Below are positions 1 to 64,000 of a DNA stretch of 64,000 nucleotides, in pieces (position 1 is the stretch's first letter; the number at the start of each line of letters is the position of its first letter). This stretch comes from Candidatus Aminicenantota bacterium (GTDB lineage Bacteria > Acidobacteriota > Aminicenantia > Aminicenantales > Saccharicenantaceae), in the NCBI GenBank assembly GCA_026393975.1, contig JAPKZD010000009.1, positions 248,001 to 312,000 on the forward strand, given 5' to 3'. A program made the position numbers and the translations under genes. The notes below the pieces were generated by a model, which made no database searches, was not told the origin of the DNA, and saw nothing but the letters and a program-made list of their open reading frames with translations.

Positions 1-1200
1 ACGGACCTCTTCGCCTACGACGCCATGACCTTCGAAACAGGCTCCCGGGGGCTGTTCGGACAGCAAGGAGTTTTTCAGGATTCGACGGACATCTTCCGGG
101 ACGAAAAGACGACCGGGCTCAACGCCCTGAAGAGGCTGACCGACATCACCGGCGGCAAGTATTACTCGAACATCAACATGTACGAGAAGAACCTCGACCA
201 GGTCCAGGCCCTGACCAGGACCTATTATGTCGTCGGCTACTCCATCGGGGAGCATGAGGACGGCCGGTTCCACGAGGTCAAGGTCGCGGTCAAGCGGCCG
301 GGTTGCGAGGTCCGGGCCCAGGCCGGCTATTTCAACCCCAAGCCCTACCGCGAATTCACGCCGCTCGAAAAGGAGCTCCATCTCTATGACCTGGCCTTGA
401 ACGAACGGTCGCTGTCGCGGCTGCCCGAGAACTTCCCCTTGACGGCGCTTGCCTTCGGGACCGGGGGCACCGAGGGACTCGAGATCCTGGCCGCGGTCCC
501 GGGAGAGGTCACGGCCAAGTTCTCCGGGGAAAAGGTCGAGTACGTCGCCCTCATTTTCGACGCCAAGGGCGACATCCGCGACGTCCGGCGGCTCGAAACC
601 GACCCGCGGCCGCGCCGCAGTCAGGCCATCGTTTTCACCTCCGGGACTTCGCTCGTGCCGGGCGACTACACCTGCCGTCTCGTCATCAGGGACATGGCTA
701 CCGGCCTGAGCGCTGTAAGCTCGGTTCGTTCGGTCGTCCGGGCGGCGCCGGGGCAGGGCTTGAGGCTCGGGACACCCCTCCTTCTCCGGGACGAAACCGG
801 TTGCGCCTACCTCGAAGCAACAGCGGCGAGGGGAAAGGTGGCCACCCCGTGGGGAGAGGTCTACGCGTTCGATAAGACCGCCTTCGCTCCCGCCGTCGGA
901 CCGATATCGAAGCTCACCTCGCGGCTCGTGGCCGTCGTCCCTTACTCCGTCGCGGGAACGAACGAGCCCGACGTCGTCCTGTCGGGGCGTTTGATAGATG
1001 CGGTGAGCGGCCAGGCCGTGCCGGTCGCGATGACACTCGTCGGCAGGAGCTGGCACAGCGCCGCGGAAACGGTCAGCCTGGAATTCCCGCTGGGCGGCCT
1101 GGCCCCGGGGAAATACATCCTCTACATCAACGCCGAGGACCGCGTCTCCAAAACACTGGCCAGCGCCCAGACGGCGCTGGTCATTAAAAACGCTTTCTGA
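1..1200 (+). CDS. VWFA-related protein, C-terminal part (5' end outside window)
   Basis: The reading frame is open from base 1, so this is the last 399 codons of a longer gene. The visible start (TDLFAYDAM) and the stretch GLNALKRLTDITGGKYY followed by YYVVGYS and a G[YF]F-type end (AGYFNPKPYREF, near residue 110) match the C-terminal half of the VWFA-related domain common in Acidobacteriota. About 280 further residues form a beta-rich region without a family I can name. The VWA fold with its metal site would lie upstream of the window. Such proteins are usually secreted; their role is not established. No close partner is on the same strand: the next gene lies about 375 bp on, behind its own promoter. 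The family call is fairly secure; function is unknown. Confidence 0.75.
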   Translation, partial: TDLFAYDAMTFETGSRGLFGQQGVFQDSTDIFRDEKTTGLNALKRLTDITGGKYYSNINMYEKNLDQVQALTRTYYVVGYSIGEHEDGRFHEVKVAVKRPGCEVRAQAGYFNPKPYREFTPLEKELHLYDLALNERSLSRLPENFPLTALAFGTGGTEGLEILAAVPGEVTAKFSGEKVEYVALIFDAKGDIRDVRRLETDPRPRRSQAIVFTSGTSLVPGDYTCRLVIRDMATGLSAVSSVRSVVRAAPGQGLRLGTPLLLRDETGCAYLEATAARGKVATPWGEVYAFDKTAFAPAVGPISKLTSRLVAVVPYSVAGTNEPDVVLSGRLIDAVSGQAVPVAMTLVGRSWHSAAETVSLEFPLGGLAPGKYILYINAEDRVSKTLASAQTALVIKNAF

Positions 1201-1315
1201 GGCTAATCTTCTGGACCGGCGCAAGGCCGGCGGGAACTCCAAGAATTCACCCGAAATCCATTTTATTGGATAAGTCCAGAAAACCGTAGAAAACAGGCCA
1301 TAATGTCATAGTTAA

Positions 1316-1342
1316 CTTATTAATAACAAATGAATTAATAAG
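1316..1342. promoter_or_regulatory. Inverted repeat upstream of sigma-54 promoter
   Basis: CTTATTAAT and ATTAATAAG form perfect 9-bp arms around a 9-nt spacer. The element sits 11 bp before the -24 box of the TonB receptor promoter, inside an AT-rich patch unlike the surrounding DNA. It could be an activator site or a bendable upstream region. It does not resemble the GTAAA-N5-TTTAC palindromes near 45-50 kb, so a different regulator is likely. Confidence 0.45.
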
Positions 1343-1352
1343 ACTCACGCAT

Positions 1353-1368
1353 TGGCATGATACTTGCT
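1353..1368 (+). promoter_or_regulatory. Sigma-54 (-24/-12) promoter for TonB-dependent receptor
   Basis: TGGCATGATACTTGCT fits the sigma-54 consensus TGGCAY-N5-TTGCW at every defined position, with the required spacing between the GG and GC doublets. Transcription would start near 1379, giving a leader of about 200 nt. The same pattern (TGGCAT-N5-TTGCT) recurs on the minus strand at 49702-49717. Confidence 0.75.
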
Positions 1369-1575
1369 TAATTACTTGTTAGGAACAATGTTAAATACTA
1401 AAATTTTTTTAGAGGAGGAGGTGAGAGTTAATAAAGGAGCAAGTATGATGAGTTGTGGAGAGGTAGGAGCACTCGGCTTGTGCTCCGGGACGGCCTTCGT
1501 TTCCGCCGGCATCCCGCCAACGAAAAGCGGGCCGCCTTTTGGCCAGTATTTTTCAACATCTAGGAGAATTTTTTA
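1369..1575 (+). other. Structured 5' leader of the TonB receptor gene
   Basis: The leader is purine- and AT-rich at first (GAGGAGGAGG around 1412-1421), then holds a perfect hairpin with 7-bp arms at 1466-1472 and 1480-1486 and a second short one (CCCGC/GCGGG near 1515-1535). It also contains a short open frame (1445-1576) described separately. I do not recognise a known riboswitch class. The receptor's own Shine-Dalgarno (TAGGAG, 1561-1566) lies nine bases before its ATG. Confidence 0.4.
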
Positions 1576-1576
1576 A
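1445..1576 (+). CDS. Possible 43-residue leader peptide, coupled to TonB receptor
   Basis: ATGATG at 1445 follows a good Shine-Dalgarno (AAAGGAGC). The frame runs 43 codons and its TAA overlaps the receptor ATG (TAATG), an arrangement typical of translational coupling. The peptide contains two cysteines and a Gly/Pro-rich middle and has no recognisable domain or signal peptide. The hairpin at 1466-1486 lies inside it. It may be a regulatory leader, or a chance frame in an untranslated region. Confidence 0.35.
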   Translation: MMSCGEVGALGLCSGTAFVSAGIPPTKSGPPFGQYFSTSRRIF

Positions 1577-4500
1577 TGAGTAAAAAATTAGTTATCGCGA
1601 TTCTCGCGCTGTTCATGGCCGGGATCGCCTTCGCCCAGGTGTCCTCGACCTCCAAAATGGAAGGAAAGGTCGTGGACAGCACGGGCGCTCCGCTTCCCGG
1701 CGTCTCGATCGAAGCGACGAGCCCGAAGTTGGTGGGCAAGTCGACGGCCGTGACGGACGGAGACGGTACGTTCCGTCTGTTCTCCCTGCCTTCCGGAACC
1801 TATGAAGTGATCTTCACCCTGCAGGGATTCAAGACCCTCATCCGGAAGGACGTCATCATCCAGATGTCCCAGACCATCACCCTGAACGTCAGCCTGGACC
1901 AGGCTGCCCTCGAAGAGTCGGTGACGGTCGTCGGACAGAGCCCGCTCATCGACGTTAAGAGCACGGTCAAGGGCATGACCATGACCAAGGAAGTGTTCAT
2001 GAGCCTGCCCCGCAGCCGTAATTTTGACGGCCTGCTGAGCACCGTCCCCGGCGTCCAGTATGACAACAAGACCGGCGGCCTCTCGGTCGACGGCGCCACG
2101 GGCACCGAGAACATGTGGTACATGGACGGCACGGACGTCACCGGCGTGCGCCTCGGCACCCTGGGCCAGGGCGCGGTCATGGAACTCGTCGAGGAAGTCA
2201 AGGTCACGGCTTCCGGCTACACCGCCGAGTTCGGCGGCTCGATGGGCGGCGTCGTCAACGTCATCACCCGCTCCGGCGGCAACGCGTTCCACGGCGACAT
2301 CCTCGGCTACTTCAACAATAACAGCCGGTTCATGCAGGGCAAAGCCCGGGATTATATTCGCTGGAGCCCGACCAACAGCAGTATCTCGGAGTATGTCAAC
2401 GACGACACTCTCTATTGGAAAGGCGGGTACGACCGCAGCCCCTACATGCGTACCGAGGGCGTCTTCAACCTCGGCGGCTACATCCTGAAGGACAAGCTGT
2501 GGTTCTTCGGGTCGTTAAACCCGGTGTATGCCTCGCAGACAGGGCGGAGGTTCTTCAACACCGACCCCGTGCCCCGGCCGGAATATAAATACTTCAGGAA
2601 GGATCTGGCTCTCAACGGCCAGATCAAGCTCACGGCCGCGCCTTTCAAGGGCATGCGGATGTCGGCCTCCTTCGTCAATAACTGGTCCAATTACAGGGGA
2701 GCCATTCCGAGCATCCTCGGCTCGAGCTCCAAGACCTATGCCTGGGGCGCAGAGGGCTTCGACTACCCGAACATGAGCGGCGCCTTCATGCTGGACTACA
2801 GCCTCAGCAACAACTTGCTGATCAGCGCCCGCGGCGGCTACTCCATGCAGAACACCGTTAACCAGCAGATCGCGAACCGTTTCACGACCTACTATTTCAA
2901 CTACGAAAATTTGATGTTCTCTGAGGATCCCTTCTTCGCCGCCAACCCGTCTCTCCTCCGCCTGGGCGGCGCCGTCAACTATGCCGGCTCGAGGACGGTT
3001 AATGACAGGCAAAAACAGGAAAAATACTCCTCCAACGTCGACCTCACCTATTACCTGAGCGCCGGCGGCGAACATGCCTTCAAGTTCGGCGGCCAGCTCA
3101 TCCGCGATCAGGAAGACTACCTCAACGGCGCCGTCGCGCCCATGGTCGACATCAACTGGGACGATACCTGTACCGCCCTGATGCCCTACGGCAGCGTCGA
3201 CTTCGGCAACGAAGCGTTCCGCGGCGATTACGGCTACTACATGGTCCGCGGCAGCGTCAGGTCGGACTACGGCTCCGCCTGGAAAATCCACCGGAACAGC
3301 TACGCCATCTACGCCCAGGATTCCTGGACGATCGGCGGAAAGCTGACCATCAATGCCGGCGTCCGAACGGAAAGCGAGTACATCCCGTCCTTCAATACCA
3401 ATGTCGATCCCCAGTACTTGAAGCCGATCAAGTTCGGCTTCGGGGACAAGCTCGCGCCGCGGCTCGGCGTCGTCTATGACGTCTTCGGCGATTCCTCGTT
3501 GAAAGTCTTCGCCAGCTACGGCATCTACTACGACGTCATGAAGCTGTACATGGCCGAAGGCGCCTTCGGCGGATTCAAGTGGCAGACCGATTACTACACG
3601 CTCGACAACCCCGACTACCGGCTAATCGCCCCCGGCGGCACCGCCGACCTCTACAATGACCCCGCCCATGCAGGCGCCGGGCGGTACGAGGGCACCATCG
3701 ACTGGCGGCTGCCTTCCTTCGACACCACCGACCCGAACCTGAAGCCCGTGGCCCAGCGGGAAATTTCCTTCGGCGCCGACAAGAAGCTGTCGGAAGACTT
3801 GTCCGTATCGGCCCGGGGAGTCTGGAAACACCTTATCCGGACGATTGAGGACATCGGTTTCATCACCCCCGAGGGAGAGCTCTACTACAACGGCAACCCC
3901 GGCAGTCAGTACATCCAGGATGCGCTCCTCACGAACCAAGGCCCGGGTTACTGGCCCGAGCCCAAGGCCACGAGAGAGTATTACGGCCTGAACCTCCAGC
4001 TTGAAAAACGGTTCAGCCACAACTGGCAGGGCGGCATCAACTACACCCTGAGCCTGACCAAGGGGAACTACGGCGGCCTGTCCAGCTCGGACGAGGCCAC
4101 CGCCGCCTCGCCCGGCCGCAACTCCCCGAACGTCGAGCGCTCGTTCGACCTGTGGTTCATGATGTACGACATGACGGGGAAAGAGATCAACGGCCCGCTG
4201 CCCCAGGACAGAACCCACTACTTCAAGGCCTACGGTTCCTATTCCTTCCCGATCGGCCTGACCGTCGGCGTCGTCGCCTACGGCCGCAGCGGCAACCCCG
4301 TCAGCACCCAGCTGTCCTTCAATAACTCTTACATCTACCCGAACGGCTACAACGACCTGCCCCGCCTGCCCTTCACGATGTGGGCCGACATCTACGCGGA
4401 ATGGGCCATCAAGATCTCGGGCAAGTACACCGTGGCCTTTAACGCCCAGATCAACAACGTCACGAACACCAAGACGTGGCAGTACGCCGTTCAAATCCCC

Positions 4501-4671
4501 GCCAGACGCTCCATGACCGTTCCTGACTCGACGGTCCTCACCGGGACATTCAACTACCTCGACGCGATCAATGCCGCCGGGGACCCCTACTGGTACAACA
4601 TCCAGTATGGACAGTACAGCAACCGGTTCGGAACCTGGTCCGCCCGTTTCGGCGCCCGGTTCTCCTTCTAA
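1576..4671 (+). CDS. TonB-dependent receptor with carboxypeptidase-regulatory domain (Oar-like)
   Basis: A 1031-residue outer-membrane transporter. Residues 1-20 are a signal peptide ending at AFAQ. Residues about 25-110 are a carboxypeptidase-regulatory beta-sandwich (GKVVDSTGAPLPGVSIEA). A plug domain follows (about 115-235, ending GGVVNVITRSGGN), then a beta-barrel ending in aromatic RFGARFSF, the usual barrel-assembly signal. This architecture is the SusC/Oar-like class that takes up oligomers or peptides; the substrate cannot be read from sequence. No SusD-like lipoprotein gene is adjacent. The gene stands alone between a sigma-54 promoter and a strong terminator, so its expression is likely tied to an NtrC-type activator. 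Start chosen by TAGGAG at 1561 and the signal peptide. Confidence 0.92.
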   Translation: MSKKLVIAILALFMAGIAFAQVSSTSKMEGKVVDSTGAPLPGVSIEATSPKLVGKSTAVTDGDGTFRLFSLPSGTYEVIFTLQGFKTLIRKDVIIQMSQTITLNVSLDQAALEESVTVVGQSPLIDVKSTVKGMTMTKEVFMSLPRSRNFDGLLSTVPGVQYDNKTGGLSVDGATGTENMWYMDGTDVTGVRLGTLGQGAVMELVEEVKVTASGYTAEFGGSMGGVVNVITRSGGNAFHGDILGYFNNNSRFMQGKARDYIRWSPTNSSISEYVNDDTLYWKGGYDRSPYMRTEGVFNLGGYILKDKLWFFGSLNPVYASQTGRRFFNTDPVPRPEYKYFRKDLALNGQIKLTAAPFKGMRMSASFVNNWSNYRGAIPSILGSSSKTYAWGAEGFDYPNMSGAFMLDYSLSNNLLISARGGYSMQNTVNQQIANRFTTYYFNYENLMFSEDPFFAANPSLLRLGGAVNYAGSRTVNDRQKQEKYSSNVDLTYYLSAGGEHAFKFGGQLIRDQEDYLNGAVAPMVDINWDDTCTALMPYGSVDFGNEAFRGDYGYYMVRGSVRSDYGSAWKIHRNSYAIYAQDSWTIGGKLTINAGVRTESEYIPSFNTNVDPQYLKPIKFGFGDKLAPRLGVVYDVFGDSSLKVFASYGIYYDVMKLYMAEGAFGGFKWQTDYYTLDNPDYRLIAPGGTADLYNDPAHAGAGRYEGTIDWRLPSFDTTDPNLKPVAQREISFGADKKLSEDLSVSARGVWKHLIRTIEDIGFITPEGELYYNGNPGSQYIQDALLTNQGPGYWPEPKATREYYGLNLQLEKRFSHNWQGGINYTLSLTKGNYGGLSSSDEATAASPGRNSPNVERSFDLWFMMYDMTGKEINGPLPQDRTHYFKAYGSYSFPIGLTVGVVAYGRSGNPVSTQLSFNNSYIYPNGYNDLPRLPFTMWADIYAEWAIKISGKYTVAFNAQINNVTNTKTWQYAVQIPARRSMTVPDSTVLTGTFNYLDAINAAGDPYWYNIQYGQYSNRFGTWSARFGARFSF

Positions 4672-4698
4672 GAAGCAGCAGTACACGCAGAAGCACAA

Positions 4699-4732
4699 GG
4701 CCCGCCCCCTCCGGGGGGCGGGCCTTTTTTTT
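4699..4732 (+). terminator. Rho-independent terminator after TonB receptor
   Basis: A GC-only stem (arms 4699-4709 and 4713-4724, three-base loop) is followed by eight T. It lies 28 bp after the receptor stop and just before the convergent sulfatase gene end. Confidence 0.92.
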
Positions 4733-4740
4733 GGATGTTG

Positions 4741-6876
4741 TTATTTCTTGAGGGAAGCTTCGAGGCTTTTCAGTTCGGCTTCCGCGGCCTTGACCGAAGC
4801 CGGGCTTTCACCTTTAGGATCAGCCAGATACAGGCGCAGGGACTCGACCGCCGCCGGAACGTCGCCGGCCTTTTTCAGGGCCACGGCAAGGTTGAGATAG
4901 GCTGTCGGCGTGGGGTTGATGGCGATCGCCTGCTTGAAGCTCTCGATGGAATTCGCGTAATCGCCGGAGACGCCGTAGGCGACGCCAAGGTGTTGGCGCA
5001 GGACCTGATCGCCCGGATAATCGGCGACGAGCGCCTTGTAAACTTCGATCGCCTGCCCGACGTTCCCGGCCGAGGCCAGGTTCATGGCCAGGCTCGTCCG
5101 CAGGAACTTGTTCTCGGGCTCGACGGCGATGGCCTTCTCGAGATAGCCGCGAGCTTCGGCCTTCCGGCCCAGGAAATCCAGGGCTGAGGCCGCCGCCGTG
5201 TAGGCGTCCACGTTCGCCGGCTCGAGCGCGATCACCCGGTCCATGGACGCGAGCGCCTCCGCGGCCCGGCCGGTGACGAGATAGGTGTGCCCCAGGCGGA
5301 CGTGGAGGACGGCCGAGTCCGGCATCCGTTCCGTGCCCAGCCGGAGCGTCGCGATGGCCGCGTCGAACTCCTTCAGCCGGGCCTCGCTCAGGGCCAGGTT
5401 GACGTAGCTCGCCGGGGATTCGGGGACGAGCTCGAGCAGACGGGCATAGGCGGTCTTGGCCTCGGCGAAGCGGCCGTCGAGCTCGTAGCCCTCGGCGAGC
5501 TGGGCCAGCTTCAGGACGTCGAGCTTGTCCTTGGGGTCGGCCGCCGAAGAGGCCGCTCCCCCGCCCGAAAAATTGACGTAGCCGAGCGACCTCAGCCGCT
5601 CCTGTTCTTCGGCCGTCAGCGGCCGGTTCGGGCCCGCCGCGAGCCCGGCGCTCTTCCGGACGAGGCCCTCGAGCTTCCGGTCGAGGCCGGCGACGATCTT
5701 CCCGGCCGAGCCCGCTTCGTTCCGGGTTTCGGCCGGGTCCGTCTTAAGATCGTAGAGCTCGGATTTCGGGGCCCGGATATACTTCCAATCGCCGGAGACG
5801 AGGCCGACGAGCTCGGACCAGCCGTAGTTCTCGCGGGGGTAGAACGTCTCGATATAGGTCTCGCGGTCCTTCCCCTTTTTCCCACCCACGAGCGGGACCA
5901 GAGTTTCCCCCTCGACCTGGGCGGGGACGGCCAGGCCGACCATATCCAAGACCGTGGGGACGATATCGGTCAGGCGGACGCGCGTGGGGACGACCGTCCC
6001 GCCGGGCAGATGCCCGGGGGCATGGAGGATGAGCGGGACTCTCAAGGTCCCGTCGTAGAGGAAAACGCCGTGGCCTGTCTCGACTTTTTCGCCGAAGGCC
6101 TCGCCGTGGTCGCCGGCCACGACGATGAGCGTCCGCTCGAGGAGGTTCTTTTCCCGGAGCTTCCCGACGACCGTGCCGACGGCCTCGTCCATGAAGGCGA
6201 CTTCGCCGTCGTAGGGGTTGCTCGAGAACTCCCGGTCGTAGGGAGCGGGAGGACGGTAAGGAAGGTGCGGATCGAAAAAGTGGACCCAGGCGAAGAACGG
6301 CTCCTCTCCCTGCCCGTCGAGCCAGGCCGTGAACAGGCCCGCTACGATGTCCGCGCGCCGTTCCGAGTTCGCCGATTTGAACGGGAGGCCGGCCTCGAAG
6401 TTATCGTCATAGACGTCGAAGCCCTGGCCGAGCCCGAAGCGGGAATCCACGGAGAACGAGGCCACGAAGGCCGCCGTGCGGAAGCCCCGGGCCTTGAGCA
6501 TCTCGGCCAGGGTCGTCCGTTCGGGAGAGAGGACGTAGCCGCTGTTATTGTGGACGCCGTGGACGAGGGGGGTCGTCCCGGTCATGATCGAACAATGGGA
6601 AGGCAGGGTGAGCGGGACCTGGGCGTAGACGTTCTGGAAAAGGACGCCGGCGGCGGCCAGCGCGTCCAGGTTGGGCGTCTTGCCCCCGATGTAGCCGTAA
6701 CACCCCAAGCGATCGGCCCGGGTCGTGTCCAGGGTGATGAGGAGGACGTTCAGGCGGTCGTCCCTTTTAACGGCCGTTTTTCCCGCCCTGCGTCCGGCGA
6801 AATAGAGCCCCCCGCCGGCGACGGCGACAGCGACGGCGAAGAGAATCGCTGCCCGGGGCGGGCGGTGGCGCTTCAC
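4741..6876 (-). CDS. Sulfatase-like hydrolase with C-terminal TPR repeats
   Basis: 711 residues: an N-terminal membrane anchor (about 9-28), an alkaline-phosphatase-superfamily sulfatase domain (about 42-390), then TPR repeats to the end. Metal-ligand segments are clear: LITLDTTRADRLGCYG (Asp50) and VAGDHGEAFGE. Where true sulfatases carry C/S-x-P-S-R, this protein has T-L-P-S-H (Thr90, His94), so neither the formylglycine-forming Cys/Ser nor the Arg is present. A Thr nucleophile is the rule in related phosphoethanolamine transferases, so a phosphodiesterase or transferase role is as likely as sulfatase. The start is GTG, overlapping the stop of the upstream TPR gene (GTGA), indicating translational coupling. 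The active site would be periplasmic. Confidence 0.85.
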   Translation of the reverse strand: MKRHRPPRAAILFAVAVAVAGGGLYFAGRRAGKTAVKRDDRLNVLLITLDTTRADRLGCYGYIGGKTPNLDALAAAGVLFQNVYAQVPLTLPSHCSIMTGTTPLVHGVHNNSGYVLSPERTTLAEMLKARGFRTAAFVASFSVDSRFGLGQGFDVYDDNFEAGLPFKSANSERRADIVAGLFTAWLDGQGEEPFFAWVHFFDPHLPYRPPAPYDREFSSNPYDGEVAFMDEAVGTVVGKLREKNLLERTLIVVAGDHGEAFGEKVETGHGVFLYDGTLRVPLILHAPGHLPGGTVVPTRVRLTDIVPTVLDMVGLAVPAQVEGETLVPLVGGKKGKDRETYIETFYPRENYGWSELVGLVSGDWKYIRAPKSELYDLKTDPAETRNEAGSAGKIVAGLDRKLEGLVRKSAGLAAGPNRPLTAEEQERLRSLGYVNFSGGGAASSAADPKDKLDVLKLAQLAEGYELDGRFAEAKTAYARLLELVPESPASYVNLALSEARLKEFDAAIATLRLGTERMPDSAVLHVRLGHTYLVTGRAAEALASMDRVIALEPANVDAYTAAASALDFLGRKAEARGYLEKAIAVEPENKFLRTSLAMNLASAGNVGQAIEVYKALVADYPGDQVLRQHLGVAYGVSGDYANSIESFKQAIAINPTPTAYLNLAVALKKAGDVPAAVESLRLYLADPKGESPASVKAAEAELKSLEASLKK

Positions 6877-7838
6877 TTCTTGATGGCTTCGAGGATGGCC
6901 TTGGCCTGGGCCGTCCGCTCCGTTTCCGGCTCGAGCTTGATGAACTTCTCCAGGTTCTCCGCGGCCTTGGCGTTATCGCCCTTATTGAGGTAGCCCAAGG
7001 CCACCCTGTAATACGGGTCCGGCCAGTCGGGCTTGATCTGGATGGCCATCTCGAAGTAGCGGATGGCTTCGTCAATATTCTGGCTCGAGAAGTAGATCTC
7101 AGCGACGTTATAGGGCAGGTTCTCGTCCTGGGGGGCCATCTCGATCGATTTCTTGAAGTAGTCCTGGGCCTCGGCGAGCTTTCCCTGTTTCATGAAGCAA
7201 AGCCCGATGGCGGCCAGGCCCTTGGCGCCGAGGTTTTTTCCCATGGCCAAGTCGCCGGCCGCCTGCTCGACGAGCTGGCGGTACTTCTCGATAGCCTTGT
7301 CGTATTCACCCTTCTCCCGGTAACAGTCTCCGATGTTCAGGAGGACCTGGTAGGCCCCGGGATTTTTGGCCAGGAACTCATCGTACATCGTCAGGGCCGT
7401 ATCGTACTTGCCGTCCTTGAAGAAGGCGTTGCCCTCCTCGAGGGTCTGGAAAGTGGCCTCGTCCTGGACGACGCCCGAGCCGGCCGCCTTCTCGACCAGC
7501 TTCACCGTGACTTTGGGGTTCTTCTCGAGCTGGCGGACATAGGCGTTGACCGTGACCGGCAGGTAGCCCTTGGCCGCGGCGGTCACAAACCAGTTCCCCG
7601 TCCCGAGGCCCATGAACACCCATTCGCCCTTCTTGTTCGTGGTCGTTTCGAAAGTGCTCCCCGCGGGCTGGTCGAAAACGATGGTCACCTTGGCCCCCGG
7701 GATGGGCTTCCCATCCTTGTCGACGACGTCGCCGCCCATGCGGGCGACGCCGCGGCCGGCCTGGCCGATGGCCAACCCGGCGGCCAAGAGGATGATCACG
7801 GCGCCGGCCGCGAATTTCGAGAGAACTCGTTTATGCAT
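6873..7838 (-). CDS. Secreted protein with carboxypeptidase-regulatory domain and TPR repeats
   Basis: 321 residues. A signal peptide (about 1-25, ending AIGQ) precedes a beta-sandwich domain (about 35-110; GGDVVDKDGKPIPGAKVTIVF) and then at least four TPR units (from about 140) with the usual Y/F-A-P spacing (KYDTALTMYDEFLAKNPG, EYDKAIEKYRQLVEQA). The ATG at 7838 follows a strong AGGAGG; an earlier in-frame start would lack a signal peptide. It is the first gene of a two-gene operon with the sulfatase-like TPR protein, whose GTG start overlaps this stop. TPRs on both products suggest a periplasmic scaffold. No enzyme motif is visible. Confidence 0.85.
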   Translation of the reverse strand: MHKRVLSKFAAGAVIILLAAGLAIGQAGRGVARMGGDVVDKDGKPIPGAKVTIVFDQPAGSTFETTTNKKGEWVFMGLGTGNWFVTAAAKGYLPVTVNAYVRQLEKNPKVTVKLVEKAAGSGVVQDEATFQTLEEGNAFFKDGKYDTALTMYDEFLAKNPGAYQVLLNIGDCYREKGEYDKAIEKYRQLVEQAAGDLAMGKNLGAKGLAAIGLCFMKQGKLAEAQDYFKKSIEMAPQDENLPYNVAEIYFSSQNIDEAIRYFEMAIQIKPDWPDPYYRVALGYLNKGDNAKAAENLEKFIKLEPETERTAQAKAILEAIKK

Positions 7839-8062
7839 CAAGGCCTCCTGTGGCGGGCTCGACCGGGTTCGACGTCCTGCCGGTTCCCGCGTTCCACCGA
7901 TGAGATGATCTCCCCCTATTATCCAACCTAGTCGTTTTTTTTTCAAGTTCGCCGTCCCTGCCAAAATTGCCGGCAGAGCTCCCGGGGAGATTCCATTTGT
8001 CGGGCGCACGGGAGTCGCGTTTGATCGGCCATTTTTGGTTGCCTGGACCGGCGACACTCGCA

Positions 8063-8091
8063 TTGACAACCCGCCTCTCCTGGGGTAAAAA
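8063..8091 (+). promoter_or_regulatory. Sigma-70 type promoter for the M16 peptidase pair
   Basis: TTGACA, a 17-bp spacer and TAAAAA lie 23 bp before the M16 start codon. The -35 box is perfect; the -10 box is fair. Confidence 0.55.
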
Positions 8092-8113
8092 AAGAACGGC
8101 GGAGGTGAAGAAG

Positions 8114-9619
8114 ATGAAATATCCAAGAACATTTCGTTTATCGTTCATCCTGTTCCTCGCCCTGGCCATGGCCGGGAGCTTTCTGGCCGGCCAGAACCTC
8201 GAGGACAAGGTCCACGCCCGGACTCTCGGGAACGGGATGACGGTCATCCTCGTCGAGAGGCACGGCGCTCCCGTCTTCAGCACGATCTACGGCTTCAAGG
8301 TCGGCTCCGTCGACGAGATCCAGGGCATCACCGGGACCGCCCACCTTTTCGAACACATGGCCTTCAAGGGCACGCCCAGGATCGGGACGTCCGATTTCGA
8401 GAAGGAAAAGCCGATCATGGAAAAGGTCAACCAGGTCGGCCGGGAATGGAGCCTGGAGCTCGTCAAGGGCGAGCTGGCCGACAAGGAAAAACTGGCCCGT
8501 CTGCGCGAGGAGCTGACGCGGCTCGAGGCCGAGCAGAAGAAATTCATCGTCAAGGACGAAATCGACGTCCTTTACAGCAACGTCGGAGGCACCGGGCTCA
8601 ACGCCGGGACGGGCACGGACCAGACGATGTACATCATCAACCTGCCCGCGAACCAGCTCGAGCTTTTCTGCCTGATCGAATCCGAACGGATCCGGAACAC
8701 CGTCCTGCGCGAATTCTACACCGAGCGGAGCGTCATCCAGGAGGAGCGGAAGCAGACGACGGACGCCAGCCCGGCGCGCCTGCTGAACGAGATGTTCATG
8801 GGGGCGGCATTCCTCGCCCACCCCTACAACCACCCCGTCGTGGGCTGGGCCTCGGACATCGCCTCCGTGACCCTGGAGGAGGCCCAGGCTTTCAAGAACA
8901 AGTATTACACTCCTAATAACTGCGTCCTGGCCATCGCGGGCGACGTCTATCCGGAAAAAGCCTGGCCCCTGATCGAGAAGTATTTCGGCGACATCCCGCG
9001 GGGCGAAGACCCGCCCGTCCTGAGGACGGTCGAGCCGAAACAGCTCGGCGAGCGGCGGGTCCGGTTCGAGTTCGACGCCGAACCCATGCTCATGATGGGC
9101 TTCCACAAGCCCACCTTCCCGAGCAAGGAGGACGCGGCGGCGAGCGTGCTGGCCAGCATCCTGACCTCCGGACGGACATCGCGAATGAACAAGGACCTTG
9201 TCCAGGAGAAGCAGATCGCGGTCTCCGTCAGCGCGAGCGCCGGCGGCGGCGGCGTCCGCTACCCGAATCTCTTCACCTTCAACGCGACGCCCCGCTTTCC
9301 CCACACCGTGGAGGAAGTGGAAAAGGCCATCCTCGAGCACATCGAAAAGGTCAAGACGGAGCCCGTCAGCGAGCGGGAACTGCAGAAGGTCAAGAACAGC
9401 TGGGAGGCCTCCTACATCCGTCAGATGAGCTCGAATATGGGGTTGGCGATGATGCTCACCCGATATCAACTTCTCTTCGGAGACTGGAAACTCTATCTCA
9501 AATACAAGGACCTCCTGACCGGCATTACGGCCGCGGACGTCATGGATTTCGCCAAGACCACCCTGACGCCGGAGAACCGGACCGTGGCCTTCCTCGTCAA
9601 GAAGGCCAAGGCGAACTGA
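8114..9619 (+). CDS. M16 family zinc metallopeptidase (catalytic subunit)
   Basis: 501 residues with a signal peptide (about 1-26). The inverted zinc motif H77-L-F-E80-H81 is intact, and the downstream Glu of the third ligand lies in YTERSVIQEERK. An extended charged, helical stretch (about 100-150) sits between the motif and the rest of the N-domain. The C-domain follows from about 280. Start at 8114 chosen because GGAGGTGAAG precedes it and it gives a proper signal peptide. The next gene, 13 bp on, encodes an M16 homologue without the zinc motif, matching the active/inactive heterodimer pattern of bacterial M16B peptidases. Likely a periplasmic peptide-degrading enzyme. Confidence 0.92.
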   Translation: MKYPRTFRLSFILFLALAMAGSFLAGQNLEDKVHARTLGNGMTVILVERHGAPVFSTIYGFKVGSVDEIQGITGTAHLFEHMAFKGTPRIGTSDFEKEKPIMEKVNQVGREWSLELVKGELADKEKLARLREELTRLEAEQKKFIVKDEIDVLYSNVGGTGLNAGTGTDQTMYIINLPANQLELFCLIESERIRNTVLREFYTERSVIQEERKQTTDASPARLLNEMFMGAAFLAHPYNHPVVGWASDIASVTLEEAQAFKNKYYTPNNCVLAIAGDVYPEKAWPLIEKYFGDIPRGEDPPVLRTVEPKQLGERRVRFEFDAEPMLMMGFHKPTFPSKEDAAASVLASILTSGRTSRMNKDLVQEKQIAVSVSASAGGGGVRYPNLFTFNATPRFPHTVEEVEKAILEHIEKVKTEPVSERELQKVKNSWEASYIRQMSSNMGLAMMLTRYQLLFGDWKLYLKYKDLLTGITAADVMDFAKTTLTPENRTVAFLVKKAKAN

Positions 9620-9632
9620 GGGGAGCAAGATC

Positions 9633-11090
9633 ATGAACAGCAAGAAAATCGTCAAAGGACTGGTTCTTGGATCCGTTCTCGCCGCCCTCGTCCTGACGGC
9701 CACCGCCCAAAAACACCCGCGCGAGCTCGGCCCGGCGCCGGAACTCAAATTCAAACTGACCAAGCCGGTGATGTTCACCCTGTCGAACGGCATCCTATGT
9801 TTTTACATGGAGGACAAGGAACTGCCTCTCATTTCCCTCCGAGGGCTTATCAAGGGCGGAAACTTCTGCGAGCCGGCCGATAAAACCGGGCTGGCATCCC
9901 TCGTCGGCCAGGTCCTTCGGACCGGCGGCACCAAGACCCGCACCGGAGACCAGATCAACGAGGAGCTCGAGTTCATCGCCGCTTCGATCGAATCATCCGT
10001 CAACAATGAGTATCTCACCGTATCCGGGATCTCCCTCAAAAAGGACTTCGCCAAACTCATCGAGCTCTATGCCGACATCCTCATGAATCCCGAGTTCCGT
10101 CAAGACAAGATCGACTTAGCCAAGAACCAGACTTATGAGGGGATGCGGCGGCGGTGGGACCAGCCCATGCAGGTGGCCATGCTCCTCTTCAACGAAAAGC
10201 TCTACGGCGCGGACACGCCTTTCGGACGGAGGTCCACGCCGGCCTCGGTCAAAGCCGTCACCCGAGACGACCTCGTCGCCTTTTACAAGACGTATAGCGC
10301 TCCCAATAATTTCGCCCTGGGCATCACGGGCGACCTCTCGATGAGCGAGGCCAAGGCCGTCCTGGAGAAAGCCTTCGCCGGCTGGGCCAAAAAGAAGGTG
10401 ACGTTCCCGGAGGTCGCTCCTCCCGTCGAGAAGGCCGACGGGACCATCTACTATGCCTCCAAGGACACGCCCCAAGGGAACGTTTACATGGGACACCTGG
10501 GCATCACCCAGAAAAGCCCGGACGAGTTCAAGGTCGAAGTCATGAACGACATTCTGGGCGGCGGCGGCTTCACGGCCCGCCTGATGAAAGAGCTGCGCTC
10601 GAACCGCGGCCTGACCTACGGGATTTACGGCGGCGTCAACGAGGGGACCGGAAAGAACAGAGGCACTTTCCAGATCGGCTCCCAGCTCAAGGCGGCCAAG
10701 TTTGTCGAGGCCGTCGAGACGATCAAGGCCATCATCAAGGACATGCAGACGAATCCCGTGACAGACGAGGAAATCACGACGGCCAAGAACTCCCTCATCA
10801 ACAGCTTCGTCTTCCGCTTCGAACAGAAAAGCCAGATCCTGGCCCAATTCATGAGCCTCAAGCTCGACGGCTATCCGGACAGCTACCTCGAAACCTACAT
10901 CGACAGCATCCGCAAGGTGACCAAAGCCGACATCCAGGACGCGGCCCGGAAGTACATGGACCCCGCGAAGATGATCCTCGTCGTCGTCGGCGACGAGAAG
11001 ACGTTCGACAAGCCCCTCTCGAGTCTGGGCAAGGTAGCGACGATCGACATCAAGGCGCTCCAGGATGCGGAGAAGGGGCCGGTGAAATAA
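9633..11090 (+). CDS. M16 family peptidase-like protein, non-catalytic partner
   Basis: 485 residues with a signal peptide (about 1-25). The fold matches the upstream M16 protein, including the glycine-rich SNRGLTYGIYGG loop in the C-domain that contributes to substrate binding in M16B heterodimers. Where the zinc motif HxxEH should be, the sequence reads KTGLASLVGQVLRTGG, so zinc ligands are absent. It follows the catalytic subunit by 13 bp with its own GGGGAGC ribosome site, so the two are co-translated. It probably supplies the substrate-binding half of a heterodimer rather than being a decayed gene, as the frame is intact. Confidence 0.9.
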   Translation: MNSKKIVKGLVLGSVLAALVLTATAQKHPRELGPAPELKFKLTKPVMFTLSNGILCFYMEDKELPLISLRGLIKGGNFCEPADKTGLASLVGQVLRTGGTKTRTGDQINEELEFIAASIESSVNNEYLTVSGISLKKDFAKLIELYADILMNPEFRQDKIDLAKNQTYEGMRRRWDQPMQVAMLLFNEKLYGADTPFGRRSTPASVKAVTRDDLVAFYKTYSAPNNFALGITGDLSMSEAKAVLEKAFAGWAKKKVTFPEVAPPVEKADGTIYYASKDTPQGNVYMGHLGITQKSPDEFKVEVMNDILGGGGFTARLMKELRSNRGLTYGIYGGVNEGTGKNRGTFQIGSQLKAAKFVEAVETIKAIIKDMQTNPVTDEEITTAKNSLINSFVFRFEQKSQILAQFMSLKLDGYPDSYLETYIDSIRKVTKADIQDAARKYMDPAKMILVVVGDEKTFDKPLSSLGKVATIDIKALQDAEKGPVK

Positions 11091-11131
11091 TCCAATAAAC
11101 TACTAGAATCCTGGTCGTGAGAGGTGCTCCG

Positions 11132-12001
11132 ATGAAGCGCAGACCCGAGTTCGTCCCCGCCGTCGTCCTGGTCCTCGCCGCCCTGGCGCTTTTACCGCCC
11201 TCCTGTTCCCGCCGCCAGCCCGCCCCTGCCCCCGCCGCCTCGCAGACGGCCGATGATGTCCGGGCCCGGGAGACGACAGTCCGCAACGTCACCGAGAATC
11301 CAGTCGCCTACAAGATCTCCCCCTCCGGCAAGCCCGAGGCGCGCGAGACGCGCGAGATCGCGCCCGGGGCCATTGACCGCTTCCGGACCGCGACGCCGCT
11401 CGAAATCGAATTCAACACGGGCCGAAAGGACGCGATCTACTCCCTCGACCCGGGCAGTCCCTATTCCTTCCGCTACGACGAAGGGACGACGATCGAGCTC
11501 TTTCTCGGCTCCCACGGCCGGGCCGACGCCGTCGACCTCGCCCCCTGGGTGCCGACGCCCCAGCCTGTCGTCGACCGGATGCTCGAGCTTGCCTCCCTTT
11601 CCGGCAAGGACGTCCTTTACGACATCGGTTGCGGCGACGGCCGCATCGTCATCACGGCGGCCCGCCGATACGGCGTCCGCGGCGTCGGCATCGACATCGA
11701 CAAGGCCATGATTGAGGAGTCGGAGCGGGACGCCAAGTCCGCGGGGGTCGAACGGCAGGTCAAGTTCATCTGCATGGACGCGACAAAGGCCGATATCTCG
11801 GAAGCGACGGTCGTCAGCCTCTACCTTCTGCCCGAATCGAACGCCCTGATGCGGCCCCTCCTCGAGGCCCAGCTCCGGCCCAAGAGCCGGGTCGTCTGCC
11901 ACAACTACACCATCCCCGGCTGGGAGGAGAAGCAGGTCCAAAGCGAAACGGTCAAGGACGAGAACGGCGAAGACCATTACATCTACCTGTATATCCGCTG
12001 A
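11132..12001 (+). CDS. Lipoprotein-type class I SAM-dependent methyltransferase
   Basis: 289 residues. The N-terminus is a hydrophobic segment followed by a lipobox-like LLPPSC, then a Pro/Ala linker and a beta-rich domain (about 50-130), then a Rossmann methyltransferase core with motif I DIGCGDGRI (about residue 168) and the acidic motif II GIDIDKAM. Start at 11132 is preceded by GAGAGGTG; a GTG five codons upstream is less likely. Export of a SAM-using enzyme is puzzling because SAM is cytoplasmic, so the N-terminus may be an anchor with the domain inside, or the domain may have another role. It lies 41 bp after the M16 pair and 22 bp before a cupin gene. Confidence 0.8.
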   Translation: MKRRPEFVPAVVLVLAALALLPPSCSRRQPAPAPAASQTADDVRARETTVRNVTENPVAYKISPSGKPEARETREIAPGAIDRFRTATPLEIEFNTGRKDAIYSLDPGSPYSFRYDEGTTIELFLGSHGRADAVDLAPWVPTPQPVVDRMLELASLSGKDVLYDIGCGDGRIVITAARRYGVRGVGIDIDKAMIEESERDAKSAGVERQVKFICMDATKADISEATVVSLYLLPESNALMRPLLEAQLRPKSRVVCHNYTIPGWEEKQVQSETVKDENGEDHYIYLYIR

Positions 12002-12023
12002 TGCCGCCCAGGAGGAGCCGACC

Positions 12024-12356
12024 ATGAAAATTGCCGACGTGCCCTTCACGGTGACGGATTTTCAGTCCATCGCGCCTGTCGAGCATGAGGGCGAAACCGG
12101 GACATCCTTCTGGCGGGTTTTCGAATCCGGCAGCGTCCGGGCCAGGGTCGTCGACTATTCGGCGGGCTACCGCTCCGACCACTGGTGCCCGCGGGGCCAT
12201 ATTTTCTACGTCTTCGAAGGCGAATTCGACGTCGTCCTCAAGGACGGCCGGAATTTCCGCCTCGGGCCGGGGATGAGTTTCGCCGCCGGGGATGACGAGG
12301 CGAACCCCCATCTCGGTTACTCGGAGAAAGGGGCCCGGGTCTTCATCGTCGACTGA
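12024..12356 (+). CDS. Small cupin-fold protein (DHCW-motif type)
   Basis: 110 residues forming one cupin barrel. The segment SDHWCPRGHIFYVFEGEFDVVLKDGR resembles the DHCW-motif cupin group and supplies the His/Glu metal ligands typical of cupin motif 1. A GGAGGAGCC ribosome site precedes the ATG and the gene follows the methyltransferase by 22 bp, suggesting an operon. The last 17 codons are repeated almost exactly at 13186-13239 after the neighbouring barrel gene, evidence of a local tandem duplication. Substrate unknown. Confidence 0.8.
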   Translation: MKIADVPFTVTDFQSIAPVEHEGETGTSFWRVFESGSVRARVVDYSAGYRSDHWCPRGHIFYVFEGEFDVVLKDGRNFRLGPGMSFAAGDDEANPHLGYSEKGARVFIVD

Positions 12357-12394
12357 CCAGGGCCCGCGGCGTTGTTTCTGGGCTGGCCGTTATC

Positions 12395-13018
12395 TCAGAA
12401 CGCGATGCCGATCGTCGCGGCCCAGACGCCGTTCTTGAAGTCGGGCTGGACGTCGCCCTCGACCGTGTTGATGACCTTCTGCAGGCCCATGCTGTAGCGG
12501 ACGTCGAGCATGAAGTTTCGCCCCAAGTTCAGGCCGGCTCCGAAAATGGCGCCGTAATCGTTGTTCTTCAAAAGGGCTTCGGTCAGAGGGATTTCCTCGC
12601 CATTCGACATCAGCTTCTCGTTGAGTTTGAAGCCGACGGTGGGTCCGGCGAAGACGAAAGGCTGGATGACCGGCAGGGGGATCTTGATCTTCAGAAGAAG
12701 GGGGACCTCGATGTAATCGCTGTAGAGCTTATCGGTGTAGCTGTCGTCCAGGGCCACGTAGTTGGCGCCCTTCATTGTGTACAGGACTTCCCACTGGATG
12801 GTCACGACTTTGCCGAAGTTGAAGGCCAGGAAAATGCCGCCCATGAAACCCACCTTGGATTTCAGCGTGGCCATGGGGTCTTCGGCGTCGGCGCCGGTCG
12901 GCTTGGCCATGTTTCCGCCGGCCTTGATGCCGAACTGGATGTTGGCGGCGGCCGGCTTGGGGAGCGCGATAAGGCCCGCGAAAGCCACGATCAAGAGAAC
13001 CGTCATAAGTCTTTTCAT
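12395..13018 (-). CDS. Outer-membrane beta-barrel protein (porin family), copy 1
   Basis: 207 residues: signal peptide (about 1-25, ending PAAA), then alternating beta strands and a C-terminal IGIAF, the aromatic barrel-assembly end. Features such as FGIKAGGN and LDVRYSMGLQKV fit the OMP_b-brl_2/PorT-like family. It is about four-fifths identical to the gene at 13339-13956, so the two are recent duplicates. Two in-frame ATGs, at 13033 and 13018, are each preceded by AGGAGGCAAT because the 15-bp ribosome-site/start unit is itself repeated; 13018 matches the start of copy 2. The gene converges on the cupin gene. Ligand unknown. Confidence 0.88.
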   Translation of the reverse strand: MKRLMTVLLIVAFAGLIALPKPAAANIQFGIKAGGNMAKPTGADAEDPMATLKSKVGFMGGIFLAFNFGKVVTIQWEVLYTMKGANYVALDDSYTDKLYSDYIEVPLLLKIKIPLPVIQPFVFAGPTVGFKLNEKLMSNGEEIPLTEALLKNNDYGAIFGAGLNLGRNFMLDVRYSMGLQKVINTVEGDVQPDFKNGVWAATIGIAF

Positions 13019-13048
13019 ATTGCCTCCTGTCATATTGCCTCCTGGTTA
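13019..13048 (-). repeat. Tandem 15-bp duplication of the ribosome binding site and start codon
   Basis: On the minus strand the unit CAGGAGGCAATATGA occurs twice in a row, giving two in-frame starts (13033 and 13018), each with an ideal Shine-Dalgarno. Copy 2 of the gene carries only one such unit. Confidence 0.7.
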
Positions 13049-13185
13049 TGGCGGATATCCGGACGCGTCTCTCGCGTCCACGCCCCTACTCTGCCAGCCC
13101 GGGCGTTTTCCGGCAATCCCCCCCGAGGAGGATTCACCCGGGGATTATCGCCCCCCCGGGGGGTGAGGGAAGGGCCGTTTTCTCA

Positions 13186-13239
13186 TCCCCCCCTCTCGGC
13201 TATTCGGAAAAAGGGGCCCGCGTCTTCATCGTCGACTGA
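13186..13239 (+). pseudogene. Remnant of a duplicated cupin gene (last 17 codons)
   Basis: The sequence encodes LGYSEKGARVFIVD and a stop, identical at protein level to the end of the cupin at 12024-12356, and the DNA similarity continues a few bases past the stop. The rest of the cupin is missing. With the flanking barrel gene copy it marks one unit of a tandem duplication. The DNA between 13049 and 13185 is a C/G-rich intergenic stretch with no other gene. Confidence 0.8.
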
Positions 13240-13282
13240 CCGGCCCGCCCGGCGCCCCCCTTGGGGCGCGCCCGGGCAAAAT

Positions 13283-13313
13283 AAAAAAGGCGCCTCCGCC
13301 CGGCGGGAGCGCC
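13283..13313 (-). terminator. Terminator of barrel gene copy 2
   Basis: Read on the minus strand, a GC-rich stem (arms about 13302-13313 and 13289-13300, with a small mismatch) is followed by TTTTTTATTTT. It lies 26 bp after the stop of the gene ending at 13339. Confidence 0.8.
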
Positions 13314-13338
13314 TTTGCCGTTTCCGACGAAAAGCCGC

Positions 13339-13956
13339 TTAGAAGGCGATGCCGATCATCGCGGCCCAGACGCCGTTCTTGAAGTCGGGCTGGACGTCGC
13401 CCTCGACCGTGTTGATGACCTTCTGCAGGCCCATGCTGTAGCGGACGTCGATCATGAAGTTCCGCCCCAGGTTCACGCCGGCCCCGAAAATGGCGCCGTA
13501 GTCGTTGTTTTTGAAGAGGACATCGCCATAGGGCACGCCGTCCTGTTCGTGCTTCTCGCTGAGCTTAAAGCCCACGGCAGGTCCCGCGAAAACGAACGGC
13601 TGGATGACCGGCAAGGGGATCTTGAGCTTCAAGAGAAGAGGGATCTCGATGTAATCGGCATAGAGCTTGTCGGTGTAGCTGTCGTCCAGGGCCACATAAC
13701 TCGCTCCCTTCATCGTGTAGAGGATTTCGGGCTGGATGGTCAGAACGCTGCCGAAGTTGAACGCAAAGAAGACGCCGCCCGTAAAGCCCACCCTGGATTT
13801 CAGCGTGGCCGTGAGGTTGTCGGCATCGGCGCCCGTCGGCTTGGCTATGTTTCCGCCGGCCTTGATGCCGAACTGGATGCCGGCGGCGGCCGGCTGGGGA
13901 AGTGCGAGTAACCCCGCGAAAGCCGCGATCACGAGTACCGCTATCAGTCTTTTCAT
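13339..13956 (-). CDS. Outer-membrane beta-barrel protein (porin family), copy 2
   Basis: 205 residues with a signal peptide (ending PAAA), eight or so predicted beta strands and the terminal IGIAF. It is the closest relative of the neighbour at 12395-13018; the most divergent parts are a loop near residues 140-150 and the segment after GADAD. Conservation of the membrane strands with change in loops suggests both copies are under selection. ATG at 13956 follows GGAGGCAAT. A sigma-70 type promoter lies at 14011-14039 and a terminator follows, so copy 2 is an independent transcription unit. Confidence 0.88.
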   Translation of the reverse strand: MKRLIAVLVIAAFAGLLALPQPAAAGIQFGIKAGGNIAKPTGADADNLTATLKSRVGFTGGVFFAFNFGSVLTIQPEILYTMKGASYVALDDSYTDKLYADYIEIPLLLKLKIPLPVIQPFVFAGPAVGFKLSEKHEQDGVPYGDVLFKNNDYGAIFGAGVNLGRNFMIDVRYSMGLQKVINTVEGDVQPDFKNGVWAAMIGIAF

Positions 13957-14010
13957 ATTGCCTCCACATTCGAGATGGATGTCGGGACGCATTGCCGCGT
14001 TCCCGTATCC

Positions 14011-14039
14011 AGTATGGCAGGCCGAGGCTATTTTGGCAA
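14011..14039 (-). promoter_or_regulatory. Sigma-70 type promoter for barrel gene copy 2
   Basis: On the minus strand TTGCCA, 17 bp and CATACT give a plausible promoter with a start near 14004, about 48 bp before the ATG. The corresponding region of copy 1 is recognisably related but has diverged at both boxes. Confidence 0.45.
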
Positions 14040-14048
14040 ACCCCCTAT

Positions 14049-15077
14049 CTATAAATTGATCAGCTTGAACCCCGCTTTGTCTTTGAGGCTCTTGATGTGG
14101 TCCTCGACGACCGTCCCCTGTTTCGCGTCCTTGAGCCGCGATTCGATCTCGGCGCGGACCTCTTCGAAGGGCCGGGTTTCCTTTTTGCGGTCGACGACTT
14201 GGAGGATGTGGTAGCCGTAGGACGTCTCGACGACCCCGCTGATCTGGCCGACCGGGACGGAGAAGGCCGCGTCCTCGAACGGCTTGACCATCTGGCCGCG
14301 GCCGAAGTTTTCATACAGGCCGCCGTTGTCCTTGGAGCCGGGGTCCTCGGAGTACTGCTTGGCCAGGGCGGCGAAATCCTCACCCGCCTTGGCCTTCACG
14401 AGAATGTCCTCGATCTTCTTGCGGGCCTCGGCCTTTTCCGCCTCGGTCTTGCCCTGGGTCAGCAGGAGGATGTGGCGTACGGATGCTGTCTTATCGCCAG
14501 CCAGCTCCTCCTGGTAGGCCTTCCGGATGTCCTCTTCGGTGACCTTGGCCTTGCCCGCGGCGATACCTTCGAGGTACTTGTTGATAACCAAGGTCTCTTG
14601 GACGCTCTTTTTGACGTGGTCGATCGAGATCTCCGCGCCTTTCAGAGCCTCGAGAAAGGCGGGCTCCCCGCCGGCCTGGGCATATTGGGCCTGCAGGGCC
14701 TTATCGACCTCTTCGGCCGGGACGACCGTCTTGGCCCCGGCGGCCGCGGCGAGAAGGAGCTTGCGCTCGGCGAGCTGGGTCGCCCCTCGTTCGATGATGC
14801 TCTTCAACTGTCCGGCGTCGACGTTCTTGAGCTGGGCGGTCCGGGTCCCCAGATTGTCCTGCATGGCCTGGATGACCTCGGCGGCCGTGATCGCCAGACC
14901 CTTGCCCTCGACGAGGAGGGTGACTTTGTCCGGGCCGAGCGCGGGCATGACCGCCGCGAGGTCCTTGGCCAGGGCGTAAGCCGGAGTGCCTTCCTTGAGC
15001 GTGACTTTCTCGGCTTTCGGGGCGCAGCCGGCGAGGAGCAGCGTCGAGATCAGGGCTAAAACGAACATGTTCTTCAT
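14049..15077 (-). CDS. Parvulin-type peptidylprolyl isomerase lipoprotein (SurA/PrsA-like)
   Basis: 342 residues. Signal peptide with lipobox LLLAGC (Cys at about 18), a helical SurA-like N-terminal region (about 45-190), then a PpiC/rotamase domain (about 205-300; [52 protein letters not shown]), and a helical tail. The likely role is folding or escort of envelope proteins in the periplasm, consistent with the many outer-membrane barrels encoded nearby. ATG at 15077 is preceded by AAGGAGAATCGC. Confidence 0.9.
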
Positions 15078-15158
15078 GCGATTCTCCTTGGGTTTTCGGG
15101 AAACATCCCGATATTTAACCACAGACGGGCGGGCAACGCAAAGGATTTCTCGGGCTTT

Positions 15159-16430
15159 TCAGCCGGCGACGACACGGTGGAATTTCTTCTTGCCGGCCTT
15201 GAGGAGCATGCCGCCGTCAGGGCCGAGGTCCTTGACGGTCACGAGACGCTCGACCGTGTCGATGCGTTCGTCGTTGACATAGAGGCCCCCCTGCTCGACG
15301 AGCCTTTTCGCTTCGCGGCGCGAAGGCGTCAGACCGACCTCGGTGAAGAGCTCGGCCGGGCTGATGCCGGCTTCGAGCCGGGCGCGAGGGACGGCCGTCG
15401 TCGGAAGGACGGTGATATCGCCCATGCCGAATTGTCCTTTCGCCGGATCAGGATTGACCGTCTTGCCGCCGAAAGCCGCGGCTGTCGCTTTCCGTGCGTT
15501 TTCAGCTTCCACCTCGCCGTGCGTGATTTTCGTCGCTTCAAAAGCCAGAATTCGCTTGGCCTCGTTGACCTCGCTGTCCTTGAGCGACTCCAACCGGCTG
15601 ACCTCGTCGAGCGGCAGGAGAGTGAAGATCTTCAGGAAGCGGCCGACGTCCCGGTCGTCACAGTTGACCCAATACTGGTAGAAATCGTAGGGGCTGAAGA
15701 GCATCGCATCGAGCCAGACGGCGCCCTGAGCAGTCTTGCCCATCTTGGCCCCCGACGCCGTGGTCAGGAGGGGGAAGGTCAGGGCCTCGGCCGTCCCGCC
15801 TTCGACCCGGCGGATGAGGTCGACGCCGGCGAGGATATTGCCCCACTGGTCGTCGCCGCCCATCTGCAGGGTGCAGCCGTATTTCCGGTAGAGCGTCAGG
15901 TAGTCGTAAGCCTGGAGGAGCTGGTAGTTGAACTCGATGAAGGACAGTCCTTTCTCGAGGCGAAGCTTATAGGCCTCGGCGGCCAGCATCCGGTTGACGC
16001 TGAAGTGCCGGCCGATGTCGCGCAGGAAAGCGACGTAGTTCAGCGGCAGGAGCCAGTCGGCGTTGTCCACGGCGATGGCGTTCGTCCCGTCAAAGTGGAG
16101 GTAATGGGCGAACTGGATAAGGATGGCCTGGCCCTGGGTCCGGATGGTCGTTTCGTCAAGCATCTGGCGCATCTCGGTCTTGCCGCTCGGGTCGCCGACC
16201 ATGGTCGTCCCGCTGCCGACGACCGCGATGGCCCGGTGGCCGGCCCGCCGGAGGTGGACCATGGCCATGATCGGCACGAGGCTCCCTGCGTGGAGGCTCG
16301 AGGCCGTGCTGTCGAAGCCCACATAAAACGTGATGGGTTCCCCGTCGAGCATCTTCCGCACGGCGGTTTCGTCAGAGACCTGGGCGATGAAGCCGCGTTC
16401 TTTGAGTTCGTCGTAAATGTTGCCGCTCAT
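15159..16430 (-). CDS. tyrS: Tyrosyl-tRNA synthetase
   Basis: 423 residues, the normal length for bacterial TyrS. The class I HIGH signature appears as HAGS (47-50) and the KMSKS loop as KMGKT near residue 230. Tyrosine-pocket segments (FYVGFDSTASSLHAGS, QLLQAYDYLTLY, GGDDQWGN) are intact. The C-terminal S4 RNA-binding domain (SRREAKRLVEQGGLYVNDERI) is complete. Charges tRNA-Tyr in the cytoplasm. ATG at 16430 follows TGAGGTAAGG. Confidence 0.97.
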   Translation of the reverse strand: MSGNIYDELKERGFIAQVSDETAVRKMLDGEPITFYVGFDSTASSLHAGSLVPIMAMVHLRRAGHRAIAVVGSGTTMVGDPSGKTEMRQMLDETTIRTQGQAILIQFAHYLHFDGTNAIAVDNADWLLPLNYVAFLRDIGRHFSVNRMLAAEAYKLRLEKGLSFIEFNYQLLQAYDYLTLYRKYGCTLQMGGDDQWGNILAGVDLIRRVEGGTAEALTFPLLTTASGAKMGKTAQGAVWLDAMLFSPYDFYQYWVNCDDRDVGRFLKIFTLLPLDEVSRLESLKDSEVNEAKRILAFEATKITHGEVEAENARKATAAAFGGKTVNPDPAKGQFGMGDITVLPTTAVPRARLEAGISPAELFTEVGLTPSRREAKRLVEQGGLYVNDERIDTVERLVTVKDLGPDGGMLLKAGKKKFHRVVAG

Positions 16431-16546
16431 GGCCTTACCTCAAGAGTTTTATATCACAGGAGGTCCGGCCCCGTCCATCCGGGAAGGGTTTCGCCCGCCG
16501 GTCCGGCCGGAACGCACGGCCTCTTCGCCCTCGTCGGCGTTCGGAC

Positions 16547-18661
16547 CTAGTCCAGGCCCCGTTTCTTCAGGAGCGGCTCGATCTTCGGTTCGCGGCCGCG
16601 GAAGCGCTTGTAGAGGACCATCGGGTCCTCCGTGCCGCCGCGCTCGAGGATGTTCTTCCGGAACGACTCGGCCGTGGCCCGGTCGAAGAGGCTCGTTTCC
16701 TTGAAGGCTTCGAAGGCGTCCGAATCCAGGACCGCGGCCCAGATGTAGCTGTAATAACCGGCCGAGTAGCCGCCGCTGAAGATGTGGGTGAAATAGGGGC
16801 TCAGGTAGCGGCTGACGATCTCGGGGATGAGGCCGATCCGGACCATCGCTTCGGCGTCGAACTTGACCGTGTCCAGCGCCTTAGCTTCGGTCCGGGTGTG
16901 CCAGTCCATGTCCAGGAAAGACGCAGCCAGGTACTCGACCGTCTCGAAGCCCTGGTTGAAGAAGCGGCTCTTCTGCATCTTCTCGAGCAGGGCGTCCGGG
17001 ATGGGCTCCCCGGTCTTGTAGTGCTTGGCGTACATCTTGAGAACTTCGGGGTCGGCGGCCCAGTTCTCCATGATCTGGGAACAAAGCTCGACGAAGTCGC
17101 GGGGGACACTCGTCCCCGACAGGCTCTCGTACTTGCAGCGGGTCAGGATGCCGTGGAGGGCGTGCCCGAACTCGTGGAAGAGCGTCAGGGCCTCTTCGTA
17201 GCTGATGAGCGCCGGCTCCCCGGCCGTGGGCTTGGAGAAGTTGCCGTTGTTGGAGATGACCGGACGGATGTCTTTCCCGTCCCGGATCGACTGCTCGCGG
17301 ATGTTGTTCATCCAAGCCCCGCCCTGCTTCGAGGCCCGCGGGTAATAATCGACGTAGAGGACGGCCAAGTGGGAACCGTCGGCGTCCTTGACCTCGAACA
17401 CCCGGACGTCCTTGTGGTACTTCGGGATGTCGGCCCGCTCGGTGAAGGTGATGCCATAGAGCTTGTTGGCGACCATGAAGGCGCCGTCGCGGACGTTCTC
17501 GAGCTGGAAGTAGGGCCGGAGGGCGTTGTCGTCGAGGTCGTACTTGGCCTTTTTGACCTTTTCCGCGTAATACCACCAATCCCAGGGTTCGAGCTTGAAG
17601 TCCCGACCCTCCTTGCCGATCAACTCCTGCATGTCGGCCGCCTCGGCCTTGGCCCGGATGAGGGCCGGCTTCCACAGCTTGCCGAGGAAATCGTAGACAG
17701 CCTGGGGCGTCTTGGCCATGTTCTTCTCGAGGACGTAGTCGGCGTGGGTCTTGTAGCCCAGCAGGCCGGCCCGCTCGACGCGCAGGGCGGCTTCCTTCGA
17801 GGCCAGGGCCGTGTTGTCCAGCTCGTTGCCGTTCGCGCCCCGGTGAATATAGGCCTTGAACATCTTTTCCCGGAGCTCGCGCTTCTCGGAATATTGGAGG
17901 AAGGGGATGAGGCTCGGCTTGTCGAGCGTGAAGACCCATTTCCCCGGCTTGCCGCGCTCCTTGGCGGCATCGGCCGCGCCGGCCACGACCGCGGGAGAGA
18001 GCCCGGCCAGGTCGGCTTCGTTATCGATGACCAGCTCGAAGGCGTTGTTCTCCTTGAGGACGTTCTCGCCGAACTGCACGGCGAGGACCGAGAGCTCCTC
18101 GTTGACCTGGCGCAGACGGGCCTGTTTGTCCGGCGGGAGGCCGGCGCCGCCGCGGACGAAGTCCTTGTAGGTCTCTTCGAGGAGGCGGGCCTCTTCCGTC
18201 GCAAGGGTGAGCCGGTCCTTCGCGTCGTAGACCGCCTTGACCCGGGCAAAGAGGGCGGCGTTCATGGCGATGTCGTCGCCGTGCTGGGCCAGCTTGGGCG
18301 CGAGCTCCTTGTCGATCTTCTGGAGCTCCTCGTTCGTGTTGGACGAGGTCATGTTGTTGAAGACGCCGGCCACCTTGTTGAGGAGGGCGCCGCTCCTCTC
18401 CAGGGCCTCAACCGTGTTGGCGAAGGTCGGCGGCGCGGCGTTCGAGGTGATGGCCTCGACATCTTTTTTCTGCTCGGCCATCCCCCTCTCGAAAGCCGGC
18501 ATGTAATGCTCGGGCTTAATGAGGTCGAAAGGCGGGACGCCGAACGGCGTCGCGAATTCGGAGAAGAAGGGATTGTCCATGACCGTTGTCTCCCCGGCCT
18601 TCTTGCCGCAGGCCGCGCAAACGAGGATCGAAATGCAGACGATGAAAACCGCTTTTTTCAT
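16547..18661 (-). CDS. M3 family oligopeptidase, lipoprotein (Dcp/oligopeptidase A type)
   Basis: 704 residues. The thimet-oligopeptidase zinc motif HEFGH lies near residue 495 within LTLFHEFGHALHGILT. The N-terminus is a signal peptide with lipobox VCAAC, so unlike cytoplasmic Dcp or OpdA this enzyme is exported and anchored. ATG at 18661 is preceded by AAGGGGAATTTCCC; an upstream in-frame ATG at 18697 would bury the signal peptide. Probably trims short peptides in the periplasm, together with the M16, M19 and M24 peptidases encoded in the window. Confidence 0.93.
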   Translation of the reverse strand: MKKAVFIVCISILVCAACGKKAGETTVMDNPFFSEFATPFGVPPFDLIKPEHYMPAFERGMAEQKKDVEAITSNAAPPTFANTVEALERSGALLNKVAGVFNNMTSSNTNEELQKIDKELAPKLAQHGDDIAMNAALFARVKAVYDAKDRLTLATEEARLLEETYKDFVRGGAGLPPDKQARLRQVNEELSVLAVQFGENVLKENNAFELVIDNEADLAGLSPAVVAGAADAAKERGKPGKWVFTLDKPSLIPFLQYSEKRELREKMFKAYIHRGANGNELDNTALASKEAALRVERAGLLGYKTHADYVLEKNMAKTPQAVYDFLGKLWKPALIRAKAEAADMQELIGKEGRDFKLEPWDWWYYAEKVKKAKYDLDDNALRPYFQLENVRDGAFMVANKLYGITFTERADIPKYHKDVRVFEVKDADGSHLAVLYVDYYPRASKQGGAWMNNIREQSIRDGKDIRPVISNNGNFSKPTAGEPALISYEEALTLFHEFGHALHGILTRCKYESLSGTSVPRDFVELCSQIMENWAADPEVLKMYAKHYKTGEPIPDALLEKMQKSRFFNQGFETVEYLAASFLDMDWHTRTEAKALDTVKFDAEAMVRIGLIPEIVSRYLSPYFTHIFSGGYSAGYYSYIWAAVLDSDAFEAFKETSLFDRATAESFRKNILERGGTEDPMVLYKRFRGREPKIEPLLKKRGLD

Positions 18662-18750
18662 GGGAAATTCCCCTTCGGTCGAGTTTTTTTCACGCACGGG
18701 AAGGGTTCAAGTTACCACAGGGCCGGGAACGAAGTCAAAAAAAACGGAGT

Positions 18751-19146
18751 CTATTTCTTCAGGGTCAGTTCGATGATATTCGAATTCCCATCGGGGTCGG
18801 ACCAGACGCCCTTGAGGGTTTCGTTTTCGAGGGTCAGCTCGATCTTGATCAGCCTGAACTCCGCCCCTTCGGCCAGGTCGAACTCGAAAGTGAGCTTTCC
18901 GTCCTTGAAGACGATCTCCTTGAGCGGCGACTCGGGGACCAGGCCGGTCGTATCGCTGATCTTGCCCGTGTATCCGGCCTCACCCTTATCCAGGACGACG
19001 GTGACGTCCACCCGGCCTCCGTCGCCGACGATGGCATAGCCGATCCAAGTGCCGATGACGTCGGGCTTTTTCTGGGCGAAAACGCCGCCAACAAGGATGA
19101 GGACGGCCAGCGCGGTCGCTGCCAGGATGAGCAATGTCTTTTTCAT
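18751..19146 (-). CDS. Small secreted beta-rich protein of unknown function
   Basis: 131 residues with a signal peptide ending VFAQ. The mature part (DVIGTWIGYA, GKISDTTGL, KLTFEFDL, LKGVWSDPDG, IELTLKK) is almost entirely beta strands and resembles lipocalin-like or small barrel proteins that bind hydrophobic ligands, but no family motif is certain. ATG at 19146 follows AAAGGAGCCTGATC. It is transcribed alone, divergent from the aldo/keto reductase. Confidence 0.7.
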   Translation of the reverse strand: MKKTLLILAATALAVLILVGGVFAQKKPDVIGTWIGYAIVGDGGRVDVTVVLDKGEAGYTGKISDTTGLVPESPLKEIVFKDGKLTFEFDLAEGAEFRLIKIELTLENETLKGVWSDPDGNSNIIELTLKK

Positions 19147-19267
19147 GATCAGGCTCCTTTTAGAACGTACGAATCCTATCGACATAAGAACAGACGCATT
19201 CTCCCTTCTTTTCGTTCCCCGATTCAAGATTTTTTTACGATAAGCTCTGCTGGTGAATCACGCCGGC

Positions 19268-19296
19268 TTGACGGTAGCCAACGGCTCGGCTAGATT
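19268..19296 (+). promoter_or_regulatory. Sigma-70 type promoter for the aldo/keto reductase
   Basis: TTGACG, 17 bp, TAGATT; the start codon lies 23 bp after the -10 box. Confidence 0.55.
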
Positions 19297-19318
19297 GGAG
19301 ATGCTTGGAGGGGCTCCC

Positions 19319-20542
19319 ATGAGCAGAAAGCCGCAGGATCGACGGACGTTCATCAAAACGATGGCCGGAGGCGCGGTCGTCTGGAGGTCGTCGTTGGCCG
19401 GATTGTTCGGCGCCGGGCCGTCGGCCCCGCCGCGGCTCGAGAAGGACGGCATGTTCTATCGCCGGCTGGGCCGCACGGAATTGCTCGTCTCCGAGATCTC
19501 GCTCGGCAGCAGTCCCCTTCCCGACCCGACATTGCTCAGAGCCCTCGTCGACCGGGGCATCAATTACATCGACACCTCCCACAACTACGACAACGGTAAC
19601 GCCGAGCGGCAGATCGGCCGTCTGCTCAAGGACGTCGGGCGGGACAAGGTTCACGTCGCCACGAAGTTCCATGTCGAGCCCCGGGACACGCCGGCGTCCA
19701 TCATGGCGTCGGTCCACGGCAGCCTCAGGCGCCTGGACGTCGAGACGATCGACGTCCTGATGATCCACGGCGCGGAGACGGCCGGCGTCCTCGTCGACGA
19801 GCGCGTCCTGGCCGCCTACGAGCAGTTGAAGCGGGAGGGCGCCTACCGATTTCGGGGACTGTCCTGCCACGCCAACCAGGACGAGGTCGTCCGCAAGGCC
19901 GTCGACTGCGGGCTCTACGACATGGTCCAGGTCGGCTACAACGTCTTCGACATCCAGGAGTCCGCCCGTGAGGTCGAAACCTACCCGGACTATCTCGGCA
20001 CGAGCGGCATCCGGGCCCTTCTCGAGCTGGCCCATTCCCGAGGCGTGGGCGTCGTCGCCATGAAGACGCTCAAGGTCGGCGGGCGGAGGCAAAATCTGGA
20101 GAAATATAAAACCGGGACCGCCTCCCTCTACCAAGCCATGCTGAAGTGGGTTCTCGACGACACCCGGGTTACGTCGGCTGTGACCGAGATCCTCAACAGA
20201 CAGCAGATGGAGGAGGACTTGGGGGCGGCCGGGACGAAGCTCGCTGCCGCCGAGAGGACGACCCTCGCCCGCTACGTCCGCGAGAACGGAAAGGACTACT
20301 GCCACGGCTGCGCCCGGTGCCGCCGGGCCTGCCCGTCGGGCGTGGCCACGACGGCCATCCTCCACGCCTTCGCCTACCACGAAAGCTACGGCAAGACCGT
20401 CCGGGCCCGGGATTCCTACGCGTCCCTCGGAAGCGGAGAGAAAGCCTCGGCCTGCCGCGATTGCGGGACCTGTGAAAAGGCCTGCCCTTACGGCGTGGCG
20501 GTGCGGTCCAGGGTCAGGGAAGCCGGACGCATCCTGGCCTGA
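19319..20542 (+). CDS. Aldo/keto reductase with Tat signal and C-terminal ferredoxin domain
   Basis: 407 residues. The N-terminus carries a twin-arginine motif (DRRTFIKT) followed by a hydrophobic segment, so export in folded form is expected. Residues about 45-310 form the aldo/keto reductase barrel (FYRRLGRTELLVSEISLG; catalytic Asp/Tyr in YIDTSHNY; VATKFH). The C-terminal 80 residues hold two cysteine clusters (CHGCARCRRACP and CRDCGTCEKACP) for two iron-sulfur clusters. A predicted Tat substrate with Fe-S clusters suggests a periplasmic redox enzyme rather than an NADPH-dependent cytoplasmic one. GGAGGGGCTCCC precedes the ATG at 19319. Confidence 0.9.
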   Translation: MSRKPQDRRTFIKTMAGGAVVWRSSLAGLFGAGPSAPPRLEKDGMFYRRLGRTELLVSEISLGSSPLPDPTLLRALVDRGINYIDTSHNYDNGNAERQIGRLLKDVGRDKVHVATKFHVEPRDTPASIMASVHGSLRRLDVETIDVLMIHGAETAGVLVDERVLAAYEQLKREGAYRFRGLSCHANQDEVVRKAVDCGLYDMVQVGYNVFDIQESAREVETYPDYLGTSGIRALLELAHSRGVGVVAMKTLKVGGRRQNLEKYKTGTASLYQAMLKWVLDDTRVTSAVTEILNRQQMEEDLGAAGTKLAAAERTTLARYVRENGKDYCHGCARCRRACPSGVATTAILHAFAYHESYGKTVRARDSYASLGSGEKASACRDCGTCEKACPYGVAVRSRVREAGRILA

Positions 20543-20558
20543 AAAAAGCCCCCCGTCC

Positions 20559-22859
20559 TCAGATCTGCCAGGCGTAGCCAACTTTCATGAAAAAGGTCCG
20601 GTCGGTACGGGTGATGCCGACGCGGGCCGGGCCAAGCCAGCTGTCGAAGACGCCGCCCATCGAGTTGTCCGAGTAGCCCAGGAAGAGGACGGTCCGCGGG
20701 TTGAGCTTATAAGAAAACAGGAACTGGGTGAAAAGCCCTTTGGTTCGCGAATCGACGGGGATAACGGACATAGCCGGGTTCTGCTCGAGGTCGCGGTACT
20801 GGAGGATGGTCCGGACGAAGGCGCGGACGCTGAAGTTCCAGAGGATCTTGGCCTGACTCAGGTTGGCCGTATAGATCGTGTCGCCGGAGATCGAAAGGCG
20901 CTCGTAGGTATGGCTGAGGCCGAGGTTGAGGCGGCGGAAGAGGTTGAAAGAGGCAGTCGGCCCGGCGGCGAAGATATCGGCCAGGCGCGAACCGGCGAAG
21001 TCGATGGCCTGGCCGGCCATGCCCTCGACGCCGATCTCCGAACCGCTGAAGGGCCGGATGTGGAAGTCGAACGTCCCGTAAGCCGTGTCAAAATAGCGGC
21101 CGTCGTAGAAGGTCCTGACAAAATTGGCGTTTACGTTAAGCTCGGTTTCGAGGTTGCCCTGATACATCCCCACCAGGGTCAGGCCGCGGTCGGTCAACGC
21201 GCCGTCATGATTGTAAACGACCTCGCCCCCGGCCCCGAGCCGGATGAGGTTGAACCAGCTCTTCGGCTTGCCCCAGATCTGACGGAAGAGCGAGGCCTCG
21301 CCGCGCCGGGTGTCGACGCGGGGGACGAATCCGTAGTCGGCCCGGAACCCCGGGGAGAGGTCCTCATAGGATGTCTGGATGATCCAATTGCGGGAGAAGT
21401 GCTGGAATTGGAGGTTCACCGCGTTGCCGCCGAAACGGGTGTCCCGCTGGCCGTAGGCGAGGGCGATGGCCTCGGGGTAGTCCGTCTCCGAATGGAGGAA
21501 TTGGAAGATGATCGAGCTCTTCTGGTCGAGGCGCAGGAAGCCGTCCGCCCCGGCGACATGGTTGTAGTAATCGCTCCCGGCGCGGCCCGTATAGAGGACG
21601 CCCAGCGTGGACATCCGGCCGACGTCCTGGCGGAGCCTGAAGACGCCGCCGTAGGCGTTCTGGTCAAGCGAGCCCTGGACGGAGCCCTGGTTCGAGGGGA
21701 AGATGAAGTTCGTGATCTCGTCCTGAGCGCCGAAGAAGCCCATGGCCGTGCGCCCGGACTTGCCGGTCAGCTTCGTGCCCCACAGAGGGTCGGCCACGGT
21801 CCGGGTGAAGACGGCCTGGACCGGAGTCAGGAAAAAATCGGCGCCTTCGAGGAAGAACGGGCGCTTTTCGGGATAGAACAGAGCGAAGCGGCGGTTGATC
21901 TCGAACTGGGCGACATCCGCTTCGACCTGCGAGAAATCGGGGTTGGCCGTGGCGTTGAGGATGAAGTTGGGGGTGATCCCCCACTTGGCGGTCAGGCCGG
22001 GTTCATAATCCGGTTTTCCCCGTTCGAGCGACCTGTCCGGATATTCCTCCGGTTTCATGGCGTCGGTCCGGCTGGCCGTGAAGGTCGGGTTGAGCTCGAT
22101 GGCCTTCCCGGGAATGATCCCCTCGAAACCGGTCAGCTTGTTGAACTGGCAAAGAATGCAGTTGACGTTCCTGGAGCGAGGGTGGGAGGTCATGCGGTGC
22201 CGGGTGTCCCGGGGCCAGGACCGCTCGGCGCTGAAGCCCCAAGTCTGGGGTCCTTCGGACTTGCGGAAGCGGAGCTGGCTGAGGGGGATGGCCACTTCGA
22301 TGGCGTAGCCCCAGTCGGTGATCTTCGCGGCCGCGCTCCAGATCGCGTCCCAGGAGAAATCCTCGTAGCCCTCGAGCTCGCTGAAAATGGCGTCGGCCTG
22401 GACGCCCATGGGGTTGACCCGGAATTGGAACGCGCGACGCTCGTCGTCGAAGGCGTCCACCATGAAGCTGATGTGGTCGTCGAGGATCAGGGTGTCCGTG
22501 TCGTCGCGGTCCATGAGATGGGCCCGGATCTTGCGCGGCTCCGGGTCGAAGCAGCGGAAGCCGATATAGAGGTTGTGGATGTCGTAGGTGACGAGGCACT
22601 CGGTCTTGACCGGGGCGGGAATGTTGTCCCCCGGCTGCCATTCGAACGGCAGGGGAATCGCCGGGGCCGCCGCCCAGGCTTCTTCGTCGAGGACGCCGTC
22701 CACCTCGATCTTCGAAAGGGCTTTGGTCACCTGGAACCGGGCGGATTCGGCGCGTGCCGGGTTGGTCTGGGCCAGGGAGGTGAAGGGGGAACCGGCCATC
22801 GTCGCACAGAGCAAGGCGGCCGCGGACAGGACGAGGGCAGGGCGGCGGGCTGGGTTCAT
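20559..22859 (-). CDS. DUF5916 outer-membrane protein with N-terminal CBM9-like domain
   Basis: 766 residues. A signal peptide (about 1-30) precedes a carbohydrate-binding-module-9-like sandwich (about 45-240; KIEVDGVLDEEAW, VTYDIHNLYIGFRCFDPEP) and a DUF5916 region (about 250-766) that alternates as a large beta-barrel (FALFYPEKRPFFLEGADFF, YGFVPRVDTRRGE). The family is common in Bacteroidetes and Acidobacteriota and is thought to sit in the outer membrane; its substrate is unknown. ATG at 22859 follows AAAAGGAGCCGAG. A perfect palindrome at 22921-22941 is a likely operator. Confidence 0.88.
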   Translation of the reverse strand: MNPARRPALVLSAAALLCATMAGSPFTSLAQTNPARAESARFQVTKALSKIEVDGVLDEEAWAAAPAIPLPFEWQPGDNIPAPVKTECLVTYDIHNLYIGFRCFDPEPRKIRAHLMDRDDTDTLILDDHISFMVDAFDDERRAFQFRVNPMGVQADAIFSELEGYEDFSWDAIWSAAAKITDWGYAIEVAIPLSQLRFRKSEGPQTWGFSAERSWPRDTRHRMTSHPRSRNVNCILCQFNKLTGFEGIIPGKAIELNPTFTASRTDAMKPEEYPDRSLERGKPDYEPGLTAKWGITPNFILNATANPDFSQVEADVAQFEINRRFALFYPEKRPFFLEGADFFLTPVQAVFTRTVADPLWGTKLTGKSGRTAMGFFGAQDEITNFIFPSNQGSVQGSLDQNAYGGVFRLRQDVGRMSTLGVLYTGRAGSDYYNHVAGADGFLRLDQKSSIIFQFLHSETDYPEAIALAYGQRDTRFGGNAVNLQFQHFSRNWIIQTSYEDLSPGFRADYGFVPRVDTRRGEASLFRQIWGKPKSWFNLIRLGAGGEVVYNHDGALTDRGLTLVGMYQGNLETELNVNANFVRTFYDGRYFDTAYGTFDFHIRPFSGSEIGVEGMAGQAIDFAGSRLADIFAAGPTASFNLFRRLNLGLSHTYERLSISGDTIYTANLSQAKILWNFSVRAFVRTILQYRDLEQNPAMSVIPVDSRTKGLFTQFLFSYKLNPRTVLFLGYSDNSMGGVFDSWLGPARVGITRTDRTFFMKVGYAWQI

Positions 22860-22920
22860 CTCGGCTCCTTTTATCTAAATACTCCGGAACGGGGCAAAAG
22901 GTTGTGAAAGAGGCGACAAG

Positions 22921-22941
22921 CCGGTAAATTAACTTTACCGG
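22921..22941. promoter_or_regulatory. Perfect 21-bp palindrome, likely operator of the DUF5916 gene
   Basis: CCGGTAAA-TTAAC-TTTACCGG has 8-bp arms. The core GTAAA-N5-TTTAC is the same pattern found near the sigma-54 promoters at 44.5 and 49.8 kb. No acceptable sigma-54 promoter lies between it and the DUF5916 start, so here it may act with a sigma-70 promoter or bind a different protein. Confidence 0.55.
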
Positions 22942-22960
22942 AATTCGTGGCCTAAACGCA

Positions 22961-23129
22961 ATGGGAAATCCGGACGAATTCTTGAATGAGATGAGCCCGA
23001 GGGTGAAGGGCGGCCGGGACATCTACGAGGAGGCATTGGCCATCCCGGAACGCCGGGGCCTTCGAACGGGCCCTCGACCTGGCCCGTCTCGCGGCCGCGC
23101 ATCCCGCCCTCTTCCCCATCCCGCCTTAG
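22961..23129 (+). pseudogene. Possible decayed short gene before the acyl-CoA synthetase
   Basis: The frame starts MGNPDEFLNEMSPRVKGG and, after a one-base shift near 23055, continues protein-like as AFERALDLARLAAAHPALFPIPP and a stop. Both halves look helical and coding in composition. It may be a frameshifted remnant of a small helical protein. Apart from the palindrome and a -10-like TATAAT at 23141-23146, I see nothing else between 22860 and 23169. Confidence 0.3.
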
Positions 23130-23169
23130 GTTAAATGGTGTATAATGTCGACTCCAGAAGGAGGCCCTT

Positions 23170-24960
23170 ATGCCCGATTACGCCGTGACCACCCTCAGCC
23201 GCCTCTTCCTCCACGCCTGCCGGGTCCACCGGAAGGCCGACAGGATGATGGTCAAAGAGGATGGCGCCTGGAAGTCCATCTCGACGGCGAAATTCGAAGC
23301 CACCGTCCGGCGTCTCTCGTTGGGTTTCCAGGCCCTCGGCCTGAAGCCGGGCGACAGGGTCGCGCTCCTCTCGGAGAACAGGCCCGAGTGGGTCATGGCC
23401 GACTTCGCCACGCTCACGGCCGGCGGTGTCACCGTCCCCATCTACACCTCCCTCCTCCCCGACCAGGTCCGCTACATCGTCGACGACGCCGGCGCGACGA
23501 TCGTCGTCTGCTCCGATCGGGACCTCCTCCGAAAGGTCGAGGCCGTACGGAGCGCACTCCCCTCGGTCGAACACGTCGTCCTCCTCGAAGGCGAAGCGCC
23601 GAAGGGCACGCTCGCCTTCGCGGATGTCCTGGACAGGGGCAAGCGGCTCGAGGAGACATCGCCCGGTTTGTTCGAACGTTCGGCCGAAACGGTCCGGCCC
23701 GGGGACCTGGCCTCCATCATCTACACGTCGGGGACGACGGGCGTGGCCAAGGGCGTGATGCTGAGCCACGGGAATTTCGTCAGCAACATCAAGTCGTTGG
23801 TTTCCATCCTCGACTTCCGCTCGACCGACACCGCCCTCTCCTTCCTCCCGTTGTCCCACGTCCTCGAACGTACGGCCGCCTTCATCTTCATCCACCGGGG
23901 CTCGACGATCGCCTACGCCGAAAGCATCGAGGCCGTCGCCGCGAACCTCGTCGAGGTCCGCCCGCACGTCGTCATCAGCGTGCCGCGGCTCTTCGAAAAG
24001 ATCTACGCCCGGGTCATGGACCAGGTCCTGGCCGGCTCCCGCCTGAAGCGGGCGATCTTCGTCTGGGCCCTGGGGACGGGCAAGAAATACGCGGCCAAGG
24101 TCATCGCCCGCGAGCCCGTGCCGAAAGCGCTGGCTTTCAAGCGCGGCCTGGCCCAAAAGCTCGTCTTCTCGAAGATCACCGCCCGGACGGGCGGCCGGAT
24201 GAGGTTCTTCGTCTGCGGCGGGGCTCCCCTCTCCAAGGACATCACCGAATTCTTCTATGCCATGGGGCTCGTCATCCTGCCCGGATACGGGCTGACGGAA
24301 ACCTCTCCCGTCCTCACCGGCAGCACGTTCGAGAACTACCGGTTCGGCACCGTGGGCAAGGCCATCCCGGACGTCGAGCTGCGGATCGCCGAGGACGGCG
24401 AGATCCTGGCCCGCGGCCCCAACGTCATGATGGGCTACTACAAGAACGAGGCGGACACCCGCGAGGTCATGAAGGACGGCTGGCTGCACACCGGGGACAT
24501 CGGCCGCTTCGACGGCGACGGCTTTCTGATCATCACCGACCGCAAGAAGGATATCATCGTGACCTCGGGCGGAAAGAACATCGCCCCCCAGCCCATCGAA
24601 AGCCTCATCCAATCGAGCCCGTATATCGCCAACGCCGTGGTCGTGGGGAGCAGCCGCAGGTTCGTCTCGGCCCTCATCGTCCCGGACTTCGACAAGCTCG
24701 AAAACCATGCCCGGGCCGAGGGCATCCCCTTCAAGGACCGGGCCGAGCTCTGCCGCAGGACGGAGATGATCGATTTCCTGCTCGACGAGGTCAACCGCAC
24801 GACGCCCGATCTGGCCTCCTACGAACGGGTCAAGAAAATCGCCGTCCTCGACCGCGACTTCGAGATGGGCCTGGGCGAAGTCACGCCGACGCTCAAGGTC
24901 AAGCGGAACATCGTCGAGCAAAAATACGCGGACCTCATCGAAGTCCTTTACCGGGATTGA
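23170..24960 (+). CDS. Long-chain acyl-CoA synthetase (AMP-binding)
   Basis: 596 residues of the ANL adenylating superfamily. The P-loop YTSGTTGVAKGVMLSHG lies near residue 187, the adenine motif YGLTETSPV near 375, and the DRKKDIIVTSGGKNIAPQPIE hinge/CoA segment near 457-478. The overall length and sequence fit the AMP-forming long-chain group (FadD15/ACSL type). It activates fatty acids for phospholipid synthesis or beta-oxidation; no beta-oxidation gene is adjacent. AGAAGGAGGCCCTT precedes the ATG. The next gene follows after 32 bp. Confidence 0.92.
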   Translation: MPDYAVTTLSRLFLHACRVHRKADRMMVKEDGAWKSISTAKFEATVRRLSLGFQALGLKPGDRVALLSENRPEWVMADFATLTAGGVTVPIYTSLLPDQVRYIVDDAGATIVVCSDRDLLRKVEAVRSALPSVEHVVLLEGEAPKGTLAFADVLDRGKRLEETSPGLFERSAETVRPGDLASIIYTSGTTGVAKGVMLSHGNFVSNIKSLVSILDFRSTDTALSFLPLSHVLERTAAFIFIHRGSTIAYAESIEAVAANLVEVRPHVVISVPRLFEKIYARVMDQVLAGSRLKRAIFVWALGTGKKYAAKVIAREPVPKALAFKRGLAQKLVFSKITARTGGRMRFFVCGGAPLSKDITEFFYAMGLVILPGYGLTETSPVLTGSTFENYRFGTVGKAIPDVELRIAEDGEILARGPNVMMGYYKNEADTREVMKDGWLHTGDIGRFDGDGFLIITDRKKDIIVTSGGKNIAPQPIESLIQSSPYIANAVVVGSSRRFVSALIVPDFDKLENHARAEGIPFKDRAELCRRTEMIDFLLDEVNRTTPDLASYERVKKIAVLDRDFEMGLGEVTPTLKVKRNIVEQKYADLIEVLYRD

Positions 24961-24992
24961 GCGCTGCCCGCTATCATGTTAGAAGTCGTCCG

Positions 24993-26168
24993 ATGACCAA
25001 GAAATGCTATCTGTCGCACCTCGAGTGCGGGATGTGCGGCGAACGCTTCGACGCCGACAGGCTGTGGAACCTCTGCCCCGCATGCCAGAAACCGCTTCTC
25101 GTCCGCTACGACCTGGACGCGGCCAGGGCCGGCTTCGCTCGCGGTCTCCTGGCCGGCCGCGAACCGACGATGTGGCGGTACCGCGAGCTTCTCCCCTTGC
25201 GAGATGACAAGTTCAAGCTTTGTCTGGGCGAGGGATTTACGCCCCTCTTTCGAGCAAGTCGCCTGGAACGGGAAATCGGCCACGCTCCTCTCTACATCAA
25301 GGACGAAGGCCTCAACCCGACGGGGTCGTTCAAGGCCCGGGGCCTAGCCGCGGCCGTCTCCCGCGCTTACGAGCTGGGTGTCAAGGCGGTCTCGATCCCA
25401 ACGGCCGGGAACGCCGGGTGCGCCATGAGCGCCTACGCCGCCCTGGCCGGACTCGAGGCCCACGTGTACATGCCGGCCGACGTCCCCCGGCCGTTCATCA
25501 ACGAATGCCGGGTCCTCGGCGCGCAAGTGACGCTCATCGACGGCCTCATCACCGACTGCGGCAGGGCCGCCCGAGAGGGGATCGAGAAATACGGACGGTT
25601 CGACGTCTCGACGCTCAAGGAGCCCTACCGGATCGAGGGCAAAAAGACGATGGGCTATGAAGTGGCTGAACAGATGAATTGGACCCTCCCCGACGTCATC
25701 ATCTACCCGACCGGCGGCGGCACCGGACTCGTCGGGATGTGGAAGGCCTTCGACGAGATGGAAAAAATCGGCTGGATCGGCCCCGGGCGGTCACGGATGG
25801 TCACGGTCCAGGCGGAAGGCTGCGCGCCCATGGTCAAGGCCTTCCACGAGGGCCGAGAATTCGCCGAGCCCTGGCCGAACGCCCGGACGATCGCGGACGG
25901 CATGCGGGTCCCGGCGGCCGTGGGCGATTTCCTCATTCTACGGACCCTTCGCGAGAGCGGCGGAACCGCTGTGGCCGTCCCGGACGCCGAAATTCTGGAA
26001 TCGACTTTCCTCATGGGAAAGGCGACCGGCATCTGGCCGGCGCCGGAGGGCGGAGCGACTTTAGCCGCTTTCTTGCGTCTTAGGAAAGACGGCTGGATCC
26101 GGGACGGGGAATCCGTCGTCCTTTTCAACACCGGCAGCGGGGCGAAATACTCCCACATCTGGGACTGA
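24993..26168 (+). CDS. thrC: Threonine synthase with N-terminal zinc ribbon
   Basis: 391 residues. Residues 12-31 hold four cysteines (C12, C15, C28, C31) of a small zinc ribbon, seen in a subgroup of threonine synthases. The PLP lysine lies in NPTGSFKARG, the phosphate loop in PTGGGTGLVGMWKA, and the asparagine segment in TAGNAGCAMSAYAA. Converts O-phosphohomoserine to threonine in the cytoplasm. The start codon is 32 bp after the acyl-CoA synthetase stop and has only a weak ribosome site, suggesting cotranscription. No other threonine pathway gene is in the window, so a related beta-replacing enzyme is not wholly excluded. Confidence 0.88.
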   Translation: MTKKCYLSHLECGMCGERFDADRLWNLCPACQKPLLVRYDLDAARAGFARGLLAGREPTMWRYRELLPLRDDKFKLCLGEGFTPLFRASRLEREIGHAPLYIKDEGLNPTGSFKARGLAAAVSRAYELGVKAVSIPTAGNAGCAMSAYAALAGLEAHVYMPADVPRPFINECRVLGAQVTLIDGLITDCGRAAREGIEKYGRFDVSTLKEPYRIEGKKTMGYEVAEQMNWTLPDVIIYPTGGGTGLVGMWKAFDEMEKIGWIGPGRSRMVTVQAEGCAPMVKAFHEGREFAEPWPNARTIADGMRVPAAVGDFLILRTLRESGGTAVAVPDAEILESTFLMGKATGIWPAPEGGATLAAFLRLRKDGWIRDGESVVLFNTGSGAKYSHIWD

Positions 26169-26198
26169 AGGACCGCGGCGGATACATTTTCCGGCCGG

Positions 26199-27197
26199 TC
26201 AGCTCCGGCCCGAGGCCTTCCGGATCTTCTTGGACGCGGCCTTGAGCTGGGGCAGACGCGCCGCTCGGCCGGGTTCGAGCCCGTGCCAGATCGTGCACAA
26301 GTGCCCGAGCATCTTGTCCGACGGAACGGCCAGGGACTGGTCGATGAACATCTTGACGACCTTGACGTCCCTGAAGCTCGTCGGCAGGACGCGGAAGCCC
26401 TTGTCGACAAAGAAGCGGACCGACGGGAAGGTCGCCTTCTTCGTCCCCTGCTTCTCATACCTCCGCTCGTAGTGCCAATCGCACATGATGATGTCCTTGG
26501 GGATCATGTCGACGGCCGGGTAGGTCCCATTCTTGGACGCCTCCCACAGGCCGTAGCCCATGGCCTCGCCGTCGATGAGGCGGTCGGCCCACATCATCAT
26601 CTCCTTGCCCCTCTTCTTGACGATGTGGTCATGGGCGTCGTTGACCAGCTCGGCCGTGGGTTTCCCGGCACAGCGGGGGCAGTCGGCGTCGCCGATGATG
26701 AAGACCTCGTCCATGCCGACGTGCAGGGCGTCGGCCTCGAAGACATCGATCAGCTCGTCGTAAAGCGCGAAGATGATCGGGTTGAGGTCGGGATGCAGGG
26801 GACACCAGCTCCGGCAGTAGAAGTCCGTACCCCAGGGGTCCTTGCCCTTGTTCCCGACGTACTTGCCGGGCGATTCGTCGAGGTTCGGGTACTTGGCGAG
26901 GAGCGGGTAGGTCTTTTCGTCCCAGGACTGATGGCCGAGGCTCTGGAATTCGGGGACGAGGCGGATGCCGTGGGTGCGACAGAGCCCGACGATTCTCTTG
27001 ATCGTCGCCGCGGGAATGGGGTCCTCCCCCCTCAGCTCGGGGTGCGAGACATATTCGAAGTTGTAGTCGACCTCGACGATGAGGAGGTTGACGCCCCTCT
27101 TAGCGAGCGAAGGGATCTCGCCGATGAGCGCTTCGGCCGCCTTGCTGCTCTCGCAGATGACATGGAAGCCGATGAGACGACTGGAGGACTTGGTCAT
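26199..27197 (-). CDS. Glycoside hydrolase family 20-like (beta-N-acetylhexosaminidase domain)
   Basis: 332 residues making one TIM-barrel domain. The paired catalytic acids occur as HVGMDEVF (Asp163-Glu164), the GH20 hallmark for substrate-assisted cleavage, and the upstream segment PEFQSLGHQSW also fits the family. There is no signal peptide and no N-terminal GH20b domain, so the enzyme seems cytoplasmic and minimal. GAGGTGAATCC precedes the ATG. Likely substrates are N-acetylhexosamine glycosides or recycled cell-wall sugars; specificity cannot be read. Confidence 0.82.
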   Translation of the reverse strand: MTKSSSRLIGFHVICESSKAAEALIGEIPSLAKRGVNLLIVEVDYNFEYVSHPELRGEDPIPAATIKRIVGLCRTHGIRLVPEFQSLGHQSWDEKTYPLLAKYPNLDESPGKYVGNKGKDPWGTDFYCRSWCPLHPDLNPIIFALYDELIDVFEADALHVGMDEVFIIGDADCPRCAGKPTAELVNDAHDHIVKKRGKEMMMWADRLIDGEAMGYGLWEASKNGTYPAVDMIPKDIIMCDWHYERRYEKQGTKKATFPSVRFFVDKGFRVLPTSFRDVKVVKMFIDQSLAVPSDKMLGHLCTIWHGLEPGRAARLPQLKAASKKIRKASGRS

Positions 27198-27337
27198 GGA
27201 TTCACCTCGCCGCCGAGCATATTACGAACGCCGGGGACTTGGCAAGAGGGCCGCCGCCTCGGGCCGAATTTTCTGGCCCGGCCCGATAGATTCCTGATAG
27301 AATGGGCCCGTAGCGAACCGACCGGAAAGGAGCTCGA

Positions 27338-28039
27338 ATGAAAACCACGAGAATCCCTCTCTTCGTCCTCGTCCTCGGGGCGGTGTTTCTAGCAGCCAGC
27401 GCATCCTCCATGGGGCCGGCCGCGGCGTCGAAGCACCCCGATGTTTCAGGCTGGCCAAACCTCTTCGCGGCCGACCTCTCCAACGCCCAGTTCCGGGCCG
27501 GGGTCTGGACCGTCACCGACGGGGTCCTCACCGCTTCCGAGGACCAGGCCATCTGGACAGTCCGGGATTACGAGAATTTTATCGTCGATCTCGAGTTCCG
27601 GACGGCGCCGGGGACGAACAGCGGCGTCATCGTCTATTGTTCCGACATCGCAAATTGGATCCCGAACTCGGTCGAGATCCAGATCGCCGACGACTTCGCC
27701 GAAGAGTGGGCCAAACAACCGGCGACCTGGCACTGTGGAGCGATCTTCGGCCACCTGGCCCCGACGAAGAGCGCCGTCAAGAAGCCGGGCGAGTGGAACC
27801 GCATCACGATCACCTGTCTCGGCCAGAAGATCTCCGTCGTCCTCAACGGCGAGAGTGTCACGGAGATGGACATGAGCCGGTGGACCTCGGCCAAGACGAA
27901 TCCCGACGGGAGTGAGATCCCGGCCTGGTTGAGCCGGCCCTTCGCGGAGCTGGCCACAAAGGGGCGGATCGGTTTCCAGGGCAAGCACGCCGGCGCCCCC
28001 ATCTTCTTCCGGAACATCAAGATCAAAGAGATGAAGTAG
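27338..28039 (+). CDS. Secreted DUF1080 (3-keto-disaccharide hydrolase-like) protein
   Basis: 233 residues: signal peptide (about 1-31) and one concanavalin-like jelly-roll domain. Signature strings include WTVTDGVLTAS, DLEFRTAPGTNSGVIVYC, NSVEIQIADDF, GEWNRITITCLGQKISVVLNGE and KGRIGFQGKHAGAPIFFRNIKIKEM. The family binds or hydrolyses glycosides, with 3-keto-glycoside hydrolysis reported for some members. GGAAAGGAGCTCG precedes the ATG. It diverges from the GH20-like gene, so both may belong to carbohydrate turnover. Confidence 0.88.
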   Translation: MKTTRIPLFVLVLGAVFLAASASSMGPAAASKHPDVSGWPNLFAADLSNAQFRAGVWTVTDGVLTASEDQAIWTVRDYENFIVDLEFRTAPGTNSGVIVYCSDIANWIPNSVEIQIADDFAEEWAKQPATWHCGAIFGHLAPTKSAVKKPGEWNRITITCLGQKISVVLNGESVTEMDMSRWTSAKTNPDGSEIPAWLSRPFAELATKGRIGFQGKHAGAPIFFRNIKIKEMK

Positions 28040-28109
28040 GTCCTGAATCATCAGCCCACCCTGATGGCCGCGGGTCTGAGAAGAACCCTACAGAAATTAT
28101 TGCTTTACC

Positions 28110-28130
28110 AATATATGCATTTTGCATATA
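28110..28130. promoter_or_regulatory. Operator palindrome 1 of the MNT-HEPN locus
   Basis: ATATATGCA-TTT-TGCATATAT is a perfect palindrome. It shares the core TATATGC-N5-GCATATA with the second site, whose centre lies 21 bp away (two helical turns), so two dimers could bind on the same face. Confidence 0.75.
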
Positions 28131-28131
28131 T

Positions 28132-28150
28132 TTATATGCGTTTAGCATAT
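28132..28150. promoter_or_regulatory. Operator palindrome 2 overlapping a -10-like box
   Basis: TATATGC-GTTTA-GCATATA repeats operator 1. A -10-like TATAAA (28147-28152) overlaps its right arm, 11 bp before the ATG at 28164. There is no Shine-Dalgarno, so the transcript may be nearly leaderless. Binding here would block transcription, fitting autoregulation by the winged-helix/nucleotidyltransferase protein. Confidence 0.7.
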
Positions 28151-28163
28151 AAAGCACACCTAA

Positions 28164-28772
28164 ATGTTCAAGCTCTCCAAGAATGAGGCTCTTTTGTTAA
28201 GACTCTTCTATACGAATCCAGGCAAGGAGTTTTACATTCAGGAAATCGGGAGGATACTCGGCAAGAAACCCGGGGTCTTTCAAAGGACACTATACAACCT
28301 TGAGCGATCCGGCATCCTCGCCAGCCAATATAGGGCCAATGCCAGGTACTTCCGCGTGAACGAGGGCCATCCCCTCTTTGAAGAAACCAAGAGCATCATC
28401 TTTAAAACAGTCGGCGTGATGGAAAGCCTCAGGCAGGTTCTTCTAGAAGCCGGCTCTGTCGATTTCGCTTTTATCTACGGATCTTTTGCAAAAGCGAGTG
28501 AGAATCCGCTCTCCGATATCGACCTTATGATCGTCGGTTCGCCTGACGAAAGCGTTATCTTGCGGCGGCTCGGCGAGCTCGAGCATTCTTTGAAACGTGA
28601 GATAAATTACCGGATCTATTCGTCTATTGATTATGTCAGGGATATTCAAGGGGCCGAGCCCTTCCTACTCAATATCCTGGCAGACCGGAAGATCTTTTTG
28701 ATCGGCGAAGAAAATGAGCTACGAAAGATGGCTGAAGGATCGCCTGATCAAGAAACAGGCTCCGGATCATGA
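28164..28772 (+). CDS. Winged-helix/MNT nucleotidyltransferase (antitoxin of an MNT-HEPN pair)
   Basis: 202 residues. Residues 1-65 form a winged helix-turn-helix (LLLRLFYTNPGKEFYIQEIGRILGK). Residues 100-185 hold a minimal nucleotidyltransferase with G106-S107-x10-D118-I-D120, the exact GSx10DxD metal-binding motif. In MNT-HEPN (type VII) systems the MNT antitoxin modifies the HEPN toxin with nucleotides; the fused DNA-binding domain would add autorepression at the two palindromes upstream. The next gene overlaps by 59 bp and encodes a HEPN-like protein. Base composition is visibly more AT-rich than its neighbours, suggesting horizontal acquisition. Confidence 0.88.
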   Translation: MFKLSKNEALLLRLFYTNPGKEFYIQEIGRILGKKPGVFQRTLYNLERSGILASQYRANARYFRVNEGHPLFEETKSIIFKTVGVMESLRQVLLEAGSVDFAFIYGSFAKASENPLSDIDLMIVGSPDESVILRRLGELEHSLKREINYRIYSSIDYVRDIQGAEPFLLNILADRKIFLIGEENELRKMAEGSPDQETGSGS

Positions 28773-28953
28773 CCAGATCAATAAACAGCTTTTTCGTTTT
28801 GATCGGATGCGGCGAAAAAGACATGATTTTATCTATAACTCAGAAAACAACACAACAGAACGCGAAGCACTCGCCGCGATTAAAACCGCCCAGGATTTGA
28901 TCCGGCGTATAAGGGAATGCCTGGGGGATGAATATTCTAAAAAGTTAATCTAA
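28714..28953 (+). CDS. Short HEPN-like protein (putative toxin, apparently internally deleted)
   Basis: 79 residues. The C-terminal half (RFDRMRRKRHDFIYNSENN) contains the HEPN RNase motif R-x4-6-H (Arg31...His37) followed by the final helix. The N-terminal half (LKDRLIKKQAPDHDQINKQL) matches the opening helix of this HEPN class, but the roughly 50-70 residues that normally join the two, including helices 2-3, are missing. The frame is otherwise intact. It overlaps the MNT gene by 59 bp. It may be an inactivated toxin left beside its antitoxin, or a minimal functional variant. Confidence 0.65.
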   Translation: MSYERWLKDRLIKKQAPDHDQINKQLFRFDRMRRKRHDFIYNSENNTTEREALAAIKTAQDLIRRIRECLGDEYSKKLI

Positions 28954-29132
28954 TCAGCTTTTACCGGGGGCTGTCGCCTCTTCTACAATTCGGATTTCGT
29001 CATCCATTAGGTTGAAAAGCTGATCGAGGGTCTCTCAATTCTCCTGGATGCCGTGGGAGCGTGAGAAACGGCGGGCATCCAGCGCGTCCCTAATTAACAG
29101 ATCCACAAGAATTCGCTTGAAGGAGGCTTGGG
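28954..29132. other. Intergenic stretch with a decayed minus-strand fragment
   Basis: Read on the minus strand, 29028-28960 encodes ETLDQLFNLMDDEIRIVEEA and a few more residues before a stop, but it is preceded directly by TGA, so only a remnant could exist. GGATGCC/GGCATCC (about 29045-29080) forms a weak hairpin. No intact gene is seen. Confidence 0.3.
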
Positions 29133-29525
29133 GTGTTTAAGAAGATCAAAAAAACTCTGCCGCGGTTGTCCTATCCTACGCGCCCTGTCCGGGCAGGCGT
29201 GGAGATGATCGAAGAGTACATCATTCCAGATAAAGAAAAAGTCCAGGTCCTCGATAGTCTGTACCCGTTTGATCCCGTCCCGGCGCTCACGGAAATGATG
29301 TACGATCTGCACGAAGAGAAACAATTCCGGGTCGGAGAATTTCGCGTCCTACGCGGGGCGGCCATGGACATGCTCGTGAGCCCCTATTATTTCAAAAGCG
29401 GGGGAACCGTCATCGATTGGATGCCGCCGGATTTCAAGCCGGGCGGAGTCCTTTCGCGCCGGATCAGGGGACAATCGGCTTCCCTGTTGACCTGTTCTCT
29501 GGGCCCCCGTCCGAGCTGTCATTGA
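29133..29525 (+). CDS. Hypothetical protein, possibly frameshifted near its end
   Basis: 130 residues from a GTG preceded by AAGGAGG at good spacing. Residues 1-105 look like a soluble alpha/beta protein (PVRAGVEMIEEYIIPDKEKVQVLDSLYPFDPVPALTEMMYDL); I do not recognise a family. The last 20 residues are basic and low in hydrophobic pattern, whereas another frame over the same DNA (29460-29580) gives a more protein-like tail (TIGFPVDLFSGPPSEL). A frameshift near 29450 is therefore possible. It follows the MNT-HEPN island. Confidence 0.45.
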   Translation: MFKKIKKTLPRLSYPTRPVRAGVEMIEEYIIPDKEKVQVLDSLYPFDPVPALTEMMYDLHEEKQFRVGEFRVLRGAAMDMLVSPYYFKSGGTVIDWMPPDFKPGGVLSRRIRGQSASLLTCSLGPRPSCH

Positions 29526-29582
29526 CCTTGGATCCTGAGGTTCTCGGACTCGGGAGCCACGCCGCAAGGCGCGATCTTTCCC

Positions 29583-29969
29583 CTAGTGGCGTTTCGTCAG
29601 TTCCCGCAGGAACTTTCGGGCGGCGAGTGACCGTCCCGCGGCGCCGTCTTTTGGCTCCCACTGAAAGCGTTTCAGGTCGACCCGGCCGCCGAGGCCGACC
29701 ACGACGCCCTCGGCGACGAGCCTTTTTTTTTGCTCCTCGAAACCCCGGCCGCGCCCAAGGGAGATCCCGCCTCGGCCGTTGATCACGCGATGCCAGGGAA
29801 GTCCCGCCGCGTCCGAGGAGGAATGGAGGACCCAGGCGACGCCCCGAGCAGCCCGCTCACGCCCGGCCAGGGCGGCGATCTGGCCGTAGGTCGCGACCCG
29901 GCCGCGGGGAACGGCCCGGATAACTCTCTTCGCCTCGCGCGTGAAAGGCGATTCTGTGCTGGTGTCCAT
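29583..29969 (-). CDS. Alkyltransferase-like protein (Atl), Trp in place of the acceptor Cys
   Basis: 128 residues of the MGMT/Ogt DNA-binding fold (TYGQIAALAG, ARGVAWVLHSS). The active-site PCHRV of alkyltransferases reads PWHRV (Trp59), so the protein cannot accept alkyl groups. Such Atl proteins bind O6-alkylguanine, flip the base and hand the lesion to nucleotide excision repair. The C-terminus carries a basic 25-residue extension. An ATG at 29969 or a GTG at 29978 could start it; neither has a strong ribosome site. Confidence 0.88.
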   Translation of the reverse strand: MDTSTESPFTREAKRVIRAVPRGRVATYGQIAALAGRERAARGVAWVLHSSSDAAGLPWHRVINGRGGISLGRGRGFEEQKKRLVAEGVVVGLGGRVDLKRFQWEPKDGAAGRSLAARKFLRELTKRH

Positions 29970-30063
29970 GGTCGGCACCGCTTATTTTAAGGAAATCCCC
30001 GGGAAAAAGAAAACGGAGAACCGGACCGGCAAAGAGCGGAGTTTTCGAGTTCTGGCTCTTAGC

Positions 30064-30873
30064 TTATTTCGTGATCTTGATCGAGCCGTTGGTCGTCTCG
30101 AGAGAGATCTCGGGGCCGCCCTGGCCGATCTTGGCTTCCACCCGGTGTTTCGACTGGCTGAGGTTCTTCAGCGTCACCGGGAAATCCACGGTGATGTGCC
30201 CGTTCGTCGTCCTGGCCAGCAGGTTGGCGTTGAGGGTTTCGGGCGAGGCGATGCCCAGCGTGATGGAGCCGTTGGTCGTCTCGGCCGCGATCCCGTCCTT
30301 GAACGTCAGCCCCTCGAGACGGATGTTGCCGTTGGTCGTCTCCGCCCGGAGCTTCCCTTCGAAGCGGTTGACCTGGATGCCGCCGTTCGTCGTTTCCGCC
30401 TTGAGTTCGCCCGACGCGTCCTCCACGGTGACCGAGCCGTTGGTCGTCTCCGCCACGGCCCGGCCGTAGCGCCCCGTGACATTGATTCCACCGTTGACCG
30501 TCTCCATCTTGTCGAGGATGACGCCCTCCGGGACCTTGATCTCGAAGTCGACGTTGACGTTGAAATGGAGGCGGAACTTCGGCCAAATGGCCTTGACTGA
30601 GACGGCGCCCGCCGATTCCTCAACCCGGATCTCGACGTCTTTCAGGTCCTTCTCGTCGTCGCGGGCGACCTTGACGGCCTTGATCTCGACCTTGTCCTCT
30701 TTCCAGGTGGACACGGTCACACTACCGTTGACGTTCTCGAGGGAGAACCGTTCCCCCGCCTTGAGGGGCAGGGTCTTCGAAAAGTCTTCGCGATAGTCGG
30801 CCAGGGCCGCTGCGGACCCGGCCAGGAGAAGCACGAAGACAGACAAAATGATCAGTATCCTAGTTCTTGTCAT
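30064..30873 (-). CDS. Secreted DUF4097-type beta-repeat protein
   Basis: 269 residues with a signal peptide (about 1-25). The body is a parallel beta-helix-like array in which the motif T-[VT]-N-G-x-[IV] recurs at least seven times at intervals of about 18-25 residues (NVNGSVTV, TVNGGINV, TTNGSVTV, TTNGGIQV, TTNGNIRL, TTNGSITL, TTNGHITV, TTNGSIKI). DUF4097/DUF4098 proteins carry this ladder; their role is unknown, with an adhesion or scaffold function often assumed. AGGAGG precedes the ATG. It is a single-gene unit. Confidence 0.88.
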   Translation of the reverse strand: MTRTRILIILSVFVLLLAGSAAALADYREDFSKTLPLKAGERFSLENVNGSVTVSTWKEDKVEIKAVKVARDDEKDLKDVEIRVEESAGAVSVKAIWPKFRLHFNVNVDFEIKVPEGVILDKMETVNGGINVTGRYGRAVAETTNGSVTVEDASGELKAETTNGGIQVNRFEGKLRAETTNGNIRLEGLTFKDGIAAETTNGSITLGIASPETLNANLLARTTNGHITVDFPVTLKNLSQSKHRVEAKIGQGGPEISLETTNGSIKITK

Positions 30874-30938
30874 GGAAACCTCCTTGAAATTCGGCCTTCA
30901 TACAAGGAGACGAAAATCCCGCCGAAAGAGTTGCCTCT

Positions 30939-31925
30939 TTAGCTCAGAAGCCCCATGAGCTTTTTGGCCCCCTCGAGCGTCTCGCGGGCCATCGTCCGGG
31001 CCTTCCGCGCCCCTTCCCGCAGGGCTTCCCGGACGCGTTCCGGATCCTTCTCGAGGGCCTGCCGCCGCTCGCGGATCGGGTCCAAGACCTTCATCAGGTT
31101 CCTGAAGAAGACTTTTTTGCAGTCGATGCAGCCGATCGTCGCTCCCGTGCAGCCGTCGACGATCTCCCGGATCTCGCCTTCGGGCGTCACCAGCTTGTGG
31201 TAGCTGAAAATGTTGCAGAGGTCGGGCGTCCCTGGGTCGCTACGGCGCTTGCGGGCCTCGTCGGTCTTGGCCGGCCGGAGCTTCTCCCAGATGGCGTCCG
31301 GGTCCTCGACGACGCCGATATGGTTCCCCAGGGACTTGCTCATCTTCGACGCGCCGTCGAGCCCCATGACCCGGGCGCCCCTTCCGATCAGGGTCGCCGG
31401 CTCCGGGAAGTAGTCGCCGAATCGGCTGTTGAAGCGGCGGGCGACTTCGCGGGTGAACTCGAGGTGCTGGGCCTGGTCCTCGCCGACGGGCACGGCGTCA
31501 GCTTTGTAAATGAGGATGTCGGCCGCCTGGAGGATCGGGTAGTTGAGGAGCCCGGCCGTGACGTTTTCCCTTTCCCGTTCCGATTTCTCCTTGAACTGGG
31601 TCATCCGGCCGAGCTCGCCGAGCGGCGTCACGCAGTTGAGCAGCCAGCAGAGCTCGGTGTGTTCGGGGACATGGCTCTGGACGAAGATCGTGCAGAGCTC
31701 CGGGTCGAGGCCGGCGGCCATATTGTCGAGGGCGGCCTCGAAGACCCGCTTCTGCAGGAGGGCCGGCTCATAGGCAACGGTGATGGCATGGAGGTCGACG
31801 ATGGTGAAGAAGCAATCGTATTCTTTCACCAAGCGGACCCAATTCTCGATGGCCCCAAAATAGTTGCCGATATGGATCGTGCCGCTCGGCTGGATGCCGC
31901 TCAGGATGCGTTTGCGCTTGCTCAT
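30939..31925 (-). CDS. trpS: Tryptophanyl-tRNA synthetase
   Basis: 328 residues, normal for bacterial TrpS. The HIGH motif appears as TIHIGNYFG near residue 17 and KMSKS as SKMSKSLGN near 190. The tryptophan-pocket region (GEDQAQHLEFTREVARRFN) is intact. Charges tRNA-Trp. The ATG at 31925 begins MSKRKRILSGIQPSG, matching family N-termini; the upstream in-frame ATG at 31982 is unlikely. The Nudix hydrolase gene ends 66 bp upstream on the same strand. Confidence 0.96.
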   Translation of the reverse strand: MSKRKRILSGIQPSGTIHIGNYFGAIENWVRLVKEYDCFFTIVDLHAITVAYEPALLQKRVFEAALDNMAAGLDPELCTIFVQSHVPEHTELCWLLNCVTPLGELGRMTQFKEKSERERENVTAGLLNYPILQAADILIYKADAVPVGEDQAQHLEFTREVARRFNSRFGDYFPEPATLIGRGARVMGLDGASKMSKSLGNHIGVVEDPDAIWEKLRPAKTDEARKRRSDPGTPDLCNIFSYHKLVTPEGEIREIVDGCTGATIGCIDCKKVFFRNLMKVLDPIRERRQALEKDPERVREALREGARKARTMARETLEGAKKLMGLLS

Positions 31926-31991
31926 GGCCGGACCTCGATTCGATTCCGGAGGTATTGTATAGGCCTTCGGGGAGGCAATCAAGGGCGACGG

Positions 31992-32621
31992 CTATTCCGG
32001 GCGGTCGAGCAAGGCTAGGAACTCGGCCAGGACCATGGCCGTGGCCCCCCAGATCTTGTGGCCCTCGAACTCGTAAAACGGGACTTCGACATCCCGGCCG
32101 CCGAGAACCCATGTCTCCCGGCGCTCGTTCCGGGTGTCCGCCAGATGGTCGACCGGGACCTCGATGACCTCGGCCACCTCGTCGGGCTGGAGATGGAATT
32201 CGAGCGGGCCCGGGATGAAGGCCACCGTTGGGTAGATACAGAAATTGCTGGGAGGGATGTAGAGGGGCGTCAGCCGGCCCAGGACACGGACCGAGGCGAG
32301 GTCCGGCCCGAGCTCCTCCACGGTCTCCCGGAGGGCCGTGGCCTCGAGGGATTCGCCGGGATGCTGCTCGCCGCCCGGGAGAGAGATCTGGCCGCGGTGG
32401 TGGAGGACGCGCTCCGTACGCCGGGTCAGGAGCATCCACAGGCGGTCGTCCTTCTTGTAGAGGAGGATGAGGACCCCGGCCTTGAGCGAGGTATCCTCGA
32501 CCTCGAAATAGGCCTTTTGGCCCGGCCGCGGCTCCGGGACCATGCGCAGCTGGGCCGCGCCTCCGGGGAGCGGGGCCCAGAGGCCCTTCTCGACCCGGCT
32601 CAGGATGTCATCGGGATCCAT
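31992..32621 (-). CDS. Nudix hydrolase, CoA pyrophosphatase-like
   Basis: 209 residues. The Nudix box runs 84-106 (GEQHPGESLEATALRETVEEL), fitting Gx5Ex7REUxEExGU. Just before it, LLTRRTERVLHHRGQISLPGG fits the LLTxRSxxxRxHxGQxxFPGG motif of CoA pyrophosphatases (UPF0035/NudL group). The likely reaction is cleavage of CoA to 3',5'-ADP and phosphopantetheine. It lies 15 bp after the aminopeptidase gene end, suggesting one operon. Confidence 0.9.
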   Translation of the reverse strand: MDPDDILSRVEKGLWAPLPGGAAQLRMVPEPRPGQKAYFEVEDTSLKAGVLILLYKKDDRLWMLLTRRTERVLHHRGQISLPGGEQHPGESLEATALRETVEELGPDLASVRVLGRLTPLYIPPSNFCIYPTVAFIPGPLEFHLQPDEVAEVIEVPVDHLADTRNERRETWVLGGRDVEVPFYEFEGHKIWGATAMVLAEFLALLDRPE

Positions 32622-32636
32622 GGGGATTGACCGCTT

Positions 32637-33983
32637 CTACTTACCGCGCCCGGCCATGAGTTTTTCGATCTCGTCGATCTCTTTGGGCACGTCCTTCGTC
32701 AGGACCTCACAGCCCGTCCGGGTGATGAGGACCGTATCTTCGATGCGAATCCCAAGGTTTTTCTCCGGGTAATAGAGGGCCGGCTCGATGGCGAAGACCA
32801 TCCCTTCCTTGAGGACACCGCCGAGCGGCACATCGTGGACGCAAAGCCCGACGCCGTGCCCGAAGCCGCCCTCGAGCCCGCGCGGGTCGAGGCCCTTGGC
32901 CTTCATGACCGAAGCGACGTGATCGCGGACGTCCTTCGGCGTCGCCCCGGGCTTGTAGGCCTCGATGCAGGCCTTTTGGACCTCGAGGACGATCCGGTAG
33001 ACCTCTTTTTGTTCTTCCGTGAAACGTCCCGAGGCGGGCCAAGTCCGGGTGATGTCCATGGCCAAGTGGTCGAGGTCGGCCCCGAAGTCCATGAGGACGA
33101 CGTCCCCCGCCTCGACACGGCGGGAGTTCTCATCGTAATGCCAGATGCAGGAGTTGGGGCCGGAGCCGACGATGGGCGCGTAGGCGGCTCCCTTGGCCCC
33201 GCCCTTCAGGACGACCGACATGGCCGCCGCCTCGACCTCGTACTCGAAGGCGCCCGGGCGCGTCGCGAGCATCGCCTGCCTGACGGCTTCGGCCGAGATC
33301 TTTCCGTTCCGCCGCATGACGGCGATCTCCTCCGGCGTCTTGACCGCCCGCATCGCGTCGATCAAGGGCGCGACGTCCCGGAGTTCCATCTGCGGGTAGC
33401 GCTCTTTGAGCTTCACGATCCGGTAGTTATCGACGGATAGCTGGTCGTTGTAGTGACTCCGGGACCGCCGGCCGTCCATCAGGCCGGTTTCGGAGCGGGC
33501 ATTGTCGAGGCTGTCGCGCGGCGAGAGCCTGACGTGAAACCGCCCCCCGAACCGGGACAGGTTCCGGGCCAGGAACTCGTCGAGATAGCCCACGGCGAAG
33601 ATGTCGGTGAAACCGGATTTTGTCTTGCCCTCCGGGTCCTTGAGGAGGTTGGGGCCGTCGACCATCTCCTCGCGGGCCGTCTGCTGGGGCAGGAAGAGGG
33701 TGGCCGCACGCGTCGACGGGACGAGGACGAGGATGGCGCCTAGGTCCTCGTTACCGGAGAAATAGAAGAAGTCATTGTCCTGTCGGAAATGGGAGCCCGC
33801 GGGCGCGACCGCGTCGCCAAAAAGAACGACCGCGCCGTCCTTGACCTGGTCCATCAGGGCGGCCCGGCGCCGGGCGAATTCCTCCCGGCTGTAGCCGGTC
33901 CTTTGGGCGAAAAGGCCGGAAACGGCGGCCAGGAAAACAAGACAGGCGGCAAATCGCCAAGGGCTGAAGCGGTTTCGAGTCAT
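32637..33983 (-). CDS. Xaa-Pro aminopeptidase (M24B), exported
   Basis: 448 residues with a signal peptide (about 1-26, ending LFAQ), an N-terminal creatinase-like domain, then the pita-bread catalytic domain with all five metal ligands: Asp in LMDFGADLDHLAMDITRTW (two), His in GGFGHGVGLCVHD, Glu in VFAIEPALYY and Glu in GIRIEDTVLIT. It would remove N-terminal residues before proline, in the periplasm. The ATG at 33983 is the first to give the signal peptide. Upstream, pyrB ends 79 bp away; downstream, the Nudix gene starts after 15 bp. Confidence 0.93.
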   Translation of the reverse strand: MTRNRFSPWRFAACLVFLAAVSGLFAQRTGYSREEFARRRAALMDQVKDGAVVLFGDAVAPAGSHFRQDNDFFYFSGNEDLGAILVLVPSTRAATLFLPQQTAREEMVDGPNLLKDPEGKTKSGFTDIFAVGYLDEFLARNLSRFGGRFHVRLSPRDSLDNARSETGLMDGRRSRSHYNDQLSVDNYRIVKLKERYPQMELRDVAPLIDAMRAVKTPEEIAVMRRNGKISAEAVRQAMLATRPGAFEYEVEAAAMSVVLKGGAKGAAYAPIVGSGPNSCIWHYDENSRRVEAGDVVLMDFGADLDHLAMDITRTWPASGRFTEEQKEVYRIVLEVQKACIEAYKPGATPKDVRDHVASVMKAKGLDPRGLEGGFGHGVGLCVHDVPLGGVLKEGMVFAIEPALYYPEKNLGIRIEDTVLITRTGCEVLTKDVPKEIDEIEKLMAGRGK

Positions 33984-34062
33984 GTCGGCGGGCCTCCATC
34001 CCGATGAAGGCCCAAGTTTAAACGAACGGGGGGACGCGGTCAAACCGGCGCCGAGACTTCGC

Positions 34063-35040
34063 TTAGGCCTTGCCCAGGACCATGGCCAGCAGGGCCATCC
34101 GGACGTAGAGCCCGAACTCCATCTGCCGGAAATAGGCGGCCCGGGGGTCGTCGTCGAAGTCGACATTGATTTCCGTGACCCGAGGCAGGGGGTGCATGAC
34201 GATCATCTTCTTCTTCGCGCCGGTCATGATGTTCTTGTCGACGACGAAGGCCCCCTTGACGGAGTTGTAGACCTCTTCGCTCTCGAACCTCTCGCGCTGG
34301 ACGCGCGTGACGTAGAGGACGTCCGTCTCCGGGAGGACCTTGTCGAGCGCATTGTGTTCGGCCTGCCGGATGCCCTTCGCCTCGAGCTCGGCGATGATCT
34401 CGGGAGGCATGCGCAGGATCTCGGGCGAGACGTAGTTGAGCTTGGCGTTGTAAAGCGAAAGCAGACGGGAGAGGGAGTGGACGGTCCGGCCGTACTTGAG
34501 GTCGCCGAGCATGGTCACGGTCAGGTCGTCCATCTGGGCCAGTTCCTCATGGATGGTGAAGGCGTCGAGCAAGGCCTGGGTCGGGTGCTCGCCGACGCCG
34601 TCCCCGGCGTTGATGACCGGCTTGCGGGCGGCTTCGGCCGCGATGGCCGCCGAGCCGAGCTCGGGATGGCGGATGACGATGACGTCGGCGTAACATTCGA
34701 GCGTCCGGATCGTGTCCGGCAGGCTCTCGCCCTTGGCCACCGAGGAGTAGCGCACTTCGTTGATGGAGATGACGCTGCCGCCGAGACGCTCCATGGCCGC
34801 CGCGAAGGAGGACGAGGTCCGGGTGGAGGGCTCGTAGAAGAGGTTGGCCAGGATCTTCCCCTTGAGCAGGTCGAACGTCCCGACCCGCTCGACCATGACC
34901 CGCATCTCGTGGGCTACGGCGAAGACGTATTCCAGGTCGGACCGGCTAAACTGCTTGACGGAGATGATGTCCTTGCCGTACCAGGGGGCCATGCGCTGGT
35001 CGCCGAAGGGCAGGTGGGGGTTCTTGGCGGAAGTGGGCAT
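34063..35040 (-). CDS. pyrB: Aspartate carbamoyltransferase catalytic chain
   Basis: 325 residues. Carbamoyl-phosphate loop STRTSSSF (72-79), the second loop with SSVAKGES, aspartate-binding segments ([15 protein letters not shown]) and HPLPRV near residue 283 are all present. It makes N-carbamoyl-aspartate in pyrimidine synthesis. No pyrI or other pyrimidine gene is adjacent. GGAGAGCCGCG precedes the ATG. Confidence 0.95.
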
Positions 35041-35176
35041 CGCGGCTCTCCTTCTCGAAGTGCGGATTCCTCGGGCTAAACTCCCCGAACGTCCGAATAA
35101 TGCTACATCAGGTCCGGACGGGGAGTCAATCGTCCGCCCGCGGACTGGGGCCGACGAAGGGGCCCGTCATTCCGCG

Positions 35177-35899
35177 TCACCACACTTTCGGGACGAGCTT
35201 CCAACGCGTTTTCGCCGCGTATTCGGCGTATCCCGAAAGTTCTGCCTGGAGCGTCCGGTCCTCCAGGGACGTCCGCAGGACGAAAAGGCCGACGATGAGT
35301 ACGGCCGGAATGAGCGAAAAAAGCGAGTTGAGAAAGAGCGGTACGCACAGGATGGCAAGGATGACCGCCAGGTACATCGGGTGCCGGACGAACCGATAAG
35401 GCCCGGTCGTGCAGACGGCGTGGCCCCGGTCGGTCTGGACTCTCACGAATGCGGAGAGGTACGCGTTCTCCCGGAAAGCCCAGAAAACGACCACCCAGGA
35501 CAAGAAGATGCCTGAAAAGGCAAGCCATGAGAGCGCGGCCGGTACACTTGACCAGCCGAACCGGACCGCGTCGAGTGGCAAGACGATGTACATGACCATC
35601 AGGAGAACGGTGTAAATCCTGATGATGGTCTTATCCCAGCCTTTGACGTCCTTTTTGACGGTCATCCGTTCTTCTAACAGGCCGGGGTTACGTTTTTTAA
35701 GCCAGAGCATGAGAGCGGACGTCGTGACCGCATAAAAACCGAGAATAAGCCAGAGCCGCGGCCAGTCGAGCGTGCCGGCCACGACGAAGATCAGCGCGAT
35801 AAAGGCCAATCTCAAAAGGAGCTTGCAAGCTGAAGCGACCTTCTTCTCCACGCCGGAAATGTACTTCCGGACATGCGGCGGTGTCAATCCCGCCGGCAT
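35177..35899 (-). CDS. Integral-membrane methyltransferase, isoprenylcysteine carboxyl methyltransferase family
   Basis: Up to 240 residues with about five membrane segments and the C-terminal ICMT/PEMT signature GPYRFVRHPMYLAVI plus RTSLEDRTLQAELSGYAEYA, which bind SAM at the membrane surface. Bacterial members methylate lipids or small hydrophobic acids; the substrate is unknown. The start is uncertain: ATG at 35899 and GTG at 35851 are candidates and neither has a clear ribosome site; a frame back to 35956 would overlap the divergent oxidoreductase start. Confidence 0.85.
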   Translation of the reverse strand: MPAGLTPPHVRKYISGVEKKVASACKLLLRLAFIALIFVVAGTLDWPRLWLILGFYAVTTSALMLWLKKRNPGLLEERMTVKKDVKGWDKTIIRIYTVLLMVMYIVLPLDAVRFGWSSVPAALSWLAFSGIFLSWVVVFWAFRENAYLSAFVRVQTDRGHAVCTTGPYRFVRHPMYLAVILAILCVPLFLNSLFSLIPAVLIVGLFVLRTSLEDRTLQAELSGYAEYAAKTRWKLVPKVW

Positions 35900-35954
35900 T
35901 CGGAGATGATCGGGGATTGCCCTCGAACCCCGGATATGGCATCCTGAGGGGAAC

Positions 35955-37526
35955 ATGACCTATGACTACATCGTGATCGGTTCCGGATTCGGGGGCAGTG
36001 TCGCGGCTTTCCGGCTGGCCGAAAAAGGCTATTCCGTCTGCGTGATCGAAAGCGGCAAGCGGTGGCGGGCCGAGGATTTTCCCAAAACGAATTGGAGGTT
36101 CTGGAAATTCCTTTGGGCGCCGGCCATGTTCTGCACGGGCATCCAGAGGATCCACCTGCTGAACGACGTCCTCATCCTCGGCGGCAGCGGGGTCGGCGGC
36201 GGCAGTCTCGTCTACGCCAACACCCTGTTCGTCCCCCCCGACGTCTTTTTCGACGACCCCCAGTGGAAAGGGCTTGTCCCCGATTGGAAAGCCGAGCTCC
36301 TGCCCTATTACGAAACCGCGAAAAGAATGCTCGGGGTCGTGCCCAATCCGAAATTCTGGCCGACCGACCACATGCTGAGGGATTATGCCCGGGAGATCGG
36401 CCGGGAAGAGCATTTCAAAGCGACCGACGTGGGGGTGTTCTTCGGAAGCCCGGGCGTCGCCGTTCCCGATCCCTATTTCGGGGGGAAAGGACCGGAACGG
36501 ACTGGCTGTACGATGTCGGGGCATTGCATGGTCGGCTGCCGCGACGGCGGCAAGAACTCCCTGGACCGTAACTACCTCTACTTGGCCGAGGGCCTCGGCG
36601 CCGAGGTCGTTCCGGAACACAAGGTCATCGACGTCAAGCGGGACGGGAACGGCGAGTATGTCGTCACCGCCCGGAAAACCACGGATCACGTCATCAAGAG
36701 GAAGCTCGTGACGAGGGCCAGGGGGATCGTTTTCGCCGCGGGTGTCATCGGGACCTTGGACCTCTTGATGCGGTGCCGGGAGAAGGGTTCCCTGCCCGAT
36801 CTATCCGATAAGCTGGGACATGTCGTTCGGACGAACAGCGAGGTGCTGGCCGGCGTGACCTCGAGGAAGAGCCAACAGCATTCCCTGGGCGTTTCGATCA
36901 CATCGAGCGTCTTCGTCAACGACACGACGCACGTCGAGTTGGTCCGCTACCCCAAGGGCTCGGACGTGATGGCGGCTTTCGCCGGGCTGATGACGGACGG
37001 CGGCGGGAAGGTCCCCCGCCCCTTGAAATTCTTCGGGAACGTCGTCCGCCATCCCCTGCAATTCTTGAGGCTCCGCATCCCCATCAATTGGGGGCGCAAC
37101 AGCGTCATCCTGCTCGTCATGCAGACGCTCGACAATTATCTCACGGTATCGAGAAAGCGCCGCTGGTGGGCGTTCTTCCGAAAGGGGCTCGTCTCGAAAA
37201 ACGGCGGCAAGAGGATCCCGACCTATATCCCGGAAGCCAACCGGGCCGTTCGCGGCATGGCCAAGAGGATGGACGCCATCCCGCAAAACGCCCTGACCGA
37301 GGTCCTGTTCAACATCCCCATGACGGCCCACATCCTCGGCGGCTGCATCATCGGAAAAGACAGGGAGAACGGGGTGATCGACGAGTTCCACCGGGTGTTC
37401 GGCTACGACAACATGTACGTGACCGACGCCTCGGCGGTCCCCGCGAACTTGGGCGTAAACCCGTCCCTGACGGTCACGGCCATGGCCGAACGGGCCATGA
37501 GCTTCGTTCCGCCCAAGGCGAGATGA
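35955..37526 (+). CDS. GMC-type FAD-dependent oxidoreductase (cholesterol-oxidase-like)
   Basis: 523 residues. N-terminal dinucleotide-binding motif YIVIGSGFGGSVAAFRLAEKGYSVCVIESG, a GMC signature around ILGGSGVGGGSLVYANTLFVPP, and a C-terminal flavin segment (VTDASAVPANLGVNPSLTVTAMAERA) with a catalytic-type His in HILGGC. Proteins of this type oxidise alcohols, often sterol-like, with FAD. No signal peptide. GAGGGGAAC precedes the ATG. It is divergent from the membrane methyltransferase and 72 bp ahead of the efflux operon. Confidence 0.88.
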   Translation: MTYDYIVIGSGFGGSVAAFRLAEKGYSVCVIESGKRWRAEDFPKTNWRFWKFLWAPAMFCTGIQRIHLLNDVLILGGSGVGGGSLVYANTLFVPPDVFFDDPQWKGLVPDWKAELLPYYETAKRMLGVVPNPKFWPTDHMLRDYAREIGREEHFKATDVGVFFGSPGVAVPDPYFGGKGPERTGCTMSGHCMVGCRDGGKNSLDRNYLYLAEGLGAEVVPEHKVIDVKRDGNGEYVVTARKTTDHVIKRKLVTRARGIVFAAGVIGTLDLLMRCREKGSLPDLSDKLGHVVRTNSEVLAGVTSRKSQQHSLGVSITSSVFVNDTTHVELVRYPKGSDVMAAFAGLMTDGGGKVPRPLKFFGNVVRHPLQFLRLRIPINWGRNSVILLVMQTLDNYLTVSRKRRWWAFFRKGLVSKNGGKRIPTYIPEANRAVRGMAKRMDAIPQNALTEVLFNIPMTAHILGGCIIGKDRENGVIDEFHRVFGYDNMYVTDASAVPANLGVNPSLTVTAMAERAMSFVPPKAR

Positions 37527-37598
37527 CCCGCTTGAAAAAACAGCCAAGTTGAAGATAATAAGAGGACCGGGTTTTCCGGGACCGGGAAAGGCGTTTTC

Positions 37599-39026
37599 GT
37601 GAAGAAAATCTCGTTTCTCAAAATTCTCGGCCTGGCCGTTGTCTTAACGGCCGCGGCCGCCTGCGTCCGCTTCCATCCCAAGCCGATCGCGCCGGTGAAG
37701 GCCATGGAGGATTTCGAAGCCCGGCGGCTCGACGCCCCGGAGCTCAGAGACTTCTTGCTTCGCAATCAGGACGCCAAGGACTGGCCGCCGGCCGCCTGGG
37801 ACCTCAAATCGCTGACCCTGGCCGCGTTCTACTATCATTCCGACATGGACGTCGCCCGGGCCCAATGGGGTGTCGCCCGAGGCGGCCGGATCACCGCGGG
37901 CGAACGGCCCAATCCGTCGCTGAACCCGGCCCTGGGATACAACGCCACGTCGCCGAGGAGCGAGGTCACACCCTGGATCCCCGAGATCTCACTCGAGATC
38001 ACCATCGAAACGGCCGGCAAGCGGGGTTACCGGATCGCCGAGGCTAGGTCCCTTTCCGAAGCGGCGCGCTGGAACATCCTGTCCGCGGCCTGGGAAGTGC
38101 GCAGCCGCCTGCGCAACGCCCTGCTCGAAGCGTACGCGGCCGGCGAGAGGGAAGCTCTCTTGACCGAAGCGCGGAAGCTCCAGGCGGAAATCGTCCGGAT
38201 CCTCGAACTCCTGAAAGACGCCGGAGAGGTCTCCGTTTACGACCTGACCCAGGCGCGGCTGGCTCTCGACGGCAGCCGTCTGGCCGCCATCGAGGCCGCC
38301 CGGGCCAAAGAGGAGGCCATGGCCCGCTTGGCCGCGGCCCTCGGCCTGCCGCGCCGGGCCCTCGACGGGGTCGCGTTTTCCTTCGATTGCTTCCGCCGGT
38401 CCGACCCCGGCATCCCGGCGGGCGAGGTCCGCCACCACGCCGTGGTCAACCGGTCGGATATCCTGGCCGCGCTCTCCGAGTACGCCGCCAGCCAGTCCGC
38501 CCTCCAGCTCGAGATCGCCAAGCAATATCCCGATATCCGCCTCGGACCCAGCTACCAGCTCGACCAGACCGACAGCAAGTGGACGATCGGACTGGCCATC
38601 GACCTGCCCATCCTCAGCCGCAATCGCGGCCCGATCGCCGAGGCCGAGGCCCGGCGCACGGAAAGCGCCGCCCGTTTCCTGGCCCTCCAGTCCCAAGTCA
38701 TCGGAGAGCTCGACGCCGCCGTCGAGGATTGCCGCTCGGCCCTCCTAAAATCCCAGGCCGCCGACGACCTCCTGGCCAACCTGGCCAGGCAGGAGGCCGC
38801 CGCCAAGACCAGGCGCGAGGTCGGGGAGATCTCGAAGCTCGAGCTGCTCGGCGTCCAGATCGAGCTCAACGCCGGCGCAGAGGCCCGGCTGGAAGCCCTG
38901 GTCCAGGCCCAGGAAGCGGTCGGGCGGCTGGAGAACGCGGCCCAGAGCCCGCTCGACGTCAGGGATTGGTTCTTTACGAAGACGCGGGAGGATTCCGGGC
39001 CCGCAAAGGAGCGCAAGGATGACTAA
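37599..39026 (+). CDS. TolC-family outer-membrane efflux lipoprotein
   Basis: 475 residues from a GTG preceded by GGGAAAGG. The signal peptide ends in a lipobox (TAAAAC, Cys22), and the mature protein has the repeated long-helix pattern of outer-membrane efflux proteins (about 100-280 and 290-460; NPSLNPALGY, LQAEIVRILELLKDAGEVSVYDLTQARLAL). It forms the outer-membrane duct of a tripartite pump. Its stop overlaps the start of the membrane-fusion gene by 8 bp (ATGACTAA). Confidence 0.9.
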   Translation: MKKISFLKILGLAVVLTAAAACVRFHPKPIAPVKAMEDFEARRLDAPELRDFLLRNQDAKDWPPAAWDLKSLTLAAFYYHSDMDVARAQWGVARGGRITAGERPNPSLNPALGYNATSPRSEVTPWIPEISLEITIETAGKRGYRIAEARSLSEAARWNILSAAWEVRSRLRNALLEAYAAGEREALLTEARKLQAEIVRILELLKDAGEVSVYDLTQARLALDGSRLAAIEAARAKEEAMARLAAALGLPRRALDGVAFSFDCFRRSDPGIPAGEVRHHAVVNRSDILAALSEYAASQSALQLEIAKQYPDIRLGPSYQLDQTDSKWTIGLAIDLPILSRNRGPIAEAEARRTESAARFLALQSQVIGELDAAVEDCRSALLKSQAADDLLANLARQEAAAKTRREVGEISKLELLGVQIELNAGAEARLEALVQAQEAVGRLENAAQSPLDVRDWFFTKTREDSGPAKERKDD

Positions 39027-40095
39027 ACGCCAGGTGGTAACCGGGTTGATCATTCTGGCGGTCGCCGCGGCCGCCGTCCTTATTCTCACCAAGGGGCTTG
39101 GGCGGAAGTCCGCGGCGGAGGAAGAGGGAGTCGTCACCGACGTCGCCGTCCACGTCGGCAAGATCGTCCGGGCGACGCTCCACCGCTATGTCACGGCCTA
39201 CGGGACCGTGGAACCGGAACCCCCGGGCGAAGGGAAAGCCGCGGCCGGGGCCTATCTATCGGCCCCCGTGGGCGGCATCCTCGCCGAGATCCGGTGCATG
39301 GAGGGCCGCAGTGTCGAGCGCGGGGCGATCCTCTTCCGCCTCGACACGCGGCTGGCCGAGGTCGCCGTGGCCAAGGCCGGAAAAGCGTCGGCCTTCGCCG
39401 AGCAGACCTATGAACGCCAGAAAAAGCTCCTCGCGGCCGACGGGACCTCCGAGAAGGCCTTCCAGGAAGCCGAGCTCGAGCTCGCGACCGCCCGGAACGA
39501 CCTGGCCGCGGCCCAGACGGAATTATCCCTCCTCGAGATCAAAGCGCCGCTCACCGGGACAGTGGTCAGGATCAACGCCCGGCTCGGCCAATCCGTCGAG
39601 CCGAACGCGGTCCTGGCCGAGGTCATCGCTCTCGATCGCCTGGTCGTGACGGCCCAGGTCCCCAGCCGCGAAGCCGGCCTGCTCAAGCCCGGCCAGCAGG
39701 TCGATTTCGGCGCTGAGAGTACGGCCTTCGGGAAGCTCGCCGTCGTCGGCAAGGACATCGATCCCAGGACCGACACCGTCCTCGTCCGCGCCTCCATCCC
39801 GGCGGCCGCGGGACTCCAGCCGGGCCGGTTCCTGAGCATCCGGATCGTCGCCGAGGAACGGCGCGACGTCCTGGCCGTCCCGGAAGCGAGTTTCGTCTCC
39901 GACTCCGTGGACGGAAACGCCGGCTCGATCGTGCTGGCGGAGGGCGGGAAGGCCGTCCGGAGGCGGGTCAAGTCCGGCCTCCGCGAATCCGGCCTCGTCG
40001 AAGTGGAAGGGGAAGGGTTGAAAGAAGGCCTGGCCATCGTCACGGAAGACTCCTATGCCGTCCCTGACGGAACGAAAATCCATATCATCGATTGA
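39019..40095 (+). CDS. RND efflux periplasmic adaptor (membrane fusion protein)
   Basis: 358 residues. A single N-terminal membrane segment (about 5-25), then biotinyl-lipoyl-like halves (APVGGILAEIRCMEGRSVERGAILFRLD and IKAPLTGTVVRINARLGQSVEPNAVLAEV) flanking a helical hairpin (about 110-165), and a beta-barrel domain. It links the inner-membrane pump to the TolC-like protein. It overlaps the upstream gene by 8 bp and is followed by the pump gene after 4 bp, so the three are one operon. Confidence 0.92.
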   Translation: MTKRQVVTGLIILAVAAAAVLILTKGLGRKSAAEEEGVVTDVAVHVGKIVRATLHRYVTAYGTVEPEPPGEGKAAAGAYLSAPVGGILAEIRCMEGRSVERGAILFRLDTRLAEVAVAKAGKASAFAEQTYERQKKLLAADGTSEKAFQEAELELATARNDLAAAQTELSLLEIKAPLTGTVVRINARLGQSVEPNAVLAEVIALDRLVVTAQVPSREAGLLKPGQQVDFGAESTAFGKLAVVGKDIDPRTDTVLVRASIPAAAGLQPGRFLSIRIVAEERRDVLAVPEASFVSDSVDGNAGSIVLAEGGKAVRRRVKSGLRESGLVEVEGEGLKEGLAIVTEDSYAVPDGTKIHIID

Positions 40096-40099
40096 ACGC

Positions 40100-43000
40100 A
40101 TGCGCGATCACTCAGGCTTGGGACAGTTCACCACCCGGAACTCGGTCTCGATCGTGTTCATTTGCGCCGCCCTTTGCCTGGCCGGCGCCTTCTCGGCCCT
40201 GACCATCTCCTCTTCGGTTTTCCCCCAAACGGACTTTCCTCGTGTCGTGGTCCTCGTGGACAACGGCGTCATGCCCGCCGACGAGATGATGGCGACCATC
40301 ACCCGGCCCATCGAGGAGGCCATGAAGGACATCCGCGGCGTCGTCACCATCCGGTCGACGACGGGCCGCGGCGCGGCCGAGATCAGCGTCTTCTTCACCT
40401 GGAACGCAGACATGATCCAATCGGAACTCTATGTCCTCAGCCGGCTGTCCCAGATCCGGGCCGCCCTGCCCGCGACGGTCGAGACCTCGGTCTTCCGGCT
40501 GACGTTTTCGGCCTTCCCCATCCTCGGTGTCAGCCTCACCAGCAACACGCGCGGCATCACCGAGCTTTGGGAGACGGCGCGCTACAATCTCAAGCTCCGC
40601 TTCCTGCGCATCCCCGGGGTCGCCCGCGTCGACCTCGTCGGCGGCCGGACGCCCGAATATCACATCGTGGTCGACCCACTCCGGCTCGGCGCGGCCGGAC
40701 TCACGCTGGCCCAGGTCACGGCGGCCCTGACCGACAACAATATCGTGGCCTCGGCCGGCATGCATGAGGAGAACCACACGCTCTATCTGACCGTGGTCGA
40801 CGGGCGTCTGCGCTCGATCCGGGACATCGAGAATTTCACGGTAACGGTCGCCGGCGGGCATCCGGTCCTTGTCCGCGATTTCGCCCGGGTCGAACGGGGA
40901 CCCGAGCCCGTCTTCAACGTCGTCACCGCCGACGGCGAGAACGCGGTCCTGCTCAACGTCCGCAGCCAGCCCGACGGAAGCACGCTCGACATCGCCAAGG
41001 CCCTCAACAAACAGCTGGCCGATCTGAAACGGGAACTGCCCCCGGACATGAAGCTCGCTTTTTTCTACGATCAATCCGAGATCGTCCGCGCCTCGGTCGC
41101 GAGCGTTTGGGAGGCCATCCTCTTCGGTCTGATCCTATCCGTGGTCATCCTGTACTTCTTCTTGAAGAACTGGGGGACGACGTTGGTCGCGACACTGGTC
41201 ATCCCCGTCACGGTGCTCGTCACGCTCCTCGCCATGAGAATCGCCGGCCTGAGCTTCAACCTCATGACCCTGGGGGGCATCGCCGCGGCCATCGGCCTTG
41301 TCATCGACGACGCCATCGTCGTCGTTGAGGCGATCCACACAAAACGGACGGCCGGAAAACCGCGTTTGGAGGCCGTCCGGGACGGCATCGGCGAGATCCT
41401 GCGGCCGCTCGTCGGCTCCACGCTCACGCCGGTCGTCGTGTTCATCCCTCTGGCCTTTCTGGAAGGGATCACGGGCGTTTTTTTCCGGGCCCTGGCGCTG
41501 ACCATGGTCGTCGCCCTGTTGACGTCCCTGGCCCTGGCCGTAACGCTGACTCCGTCGCTCGCCGCCTGGTTCCTCCGTTCCCGGAAGGACGGAACGAACG
41601 CGCCGCGCGGGGAGCAGGGCGGTCCCCTGCTGCAGCGCGTCATCGGCGTCTACGAGACGGGGGTCCGGGCCTCCCTCAAGCGCCCCTGGCTGACCTTGGC
41701 CGTCTGCGGGCTCGTCCTCCTGGCCGCGGTCTTTCTCTACAGCCGCCTCGAGAGCGAATTCCTGCCGCCCATGGACGAGGGGGGGTTCGTCATCGATTAT
41801 TTCACGCCTCCTGGGACGAGCCTCGCGGAAACCCATCGTCAACTGCTGCAGGCCGAGAAGATTTTGCGGACGGTCCCGGAGCTGGCCAGCTATTCGCGCC
41901 GCACGGGGGCGAGGCTGGCGCTGTCCATCGCCGAGCCGAACACGGGCGATTTCCTGGTCAAGCTGAAAAACAATCGAAAACGGAAAACCGCGGACGTCAT
42001 CTCCGAACTGCGGCAGCGCTTCAACGCGGAACTCCCGGGCTTGACCTGGGAATTCCCGGGGATCCTGGGCGATCTCATCGGCGACCTGATGTGGGCCCCG
42101 CAACCCATCGAAGTGAAATTGTTTTCGACCGATCAGGCCTGGCTCGAAAAAAAGGCGCCCGAGGTCGGGGAAACGATCAAGAAAGTGCCTGGCGTCGTGG
42201 ACGTGTTCAACGGGCTCGTCTACACGGGGCCGACGATCAGCCTGCGCTTGCGGCTGCCCGACGCGCGGCGGTTCGGCCTGACGGCGGCGGATGTCGCCGC
42301 AGTGGCCAGTACGGCCATGCTCGGGCAGACGGCCTCGACCGTCCTAGAAGGCGACCGGGTGGTCGACATCCGGGTCAAAGTCGATCCCGCACGGCTCAAT
42401 CGGTTGGCGAGCCTGCGCGAACTGCCGCTGCGGACGCCGGACGGGACGCTCGTCAAGCTATCCCAGGTGGTGGACATCACGGAAGAGCCCGGCCGGCTCG
42501 AGCTCCGGCGAGAAGACTCGCGGCAGGACGTGGCCGTCACGGCCAGGCTCGAAGGCCGTGACCTGGGAAGCGCCATGGCCGAGATCCGCGATACGCTCGA
42601 TCGGGACAAGACCATTCCTGCGGGCACGATCGAGTACGGCGGCCTCTACGAGCAGCAGCGGGAATCCTTCCGCAACCTGATGATCGTCCTGCTCATGGCC
42701 ATCTTCCTCGTCTTCACGGTCCTGCTCCTCGAGTTCGGCTCGTTCACCGAGCCGTTGGCCATCGTCTTCGGGGCGGTGCTGGCCATGTTCGGGACCATCC
42801 TCGCCCTGTGGATCACGGGGACCTCCCTGAATGTCGTTTCGCTCCTGGGGGCCATCATCGGGGTCGGCATCGTCGCCAAGAACGGCATCCTGATGCTCGA
42901 TTACGTCAAAGCGCTCCGCTCGCAGGGACTGGACCTGGCCGAGGCGTTGGTGCGCTCGGGCAGGCGGAGGCTCCGGCCGGTCCTGATGACCTCGATGGCG

Positions 43001-43168
43001 GCCGCGCTGGGGATGCTCCCCCTGGCTTACGGCATCGGCTCCGGCGCCGACATGCTAAAACCCCTGGCTATCGCCGTCATCGGGGCCCTCTGCATATCGG
43101 TCCTCCTGTCCCTCATCGCCACGCCAACCATCTACTACCTGATGGTCTCACGGCGCAAGGCAGGCTGA
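40100..43168 (+). CDS. RND-family inner-membrane efflux pump
   Basis: 1022 residues, full length for the HAE/AcrB type, with twelve expected membrane segments in two halves and two large periplasmic loops. The proton-relay acidic pair lies in GLVIDDAIVVVEAI in the fourth membrane helix. The ATG at 40100 is four bases after the adaptor stop. No regulator lies next to the operon, so substrate (drug, metal or lipid) cannot be inferred. The gene is intact. Confidence 0.93.
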   Translation: MRDHSGLGQFTTRNSVSIVFICAALCLAGAFSALTISSSVFPQTDFPRVVVLVDNGVMPADEMMATITRPIEEAMKDIRGVVTIRSTTGRGAAEISVFFTWNADMIQSELYVLSRLSQIRAALPATVETSVFRLTFSAFPILGVSLTSNTRGITELWETARYNLKLRFLRIPGVARVDLVGGRTPEYHIVVDPLRLGAAGLTLAQVTAALTDNNIVASAGMHEENHTLYLTVVDGRLRSIRDIENFTVTVAGGHPVLVRDFARVERGPEPVFNVVTADGENAVLLNVRSQPDGSTLDIAKALNKQLADLKRELPPDMKLAFFYDQSEIVRASVASVWEAILFGLILSVVILYFFLKNWGTTLVATLVIPVTVLVTLLAMRIAGLSFNLMTLGGIAAAIGLVIDDAIVVVEAIHTKRTAGKPRLEAVRDGIGEILRPLVGSTLTPVVVFIPLAFLEGITGVFFRALALTMVVALLTSLALAVTLTPSLAAWFLRSRKDGTNAPRGEQGGPLLQRVIGVYETGVRASLKRPWLTLAVCGLVLLAAVFLYSRLESEFLPPMDEGGFVIDYFTPPGTSLAETHRQLLQAEKILRTVPELASYSRRTGARLALSIAEPNTGDFLVKLKNNRKRKTADVISELRQRFNAELPGLTWEFPGILGDLIGDLMWAPQPIEVKLFSTDQAWLEKKAPEVGETIKKVPGVVDVFNGLVYTGPTISLRLRLPDARRFGLTAADVAAVASTAMLGQTASTVLEGDRVVDIRVKVDPARLNRLASLRELPLRTPDGTLVKLSQVVDITEEPGRLELRREDSRQDVAVTARLEGRDLGSAMAEIRDTLDRDKTIPAGTIEYGGLYEQQRESFRNLMIVLLMAIFLVFTVLLLEFGSFTEPLAIVFGAVLAMFGTILALWITGTSLNVVSLLGAIIGVGIVAKNGILMLDYVKALRSQGLDLAEALVRSGRRRLRPVLMTSMAAALGMLPLAYGIGSGADMLKPLAIAVIGALCISVLLSLIATPTIYYLMVSRRKAG

Positions 43169-43199
43169 CCGGACCCGCTTCCCCTCTTCTCGGCTCTCG

Positions 43200-44234
43200 T
43201 TATCTGCCGAATTCAAGCACCATGAACGAGCCCGGGATCACGGCCGGCCGGGGTCGCGGCTGTTCCGCGGTGGGGGCCGGAGCCGGGCCGAATTCCGCCG
43301 TCACAACGAAGACATGGTGCGTCTTGGGATCGAGCTCCATGGTCCGGGCGCGCAGCGCGGTCGGGACCGTCTCGAGGACCGTGTACTTGTCGGCCGATTC
43401 CTGTTTGACCACGGTCAACGTCCCCTCGCCGTTCGAGGCGAAGACGAGACCGGTTCCCGCGTCGTAGCGGACGGCGTCCGGGCCGCCGCCGATCGGGACG
43501 GTCGCGACGACCTTCCCCTTCACGAAGTCCGAGACGACCATCACCTTGTCGCAGACGCTGAAAAGGCGCTTGTTCTTGAGGTCGATGGCCAAGCCGCTCG
43601 GACCTTCCCCGGGCGCGATCGACCACCTCTTCCCGACCTTGAGCGACTTGGCGTCGAAGGCCACGACTTCGCTCTTGTCTTCGTTGTTGACGAAGATGGT
43701 CCCCTTACCGTTCGTCACGGCGAACTCGGGCTTGCCGCCGATGTCGACGGTCCCCACAACCTTGTTCGTGGCCGCGTCAATGGCCGTCGCGTTGGCCGTT
43801 CCGCCGTTGAAGGTGAAGACGCGGCCCGAGAAGGCATCGTACATGACGGCGTCGGGATTCTGGCCGGAAGTAGGGACTTCCGCGAGGATCGCGTGCGTCT
43901 TGAGGTCGAAGACGGAGACACTGTTGCCCCGGCCGTTGGAGATATAGCCCCGGTTCCTCTCCGGGGCGAAGGCCACGCCGTGGACGCCCTTGAGCCCCGT
44001 AATGGCTTGGCCCTTGACGCCGGTCGCGACATCGAGGACCTCGACGGCACTGCCGTGCGTCACGTAAAGGAGGCGCGTCCGCCCGTCCAAAGCCAGGTAG
44101 TCCCAGCCGCCCTCGCCGCCGAGGACATGCTTTTTGAGAAGATGATAGCCGGCCGGCTTCGGCGCCTGGGCGGCGGCGAAGCCGGCGATCGCCATGGTGA
44201 GTAGAACGATCCCACCGACCTTAAAAACTCTCAT
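43200..44234 (-). CDS. Secreted YVTN/YncE-type beta-propeller protein
   Basis: 344 residues with a signal peptide (about 1-22). The mature protein shows six to seven four-stranded repeats (VEVLDVATG, VSVFDLKTH, ATAIDAATNKVVGTVDIGG, VVAFDAKSLKVG) typical of YVTN-type propellers. Such domains bind ligands or proteins at the surface; no active-site motif is apparent. GAGGTGAT precedes the ATG at 44234. Upstream lies the sigma-54 promoter at 44481-44496, but a long leader and a hairpin separate them, so it may use its own promoter (a weak TAGAAT lies about 20 bp before the ATG). Confidence 0.85.
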   Translation of the reverse strand: MRVFKVGGIVLLTMAIAGFAAAQAPKPAGYHLLKKHVLGGEGGWDYLALDGRTRLLYVTHGSAVEVLDVATGVKGQAITGLKGVHGVAFAPERNRGYISNGRGNSVSVFDLKTHAILAEVPTSGQNPDAVMYDAFSGRVFTFNGGTANATAIDAATNKVVGTVDIGGKPEFAVTNGKGTIFVNNEDKSEVVAFDAKSLKVGKRWSIAPGEGPSGLAIDLKNKRLFSVCDKVMVVSDFVKGKVVATVPIGGGPDAVRYDAGTGLVFASNGEGTLTVVKQESADKYTVLETVPTALRARTMELDPKTHHVFVVTAEFGPAPAPTAEQPRPRPAVIPGSFMVLEFGR

Positions 44235-44353
44235 GTCTTAATCACCTCTCATACCATTCTACTCCTTGCGGGCGGCCGGGGCCATACCGGCCCTCTTCGG
44301 CTGTCCCGGGAGCGAATGGCGCGACCGCGTAGACTGCTGGACCGGGCGTTCGA

Positions 44354-44471
44354 GAAAAGGGGAGCGAGGGGTGCCCCCGCGGCATCCCTCGCTCCGGAAC
44401 AAAAAGAAGGAGGGTTATGGAAGGGTATCGGGAATGCGCATGCTCATGAAGCTTGTCATTGGCATCTCAAC
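44354..44471 (-). ncRNA. Candidate sigma-54-dependent small RNA
   Basis: A transcript from the promoter at 44481-44496 would begin with GGG near 44473-44471 and reach, after about 110 nt, a long hairpin (44361-44395) followed by CCTTTT, a plausible terminator. Between them the RNA contains ACCCTCCTTCTTTTT (complement of 44401-44415), an unpaired anti-Shine-Dalgarno stretch, as in small RNAs that block translation. No convincing open frame lies on this strand. The alternative is a long leader of the beta-propeller gene. No expression evidence is available. Confidence 0.35.
44361..44395. terminator. Long hairpin, terminator-like on the minus strand
   Basis: GGAGCGAGGG (44361-44370) pairs perfectly with CCCTCGCTCC (44386-44395), and the stem extends inward by about five more pairs (one G-U on the plus strand) around a five-base loop. 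On the minus strand it is followed by CCTTTTCTC. No T run follows on the plus strand. Confidence 0.6.
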
Positions 44472-44480
44472 CCGAATTAC

Positions 44481-44496
44481 TGCATATTTTATGCCA
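44481..44496 (-). promoter_or_regulatory. Sigma-54 promoter in the gap beside the beta-propeller gene
   Basis: Minus strand TGGCATAAAATATGCA matches TGGCAY-N5-TTGCW with one mismatch (A for the first T of the -12 box). GG-to-GC spacing is correct. A GTAAA-N5-TTTAC palindrome is centred 49 bp upstream. Confidence 0.6.
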
Positions 44497-44537
44497 GTTC
44501 GGAGCCCGGTTTTTCCCCTAATGGAGCGCGGAGGGGC

Positions 44538-44574
44538 GTAAATTCCGTTTACAGGGGGACCTTTCCCGTTTACA
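44538..44574. promoter_or_regulatory. Enhancer-like sites upstream of the 44481 sigma-54 promoter
   Basis: GTAAA-TTCCG-TTTAC (44538-44552) is a palindrome with the same spacing as the site at 49776-49790. A direct repeat of GTTTACA (44547-44553 and 44568-44574, 21-bp period) adds a half-site one helical register further. Such arrays are typical binding sites for NtrC-type activators. Confidence 0.5.
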
Positions 44575-44676
44575 AGCCGCGGGGACCGGCAGAAAAAGCG
44601 TCGCTTGACGGGTACGGCGGGGGGCCGGAGCCTGGCATCCGGATTTTGGACGGGATGGCGGTAAGGTTCAGGCCGC
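44575..44676. other. Remaining intergenic DNA between hairpin region and receiver gene
   Basis: Apart from the elements listed separately, the 44235-44676 gap shows no gene I can support. Open frames on the plus strand here (such as a 33-residue hydrophobic one ending at 44541) overlap the sigma-54 promoter and lack a signal of coding use. Confidence 0.4.
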
Positions 44677-45054
44677 TTATTCCAGGGGATTCCTGGGCTG
44701 AAGGACTCTGTCGATCGAGAGATCGAGGACGTTGAGGTCGAGCGGCTTGACGAAAAAATGGCTGATCGCGAGCCGGCTCATGTCCTCGATCTTGACATCG
44801 TCCGGATAGGCGGTGATCAGCATGGCTTCCCCCTCGAAGCCCTGCTCCCTAAGTTTCTTGATGAGCTCCATGCCGTTCATGTAGGGAAGCTTGTAGTCGG
44901 CGATGACGAGGTCCACCCGCGAGTCCTTGAGCTTGGAAAGGGCCTCCCTCGAGTCCTTGATGGAAGAAACCCTGTATTTCTTGCCGAGAAGCAGGCTGAA
45001 CGTCTTGCGGATGTTTTCGTCGTCGTCCACGATCACGATCTTTTTCGTTGCCAT
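44677..45054 (-). CDS. Stand-alone response-regulator receiver protein (CheY-like)
   Basis: 125 residues forming one receiver domain: acidic pocket at Asp10-Asp11, phospho-acceptor Asp53 in LVIADYKLPYMNG, Thr in MLITAY and Lys in HFFVKPLDL. There is no output domain. ATG at 45054 (MATKKIVIVDDD) is preferred to one at 45105, which would begin inside the promoter. A sigma-54 promoter lies at 45089-45104, so the protein seems to be made under control of an NtrC-type activator, most simply the regulator encoded just upstream (45210-46556). It may serve as a phosphate sink, an adaptor or a brake on the neighbouring kinase. Confidence 0.9.
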   Translation of the reverse strand: MATKKIVIVDDDENIRKTFSLLLGKKYRVSSIKDSREALSKLKDSRVDLVIADYKLPYMNGMELIKKLREQGFEGEAMLITAYPDDVKIEDMSRLAISHFFVKPLDLNVLDLSIDRVLQPRNPLE

Positions 45055-45088
45055 TTGATGTCTATTTCCATCGATCAGCCCTATTAAA

Positions 45089-45104
45089 TGCACCTTTTGT
45101 GCCA
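45089..45104 (-). promoter_or_regulatory. Sigma-54 promoter of the receiver gene
   Basis: Minus strand TGGCACAAAAGGTGCA matches the consensus with one mismatch (G for the first T of the -12 box). The start would lie near 45078, about 25 nt before the ATG at 45054. Confidence 0.7.
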
Positions 45105-45173
45105 ATTCCGGCCGCTGTTCATCAGGGAAAAAAGGGGTCGGGGAACGGCCTCCAGGCAGATTGGCCCAAGATT

Positions 45174-45200
45174 ATTTACAGGCGGGAAAGGGAGTTTACA
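45174..45200. promoter_or_regulatory. Enhancer-like site upstream of the receiver promoter
   Basis: GGAAA-GGGAG-TTTAC (45185-45199) is a near-palindrome of the GTAAA-N5-TTTAC type with one mismatch, centred 88 bp upstream of the -24 box. ATTTACA (45174-45180) and GTTTACA (45194-45200) repeat with a 20-bp period, much like the 21-bp repeat at 44547-44574. Confidence 0.45.
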
Positions 45201-45209
45201 CGGCACGGG

Positions 45210-46556
45210 TCAGGACGGTTCCCCCAAGTCGAGGCCGTATTCCTTGATCTTCTTGTCCAGGGTCGGACGGCTGATCTGAAGGATCTGGCTGGCCCGGGTC
45301 TTGCTCCCCTTGACGGAGCCGAGGACGTACTGGATGTACTTTTTTTCGACCTCTTCGAGCGGGACGAGATCGTCGCCGAAGGACCGCCTTTCGTCGGGCT
45401 CGAGCGGCAGGTTCTCCTTAAGCACGACGTCCCCCTTGGCCAGGATGACGGCCCGGGTCAGGGCGTTCTCGAGCTCGCGGACGTTTCCCCGCCAGGGAAT
45501 TTCGACGAGGATCTTCATGACTTCGGGCGGGACCTTGCGGACGTTGCGGCGGAGGTCCCGGTTGATCTTTTCGAGGAGGTAGGCGACGAGGTCGGGGATG
45601 TCCTCCCGCCGTTCCCGGAGCGGCGGCAAGGTGATCTCGACGACCTTGAGCCGGTAATAAAGGTCCTCGCGGAACTTCCCTTTTTCGATCAACCCCTTCA
45701 GGTTCTGGTTGGTGGCGGCGATGATACGGGCCTCGGTTTTGAGGACCTTCTCCCCCCCGACCTTCATGAAATCCCGGGTCTCGCTGATCCGGAGGAGCTT
45801 GCTCTGGAGATTGGGAGAGACGTCGCCGACCTCGTCCAGGAAGAGCGTGCCCTTGCCGGCGATCTCGAACTTGCCCTTGGTCTCGCTGACGGCGTCCGTG
45901 AAGGCGCCCTTGACGTGCCCGAAGAGCTCGCTTTCGAGGAGGGTGTCAGAGATCGCGCAGCAATTGATGACGATGAACGGCTCGTCCCGGCAGGGACCGT
46001 TGTAGTGGATGGCCTTGGCCACGAGCTCCTTGCCCGTGCCGCTCTCACCCTGGATGAGGACGTTGGTCCGCGTGTTGGCGACGGACCCGATGAGCTTGAA
46101 GACGCCCCTCATCCCGGCCGAGTGGCCGATGATGTTGTCGATCGTGTATTCCTTCTTCTTCTCCTCGACGAGGTAGCTGACCTTCTCCTCCAAGGCCCGG
46201 ACCTGGAAGGCCTTGTCGATCGTCAGATCGAGCTCCGTGGCGTTGAGCGGCTTGACGAGATATTCGAAGGCCCCGAGCTTGATCGCCTCGACCGTCGTCT
46301 TCATGTCGTCGAAGGCGGTCATGATCAGGATGATGGCCCGGCGGTTGCGTTCCTTGATCTTGCGCAGGACCTCAAGCCCGTCGATATCGGGGAGGCGGAG
46401 GTCGAGAAGGACGAGGTCCGGGCAGGATTCCGCGAAGGCCCGGACGCCCCCCTCTCCGGTATCGGCCGTGGCCACCTCGAAGCCTTTTTTCCCGAGCTGG
46501 GAGGCCAGGGTTTTACGGACGAGCGGGTCGTCTTCGATGATCAGGATGGATTTCAT
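45210..46556 (-). CDS. NtrC-family sigma-54-dependent response regulator
   Basis: 448 residues in three domains: receiver (1-120; Asp52 in LVLLDLRLPDIDG), AAA+ activator (about 140-370; Walker A GESGTGKE, GAFTDA loop that contacts sigma-54, Walker B TLFLDEVGD) and a Fis-type helix-turn-helix (about 410-445; TRASQILQISRPTLDKKIKEYGL). The GAFTDA loop is complete, so it should open sigma-54 promoters. Its ATG overlaps the kinase stop (ATGA), making it the kinase's cognate partner. Predicted targets are the sigma-54 promoters at 49702-49717, 45089-45104 and 44481-44496. Confidence 0.95.
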   Translation of the reverse strand: MKSILIIEDDPLVRKTLASQLGKKGFEVATADTGEGGVRAFAESCPDLVLLDLRLPDIDGLEVLRKIKERNRRAIILIMTAFDDMKTTVEAIKLGAFEYLVKPLNATELDLTIDKAFQVRALEEKVSYLVEEKKKEYTIDNIIGHSAGMRGVFKLIGSVANTRTNVLIQGESGTGKELVAKAIHYNGPCRDEPFIVINCCAISDTLLESELFGHVKGAFTDAVSETKGKFEIAGKGTLFLDEVGDVSPNLQSKLLRISETRDFMKVGGEKVLKTEARIIAATNQNLKGLIEKGKFREDLYYRLKVVEITLPPLRERREDIPDLVAYLLEKINRDLRRNVRKVPPEVMKILVEIPWRGNVRELENALTRAVILAKGDVVLKENLPLEPDERRSFGDDLVPLEEVEKKYIQYVLGSVKGSKTRASQILQISRPTLDKKIKEYGLDLGEPS

Positions 46557-48013
46557 GACGCCTCCTCCGTTGGGATGAGAATGACGAACACGCTCCCCCT
46601 CCCCCGCTTCTTGCCGACTCGGATCGTCCCGTTGTGCTGTTCGACGATCTTCCGGGCGTTGGCCAGGCCGAGCCCGAAGCCGGAGGGCTTGGTCGAGAAG
46701 AACGGCTCGAAGATATTCTCGCGATCCTTTTCCGGGATACCGGGCCCGTTGTCCGAGATCCGGATCAGGGCCTTCCTCTTTCCGCCTTCCTCGACCGGCT
46801 CACAGACGATGCTGATCTTTCCGCCGGCCTCGAGGGCCTCGTGGGCGTTGCGGAGGACGTTGAGGAAGACCTGGCGCATCTTGTCGCCGTCGACGTGGAT
46901 CTGGGGCAGCCCCTCGGCGTAGGTCGTCTCCACGACGACCTTCTTCCGGGCGAGCGTCTCCCTGAGCAGCTTGAGCGATTCCTCGACGATCTGTTCGATC
47001 GGCCACCGCTCCAGGCTGAGCTCCTGGACGCGGGTGAAATTGAGGAGCTCCTTGATGAAGCGCTCGATCTGGTCGATACCCTCGAGCGACAGGCCGAGGT
47101 GGGCCTTGATCGTCTCTGCGAAGCTCTCCTCTTCGGCGACTTTCTGGACGTTGAGCTTGACGGAGGTGAGGGGGTTCCGGATCTCGTGGGCGATCGTCGC
47201 CGCCATGCGCCCAACAGAGGCCAGTTTCTCGTGCTGGACGAGCTTCCGGTTGGCGTCCTCCATCCGGTCACGGGCGTGGAGGAGCTGGCCCGTCATTTCG
47301 TTGAAGCTCCGGGCCAAGTCGCCGACCTCGTCCCTCGAAGCGATGGCGATGGCCTGGGAGAAATCCCCCTTCGAGATCCTGACGGTCCCCTCGACCAGCC
47401 GGTGGAGGGGCCGGGTGATCCGCCTGGCCAGGAGCGTCGCCCCGGCGATTCCGAGGAGGAACCCGCCGGCCCCGATGAGCAGGAGAACCTTCTGGACCTC
47501 GCGTAGCTTGGTGTACATGGGCTCCAGGGACATGCCGATCTTGACCGAGGCCCATTTCTCGTCCTCATTCTGCGGAAAAATGGGAATTTCGACCTCGCGG
47601 ACCCTCATCCTCCGGCCCTCGATTTGGATCACTTTTTCTTCGGAAAACGGGGGGTCATCGCGGGTGACACCTTCCAGGACGCGGCTCCCCTGGCCAAGGT
47701 CTCCCTGTCCGGGGAGGAGTTCGCCGGTGACATACGCCCGGCCCGCCCTGTCGTAGAAAATGATGTAGGGCATGTCTTCGTCGATGTGGTCGTCGACGTA
47801 TTTCTGGATCGCGGCCTGGTCCGGGCGAAAGAGAGACTGGTAGTTGGCGTCCTTCATGCTCTCGGCGAGAAGGAGCGCCCGGGCTTCCGCCTCCTCCGAG
47901 AGTATGGCGGCTTCGCGGCCTTGGCTGACGACAAGGACGGCCCCGAAGAGAAGGCAGACAAGCAGGGTAATCCAGAAGACGAGGCGCGTAGAAATCGATA
48001 TCTTGAGTTTCAC
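46553..48013 (-). CDS. Membrane sensor histidine kinase
   Basis: 486 residues from GTG at 48013, ten bases after the upstream stop. TM1 (about 8-30), a periplasmic Cache-like sensor (about 35-185; DMPYIIFYDRAGRAYVTG), TM2 (about 190-212), HAMP (about 213-265), then H-box TIAHEIRNPLTSVKLN, N-box NVLRNAHEAL, G1 DNGPGIP, F-box FEPFFSTKPSG and G2 GFGLGLA. The form resembles NtrB/AtoS-type kinases that pair with NtrC regulators. It is translationally coupled to the regulator gene and preceded by a periplasmic binding protein in the same operon, which may present ligand to the sensor. Confidence 0.93.
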   Translation of the reverse strand: MKLKISISTRLVFWITLLVCLLFGAVLVVSQGREAAILSEEAEARALLLAESMKDANYQSLFRPDQAAIQKYVDDHIDEDMPYIIFYDRAGRAYVTGELLPGQGDLGQGSRVLEGVTRDDPPFSEEKVIQIEGRRMRVREVEIPIFPQNEDEKWASVKIGMSLEPMYTKLREVQKVLLLIGAGGFLLGIAGATLLARRITRPLHRLVEGTVRISKGDFSQAIAIASRDEVGDLARSFNEMTGQLLHARDRMEDANRKLVQHEKLASVGRMAATIAHEIRNPLTSVKLNVQKVAEEESFAETIKAHLGLSLEGIDQIERFIKELLNFTRVQELSLERWPIEQIVEESLKLLRETLARKKVVVETTYAEGLPQIHVDGDKMRQVFLNVLRNAHEALEAGGKISIVCEPVEEGGKRKALIRISDNGPGIPEKDRENIFEPFFSTKPSGFGLGLANARKIVEQHNGTIRVGKKRGRGSVFVILIPTEEAS

Positions 48014-48023
48014 GGTGTTCCGC

Positions 48024-49637
48024 TCATTCCTCCAGCCAGATGTCTTTGACGTCGAGAAAGACGAACCCCATGGCCGGGAGGCGCACGCCTCGGACCCGGG
48101 GCAGAAAGGCGATGCGGATGCGTTCCGAGAACAAGGGGATCGAGGGCACCTCCTCGTACAGGGTCTTTTCGATCTCCCGGAAAAGGCCCGCCCGCATTTC
48201 CCAGCTCGGCTCAACCTCGGCCTGGTCGAGCAGGCCGTCGAGCCGCGGGTTCGCATACCGGGCGCTGAGCTCGTTGACGACCGACCGGGAATGATAGAGG
48301 GGGACGATGATGTTCTCGGGGTCCGGAAAGTCCATCGTGTATTCGAGGAATTTCAGGTAGGGCCCCCGGACGCTCAGGATGTCCTCCGGCTTTCGAAGGT
48401 ACTTCACGTCGAGCTTGATCTCCATCGCCCCGAGCTGCCGCCCGAGCTCCCTGGCGAAACGGGAATCCTCCTCGGTCCGCGGCGACGAGAAAATGAGCAT
48501 GACCGTCAGGTCTTTTCGCCCGCCTCCCGGCAGGAGCCGGTCGAGGAGGAGCTTGGCCGTAACGGTATCGGTGAACGGGCCGACGGCCTTGGGGAAAAAA
48601 CCGGGGAGCAGGGGCGGAATGTAGTTGTCCAGGACCTGGTGGAGGGTCGAGGGCGAGTCGCAGGCCTCGGCCAGGCGGGCCTTATCGAGTCCCAGGGCCA
48701 GGGCCTTGCGGACCTCGGGACGGTCGAACGGGGGAATATCGCAACTCAGGGCCAGGAAGAACGATTTCAGGGTGCTGTTCTCCAGGATCGGGTAACGCTT
48801 GCGAAGGATTTTCTCCGAAGTCACCGAGATCAGGTGGACGTCCCCCTCCTCGAACTGGTCATCCGTGAAATGGGGGCTGTACTCGATGGCCGAGAGGTAG
48901 GGCTTCTTGCCAAAATACGACGGGTTCCGTTCGAGCCGGACGCCCAGGATGTCCAGGCGGGGACTGCGGATCCATTCGGCGAACTGGAAGGGACCCGTCC
49001 CGACAGGCTTATGGAAGAAGCCCCGGCCCTGGCTCTCGAGGAGGTCTTTCGGCAGGACCTTGCAGTAGTACATCCCCAGGAGATAGAGGCCGGAGACGTA
49101 GGGACGTTTCCAGCGTATTTCGAAGGTCGACTTGTCGATCACCCGGAACCCCGTGACCTCGGACGCTTTGCCCTGCCAGAACTCCTCGGCACCGACGACC
49201 TTTTGGGTAAAGTATTGGTAGTAGGTATTGCCCGGCCTGTTCTTGACTAGCCGCTCGAGGGAGTACTTGACGTCGTCGGCCGTGAGATCCCGGCCGTTGT
49301 GGAAACGGACGCCCGGCCGGAGGAAAAACGTGATGCGCGTCCCGCCGTCGGAGACCGTCCAGTACTCGGCCAGGGAGGGCGTTGGGTTGAAATGGCTGTC
49401 GAACTTGACCAGCCCGTCGTAGAGCTGTTCGCAGATGAAGTAATGGGATACCTCGGCCGGGTCGAAGACCTGGTTGAAAGGCGTCAGGTACGCCTTGATC
49501 CGCAAGGTCCCGTTGTACCTCGGCGTGGGTTCGGGGTTTTGCTGGACGAGCGCGGCCGGGGAGCCGGACGCGGCGATGGCGATGAGCAGAGCGAGGAACG
49601 ACAGGGAAAAAGGGCGTTCGCGGCGGGCGGTCAGCAT
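48024..49637 (-). CDS. Periplasmic peptide-type solute-binding protein (SBP family 5)
   Basis: 537 residues with a cleavable signal peptide (about 1-30) and no lipobox. It shows the family-5 pattern for oligopeptide or nickel binders (FNQVFDPAEVSHYFICEQLYDGLVKFD, FHNGRDLTADDVKYSLERL, GTGPFQFAEW). No ABC permease or ATPase gene follows; instead it is the first gene of an operon with a histidine kinase and NtrC-type regulator. A co-sensor role is therefore likelier than transport alone. A sigma-54 promoter lies 65 bp upstream of the ATG. Confidence 0.9.
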   Translation of the reverse strand: MLTARRERPFSLSFLALLIAIAASGSPAALVQQNPEPTPRYNGTLRIKAYLTPFNQVFDPAEVSHYFICEQLYDGLVKFDSHFNPTPSLAEYWTVSDGGTRITFFLRPGVRFHNGRDLTADDVKYSLERLVKNRPGNTYYQYFTQKVVGAEEFWQGKASEVTGFRVIDKSTFEIRWKRPYVSGLYLLGMYYCKVLPKDLLESQGRGFFHKPVGTGPFQFAEWIRSPRLDILGVRLERNPSYFGKKPYLSAIEYSPHFTDDQFEEGDVHLISVTSEKILRKRYPILENSTLKSFFLALSCDIPPFDRPEVRKALALGLDKARLAEACDSPSTLHQVLDNYIPPLLPGFFPKAVGPFTDTVTAKLLLDRLLPGGGRKDLTVMLIFSSPRTEEDSRFARELGRQLGAMEIKLDVKYLRKPEDILSVRGPYLKFLEYTMDFPDPENIIVPLYHSRSVVNELSARYANPRLDGLLDQAEVEPSWEMRAGLFREIEKTLYEEVPSIPLFSERIRIAFLPRVRGVRLPAMGFVFLDVKDIWLEE

Positions 49638-49701
49638 GGAGATGGCCTCATGATAACGAAAACCCGGAAAAAATGCATCTTGCGGTCCTCTCTCAACTCA
49701 G

Positions 49702-49717
49702 AGCAAGGTTCATGCCA
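49702..49717 (-). promoter_or_regulatory. Sigma-54 promoter of the SBP-kinase-regulator operon
   Basis: Minus strand TGGCATGAACCTTGCT matches the consensus fully and is nearly identical to the promoter at 1353-1368. The start lies near 49692, about 55 nt before the ATG. Since the operon encodes a sigma-54 activator, this implies positive autoregulation. Confidence 0.75.
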
Positions 49718-49774
49718 GAGCCAAAGAGATCTAGCCTGGAAACCGGCCACTGCGGCGGATGAAAATTAGAAAAA

Positions 49775-49791
49775 CGTAAAATATCTTTACG
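49775..49791. promoter_or_regulatory. Palindromic enhancer-like site of the SBP operon
   Basis: CGTAAA-ATATC-TTTACG, perfect 6-bp arms, centred 66 bp upstream of the -24 box. It lies in a short AT-rich stretch after the convergent dipeptidase gene end. Confidence 0.6.
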
Positions 49792-49812
49792 GACCGGCCG
49801 GAGAGTCCGGCT

Positions 49813-51054
49813 CTATTTCTCCGCCAAGTCGATGACCTTCTGGAAGACGCGGAAGAAGTTGCCGCCCCAAATCTTCTCGATCTCGCGGTCCGTGTAGCCG
49901 CGCCGGAGGAGTTCCTCGGTCACATGGATCATACCGCTCACGTCGTCACAGCCGACGACCCCGCCGCCGCCGTCGAAGTCTGTGCCGATCCCGACGTAAT
50001 CCACGCCGACGACCTTTCTGACGTGGTCGATGTGGTCGACGAGATCATGGACGTTGGCCCGGACCTGGGGGAACTTCTCGTTGACGGCCTGCCGCTCGGC
50101 CATGGCCTTCGTCCGGACGGCCTCGTCCTTGATCTGGCGGATGTTGCCGTACTTGGCCTCGAGCTCCTTCATGGCCTTTTCCCGTTCGGGGATGACGGGA
50201 GGCGTTTTGACATAGGCGGACAGGAAGCAGATCTGGACAACGCCGCCGTTCTTGGCCAAAGCCCGCAACTGGTCGTCCGTCAGGTTCCGGGGGTTGTCGC
50301 AGACGGCCCGGGCGCTCGAATGGGAGGCGATGATCGGGGCCTTGGTCACGGCCAGGATGTCCGAAATGGATTTTTCCGACGCATGGGAAATGTCGATGAT
50401 CATGCCCCGCCTGTTGCATTCCGCCACGACCTCGCGGCCGAACGCGCTCAGGCCCCTGTCTGCGGGATCGCTGCGGTCGGTCGAGGAATCGCAGATATCG
50501 TTGTCCGAGGAATGGCAGAGAGTGATATAGCGGACGCCCTTCTCGTAGAAGAGCCGAATGAGGGCCAGGTCCCGGCCAATGGGATAGCCGTTCTCGAGGC
50601 CGATGAAGGCCGTGAGCTTGCCCTCTTTTTTGAGGCGCCGGGCGCCCTGGGGGTCGACGGCCAGCCCGATGACCGGAGAGTATTCCTCCGTCATTTTGCG
50701 GACGGCCTCGACGGCCCGCAGAGCGCTGTCCTTGGCCTTGGCGTAGGCCTCCGGCGTCACGGGACCTTGGCCGACGAAGGCGGCGAAGAACTCGGCGTCG
50801 AGGCCGCCTTCGCGCATCCGGGGCAGGTCGATCTTGCCGACGCCGCGCGCGCTCGGGTCGTGCCGGTCGCCGATCTTCCAGTCCGTCCTGAGCAGGCTGA
50901 ACGCGGTGTCGCAGTGGGTATCGACGGTCAGCATCCTCTTGTGCAGTTCGCGCGCTTTCTCCTCGACGGTCGGAGGCGTCTTGGCGACGTTGCAGGCCGA
51001 GACGAGGAAGGCTAAGGCGATGGCCGGACCCATTCCAATTTTGCGAATCTTCAT
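49813..51054 (-). CDS. M19 membrane dipeptidase, lipoprotein
   Basis: 413 residues. Signal peptide with lipobox LVSAC, then the amidohydrolase barrel of renal-dipeptidase type: TVDTHCDT (metal ligands His/Asp), Glu in FIGLENGYPIG, His in IDISHASEKS, His in IIASHSSARAV, Asp in IGTDFDGGGG. Hydrolyses dipeptides, in the periplasm. An ATATCAGGAAC ribosome site precedes the ATG at 51054; a -10 TATAAT (51132-51137, minus strand) lies 78 bp before it. Confidence 0.93.
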   Translation of the reverse strand: MKIRKIGMGPAIALAFLVSACNVAKTPPTVEEKARELHKRMLTVDTHCDTAFSLLRTDWKIGDRHDPSARGVGKIDLPRMREGGLDAEFFAAFVGQGPVTPEAYAKAKDSALRAVEAVRKMTEEYSPVIGLAVDPQGARRLKKEGKLTAFIGLENGYPIGRDLALIRLFYEKGVRYITLCHSSDNDICDSSTDRSDPADRGLSAFGREVVAECNRRGMIIDISHASEKSISDILAVTKAPIIASHSSARAVCDNPRNLTDDQLRALAKNGGVVQICFLSAYVKTPPVIPEREKAMKELEAKYGNIRQIKDEAVRTKAMAERQAVNEKFPQVRANVHDLVDHIDHVRKVVGVDYVGIGTDFDGGGGVVGCDDVSGMIHVTEELLRRGYTDREIEKIWGGNFFRVFQKVIDLAEK

Positions 51055-51216
51055 TGATGTTCCTGATATCCCCCGGAGAGAAACATCTCCCCCATCGGCA
51101 TGAGGCCACAATTGGCGGGCATTAGACGGGCATTATAGCAGATTCGCGGCTTAGGGGAGATGCCCGGAGGAGACCGATCTTTCCAAGGGACCGCGTTTGA
51201 ATGATCGGGGAGACGT

Positions 51217-52197
51217 TTATCGGCTCGGCGGGGCGGGGCGCGACAGAACGTAATAGTTGCCGGAAACGCTTCCCTTCGCTTTCCGGAAATCGACCACCCG
51301 GTAGCCGCGGGCGAAGAGGCCCTGGAAGACCTCGCGAGTGGCCAGCCTCCAGTCGACGGGGATTCGGCGCACATCCACGTCGGCCACATCGGTTTCCTGG
51401 AGCATCCTGTAGAAATCCAAAGGGACTCGGACGAGAAGGACGTCTCCCCCGACGTTCCCATCGGTCCGCTCCACGACCTCGAGATCGAGCTCGGAGCTCT
51501 TCCCCGTCACCCGCCGGATGCCGGCCCGGATGGGTTGGGGCGCGGCAAGCGCCGCCTCGAGGTCATAGGCCGGCTCTCTCCTTCCCGCCTTCTTTTCGAG
51601 GTCCCAGGACATCAGGAAGCGGTCGGTGGGGACGTCCAGCCGGTTGAGGAGGCCGCCGTATTCGCCGTAGGTCGCCACCCGGTATTCGAGGACGTCCATG
51701 CCGAAATGGTGGACGTTGCGGTGGGCGTTGACCCCGGTCAGCGGATCGTAGGTGCAGATCACGGTGGAGACGCCCAGGATGTCGAGGACGAGCTCCCTCT
51801 GAAACTCTTTGAGCTGGAGGCCCAGCCCGTAACTCTGGTAGGCCTTCCGGACCCCGGCGTACTGGGAGTAGAAACGCAGGTTCGAGCGGTCGCGGAAGCC
51901 GGCCTCCTTGTCGCGGACGCCGACGAAGCCGTAGCAGAAGCCGACGAGGTTTTTCCCGTCGGCCACGAAGCCCCGGCCGGGGGCTTCGACGAAAGCACCG
52001 ATGAAGAGGCTCCCCCCCTCGTGGAAGACGTTTTCGCACATCATGTTCCGCGTGCCGGCAAGGCGGTCTTCGGGGAAATCCCAGATCTCGTTGCGCAGGT
52101 CCTCGTACATCCTGTAATCTTCGGATTCGTGGGAGGTCTCGACGCGCAGGAGGAACCGTCTGTCTCGGACGGCGACGGTTTTTTCCAGGTCTCTCAT
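51217..52197 (-). CDS. GNAT-fold acetyltransferase-like protein
   Basis: 326 residues. The N-terminal 200 residues resemble a GNAT domain (NLVGFCYGFVGVRD as strands 2-4; SQYAGVRKAYQSYGLGLQLKEFQRELV as the acetyl-CoA loop, cf. Q/RxxGxG/A; TYDPLTGVNAHRNVHHFGMDVLEY). The C-terminal 120 residues form a second alpha/beta unit. It resembles a group of predicted acetyltransferases (COG3375-like); the acceptor is unknown. It is not in an operon. Confidence 0.75.
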   Translation of the reverse strand: MRDLEKTVAVRDRRFLLRVETSHESEDYRMYEDLRNEIWDFPEDRLAGTRNMMCENVFHEGGSLFIGAFVEAPGRGFVADGKNLVGFCYGFVGVRDKEAGFRDRSNLRFYSQYAGVRKAYQSYGLGLQLKEFQRELVLDILGVSTVICTYDPLTGVNAHRNVHHFGMDVLEYRVATYGEYGGLLNRLDVPTDRFLMSWDLEKKAGRREPAYDLEAALAAPQPIRAGIRRVTGKSSELDLEVVERTDGNVGGDVLLVRVPLDFYRMLQETDVADVDVRRIPVDWRLATREVFQGLFARGYRVVDFRKAKGSVSGNYYVLSRPAPPSR

Positions 52198-52260
52198 CGT
52201 TCGGCTCCCCTCATTCTAACCGAAGGACGCGGCGCGTTCAATAACCCGGCCCCGCGGTTT

Positions 52261-52289
52261 TTGACAGGATGGCTATGGCATGCTATACA
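52261..52289 (+). promoter_or_regulatory. Sigma-70 promoter for the lipid kinase
   Basis: TTGACA, 17 bp, TATACA, 45 bp before the ATG; the best sigma-70 match of this region. Confidence 0.7.
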
Positions 52290-52334
52290 TGACATGGGTG
52301 AGTCGCTCGGCGTGATCACGGAACCATCAAAACC

Positions 52335-53285
52335 ATGACGGAAACGAAGGCCAACCTCAAGACCGCCTGTCTCATCAACCCGCGGGCGGCGAACTCCAAG
52401 TGGATGAGACGGAAGTTCCTCCGCGCCTATCTGCATAAAAAGCTCCCCGGCGAGATCTACGACGGCCTCGGCGACATGAAGACGACCGTGGAAAGGACCG
52501 TCGCCGCCTGCAAGGACTCCGACGTCATCGTGGCCATGGGCGGAGACGGGACGATTGCCGACACGCTCCAGGGGATCTTCTTGGCCGGCAAGCAGAACGA
52601 CGTCCTCTTCGGGGTCATCCCGTTCGGCAGCGGCAACGCCTTCCGGAAGTCCTTCGCCATCCCCAAAAACCCGCTCCGGGCGATCGACTATCTGGCCGAA
52701 GGCGTCCCCCGGCCGATCGACCTCATGGAGGTCGAGGGCCGCATCGCCGCGTTCGCCAGCGTCGGGGCAACGGCCCGGGTGACCGGGGGAAAGCTCCGCG
52801 GCACCATCCAGGGCGTCTGGGGACACCTTCTCGCCGCCCGGCAGCTCTTCGGAACATCGCGCGACGGGAAAACGCTCGAGTTCTACGAGGGGTTCGATAA
52901 ATCGGGCCCGTTCGAGGCGAAGACGATCACTTCGAACTTCTTCGACTGCATCGTCGCCAAGACGAACTATTTCGGCTACAGCTGGAAAATCGCCCCCCGC
53001 GCCGTCGTGGACGACGGCTACCTGGATATCACTCTGTTCGAGCTCGGGCCCCTCAAGTTCGCCTTCCTTTTCCCCCTGATCTACTTCGGCCTCTACCAGA
53101 GGCGGATGCGGCACTTCAAGGCCAAGCGCGTCGTCATCCGCGGCCATAACCTGCCCATCCAGTTCAACGGCGAGTTCCTCGGCGACCGGGACCACATCGA
53201 ATTCCGGGTCCTGCCGCGGGCGATCCGAATGGTCTGCCCGCCGACCCGCCGGGCCGGGAAGGGGTTCCAGAAGCCGTCTTCCTAG
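52335..53285 (+). CDS. Diacylglycerol/lipid kinase-like protein
   Basis: 316 residues with the DAGK catalytic motif MGGDGT (68-73), FGSGNAF after it, and the C-terminal beta-sandwich (YSWKIAPRAVVDDGYLDITLF, IQFNGEF). Phosphorylates diacylglycerol or related lipids using ATP at the inner membrane. The N-terminus starts MTETKANLKTACLINPRAANSKW, fitting the fold. The ribosome site is weak. It may share a transcript with the SppA gene 63 bp on, though that has its own extended -10 (TGCTATAAT, ending 53317). Confidence 0.87.
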   Translation: MTETKANLKTACLINPRAANSKWMRRKFLRAYLHKKLPGEIYDGLGDMKTTVERTVAACKDSDVIVAMGGDGTIADTLQGIFLAGKQNDVLFGVIPFGSGNAFRKSFAIPKNPLRAIDYLAEGVPRPIDLMEVEGRIAAFASVGATARVTGGKLRGTIQGVWGHLLAARQLFGTSRDGKTLEFYEGFDKSGPFEAKTITSNFFDCIVAKTNYFGYSWKIAPRAVVDDGYLDITLFELGPLKFAFLFPLIYFGLYQRRMRHFKAKRVVIRGHNLPIQFNGEFLGDRDHIEFRVLPRAIRMVCPPTRRAGKGFQKPSS

Positions 53286-53348
53286 CGTCCGGCCGAACCT
53301 CTCTGCTATGCTATAATCGAAGCGCAACGACACGCCCGAGGAGGCCCC

Positions 53349-54317
53349 ATGAAAAAGATCGTCATCCTGCTCTCGGCCGTCCTGGCCGCCCTGGCCGCCT
53401 GCTCCCCCCAGATCCATATCGACCTGTTGGGGCAGGAAAAACTCGAGGAGATCGTCCTCCTCCCCAGCCCGGCCCGCGAGAAGATCCTGATGATCGACGT
53501 CGACGGCATGATCTCGTCGGCACTCGACACGGGGCTTTTCTCCCGGGAAAAGAACGCCGTCTCACGCGTCTTCGAGCGTCTCGAAACGGCCGCCCGGGAC
53601 CCCTGGGTCAAGGCGGTCATCCTCAGGATCGACACGCCCGGCGGAGAGGTGACGGCGAGCGACATCATCTATCATGAGATACTCCGCTTCAAGGAACGGA
53701 CCGGCCGGCCAGTCCTCGGCCTGATGATGAGCGTCGCCGCGTCGGGCGGCTACTACATCGCCTCGGCCTGCGACCTCATCATGGCCCATCCCTCGACCCT
53801 GACCGGGAGCATCGGCGTCATCTCCATCTTCCCCAACGTCGAGGCGCTGATGGCCAAGGTCGGGGTCAAGGTCAACGTCATCAAATCCGGCCCGTCCAAG
53901 GACTCCGGCTCCCCGTTCCGGGACATGACGGAAGACGAGAAGAAGATCTTCCAGGGGATCATCGACGAGTACTACGGGGGTTTCCTGGATGTCGTGGCCC
54001 GGAACCGGAAAGACAAAATCCCGGCCGAGAAACTCCGGACGATCGCCGACGGCCGCGTCTATACCGCGCCCCAAGCTCTGAAGCTCGGGCTCATCGACGC
54101 CATCGGCTATTTCGACGACGCCTTCGGTAAGGCCCTTTCTCTCGTCCCGCTCAAGAGCGCCAAGCTCGTCTCCTACACCTATTATCCGAAATCGAAGACG
54201 AACATCTACGCCAGTCGTCTCGGCGATTTCTCGCCCCTCGACACGAAAGTCCTGGAATCGATGCTGGCGGTCCTCAAGACCGGCTTCTATTATCTCTGGC
54301 TGCCCCAGGCCCCGTGA
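53349..54317 (+). CDS. sppA: Signal peptide peptidase, SppA type (S49), lipoprotein
   Basis: 322 residues. Signal peptide with Cys18 (LAALAAC), then one S49 domain, the short bacillus-like form. Catalytic Ser132 (SVAASGGYY) and Lys184 (SGPSKDSGSPFR) are 52 residues apart, as in known SppA dyads. The Gly-rich RIDTPGGEVTAS segment is present. Degrades cleaved signal peptides. AGGAGGCCCC precedes the ATG. Confidence 0.92.
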   Translation: MKKIVILLSAVLAALAACSPQIHIDLLGQEKLEEIVLLPSPAREKILMIDVDGMISSALDTGLFSREKNAVSRVFERLETAARDPWVKAVILRIDTPGGEVTASDIIYHEILRFKERTGRPVLGLMMSVAASGGYYIASACDLIMAHPSTLTGSIGVISIFPNVEALMAKVGVKVNVIKSGPSKDSGSPFRDMTEDEKKIFQGIIDEYYGGFLDVVARNRKDKIPAEKLRTIADGRVYTAPQALKLGLIDAIGYFDDAFGKALSLVPLKSAKLVSYTYYPKSKTNIYASRLGDFSPLDTKVLESMLAVLKTGFYYLWLPQAP

Positions 54318-54350
54318 CGGCCCAGCTCTAGGCCCGGGCGGTCACGGGGC

Positions 54351-54752
54351 CTAGGACCGGGTGACGATCTCGAACTGCGGCGGACGGAGGATGTGGGCCT
54401 TGACCGTGCAGTGGTCGATGGCCTTGACCAGGGCGACGCGGTATTTCTCGGGGAAGTGCGACGGGAGATCGACCGCGATCGTCACCTTGTCGATCATCTT
54501 GGAGACCTCTCCCCTCTCGGTCGTCATGGTCACGGCCAGGCCCTCGACCGAAATCTTGCGCTCGCGACAGAAGGCCAGAGCGTAAAACCCGGCGCAGGCG
54601 GCCAGGGAAACGAGAAAATAATCGAAGGGTGAAGGGGTCGTCCCGCCGCCGCCCTCGCGGGCGGGCTGGTCGGTCTTGACGACGAACCCTTTGTATTCGA
54701 CGTCGACCTTGAGTCCGTCTCCGAACTTCACGATCAGCTCTTTCGCGCTCAT
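54351..54752 (-). CDS. OsmC-family peroxiredoxin-like protein
   Basis: 133 residues with the OsmC/YhfA fold. The two redox cysteines are in place (SLAACAGFYAL near residue 54, AIDHCTVKAHIL near 115). Such proteins reduce organic hydroperoxides or bind thiols. The ATG overlaps the stop of the upstream RNA methyltransferase gene (ATGA), so the two are translationally coupled, although their functions look unrelated. Confidence 0.9.
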   Translation of the reverse strand: MSAKELIVKFGDGLKVDVEYKGFVVKTDQPAREGGGGTTPSPFDYFLVSLAACAGFYALAFCRERKISVEGLAVTMTTERGEVSKMIDKVTIAVDLPSHFPEKYRVALVKAIDHCTVKAHILRPPQFEIVTRS

Positions 54753-55495
54753 GAGTTCTCCTTTCCTCTCCTCGTTCGCGGCCGCGTTTCCCGCGGGCCC
54801 TCGAGGGCCTTGCGGAACATGGCCAGGATGATGTCCCGGTCCTTGGCCGTCAAGGCCATGCGGAAAAAGATGTCCTGGACCTTTTCCGTGATGAAGGCCC
54901 GGTTGGTATCGTGCATGAAGCCGAGGCTGTCGAGCATCTCCCGGAAGCGTCGGCCGGCCTCTGCCTGTTCGGCGTGGGTCAGAGGCAGGTCCTTGTGGAT
55001 GGCCGGAGGCAGGGCGTTCTCGAAAGCGATGGCGTGGAGCGTCAGGGTCACGGCAACGCCGAGGTTGTAGGACGGCTGCCGCGCCGCCTGGGGGATGTGG
55101 AAGCGGGTATTGGCGAGACCGATCTCCTTCTGGGTCAACCCCGTCCTCTCGTTGCCGAAAACGAGGCCGATGCGGGTTTCGGCCGGATACTCTTCGAGGC
55201 GCCGGACGCCGTCCGCGAGGGTGACGAGCGGGAAATCGTGGCGGACGCGGGCCGTCGACCCGAGGACAAACTGGAGGTCGGAGACGGCGTCCTCCAAGGA
55301 GGAAAAGAACCGCGCCCCCTCGATGATGGATTCGGCATGGATGGCCGTCCGCCAGGCCGGCGGCTCGAGCTTGTCGAGCCCGACGATGCGCAAGTCCGAA
55401 AAGCCGGTGTTGGCCATGCCCCGCGCCGCCAGACCGATGTTCTCCGAACTGTCCGGCCGGACGAGGACGACGGCAAACCTGGAAAAATCGCTCAT
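54749..55495 (-). CDS. SPOUT-fold tRNA/rRNA 2'-O-methyltransferase (TrmJ-like)
   Basis: 248 residues. The trefoil knot appears as VVLVRPDSSENIGLAARGMANTGF, RIGLVFGNERTGLT and PSYNLGVAVTLTLHAI, matching TrmJ-type methyltransferases that modify tRNA position 32, with an added C-terminal helical domain (about 165-240). It is a dimer using SAM in the cytoplasm. The C-terminus is basic. First gene of the pair with OsmC. Confidence 0.9.
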   Translation of the reverse strand: MSDFSRFAVVLVRPDSSENIGLAARGMANTGFSDLRIVGLDKLEPPAWRTAIHAESIIEGARFFSSLEDAVSDLQFVLGSTARVRHDFPLVTLADGVRRLEEYPAETRIGLVFGNERTGLTQKEIGLANTRFHIPQAARQPSYNLGVAVTLTLHAIAFENALPPAIHKDLPLTHAEQAEAGRRFREMLDSLGFMHDTNRAFITEKVQDIFFRMALTAKDRDIILAMFRKALEGPRETRPRTRRGKENS

Positions 55496-55548
55496 CCCGT
55501 ACGATTATAGCGGAGGACGGGGCCGCAGGGAAGCCTTTGCGCAATTCG

Positions 55549-55578
55549 TTGACTTGGGCGAATCGGCGGTGCTATAAA
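55549..55578 (+). promoter_or_regulatory. Promoter giving a leaderless DUF2284 transcript
   Basis: TTGACT, 18 bp, TATAAA. Start of transcription about 7 nt after TATAAA coincides with the ATG at 55585; no Shine-Dalgarno lies before it. Confidence 0.55.
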
Positions 55579-55584
55579 CCATTC

Positions 55585-56178
55585 ATGCCCCAAAAGCCAG
55601 CCCGTCGCAAGACAGCCCCCCCAAAGCCCCAGGCGGACAAGTCAGGCCTTAAAGGCCTCAAGGCCCTGTTCTCCAAACATGGATTCTCAGATTATCGCTG
55701 GCTCGACCCGGGCGAGATCGTCGTCGCGGAGTGGGTCCGGATGAAATGCCTGTACGGTTGCCGGGAATACGGGAAGAACGCCGCCTGCCCGCCAAACGCG
55801 CCGTCGGTCACCGAATGCGCGCGTTTCTTCCGGGAGTACCGGCGGGCCGCCGTCTTTCACTTCGCCAAGTCGGTCGAACGGCCCGAGGACCGCCATGCCT
55901 GGGGCCGAAAAATCAACCTCGAGCTCCTCAAGCTCGAGGAGGACGTGTTCAAGGCCGGCTTCGTCAAGGTCTTCCTTCTTTTCTTCGACAGTTGCGGCAT
56001 CTGCCTCGAATGCGCGGCGAGCCGGACGGCCTGCAAGGAGCCTAAGCTTTCCCGGCCGACGCCCGACGCCCTGGCCATGGACGTCTACAGCACGGTGCGA
56101 AAATTGGGCTACCCGATCGACGTCTTATCCGACTTTAAGCAGGAGATGAACCGCTACGCCTTCCTGCTCATTGATTAA
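55585..56178 (+). CDS. DUF2284 metal-binding (iron-sulfur-like) protein
   Basis: 197 residues. A basic N-terminal tail of about 30 residues precedes a cysteine-rich core: CLYGCREYGKNAACPPN, FFDSCGICLECAASRTACKEP, which is the DUF2284 pattern. The cysteines probably bind a metal or iron-sulfur cluster. Function unknown; members occur near corrinoid methyltransferase genes in anaerobes, but none is seen here. Start codon chosen by the promoter; an in-frame GTG/ATG further upstream would fall inside it. Confidence 0.88.
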   Translation: MPQKPARRKTAPPKPQADKSGLKGLKALFSKHGFSDYRWLDPGEIVVAEWVRMKCLYGCREYGKNAACPPNAPSVTECARFFREYRRAAVFHFAKSVERPEDRHAWGRKINLELLKLEEDVFKAGFVKVFLLFFDSCGICLECAASRTACKEPKLSRPTPDALAMDVYSTVRKLGYPIDVLSDFKQEMNRYAFLLID

Positions 56179-56204
56179 AAGGACCATTGGGCCGGTCCGC
56201 GTGT

Positions 56205-56233
56205 TTGTCCCCGCCTGGGAATAACGTTATAAT
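56205..56233 (+). promoter_or_regulatory. Sigma-70 promoter for the malic enzyme
   Basis: TTGTCC, 17 bp, TATAAT (perfect -10), 40 bp before the ATG. Confidence 0.7.
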
Positions 56234-56273
56234 GACGGCGAAAATCTCATCCTTTTAGCGAAGGAGCCTGATC

Positions 56274-57620
56274 ATGTGGTGGGACGGCAAAATTCAGAGG
56301 ACTTTCCGCTGCCGGCTGTCCCAGGCGCCCGGCAGCCTGGGCCGCCTGCTCGCGGCGATCGGCGACCGGGGCGGCCTGATTGGCGAAATCCGCATCATCC
56401 AGATGGGCGGTTCGGCCATGGTCCGCGACATCACCGTTTACGCCGACGACCTCCGGCATCTCGACACGTTGATCAAGGTCGTCGAAGCCACTCCGGGCGT
56501 GGCGCTGCTCGAGGTCCGCGACGAGGTCCTGGAGATGCACCAGGGGGGGAAGATCGCCATCCGCAGCCGCTACGACATTTCCTCGCTCAGCACGCTCCGT
56601 CTCGTCTACACCCCGGGCGTTGCCGAGGTCAGCCTGAAGATCAAGGACAACCCCGCTCTGGCCCGGCGCTATACCTCCATCCGCCACCTCGTCGCCATCG
56701 TCACGGACGGCACGGCCGTCCTCGGTCTGGGCGACATCGGCCCGCTGGCGGCCATGCCCGTCATGGAGGGCAAGGCCAGCCTCCTCGAGACCCTGACCGG
56801 CCTTTCTGGCATGCCCATCCTCCTCGACACCAAGGACCCCGACGAGATCGTCGAGACGGTCGTCCACATCGCGCCGACCTTCGCCGCCATCCAGCTCGAG
56901 GACATCTCGGCACCCCGCTGTTTCGCCATCGAGGAACGCATCCAGGCCCGGCTCGACATCCCGGTCATGCACGACGATCAGCACGGCACGGCCTGCGTCG
57001 TCACGGCCGCGCTCATCAACGCGGCCAAGGCCACCGGCGTCGACCTCGGCCGCTGCCGGATCGGCGTCGTCGGACTGGGGGCGGCCGGTCTGGCCCTGGC
57101 GAAAATGCTGATGTTCCGTTTCAAGAACCCCGTCCTCGGAGCCGACATCGTGCCCGACGCCCTCGACCGGCTGAAAAGCGCGGGCGGCATCCCTTCCGAC
57201 CTCAAGACGATCATGGCCGGCTGCGACGTGGCCATCGCCACGACCGGGGTCCCCGGCCTGATCAAGAAGGACATGGTCCGCAAGGGTCAGATCATCCTGG
57301 CCCTGTCCAACCCCAACCCCGAGATCGAGCCGGAGGCGGCACTCGAAGCCGGGGCGGCTTTCGCTGCCGACGGGAAATCGGTCAACAACGTCCTTGGCTT
57401 TCCCGGCATCTTCCGCGGCGCCGTCGACGCCAACGTCCGGCGCATCACCCGCGAGATGCTGACCGCCGCGGCCGAGGCCATTGCCGCCTTCGCCCCGCCG
57501 GGCGAGATCGTCCCCAACCCGCTCGACAAGGCCCTTCACAAGTCGGTCGCCCGGGCCGTGGCCCGGGTCGCCCTCGAGAAGGGGCTCAACCGAGACGACC
57601 TGACCGGGTATTTCGACTGA
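56274..57620 (+). CDS. NAD(P)-dependent malic enzyme with N-terminal ACT-like domain
   Basis: 448 residues. Residues 1-85 resemble an ACT ligand-binding domain (FRCRLSQAPGSLGRLLAAIGDRGG). The malic N-terminal domain holds RLVYTPGVAEVS, TDGTAVLGLGDIGPLAAMPVMEGK and the Glu/Asp metal ligands (LEDISAPRCFAIEE); the NAD domain holds GLGAAGLALAKML. HDDQHGTA joins the two. Oxidatively decarboxylates malate to pyruvate. The ACT-like domain suggests allosteric control by an amino acid or similar metabolite. AAGGAGCCTGATC precedes the ATG. Confidence 0.94.
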   Translation: MWWDGKIQRTFRCRLSQAPGSLGRLLAAIGDRGGLIGEIRIIQMGGSAMVRDITVYADDLRHLDTLIKVVEATPGVALLEVRDEVLEMHQGGKIAIRSRYDISSLSTLRLVYTPGVAEVSLKIKDNPALARRYTSIRHLVAIVTDGTAVLGLGDIGPLAAMPVMEGKASLLETLTGLSGMPILLDTKDPDEIVETVVHIAPTFAAIQLEDISAPRCFAIEERIQARLDIPVMHDDQHGTACVVTAALINAAKATGVDLGRCRIGVVGLGAAGLALAKMLMFRFKNPVLGADIVPDALDRLKSAGGIPSDLKTIMAGCDVAIATTGVPGLIKKDMVRKGQIILALSNPNPEIEPEAALEAGAAFAADGKSVNNVLGFPGIFRGAVDANVRRITREMLTAAAEAIAAFAPPGEIVPNPLDKALHKSVARAVARVALEKGLNRDDLTGYFD

Positions 57621-57622
57621 AG

Positions 57623-57728
57623 CTCCACGGACTGACGTCCGTAGGATCTCTTGGACTGAAGGCGTTGGAGCGCCTGCCCCATTCGTGGGACTCCAGGCAC
57701 ATAAGTCCGTGGAGTCCCATGAATGGGG
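57623..57728. repeat. Nested, mutually exclusive inverted repeats
   Basis: CTCCACGGACT (57623-57633) pairs with 57704-57714, while the 19-nt segment 57677-57695 pairs with 57710-57728 except for one base. The 3' arms overlap by five bases, so the two stems compete. A smaller GGCG/CGCC hairpin lies between. This may be a decayed mobile palindrome or a switching terminator after the malic enzyme gene. It ends one base before the CBS gene promoter. Confidence 0.65.
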
Positions 57729-57757
57729 TTGACAACTATCTGCGGCTCGGCTATATA
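57729..57757 (+). promoter_or_regulatory. Strong sigma-70 promoter for the CBS protein
   Basis: TTGACA, 17 bp, TATATA; 48 bp before the ATG at 57806. Confidence 0.8.
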
Positions 57758-57805
57758 GGAACCGCGCCGGAAAGGGAATACGGCAGTCGAACTGGAGGGA
57801 AGATC

Positions 57806-58243
57806 ATGATCAACGTCAAGGAAATCCTCGACCAGAAGGGCCACACGGCCTGGACGATATCGCCCGAGGCCAAGGTTTTCGAGGCCCTCGAGCTCATGTC
57901 CAAGAAAGGGCTCGGCGCCCTGGTCGTTCTGGAGAAGGACGACGTCGTCGGCATCATCTCCGAACGGGACTACGCCCGGAAGATCATCCTTATGGGCCGC
58001 CATTCCCAGGACACTCCCGTCAGGGACATCATGACCAAGGAAGTCTACGGCGTCCACTTCGAAACGACAGCCGAAGAATGCATGGTCCTGATGACCGACA
58101 AGCACATCCGCCACCTGCCCGTCTGCAAGGACGGCAAGCTCGCCGGCGTCATCTCCATCGGCGACGTGGTCAAGGCCATCATGACCCAGCAGAAGGTGAC
58201 GATCGAGAACCTCGAAAACTACATCATGGGCAAGTATCAATAG
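57806..58243 (+). CDS. Two-CBS-domain protein
   Basis: 145 residues made of a CBS pair (about 10-65: SPEAKVFEALELMSKKGLGALVV...VGIISERDYARK; about 72-130: VRDIMTKEVYGVHFETTAEECMVLMTDKHIRHLPV...GVISIGDVV). Such modules bind adenine nucleotides (AMP, ATP, SAM) and act as energy sensors, here without an attached enzyme. GGAGGGAAGATC precedes the ATG. It is a single-gene unit with a strong promoter. Confidence 0.92.
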   Translation: MINVKEILDQKGHTAWTISPEAKVFEALELMSKKGLGALVVLEKDDVVGIISERDYARKIILMGRHSQDTPVRDIMTKEVYGVHFETTAEECMVLMTDKHIRHLPVCKDGKLAGVISIGDVVKAIMTQQKVTIENLENYIMGKYQ

Positions 58244-58288
58244 AGCCCTCGTGAGGGCGGCTTCATCACCGCCTTGCTCACTCGGGCT
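58244..58288. terminator. Interrupted inverted repeat between convergent genes
   Basis: AGCCC, GTGAG and CGG (58244-58260) pair in order with CCG, CTCAC and GGGCT (58269-58288), with short unpaired bases between. No T run follows. It may act as a bidirectional terminator for the CBS and ROK genes. Confidence 0.4.
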
Positions 58289-58299
58289 ATCGAAATAAG

Positions 58300-59214
58300 C
58301 TAAAAGTCCATGAGGCGCATCTCGCGCAAAGCAAGATAGGCCGCGCCTAGCACTCCCGCCGAATCCCCCAGAACGGCTTTCAGGATGGGGATTTTCCTAC
58401 CGGGGATCCCAAAAAGGGACTTGTTCATGACCGGCGGGACGTGTTCGTACCAGAGGGGGATGTTCGAGACGCCGCCGCCGAGGACGATGGCCTCGAGGTC
58501 GAGGGCGTTGACGCAGTTCGCGAAAAGCTCCCCCATGACCCGGAAGGATTCTTCGAAAATCCGGCGCGCGTGGGGGTCCCCTTTTTCGAATTGTTCGAAG
58601 ATCTTTTCCGGGGCCAGGGATTCGCCGGAGAGCTCGGCGTAGCGCCGGCCGAGACTCGGCCCGGAGAGATAAGCTTCGCCGCAACCGTTCCGGCCGCACT
58701 CGCAGGCCCGGCCGTCGATGTCGATCGAGGTATGGCCGATCTCGCCGGCGTTCCCGTTCGGGCCGCGGTGGAGCCTGTTCCCAAGGATGAGCCCCGAGCC
58801 CATGCCGGTGCCCAGGATGACGGCCATGACGGTCGAGTAGCGGCCGTGGCATTGGGCGAAAAACTCGGCCAGGGCCAAGCCGTTGGCGTCGTTCTCGACG
58901 ATAAGCGGGACTTGAAGCCTGGACCGAAGCAGGCTGACGAGGCCGGGCTTCTCGTAAAGCGGCGTGTGGGGCGCGCCGTACATGATGTCATCGCCGGAGT
59001 GGTACGTGCCAGGCGTGCCCATACCGACGGCCTCGAAGCGGGCCGACCCGGCCGTTTCGCCGATGAGCTCGAGGATATTCTGAACGACCCGTTCCCGTCC
59101 GAGGACGGGCTCCGACGGCCGGCGCTTCCGGGCCAGAATCCTCCGCGTCTCGTCGACAAGACAGGCCTCGACCTTGGTCCCGCCCAGGTCGACGCCGATG
59201 GCGAAACGGCTCAC
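58300..59214 (-). CDS. ROK-family sugar kinase (glucokinase-like)
   Basis: 304 residues. N-terminal phosphate motif FAIGVDLGGTKVEACLVDE, catalytic Asp in VENDANGLALAEF, the glycine-rich GTGMGSGLILG, and the ROK zinc site (HTSIDIDGRACECGRNGCGEAYLSG). No helix-turn-helix, so a kinase rather than a repressor. Probably phosphorylates glucose or N-acetylated sugars. The gene points towards the CBS gene. Confidence 0.93.
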   Translation of the reverse strand: MSRFAIGVDLGGTKVEACLVDETRRILARKRRPSEPVLGRERVVQNILELIGETAGSARFEAVGMGTPGTYHSGDDIMYGAPHTPLYEKPGLVSLLRSRLQVPLIVENDANGLALAEFFAQCHGRYSTVMAVILGTGMGSGLILGNRLHRGPNGNAGEIGHTSIDIDGRACECGRNGCGEAYLSGPSLGRRYAELSGESLAPEKIFEQFEKGDPHARRIFEESFRVMGELFANCVNALDLEAIVLGGGVSNIPLWYEHVPPVMNKSLFGIPGRKIPILKAVLGDSAGVLGAAYLALREMRLMDF

Positions 59215-59289
59215 GTTTTTTTCTCCAGCGATATTCTATGTGAGACTGCCGGCGGAGAGCAAGTGGCTCAGAAAACCGGATTTTTCCCA

Positions 59290-59811
59290 TTATTTTTTTG
59301 GGGGCCCTGTCATTCCCTCGTCGAGCTTTTTCCGCATCGCCTCCCGTTTTTCCAGGGTGTCCAGGTATATCTGGAGGTTGATCAGCTCCTCCGCAAGGGC
59401 ATTGGCCATCTGACCGATCGCAACGCTTCCGGTGCGGGCGATGACATCCTCTCCCGTAACGTCCTTCAAGAAGTCCGCGATCTCTCGGTCAATGACAGGC
59501 ATGAGGAGATTTCCCGGATCGGGATTGACGATGAGTTTGGTCAGGGCCAGAATCCTGGCATAGTGAGCGTAGAAAACGAGGTTGATCTCTCCCGCTTCTT
59601 TGGCCTTTTTGGCTTCGGTCGCCATGGCCTGAAGGTTCGTTTCCAACTCCCCCGAACCAGTTCCCCGCGCCGCCATCTCCTGGAAGCTCTTCACATACAT
59701 GTCCAGAAGGGTATAGCCCGCCTTTTTCATAGCGGCTGCACCACCCTCCATGGCGCTCAGATTGAGCGACAGGATGCAGACCCCCAACAGCCAGACTCCA
59801 AGTCGTTTCAT
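59290..59811 (-). CDS. Secreted helical protein, third gene of a sigma/anti-sigma set
   Basis: 173 residues. A signal peptide (about 1-20) precedes a wholly helical protein (LDMYVKSFQEMAARG, LQAMATEAKKAKEAGEINLVFYAHYARILALTKLI). No family is recognised. It starts one base after the previous stop and follows an AGGAGG site, so it is co-expressed with the sigma factor and the membrane protein. It might be a periplasmic sensor for the anti-sigma protein, or a target. Confidence 0.7.
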   Translation of the reverse strand: MKRLGVWLLGVCILSLNLSAMEGGAAAMKKAGYTLLDMYVKSFQEMAARGTGSGELETNLQAMATEAKKAKEAGEINLVFYAHYARILALTKLIVNPDPGNLLMPVIDREIADFLKDVTGEDVIARTGSVAIGQMANALAEELINLQIYLDTLEKREAMRKKLDEGMTGPPKK

Positions 59812-59812
59812 A

Positions 59813-60364
59813 TCACACCTCCTTTGATTTTCCGATCAATAACACAAGCACGCGCTCAATGACCTTATCCTTATAGAGGATTTCCATTTTTTTCTTCAAG
59901 CTGAGAACGGGAACCCTCGGCCCGTCAGGCCGGAATGGTGTCTCGCGTTCCTCTTCCTTTTTCCGGCGTTCAGCCAAGGCGAGAGCGCTCTGGAAACCGC
60001 CTCCGGCCTCGGACATTCCCGCCACTCCCGCTGGTCCCGAAGGAAGCTCCGCCGCGGGCCGGGAGAAGGCCGGGAGTTGGCGGAGGACCGCCGCGAAGAG
60101 GCGGGGATGGACCGGCCATGGGGCGGGCGACCGATGAACATTGAGGAGAAACAGTGCGGCGGAGACGGCCAGGAGGGTGGCGGAAGGAACGGCGATTCTC
60201 CTAAGGAAGGACTTCGCCTTTACCGTCCTTTCGTCCGCCGCGATCCGGGCCCGCAGCCGCTTCCCAAAATCGCCCGACCGGAAGACCCGGAGCGCCTCAT
60301 CGACGTCGTATTGAATCAAGCGGTTGATCTCTTCGAAATCCCCATCATCCATCTTCTTATTCAT
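59813..60364 (-). CDS. Single-pass membrane protein, candidate anti-sigma factor
   Basis: 183 residues: an acidic N-terminal cytoplasmic part (1-55; DDGDFEEINRLIQYDVDEALRVF), one membrane helix (about 58-80), and a Pro/Arg-rich periplasmic part. There is no zinc-binding HxxxCxxC. The position is telling: the ATG overlaps the end of the ECF sigma gene, the usual place for the cognate anti-sigma factor. AGGCGGGAC precedes the ATG at 60364. The role is inferred from context and topology only. Confidence 0.7.
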   Translation of the reverse strand: MNKKMDDGDFEEINRLIQYDVDEALRVFRSGDFGKRLRARIAADERTVKAKSFLRRIAVPSATLLAVSAALFLLNVHRSPAPWPVHPRLFAAVLRQLPAFSRPAAELPSGPAGVAGMSEAGGGFQSALALAERRKKEEERETPFRPDGPRVPVLSLKKKMEILYKDKVIERVLVLLIGKSKEV

Positions 60365-60872
60365 GTCCCGCCTCTTTGATGAATCTCGCAACGGCTATTC
60401 GGGCCCGGTTCAGCCGGGACATGACCGTCCCTGCCTTGGCTCCAACGGTCCTCGCCAGCTCTTCATATGAGAGGTGCCCGTACTCGCGGAGAACGAAGAC
60501 TTCTCGTTGTTTTTTCGACAGCCGGGAGACGGCCCTTCTCAGCAACTTCAGGCGTTCACTCGTAACGGCTGAAAATTCCGGCGTCCTTGTATCAAGGACA
60601 TTGTCGGGGCTCGTCGTTTTTTCAAAAAGCCGGCTGATCTGCAGCTTTTTCGCATGGTCTAAACACGTGTTCCGGGCGATCCGGAAGAGCCACTCCTTAA
60701 CCGCATGCGGGCTACGAATTCTTCCGAGACTTCTATAGGCTTTGAGATAGACATCCTGGCTCAGGTCTTCGGCATCTGAGGGATTCCGGGAAAATCCCAG
60801 GCAAATCCTGAAGATGGCTTCTTGATAGGTCATCATTTCCTCGAAGAGCCTAGCCTCATCTTCCGCCGACAT
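60357..60872 (-). CDS. ECF-type RNA polymerase sigma factor
   Basis: 171 residues with region 2 (about 18-85; RNPSDAEDLSQDVYLKAYRSL, HAVKEWLFRIARNTCLDHAKK) and region 4 (about 115-165; LSKKQREVFVLREYGHLSYEELARTVGAKAGTVMSRLNRARIAV). ATG at 60872 is preceded by AAAGGACAAGTG; an ATG at 60890 is possible. It overlaps the anti-sigma candidate by 8 bp and heads a three-gene unit, so it likely directs an envelope or stress regulon and perhaps its own operon. Confidence 0.93.
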   Translation of the reverse strand: MSAEDEARLFEEMMTYQEAIFRICLGFSRNPSDAEDLSQDVYLKAYRSLGRIRSPHAVKEWLFRIARNTCLDHAKKLQISRLFEKTTSPDNVLDTRTPEFSAVTSERLKLLRRAVSRLSKKQREVFVLREYGHLSYEELARTVGAKAGTVMSRLNRARIAVARFIKEAGHE

Positions 60873-60937
60873 CACTTGTCCTTTATCCATTATGAAAGAC
60901 GACTCCACAAGTAAAATATTCCATTTTCTGCCAGATT

Positions 60938-60965
60938 TTGAGTTCCCGTTTTCATCTGCTATAGT
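60938..60965 (+). promoter_or_regulatory. Sigma-70 promoter upstream of the small ORF and reductase
   Basis: TTGAGT, 16 bp, TATAGT, about 105 bp before the small ORF start at 61069; divergent from the sigma factor gene. Confidence 0.45.
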
Positions 60966-61068
60966 GAGGAGCTCCGTGAGATCGACAGGGAACATGATGT
61001 CGCTTTCCGGCCTCTCACGTTCGGAATCGCCATTATTTATTTCGGGCGTAAGCCCCAGGAGGTTCCCC

Positions 61069-61218
61069 ATGCCGCGGATCGACAGTGAGGCCCGGGCCCT
61101 GCCGGAGAGGGGGCCGCGGCTCGACGGCCTGGCCGGGAGAACCACGGGCGTCCAGTGGCTCAAGCACGTCTTCTCCCAGGGTTGTTCGAGGAAGGGAAGC
61201 TTCCTCTACCAGGCCTAA
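61069..61218 (+). CDS. Small 49-residue protein upstream of the reductase
   Basis: The ATG has an ideal AGGAGG seven bases before it. The peptide is charged at first (MPRIDSEARALPERG) and ends in GVQWLKHVFSQGCSRKGSFLYQA with one cysteine and several aromatics. The reductase gene starts 11 bp after the stop. The strong ribosome site and tight spacing support translation; no family is recognised. A precursor peptide or regulatory peptide is possible but unproven. Confidence 0.5.
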   Translation: MPRIDSEARALPERGPRLDGLAGRTTGVQWLKHVFSQGCSRKGSFLYQA

Positions 61219-61229
61219 GGGACGCGCCC

Positions 61230-62441
61230 ATGCGGATATCGGACGAAGCGCTCCGGGAACGAAGGGTGGCGCGGACAAGCCGGTTCCTGGTCACGGGCGG
61301 GACGGGGTTCCTCGGCAGCCACATCACCGTCGCCCTGCTGAGGGCCGGCCACCGAGTAACGGTTTTGGCCCGGTCGTCGAAAAAGATCCCGGCCCGGGAC
61401 AGGGTCGCCCGTCTCGCCGACTGGTTCGGCCTCGATGAGGGGGTACGCCGGTCTCTCGACGTCGCCGAGGGTGATATCCTCGATCCCGGTTGGGCAGCCG
61501 CGGCGCTCGGGGAGACGGCGGGACCGGGCCTGGTCGACGAGATCGTCCACTGCGCCTCGAACACGGCCTTCGCCGAGCGGAAGCGGGCCGAGGTCGAGGC
61601 GGCCAACGTCGGCGGGCTCCGCAACGTCCTCGACTTCGCCGCCCGGAGCGGCTGCTTTTTTTTCCATCAAGTCAGCACCGCCTTTGTCGCCGGAAAGCGG
61701 ACCGGACTCTGCCGGGAGGACTGGGTCGAATCGGGCGAGTTCACCAACGTCTACGAAGAGACGAAGGCCCGGGGGGAGGTCCTGGCCCGGGACGCCTGCC
61801 GGAGGGAGGGGATCCGGCTCAACGTCTATCGACCGTCCATCGTCTACGGCGATTCCCGGACGGGACGGACCCTGCGCTTCAATGCCCTCTATTTCCCGGT
61901 CAAGGCGGCCGTCTTCCTCCGCGACATCTACCTCGCCGACATTCGCGAGCGGGGCGGGAGAAAAGCCTCGGAACTGGGCATCCGGATGAAGGAAAACGGG
62001 CATCTTTTCATGCCCATCCGTATCGAGGTCGGCCGCGAGGGCGGCATCAACCTCATCCCGATCGACCACTGCGTCGATGTCTTCATGGCCATCCTGGAGG
62101 ACGGCCTCGAAGGCGGTGTCTATCACATCGTCAACTCCCGGCCGACGAGGATCGAAGTCATCGTCGAGTACGCCAAACGTCTCTTTCACCTGGACGGCAT
62201 CGAGACCTGCGGGCCGGAGGCCTTCGACGCGCGGCCGAAAAACGCCCTGGAGACTCTCTACGATACCACCCTCGACGTCTACCGCCCGTACATGCAGGAC
62301 CTGCGGGCCTTCGAGATCAAGAACGCCTCGCCTGTCCTCGAGAGGCATGGGCTGGTTTGTCCGGAATTCGACTACGATGTTTTCGCCCGGTGCATGAGCT
62401 TCGCGGTCGAAACGGGCTGGGGGACACGGCTCTTCCCATAG
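61230..62441 (+). CDS. NAD(P)-dependent reductase/epimerase (extended SDR, thioester-reductase-like)
   Basis: 403 residues. The Rossmann motif FLVTGGTGFLGSHITVALL lies near residue 20, the catalytic Tyr-Lys in NVYEETKARGE, and YRPSIVYGDSRTGR afterwards, like the NAD_binding_4 (thioester reductase/male-sterility) group that reduces acyl thioesters or modifies sugars. A C-terminal extension of about 120 residues is family-specific. ATG at 61230 is preceded by AAGGGACGC. It shares a transcript with the small ORF; the Maf-RlmD frame starts 5 bp after the stop. Confidence 0.85.
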   Translation: MRISDEALRERRVARTSRFLVTGGTGFLGSHITVALLRAGHRVTVLARSSKKIPARDRVARLADWFGLDEGVRRSLDVAEGDILDPGWAAAALGETAGPGLVDEIVHCASNTAFAERKRAEVEAANVGGLRNVLDFAARSGCFFFHQVSTAFVAGKRTGLCREDWVESGEFTNVYEETKARGEVLARDACRREGIRLNVYRPSIVYGDSRTGRTLRFNALYFPVKAAVFLRDIYLADIRERGGRKASELGIRMKENGHLFMPIRIEVGREGGINLIPIDHCVDVFMAILEDGLEGGVYHIVNSRPTRIEVIVEYAKRLFHLDGIETCGPEAFDARPKNALETLYDTTLDVYRPYMQDLRAFEIKNASPVLERHGLVCPEFDYDVFARCMSFAVETGWGTRLFP

Positions 62442-62446
62442 AAAAG

Positions 62447-64000
62447 ATGGAAAAAGCGCAGATGGCGGAAATCGTCCTCGCCTCAGCCTCGCCCCGGCGC
62501 CGGGAGCTCATGGCCCGGGTCGCGCCGGAGTTCCGCGTCTTCCCGGCCGACGTCGACGAATCCTCGGTTCCGGAGAAAGACCCCCTCGAGTTTGCTATCG
62601 CCGCCGCCGTGCTGAAGGCCAAAACGGCGGCCGAATCCTTTCCCGAAGCCATCGTCATCGGGGCGGACACGGTTGTCGCCCTGGGTCTGCGCGTCCTCGG
62701 TAAGCCGTCCGACCGGGAATCAGCTCGGGCCATGCTCCGGGCGCTTTCGGGCCGGCGGCACCGGGTGATGACCGGGTTGGCCTTTTACAACAAAACCGAG
62801 GACCGCCTCCTCACGGGCTACGACCTGACCTACGTCACCTTCCGCGAGCTCTCCGCGGAGATGATCGAAGGTTACCTCGCCCAGGAAAGCTACCTCGACA
62901 AGGCCGGCGCCTACGCCGTCCAGGAAGTCGGCGACGCGTTCGTCGCCAAGCTCAAGGGGAATTACGACAACGTCGTCGGCTTGCCCGTGGAAAAGGTCCG
63001 GCGGCTCCTGGCCCTGTTCAAGGCCGCTCCGCTCACGGTCGAGGTCGAGGACATCGATTTCCCGGCGAGTTCCGGGAAGGCCGAAGCCGGCGGCCGCAGG
63101 CTTCTCATCCCGGGTGGCGTCACCGGCGAAACCGTCCGGGTCCAGGTCGTCGGTGAGCGCGGCGCCGCTTGTGTCGCCGAAGTCATCCGGGTCGAGTCCC
63201 CTTCGAGCCGCCGCGCCGAGCCCCGATGCCTTCATTTCGGGCGGTGCGGCGGCTGCCTCTTCCAAAATATCGATTATGGGACCCAGCTCGAGCTCAAAGA
63301 ACGGCACCTCAGACGGACGCTCGAGGAGGCCGGCATCGCCGCGGCGGCCGCGGCCGTCAAGGCCATCACGCCCTCGCCGGACTTCTACACCTACCGGAAC
63401 AAGATGGAGTTCGGCTTCGGGGAGAGCTGGGGCCGGCTCGTCCTCGGGCTCAGGGAGAGAGTCACGGCCACCCGCCAGACCCACCGCCGGACTCTGTCGA
63501 TCGACGCGTGCCCGATATTCAGTCCTGTCGTCGAGCGCGTCTTTCCGGCCGTGATCGATTTCGTCCGCGAAAAAGGCCTGGCCGTTTTCGACATCCTGTC
63601 GGGCCACGGCCATGTCCGCCACCTCGTCCTCCGGCAGGGGAAGAGGACTGGGGAGCTCATGGTCATCCTCGTGACGGCCGAGCTTCCGGGCACGGATATC
63701 GCCGTCTTGGCCAAGCGCCTGATGGCCGCCGTCCCGGAGCTCAAAAGTTTCGTCCACGTTACGAACAGCCGCCCCTCCGACCTCGTCGAGTACGAGAAGA
63801 CCCGGCTCGTCGCCGGGGCCCCGTTCATCGAGGAAACGCTGGCCGGTCTCACCTTCCGGGTCTACCCCCAAACGTTCTTCCAGACCAACACGGCCGGCGC
63901 CGAGCTGCTCTACCAAAGGATCAGGGACGAAGCTCCGCTATCTCCGGAGAGCCGCGTCCTGGGGCTCTATTGCGGAAGCGGGCCGATCGAGCTCTCGCTC
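62447..64000 (+). CDS. Maf nucleotide pyrophosphatase fused to RlmD-type 23S rRNA uracil methyltransferase (3' end outside window)
   Basis: One frame of at least 518 codons with no stop, checked codon by codon across the join. Residues 6-195 are a Maf dNTP/NTP pyrophosphatase (ASASPRRREL, IGADTVVALG with Asp74, YLDKAGAYAVQE, GNYDNVVGLP). Residues 200-258 are a TRAM domain (LLIPGGVTGETVRVQVV). Next come iron-sulfur cysteines C261, C267 and C270 (CLHFGRCGGC), with C355 (IDACP), and a SAM segment LGLYCGSGPIEL at the window edge, as in RlmD/RumA. House-cleaning of modified nucleotides and rRNA methylation would share one polypeptide. Start at 62447 or 62462. A lost stop codon by sequencing error is not excluded. 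Confidence 0.85.
   Translation, partial: MEKAQMAEIVLASASPRRRELMARVAPEFRVFPADVDESSVPEKDPLEFAIAAAVLKAKTAAESFPEAIVIGADTVVALGLRVLGKPSDRESARAMLRALSGRRHRVMTGLAFYNKTEDRLLTGYDLTYVTFRELSAEMIEGYLAQESYLDKAGAYAVQEVGDAFVAKLKGNYDNVVGLPVEKVRRLLALFKAAPLTVEVEDIDFPASSGKAEAGGRRLLIPGGVTGETVRVQVVGERGAACVAEVIRVESPSSRRAEPRCLHFGRCGGCLFQNIDYGTQLELKERHLRRTLEEAGIAAAAAAVKAITPSPDFYTYRNKMEFGFGESWGRLVLGLRERVTATRQTHRRTLSIDACPIFSPVVERVFPAVIDFVREKGLAVFDILSGHGHVRHLVLRQGKRTGELMVILVTAELPGTDIAVLAKRLMAAVPELKSFVHVTNSRPSDLVEYEKTRLVAGAPFIEETLAGLTFRVYPQTFFQTNTAGAELLYQRIRDEAPLSPESRVLGLYCGSGPIELSL

Follow-up and report, generated by a model that had tools for sequence, protein, structure and literature searches.

We begin with the three described systems that lie closest to the locus studied here. 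In the LuxP-LuxQ-LuxU-LuxO-Qrr pathway of Vibrio (e.g. PMC2680268), the binding protein (SBP) LuxP is of the sugar type, LuxQ is a hybrid kinase with LuxU as its intermediary, and the Qrr RNAs depend on Hfq and, in V. harveyi, are present in multiple copies. The Enterobacteriaceae have QseE-QseG-QseF with GlmY, where the activator binds TGT-N12-ACA dyads upstream of the sigma-54 promoter of the sRNA, and the E. coli qseEGF operon is reported as not autoregulated (PMC6075780, PMC8745638). AioX-AioS-AioR senses arsenite, with AioX as the proposed sensor and the arsenite oxidase genes as targets, and for its own expression aioXSR relies on RpoD and RpoE2 promoters instead of sigma-54 ones (PMC5908839, PMC6011840). 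Literature searches found no papers on Aminicenantes with sigma-54, and none on SBP_bac_5 with a histidine kinase and NtrC.

The locus lies in a window of 64,000 nucleotides (the whole stretch of DNA analysed) of a 2.95-Mb draft genome (G000), and its relatives by the regulator protein bear the name Candidatus Aminicenantes, Saccharicenans among them. The preliminary description of this DNA had proposed an operon of three genes, encoding a family-5 SBP, a Cache-like histidine kinase and a regulator with a GAFTDA loop. Pfam domains and a reading of the loop find all three genes, on the minus strand (Table 1). The SBP scores 174.9 bits against the PF00496 cut-off of 32.4, which makes it an SBP_bac_5 protein; its N-terminus is hydrophobic with no obvious lipobox cysteine, and its nearest solved relatives are peptide, heme and nickel binding proteins. 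The kinase start is best taken as the GTG at 48013, 11 bases past the SBP stop, and the ATG of the regulator overlaps the stop codon of the kinase. The regulator domains exceed their Pfam cut-offs and the loop is of the GAFTGA type, placing the protein in the NtrC family.

Among 126 loci from relatives (many of the incomplete ones are cut by contig ends), the order dipeptidase - SBP - kinase - regulator - receiver is much more frequent than any other. The M19 dipeptidase is found 5' of the SBP gene in most complete loci of the order, and the single receiver gene 3' of the regulator gene in most loci. Sequence comparison therefore indicates that the arrangement of M19 dipeptidase, SBP_bac_5, Cache kinase, NtrC-type regulator and single receiver is conserved across the Aminicenantes order; the preliminary description had suggested checking the conservation of the three-gene order. 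Identity across the Aminicenantes loci is 72-96% for the regulator, and that of the SBP drops to 36-50% outside the genus. Because the single receiver is conserved after the regulator, we count the operon as four genes, plus a conserved dipeptidase neighbour. The three-gene version had missed this fourth gene, and it had also overlooked the upstream dipeptidase and further sites with sigma-54 promoter and dyad, two of them inside the window.

Table 1. Genes, dyads, promoters and putative small RNA of the locus, with one putative target located elsewhere in the genome (positions are those of the window unless a contig is given)
Feature	Position	Strand	Basis or remark
M19 membrane dipeptidase gene	49813..51111	(-)	Pfam PF01244 E 5.6e-107
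P1 dyad CGTAAAGATATTTTACG, putative activator site	49775..49791	(-)	comparison with relatives
P1 sigma-54 promoter TGGCATGAACCTTGCT	49702..49717	(-)	consensus match, kept in relatives
SBP_bac_5 periplasmic peptide-type binding protein, 537 aa	48024..49637	(-)	Pfam PF00496 E 3.5e-51
Sensor histidine kinase: single Cache, HAMP, HisKA, HATPase_c	46553..48013	(-)	Pfam, models, fold searches
NtrC-type response regulator: receiver, Sigma54_activat, Fis-type HTH (HTH_8)	45210..46556	(-)	Pfam
P2 dyad TGTAAACTCCCTTTCCC, one mismatch	45184..45200	(-)	same position in many genomes
P2 sigma-54-like promoter TGGCACAAAAGGTGCA, one mismatch in -12	45089..45104	(-)	conserved position
Stand-alone receiver domain protein, 125 aa	44677..45054	(-)	Pfam Response_reg E 9e-20
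P3 dyad TGTAAACGGAATTTACG	44537..44553	(-)	exact dyad
P3 sigma-54 promoter TGGCATAAAATATGCA, -12 ATGC replacing TTGC	44481..44496	(-)	
Putative small RNA, ~117 nt	44354..44470	(-)	ends inferred from promoter and terminator
P4 dyad and promoter, ahead of 355-aa secreted protein (L093:6393-7460)	G000 C22:7508-7586		exact pattern

Set beside the described systems, the Aminicenantes circuit works like all three and is, by the tests run, a member of none. As in QseEGF-GlmY, a single operon encodes a periplasmic partner, a kinase and a sigma-54 activator, and proposed activator dyads stand ahead of the sigma-54 promoter of a putative small RNA gene that adjoins the operon. However, QseG is an outer-membrane lipoprotein whereas the partner here is an SBP, the periplasmic domain of QseE is helical whereas that of the Aminicenantes kinase has a Cache fold, the E. 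coli operon is reported to be without autoregulation whereas the present one has P1, and glmY lies upstream of its operon whereas P3 lies downstream; Rfam scans of window positions 43000-52000 and of four relatives gave no GlmY match. The likeness to AioXSR is in the order of binding protein, kinase and sigma-54 activator, in one operon and with no permease. The differences are that the aioXSR operon is not itself under sigma-54 control, unlike the Aminicenantes operon with its sigma-54 P1, and that AioX comes from another SBP family, the Aminicenantes SBP matching PF00496 only and giving no homology to AioX. LuxPQ offers the precedent of an SBP presented to a Cache-fold kinase, with an NtrC-family activator, sigma-54 and a small RNA as output, but it employs a sugar-type SBP and a hybrid kinase with LuxU as intermediate, and its Qrr RNAs are multi-copy in V. 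harveyi whereas the P3 RNA is single-copy. The regulator scores 376.6 against the cut-off of 800 of the LuxO model and is not a LuxO orthologue by this measure, and window positions 43000-52000 have no Rfam Qrr match.

The reading that we favour, at a probability of about 0.68, is a three-component circuit running from the SBP through the Cache kinase and the NtrC-type regulator to sigma-54 promoters marked by YGTAAA-N5-TTTACR. The family-5 SBP, which has no transporter, would bind a ligand, a short peptide being the likeliest class; loaded with this ligand, it would engage the Cache domain of the kinase encoded by the adjacent gene, and the kinase would phosphorylate the regulator. By binding YGTAAA-N5-TTTACR, the regulator would switch on its own operon (positive feedback via P1, where P1 exists) and the single receiver, which probably acts as a brake or phosphate sink. 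Its further targets would be a small C/U-rich RNA beside the operon, predicted to pair with ribosome-binding sites, and a beta-rich secreted protein encoded elsewhere. The evidence is comparative and consists of gene order, dyads, promoters, phased spacing, a conserved RNA locus and the absence of a permease; from it we infer the binding by the regulator, the ligand, the contact between SBP and kinase, and the functions of the RNA, the receiver and the secreted protein.

The promoter ahead of the SBP gene (P1) is a full sigma-54 match, as had been claimed. The genome encodes rpoN, the consensus TGGCAY-N5-TTGCW has 20 matches in it versus 3 for the reversed control, and the P1 promoter is kept in relatives as TGGCAT-N5-TTGCT. 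The palindrome CGTAAA-N5-TTTACG had been called perfect, which is correct for its arms and not for its five-base centre, and had been placed 66 bp upstream, which holds when the distance is taken from the centre of the dyad to the upstream edge of the promoter. Across 36 distinct P1 regions the form is YGTAAA-N5-TTTACR, with the arms fixed and the five central bases varying, and the pair of dyad and promoter is present with at most one mismatch in 38 of the 69 assessable P1 loci versus 0 of 82 in a coding-sequence control of the same loci. This co-occurrence suggests that the dyad is bound by the operon's own regulator. As for the positive feedback loop of the preliminary description, comparison backs the upstream dyad at the sigma-54 promoter of the operon, but only some lineages have the P1 loop. 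Saccharicenans and three other family members keep an intact operon and lack P1; feedback is therefore not essential. Instead of autoregulation, it would seem that the RNA and the secreted protein form the conserved core output.

The combination of YGTAAA-N5-TTTACR with a sigma-54 promoter occurs in 69 of the 94 genomes of the order that were searched, usually about two per genome, and its reversed control has no match in any of the 94. The dyad is mostly located ~77 or 88 bp 5' of the promoter, with the distances clustering near 67, 77, 88 and 98 bp. These distances are suggestive of helical phasing, with a Rayleigh R of 0.62 at 10.5 bp (n=77 distinct sites), a statistic that overstates the significance because the sites are related by descent and not independent; the best-fitting period is 11.45 bp, not 10.5 bp. 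In the window's own genome, dyads accompany 3 of the 20 consensus sigma-54 promoters, namely those of the operon, of the 355-aa secreted protein and of a 429-aa secreted protein, in whose dyad one base deviates; the exact pattern of dyad plus promoter occurs twice (P1 and P4). On this comparison, P1 is predicted to be one of at least four sites in a small regulon.

P2 is located between the regulator and receiver genes and is weaker but conserved in position, the pair being found with at most two mismatches in total in 42 of 82 assessable loci. P3 sits immediately 3' of the receiver gene, and of 68 assessable loci, 36 have its pair with no more than one mismatch; in the window both P2 and P3 are degenerate sites. 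Other genera of the family, and also a second family, have homologues of the 355-aa protein of P4 behind the same elements; the protein has no Pfam domain over the cut-off. Its gene adjoins a GWxTD-domain/TPR gene and then a CarboxypepD_reg/TPR gene (L093 3377-6379), and a similar gene set stands beside a VWA-like gene in another region (L054). At G000:C15:173314-173404 (L039), a dyad with one mismatch lies 76 bp 5' of a consensus sigma-54 promoter, behind which is the gene of the 429-aa secreted, outer-membrane-barrel-like protein, a possible fifth target.

Several further sites are recorded in the same genome. A second exact copy of the 17-mer palindrome, centre included, is present within coding sequence at G000:C23:95281-95297 (L054 5282-5298), where it encodes LRKDILR, ~525 bp after a sigma-54-like site TGGCATATTTCTTGCT. 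A rough base-composition estimate makes such a copy unlikely by chance; we nonetheless treat it, tentatively, as a chance occurrence. The window has a consensus sigma-54 promoter without a dyad (TGGCATGATACTTGCT, 1353-1368, + strand) and a dyad with no consensus sigma-54 site adjoining (GTAAATTAACTTTAC, 22924-22938, 5' of a minus-strand gene). This dyad and those at C17:47952 and C17:364109 were set aside as targets, as they have no recognised promoter to pair with.

We turn our attention to the sensor domain of the kinase. The Pfam family sCache_3_2 is matched by 27 of 32 kinase homologues, and by the window's kinase at E 5e-4, below the curated cut-off. A fold search with the full-length kinase was dominated by the catalytic core, and the sensor was therefore folded alone. 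The resulting model (mean pLDDT 83) is similar to the extracellular domain of WalK (Z 13.7, rmsd 3.0, 136 aligned) and to CitA (Z 11.8), and the sensor domains of DcuS and LuxQ also match. The label "Cache-like" is borne out by the homologues and by these matches, and the modelled fold is that of a periplasmic single Cache domain between two membrane helices. By analogy with LuxPQ-like and AioXS-like precedents, the SBP would contact this Cache domain. That the SBP presents its ligand to the kinase, as had been proposed, gains on the side of sensing, while the contact itself is drawn from the precedents.

The putative small RNA behind P3 consists of a GATACCCTTCCATAACCCTCCTTCTTT tract followed by a terminator hairpin (44361-44395) and a T-tract, and folding indicates a strong terminator. 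Every genus member examined carries the C/U-rich GATACCCTTCCATAACCCTCCTTCTTT tract, in almost invariant form. We built a covariance model on the genus plus one neighbour, so that its matches to these are expected by construction; in 11 of 13 genus members it gives a single locus per genome, with E of 1e-15 or lower. The same model matches the P3 locus of most Saccharicenans, which were not used in building it, at a weak E of ~1e-4 to 1e-2. In Saccharicenans the RNA measures ~280 nt; its tract GCCTCCTTTTTGCCCTTCTTTGCCCTTCTTTCC is invariant, and a hairpin upstream shows a few paired changes. Other families have shorter C/U-rich forms behind P3. Rfam gives no match to the P3 region at E up to 1 in window positions 43000-52000 and none at the gathering cut-off in four relatives; the RNA is previously undescribed. 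The unpaired tracts rich in C and U are complementary to Shine-Dalgarno sequences, which suggests translation control, and an Hfq-like gene is found in 14 of 14 high-quality genomes tested.

There is a concern whether the SBP simply serves uptake together with a permease whose genes lie elsewhere, the two-component genes just controlling nutrient uptake, for family-5 SBPs are usually transporter parts and the neighbouring dipeptidase hints at peptide use. The genome, however, yielded no Opp/Dpp-type permease: its nine BPD_transp_1 permeases are of the phosphate (Pst), polyamine (Pot) and tungstate (Tup) types, as judged by sequence and neighbours, and the SBP is the sole PF00496 (SBP_5) protein. 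OppC_N exceeds its cut-off in 0 of 60 relatives versus 10 of 14 control genomes, and since the genomes are draft MAGs this absence is weak in any single one and not weak across the 39 good ones. It follows that nowhere in the order is a transport partner for the SBP evident. The missing ABC partner permease counts against a transport role and not against membership of SBP_bac_5, so that we regard uptake as quite unlikely; the preliminary observation of an operon without transporter genes holds well beyond the operon, and the case for a sensing SBP is strengthened. Even less can be said for the palindrome being part of the terminator of the upstream dipeptidase, unrelated to the SBP promoter. 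In the window the dyad does lie 24 bp past the stop codon of the dipeptidase gene, with TTTTTC behind it. A T-rich stretch, however, comes after just 5 of 41 distinct P1 dyads, the distance from dyad to dipeptidase end varies from 7 to 500 bp whereas that from dyad to promoter stays at 67-90 bp, some P1 loci have no dipeptidase match at all, and the same dyad is found ahead of unrelated genes. The rarity of the T-tracts and the variable dipeptidase distance rule this out for practical purposes.

The nature of the P3 transcript raises similar questions. With a beta-propeller gene next on the same strand 3' of P3 in the window, the transcript could be read as a leader or attenuator of that gene, but the gene 3' of P3 varies among relatives and is often on the opposite strand (L109, L110, L111, L116) while RNA and terminator are kept, which makes a leader very improbable. 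Doubtful, but deserving some weight, is the view that the transcript chiefly serves as mRNA for a small peptide, which would have 77 codons in Saccharicenans and, in the genus of the window, 6-30 codons with PDTLP at the end. The window's RNA holds a short ORF that ends in PDTLP and a stop, with an in-frame start ahead of it in all 11 copies of the genus, and among 16 aligned Saccharicenans sequences one frame is stop-free upstream of the conserved tract, the other two having 2-6 stops each. On the other hand, the last 17 codons in Saccharicenans are identical at nearly all wobble positions, and codons with a single difference upstream of them show 748 replacement versus 250 silent changes, the pattern expected where protein constraint is absent. 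Conservation of the tract in the window's genus continues beyond the stop codon, and the downstream hairpin shows paired changes. The Saccharicenans loci (L125-L143, L182, L184, L190) have an ORF of ~77 codons ending ASFLPFFALLSIPPSFN, open in every copy; it overlaps a stretch of nucleotides in which not even silent positions vary. Since an ORF is present in both well-sampled genera, P3 may be translated, and it may be a dual RNA or one translated for translation's own sake. We give little credence to a bolder proposal, that P3 serves as a regulatory RNA and at the same time as precursor for an exported short peptide (with the PDTLP C-terminus in the genus) that the family-5 SBP senses; if true, it would be a self-amplifying peptide communication circuit in a Gram-negative-type, uncultured phylum.

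Returning to the three-component circuit, the likely site of the activator in these uncultured bacteria apparently fronts the operon, the receiver gene, the small RNA and a secreted protein. Such a circuit would provide a near-complete, testable regulatory system, with sensor, regulator, DNA site, promoters and small RNA, for a phylum without genetics. A family-5 SBP kept by a lineage that has no oligopeptide transporter would be a clear case of an SBP as a receptor, and the whole would be a third independent example of the design of periplasmic partner, kinase, sigma-54 activator and small RNA. The dyad and the RNA model can be used directly to annotate Aminicenantes genomes.
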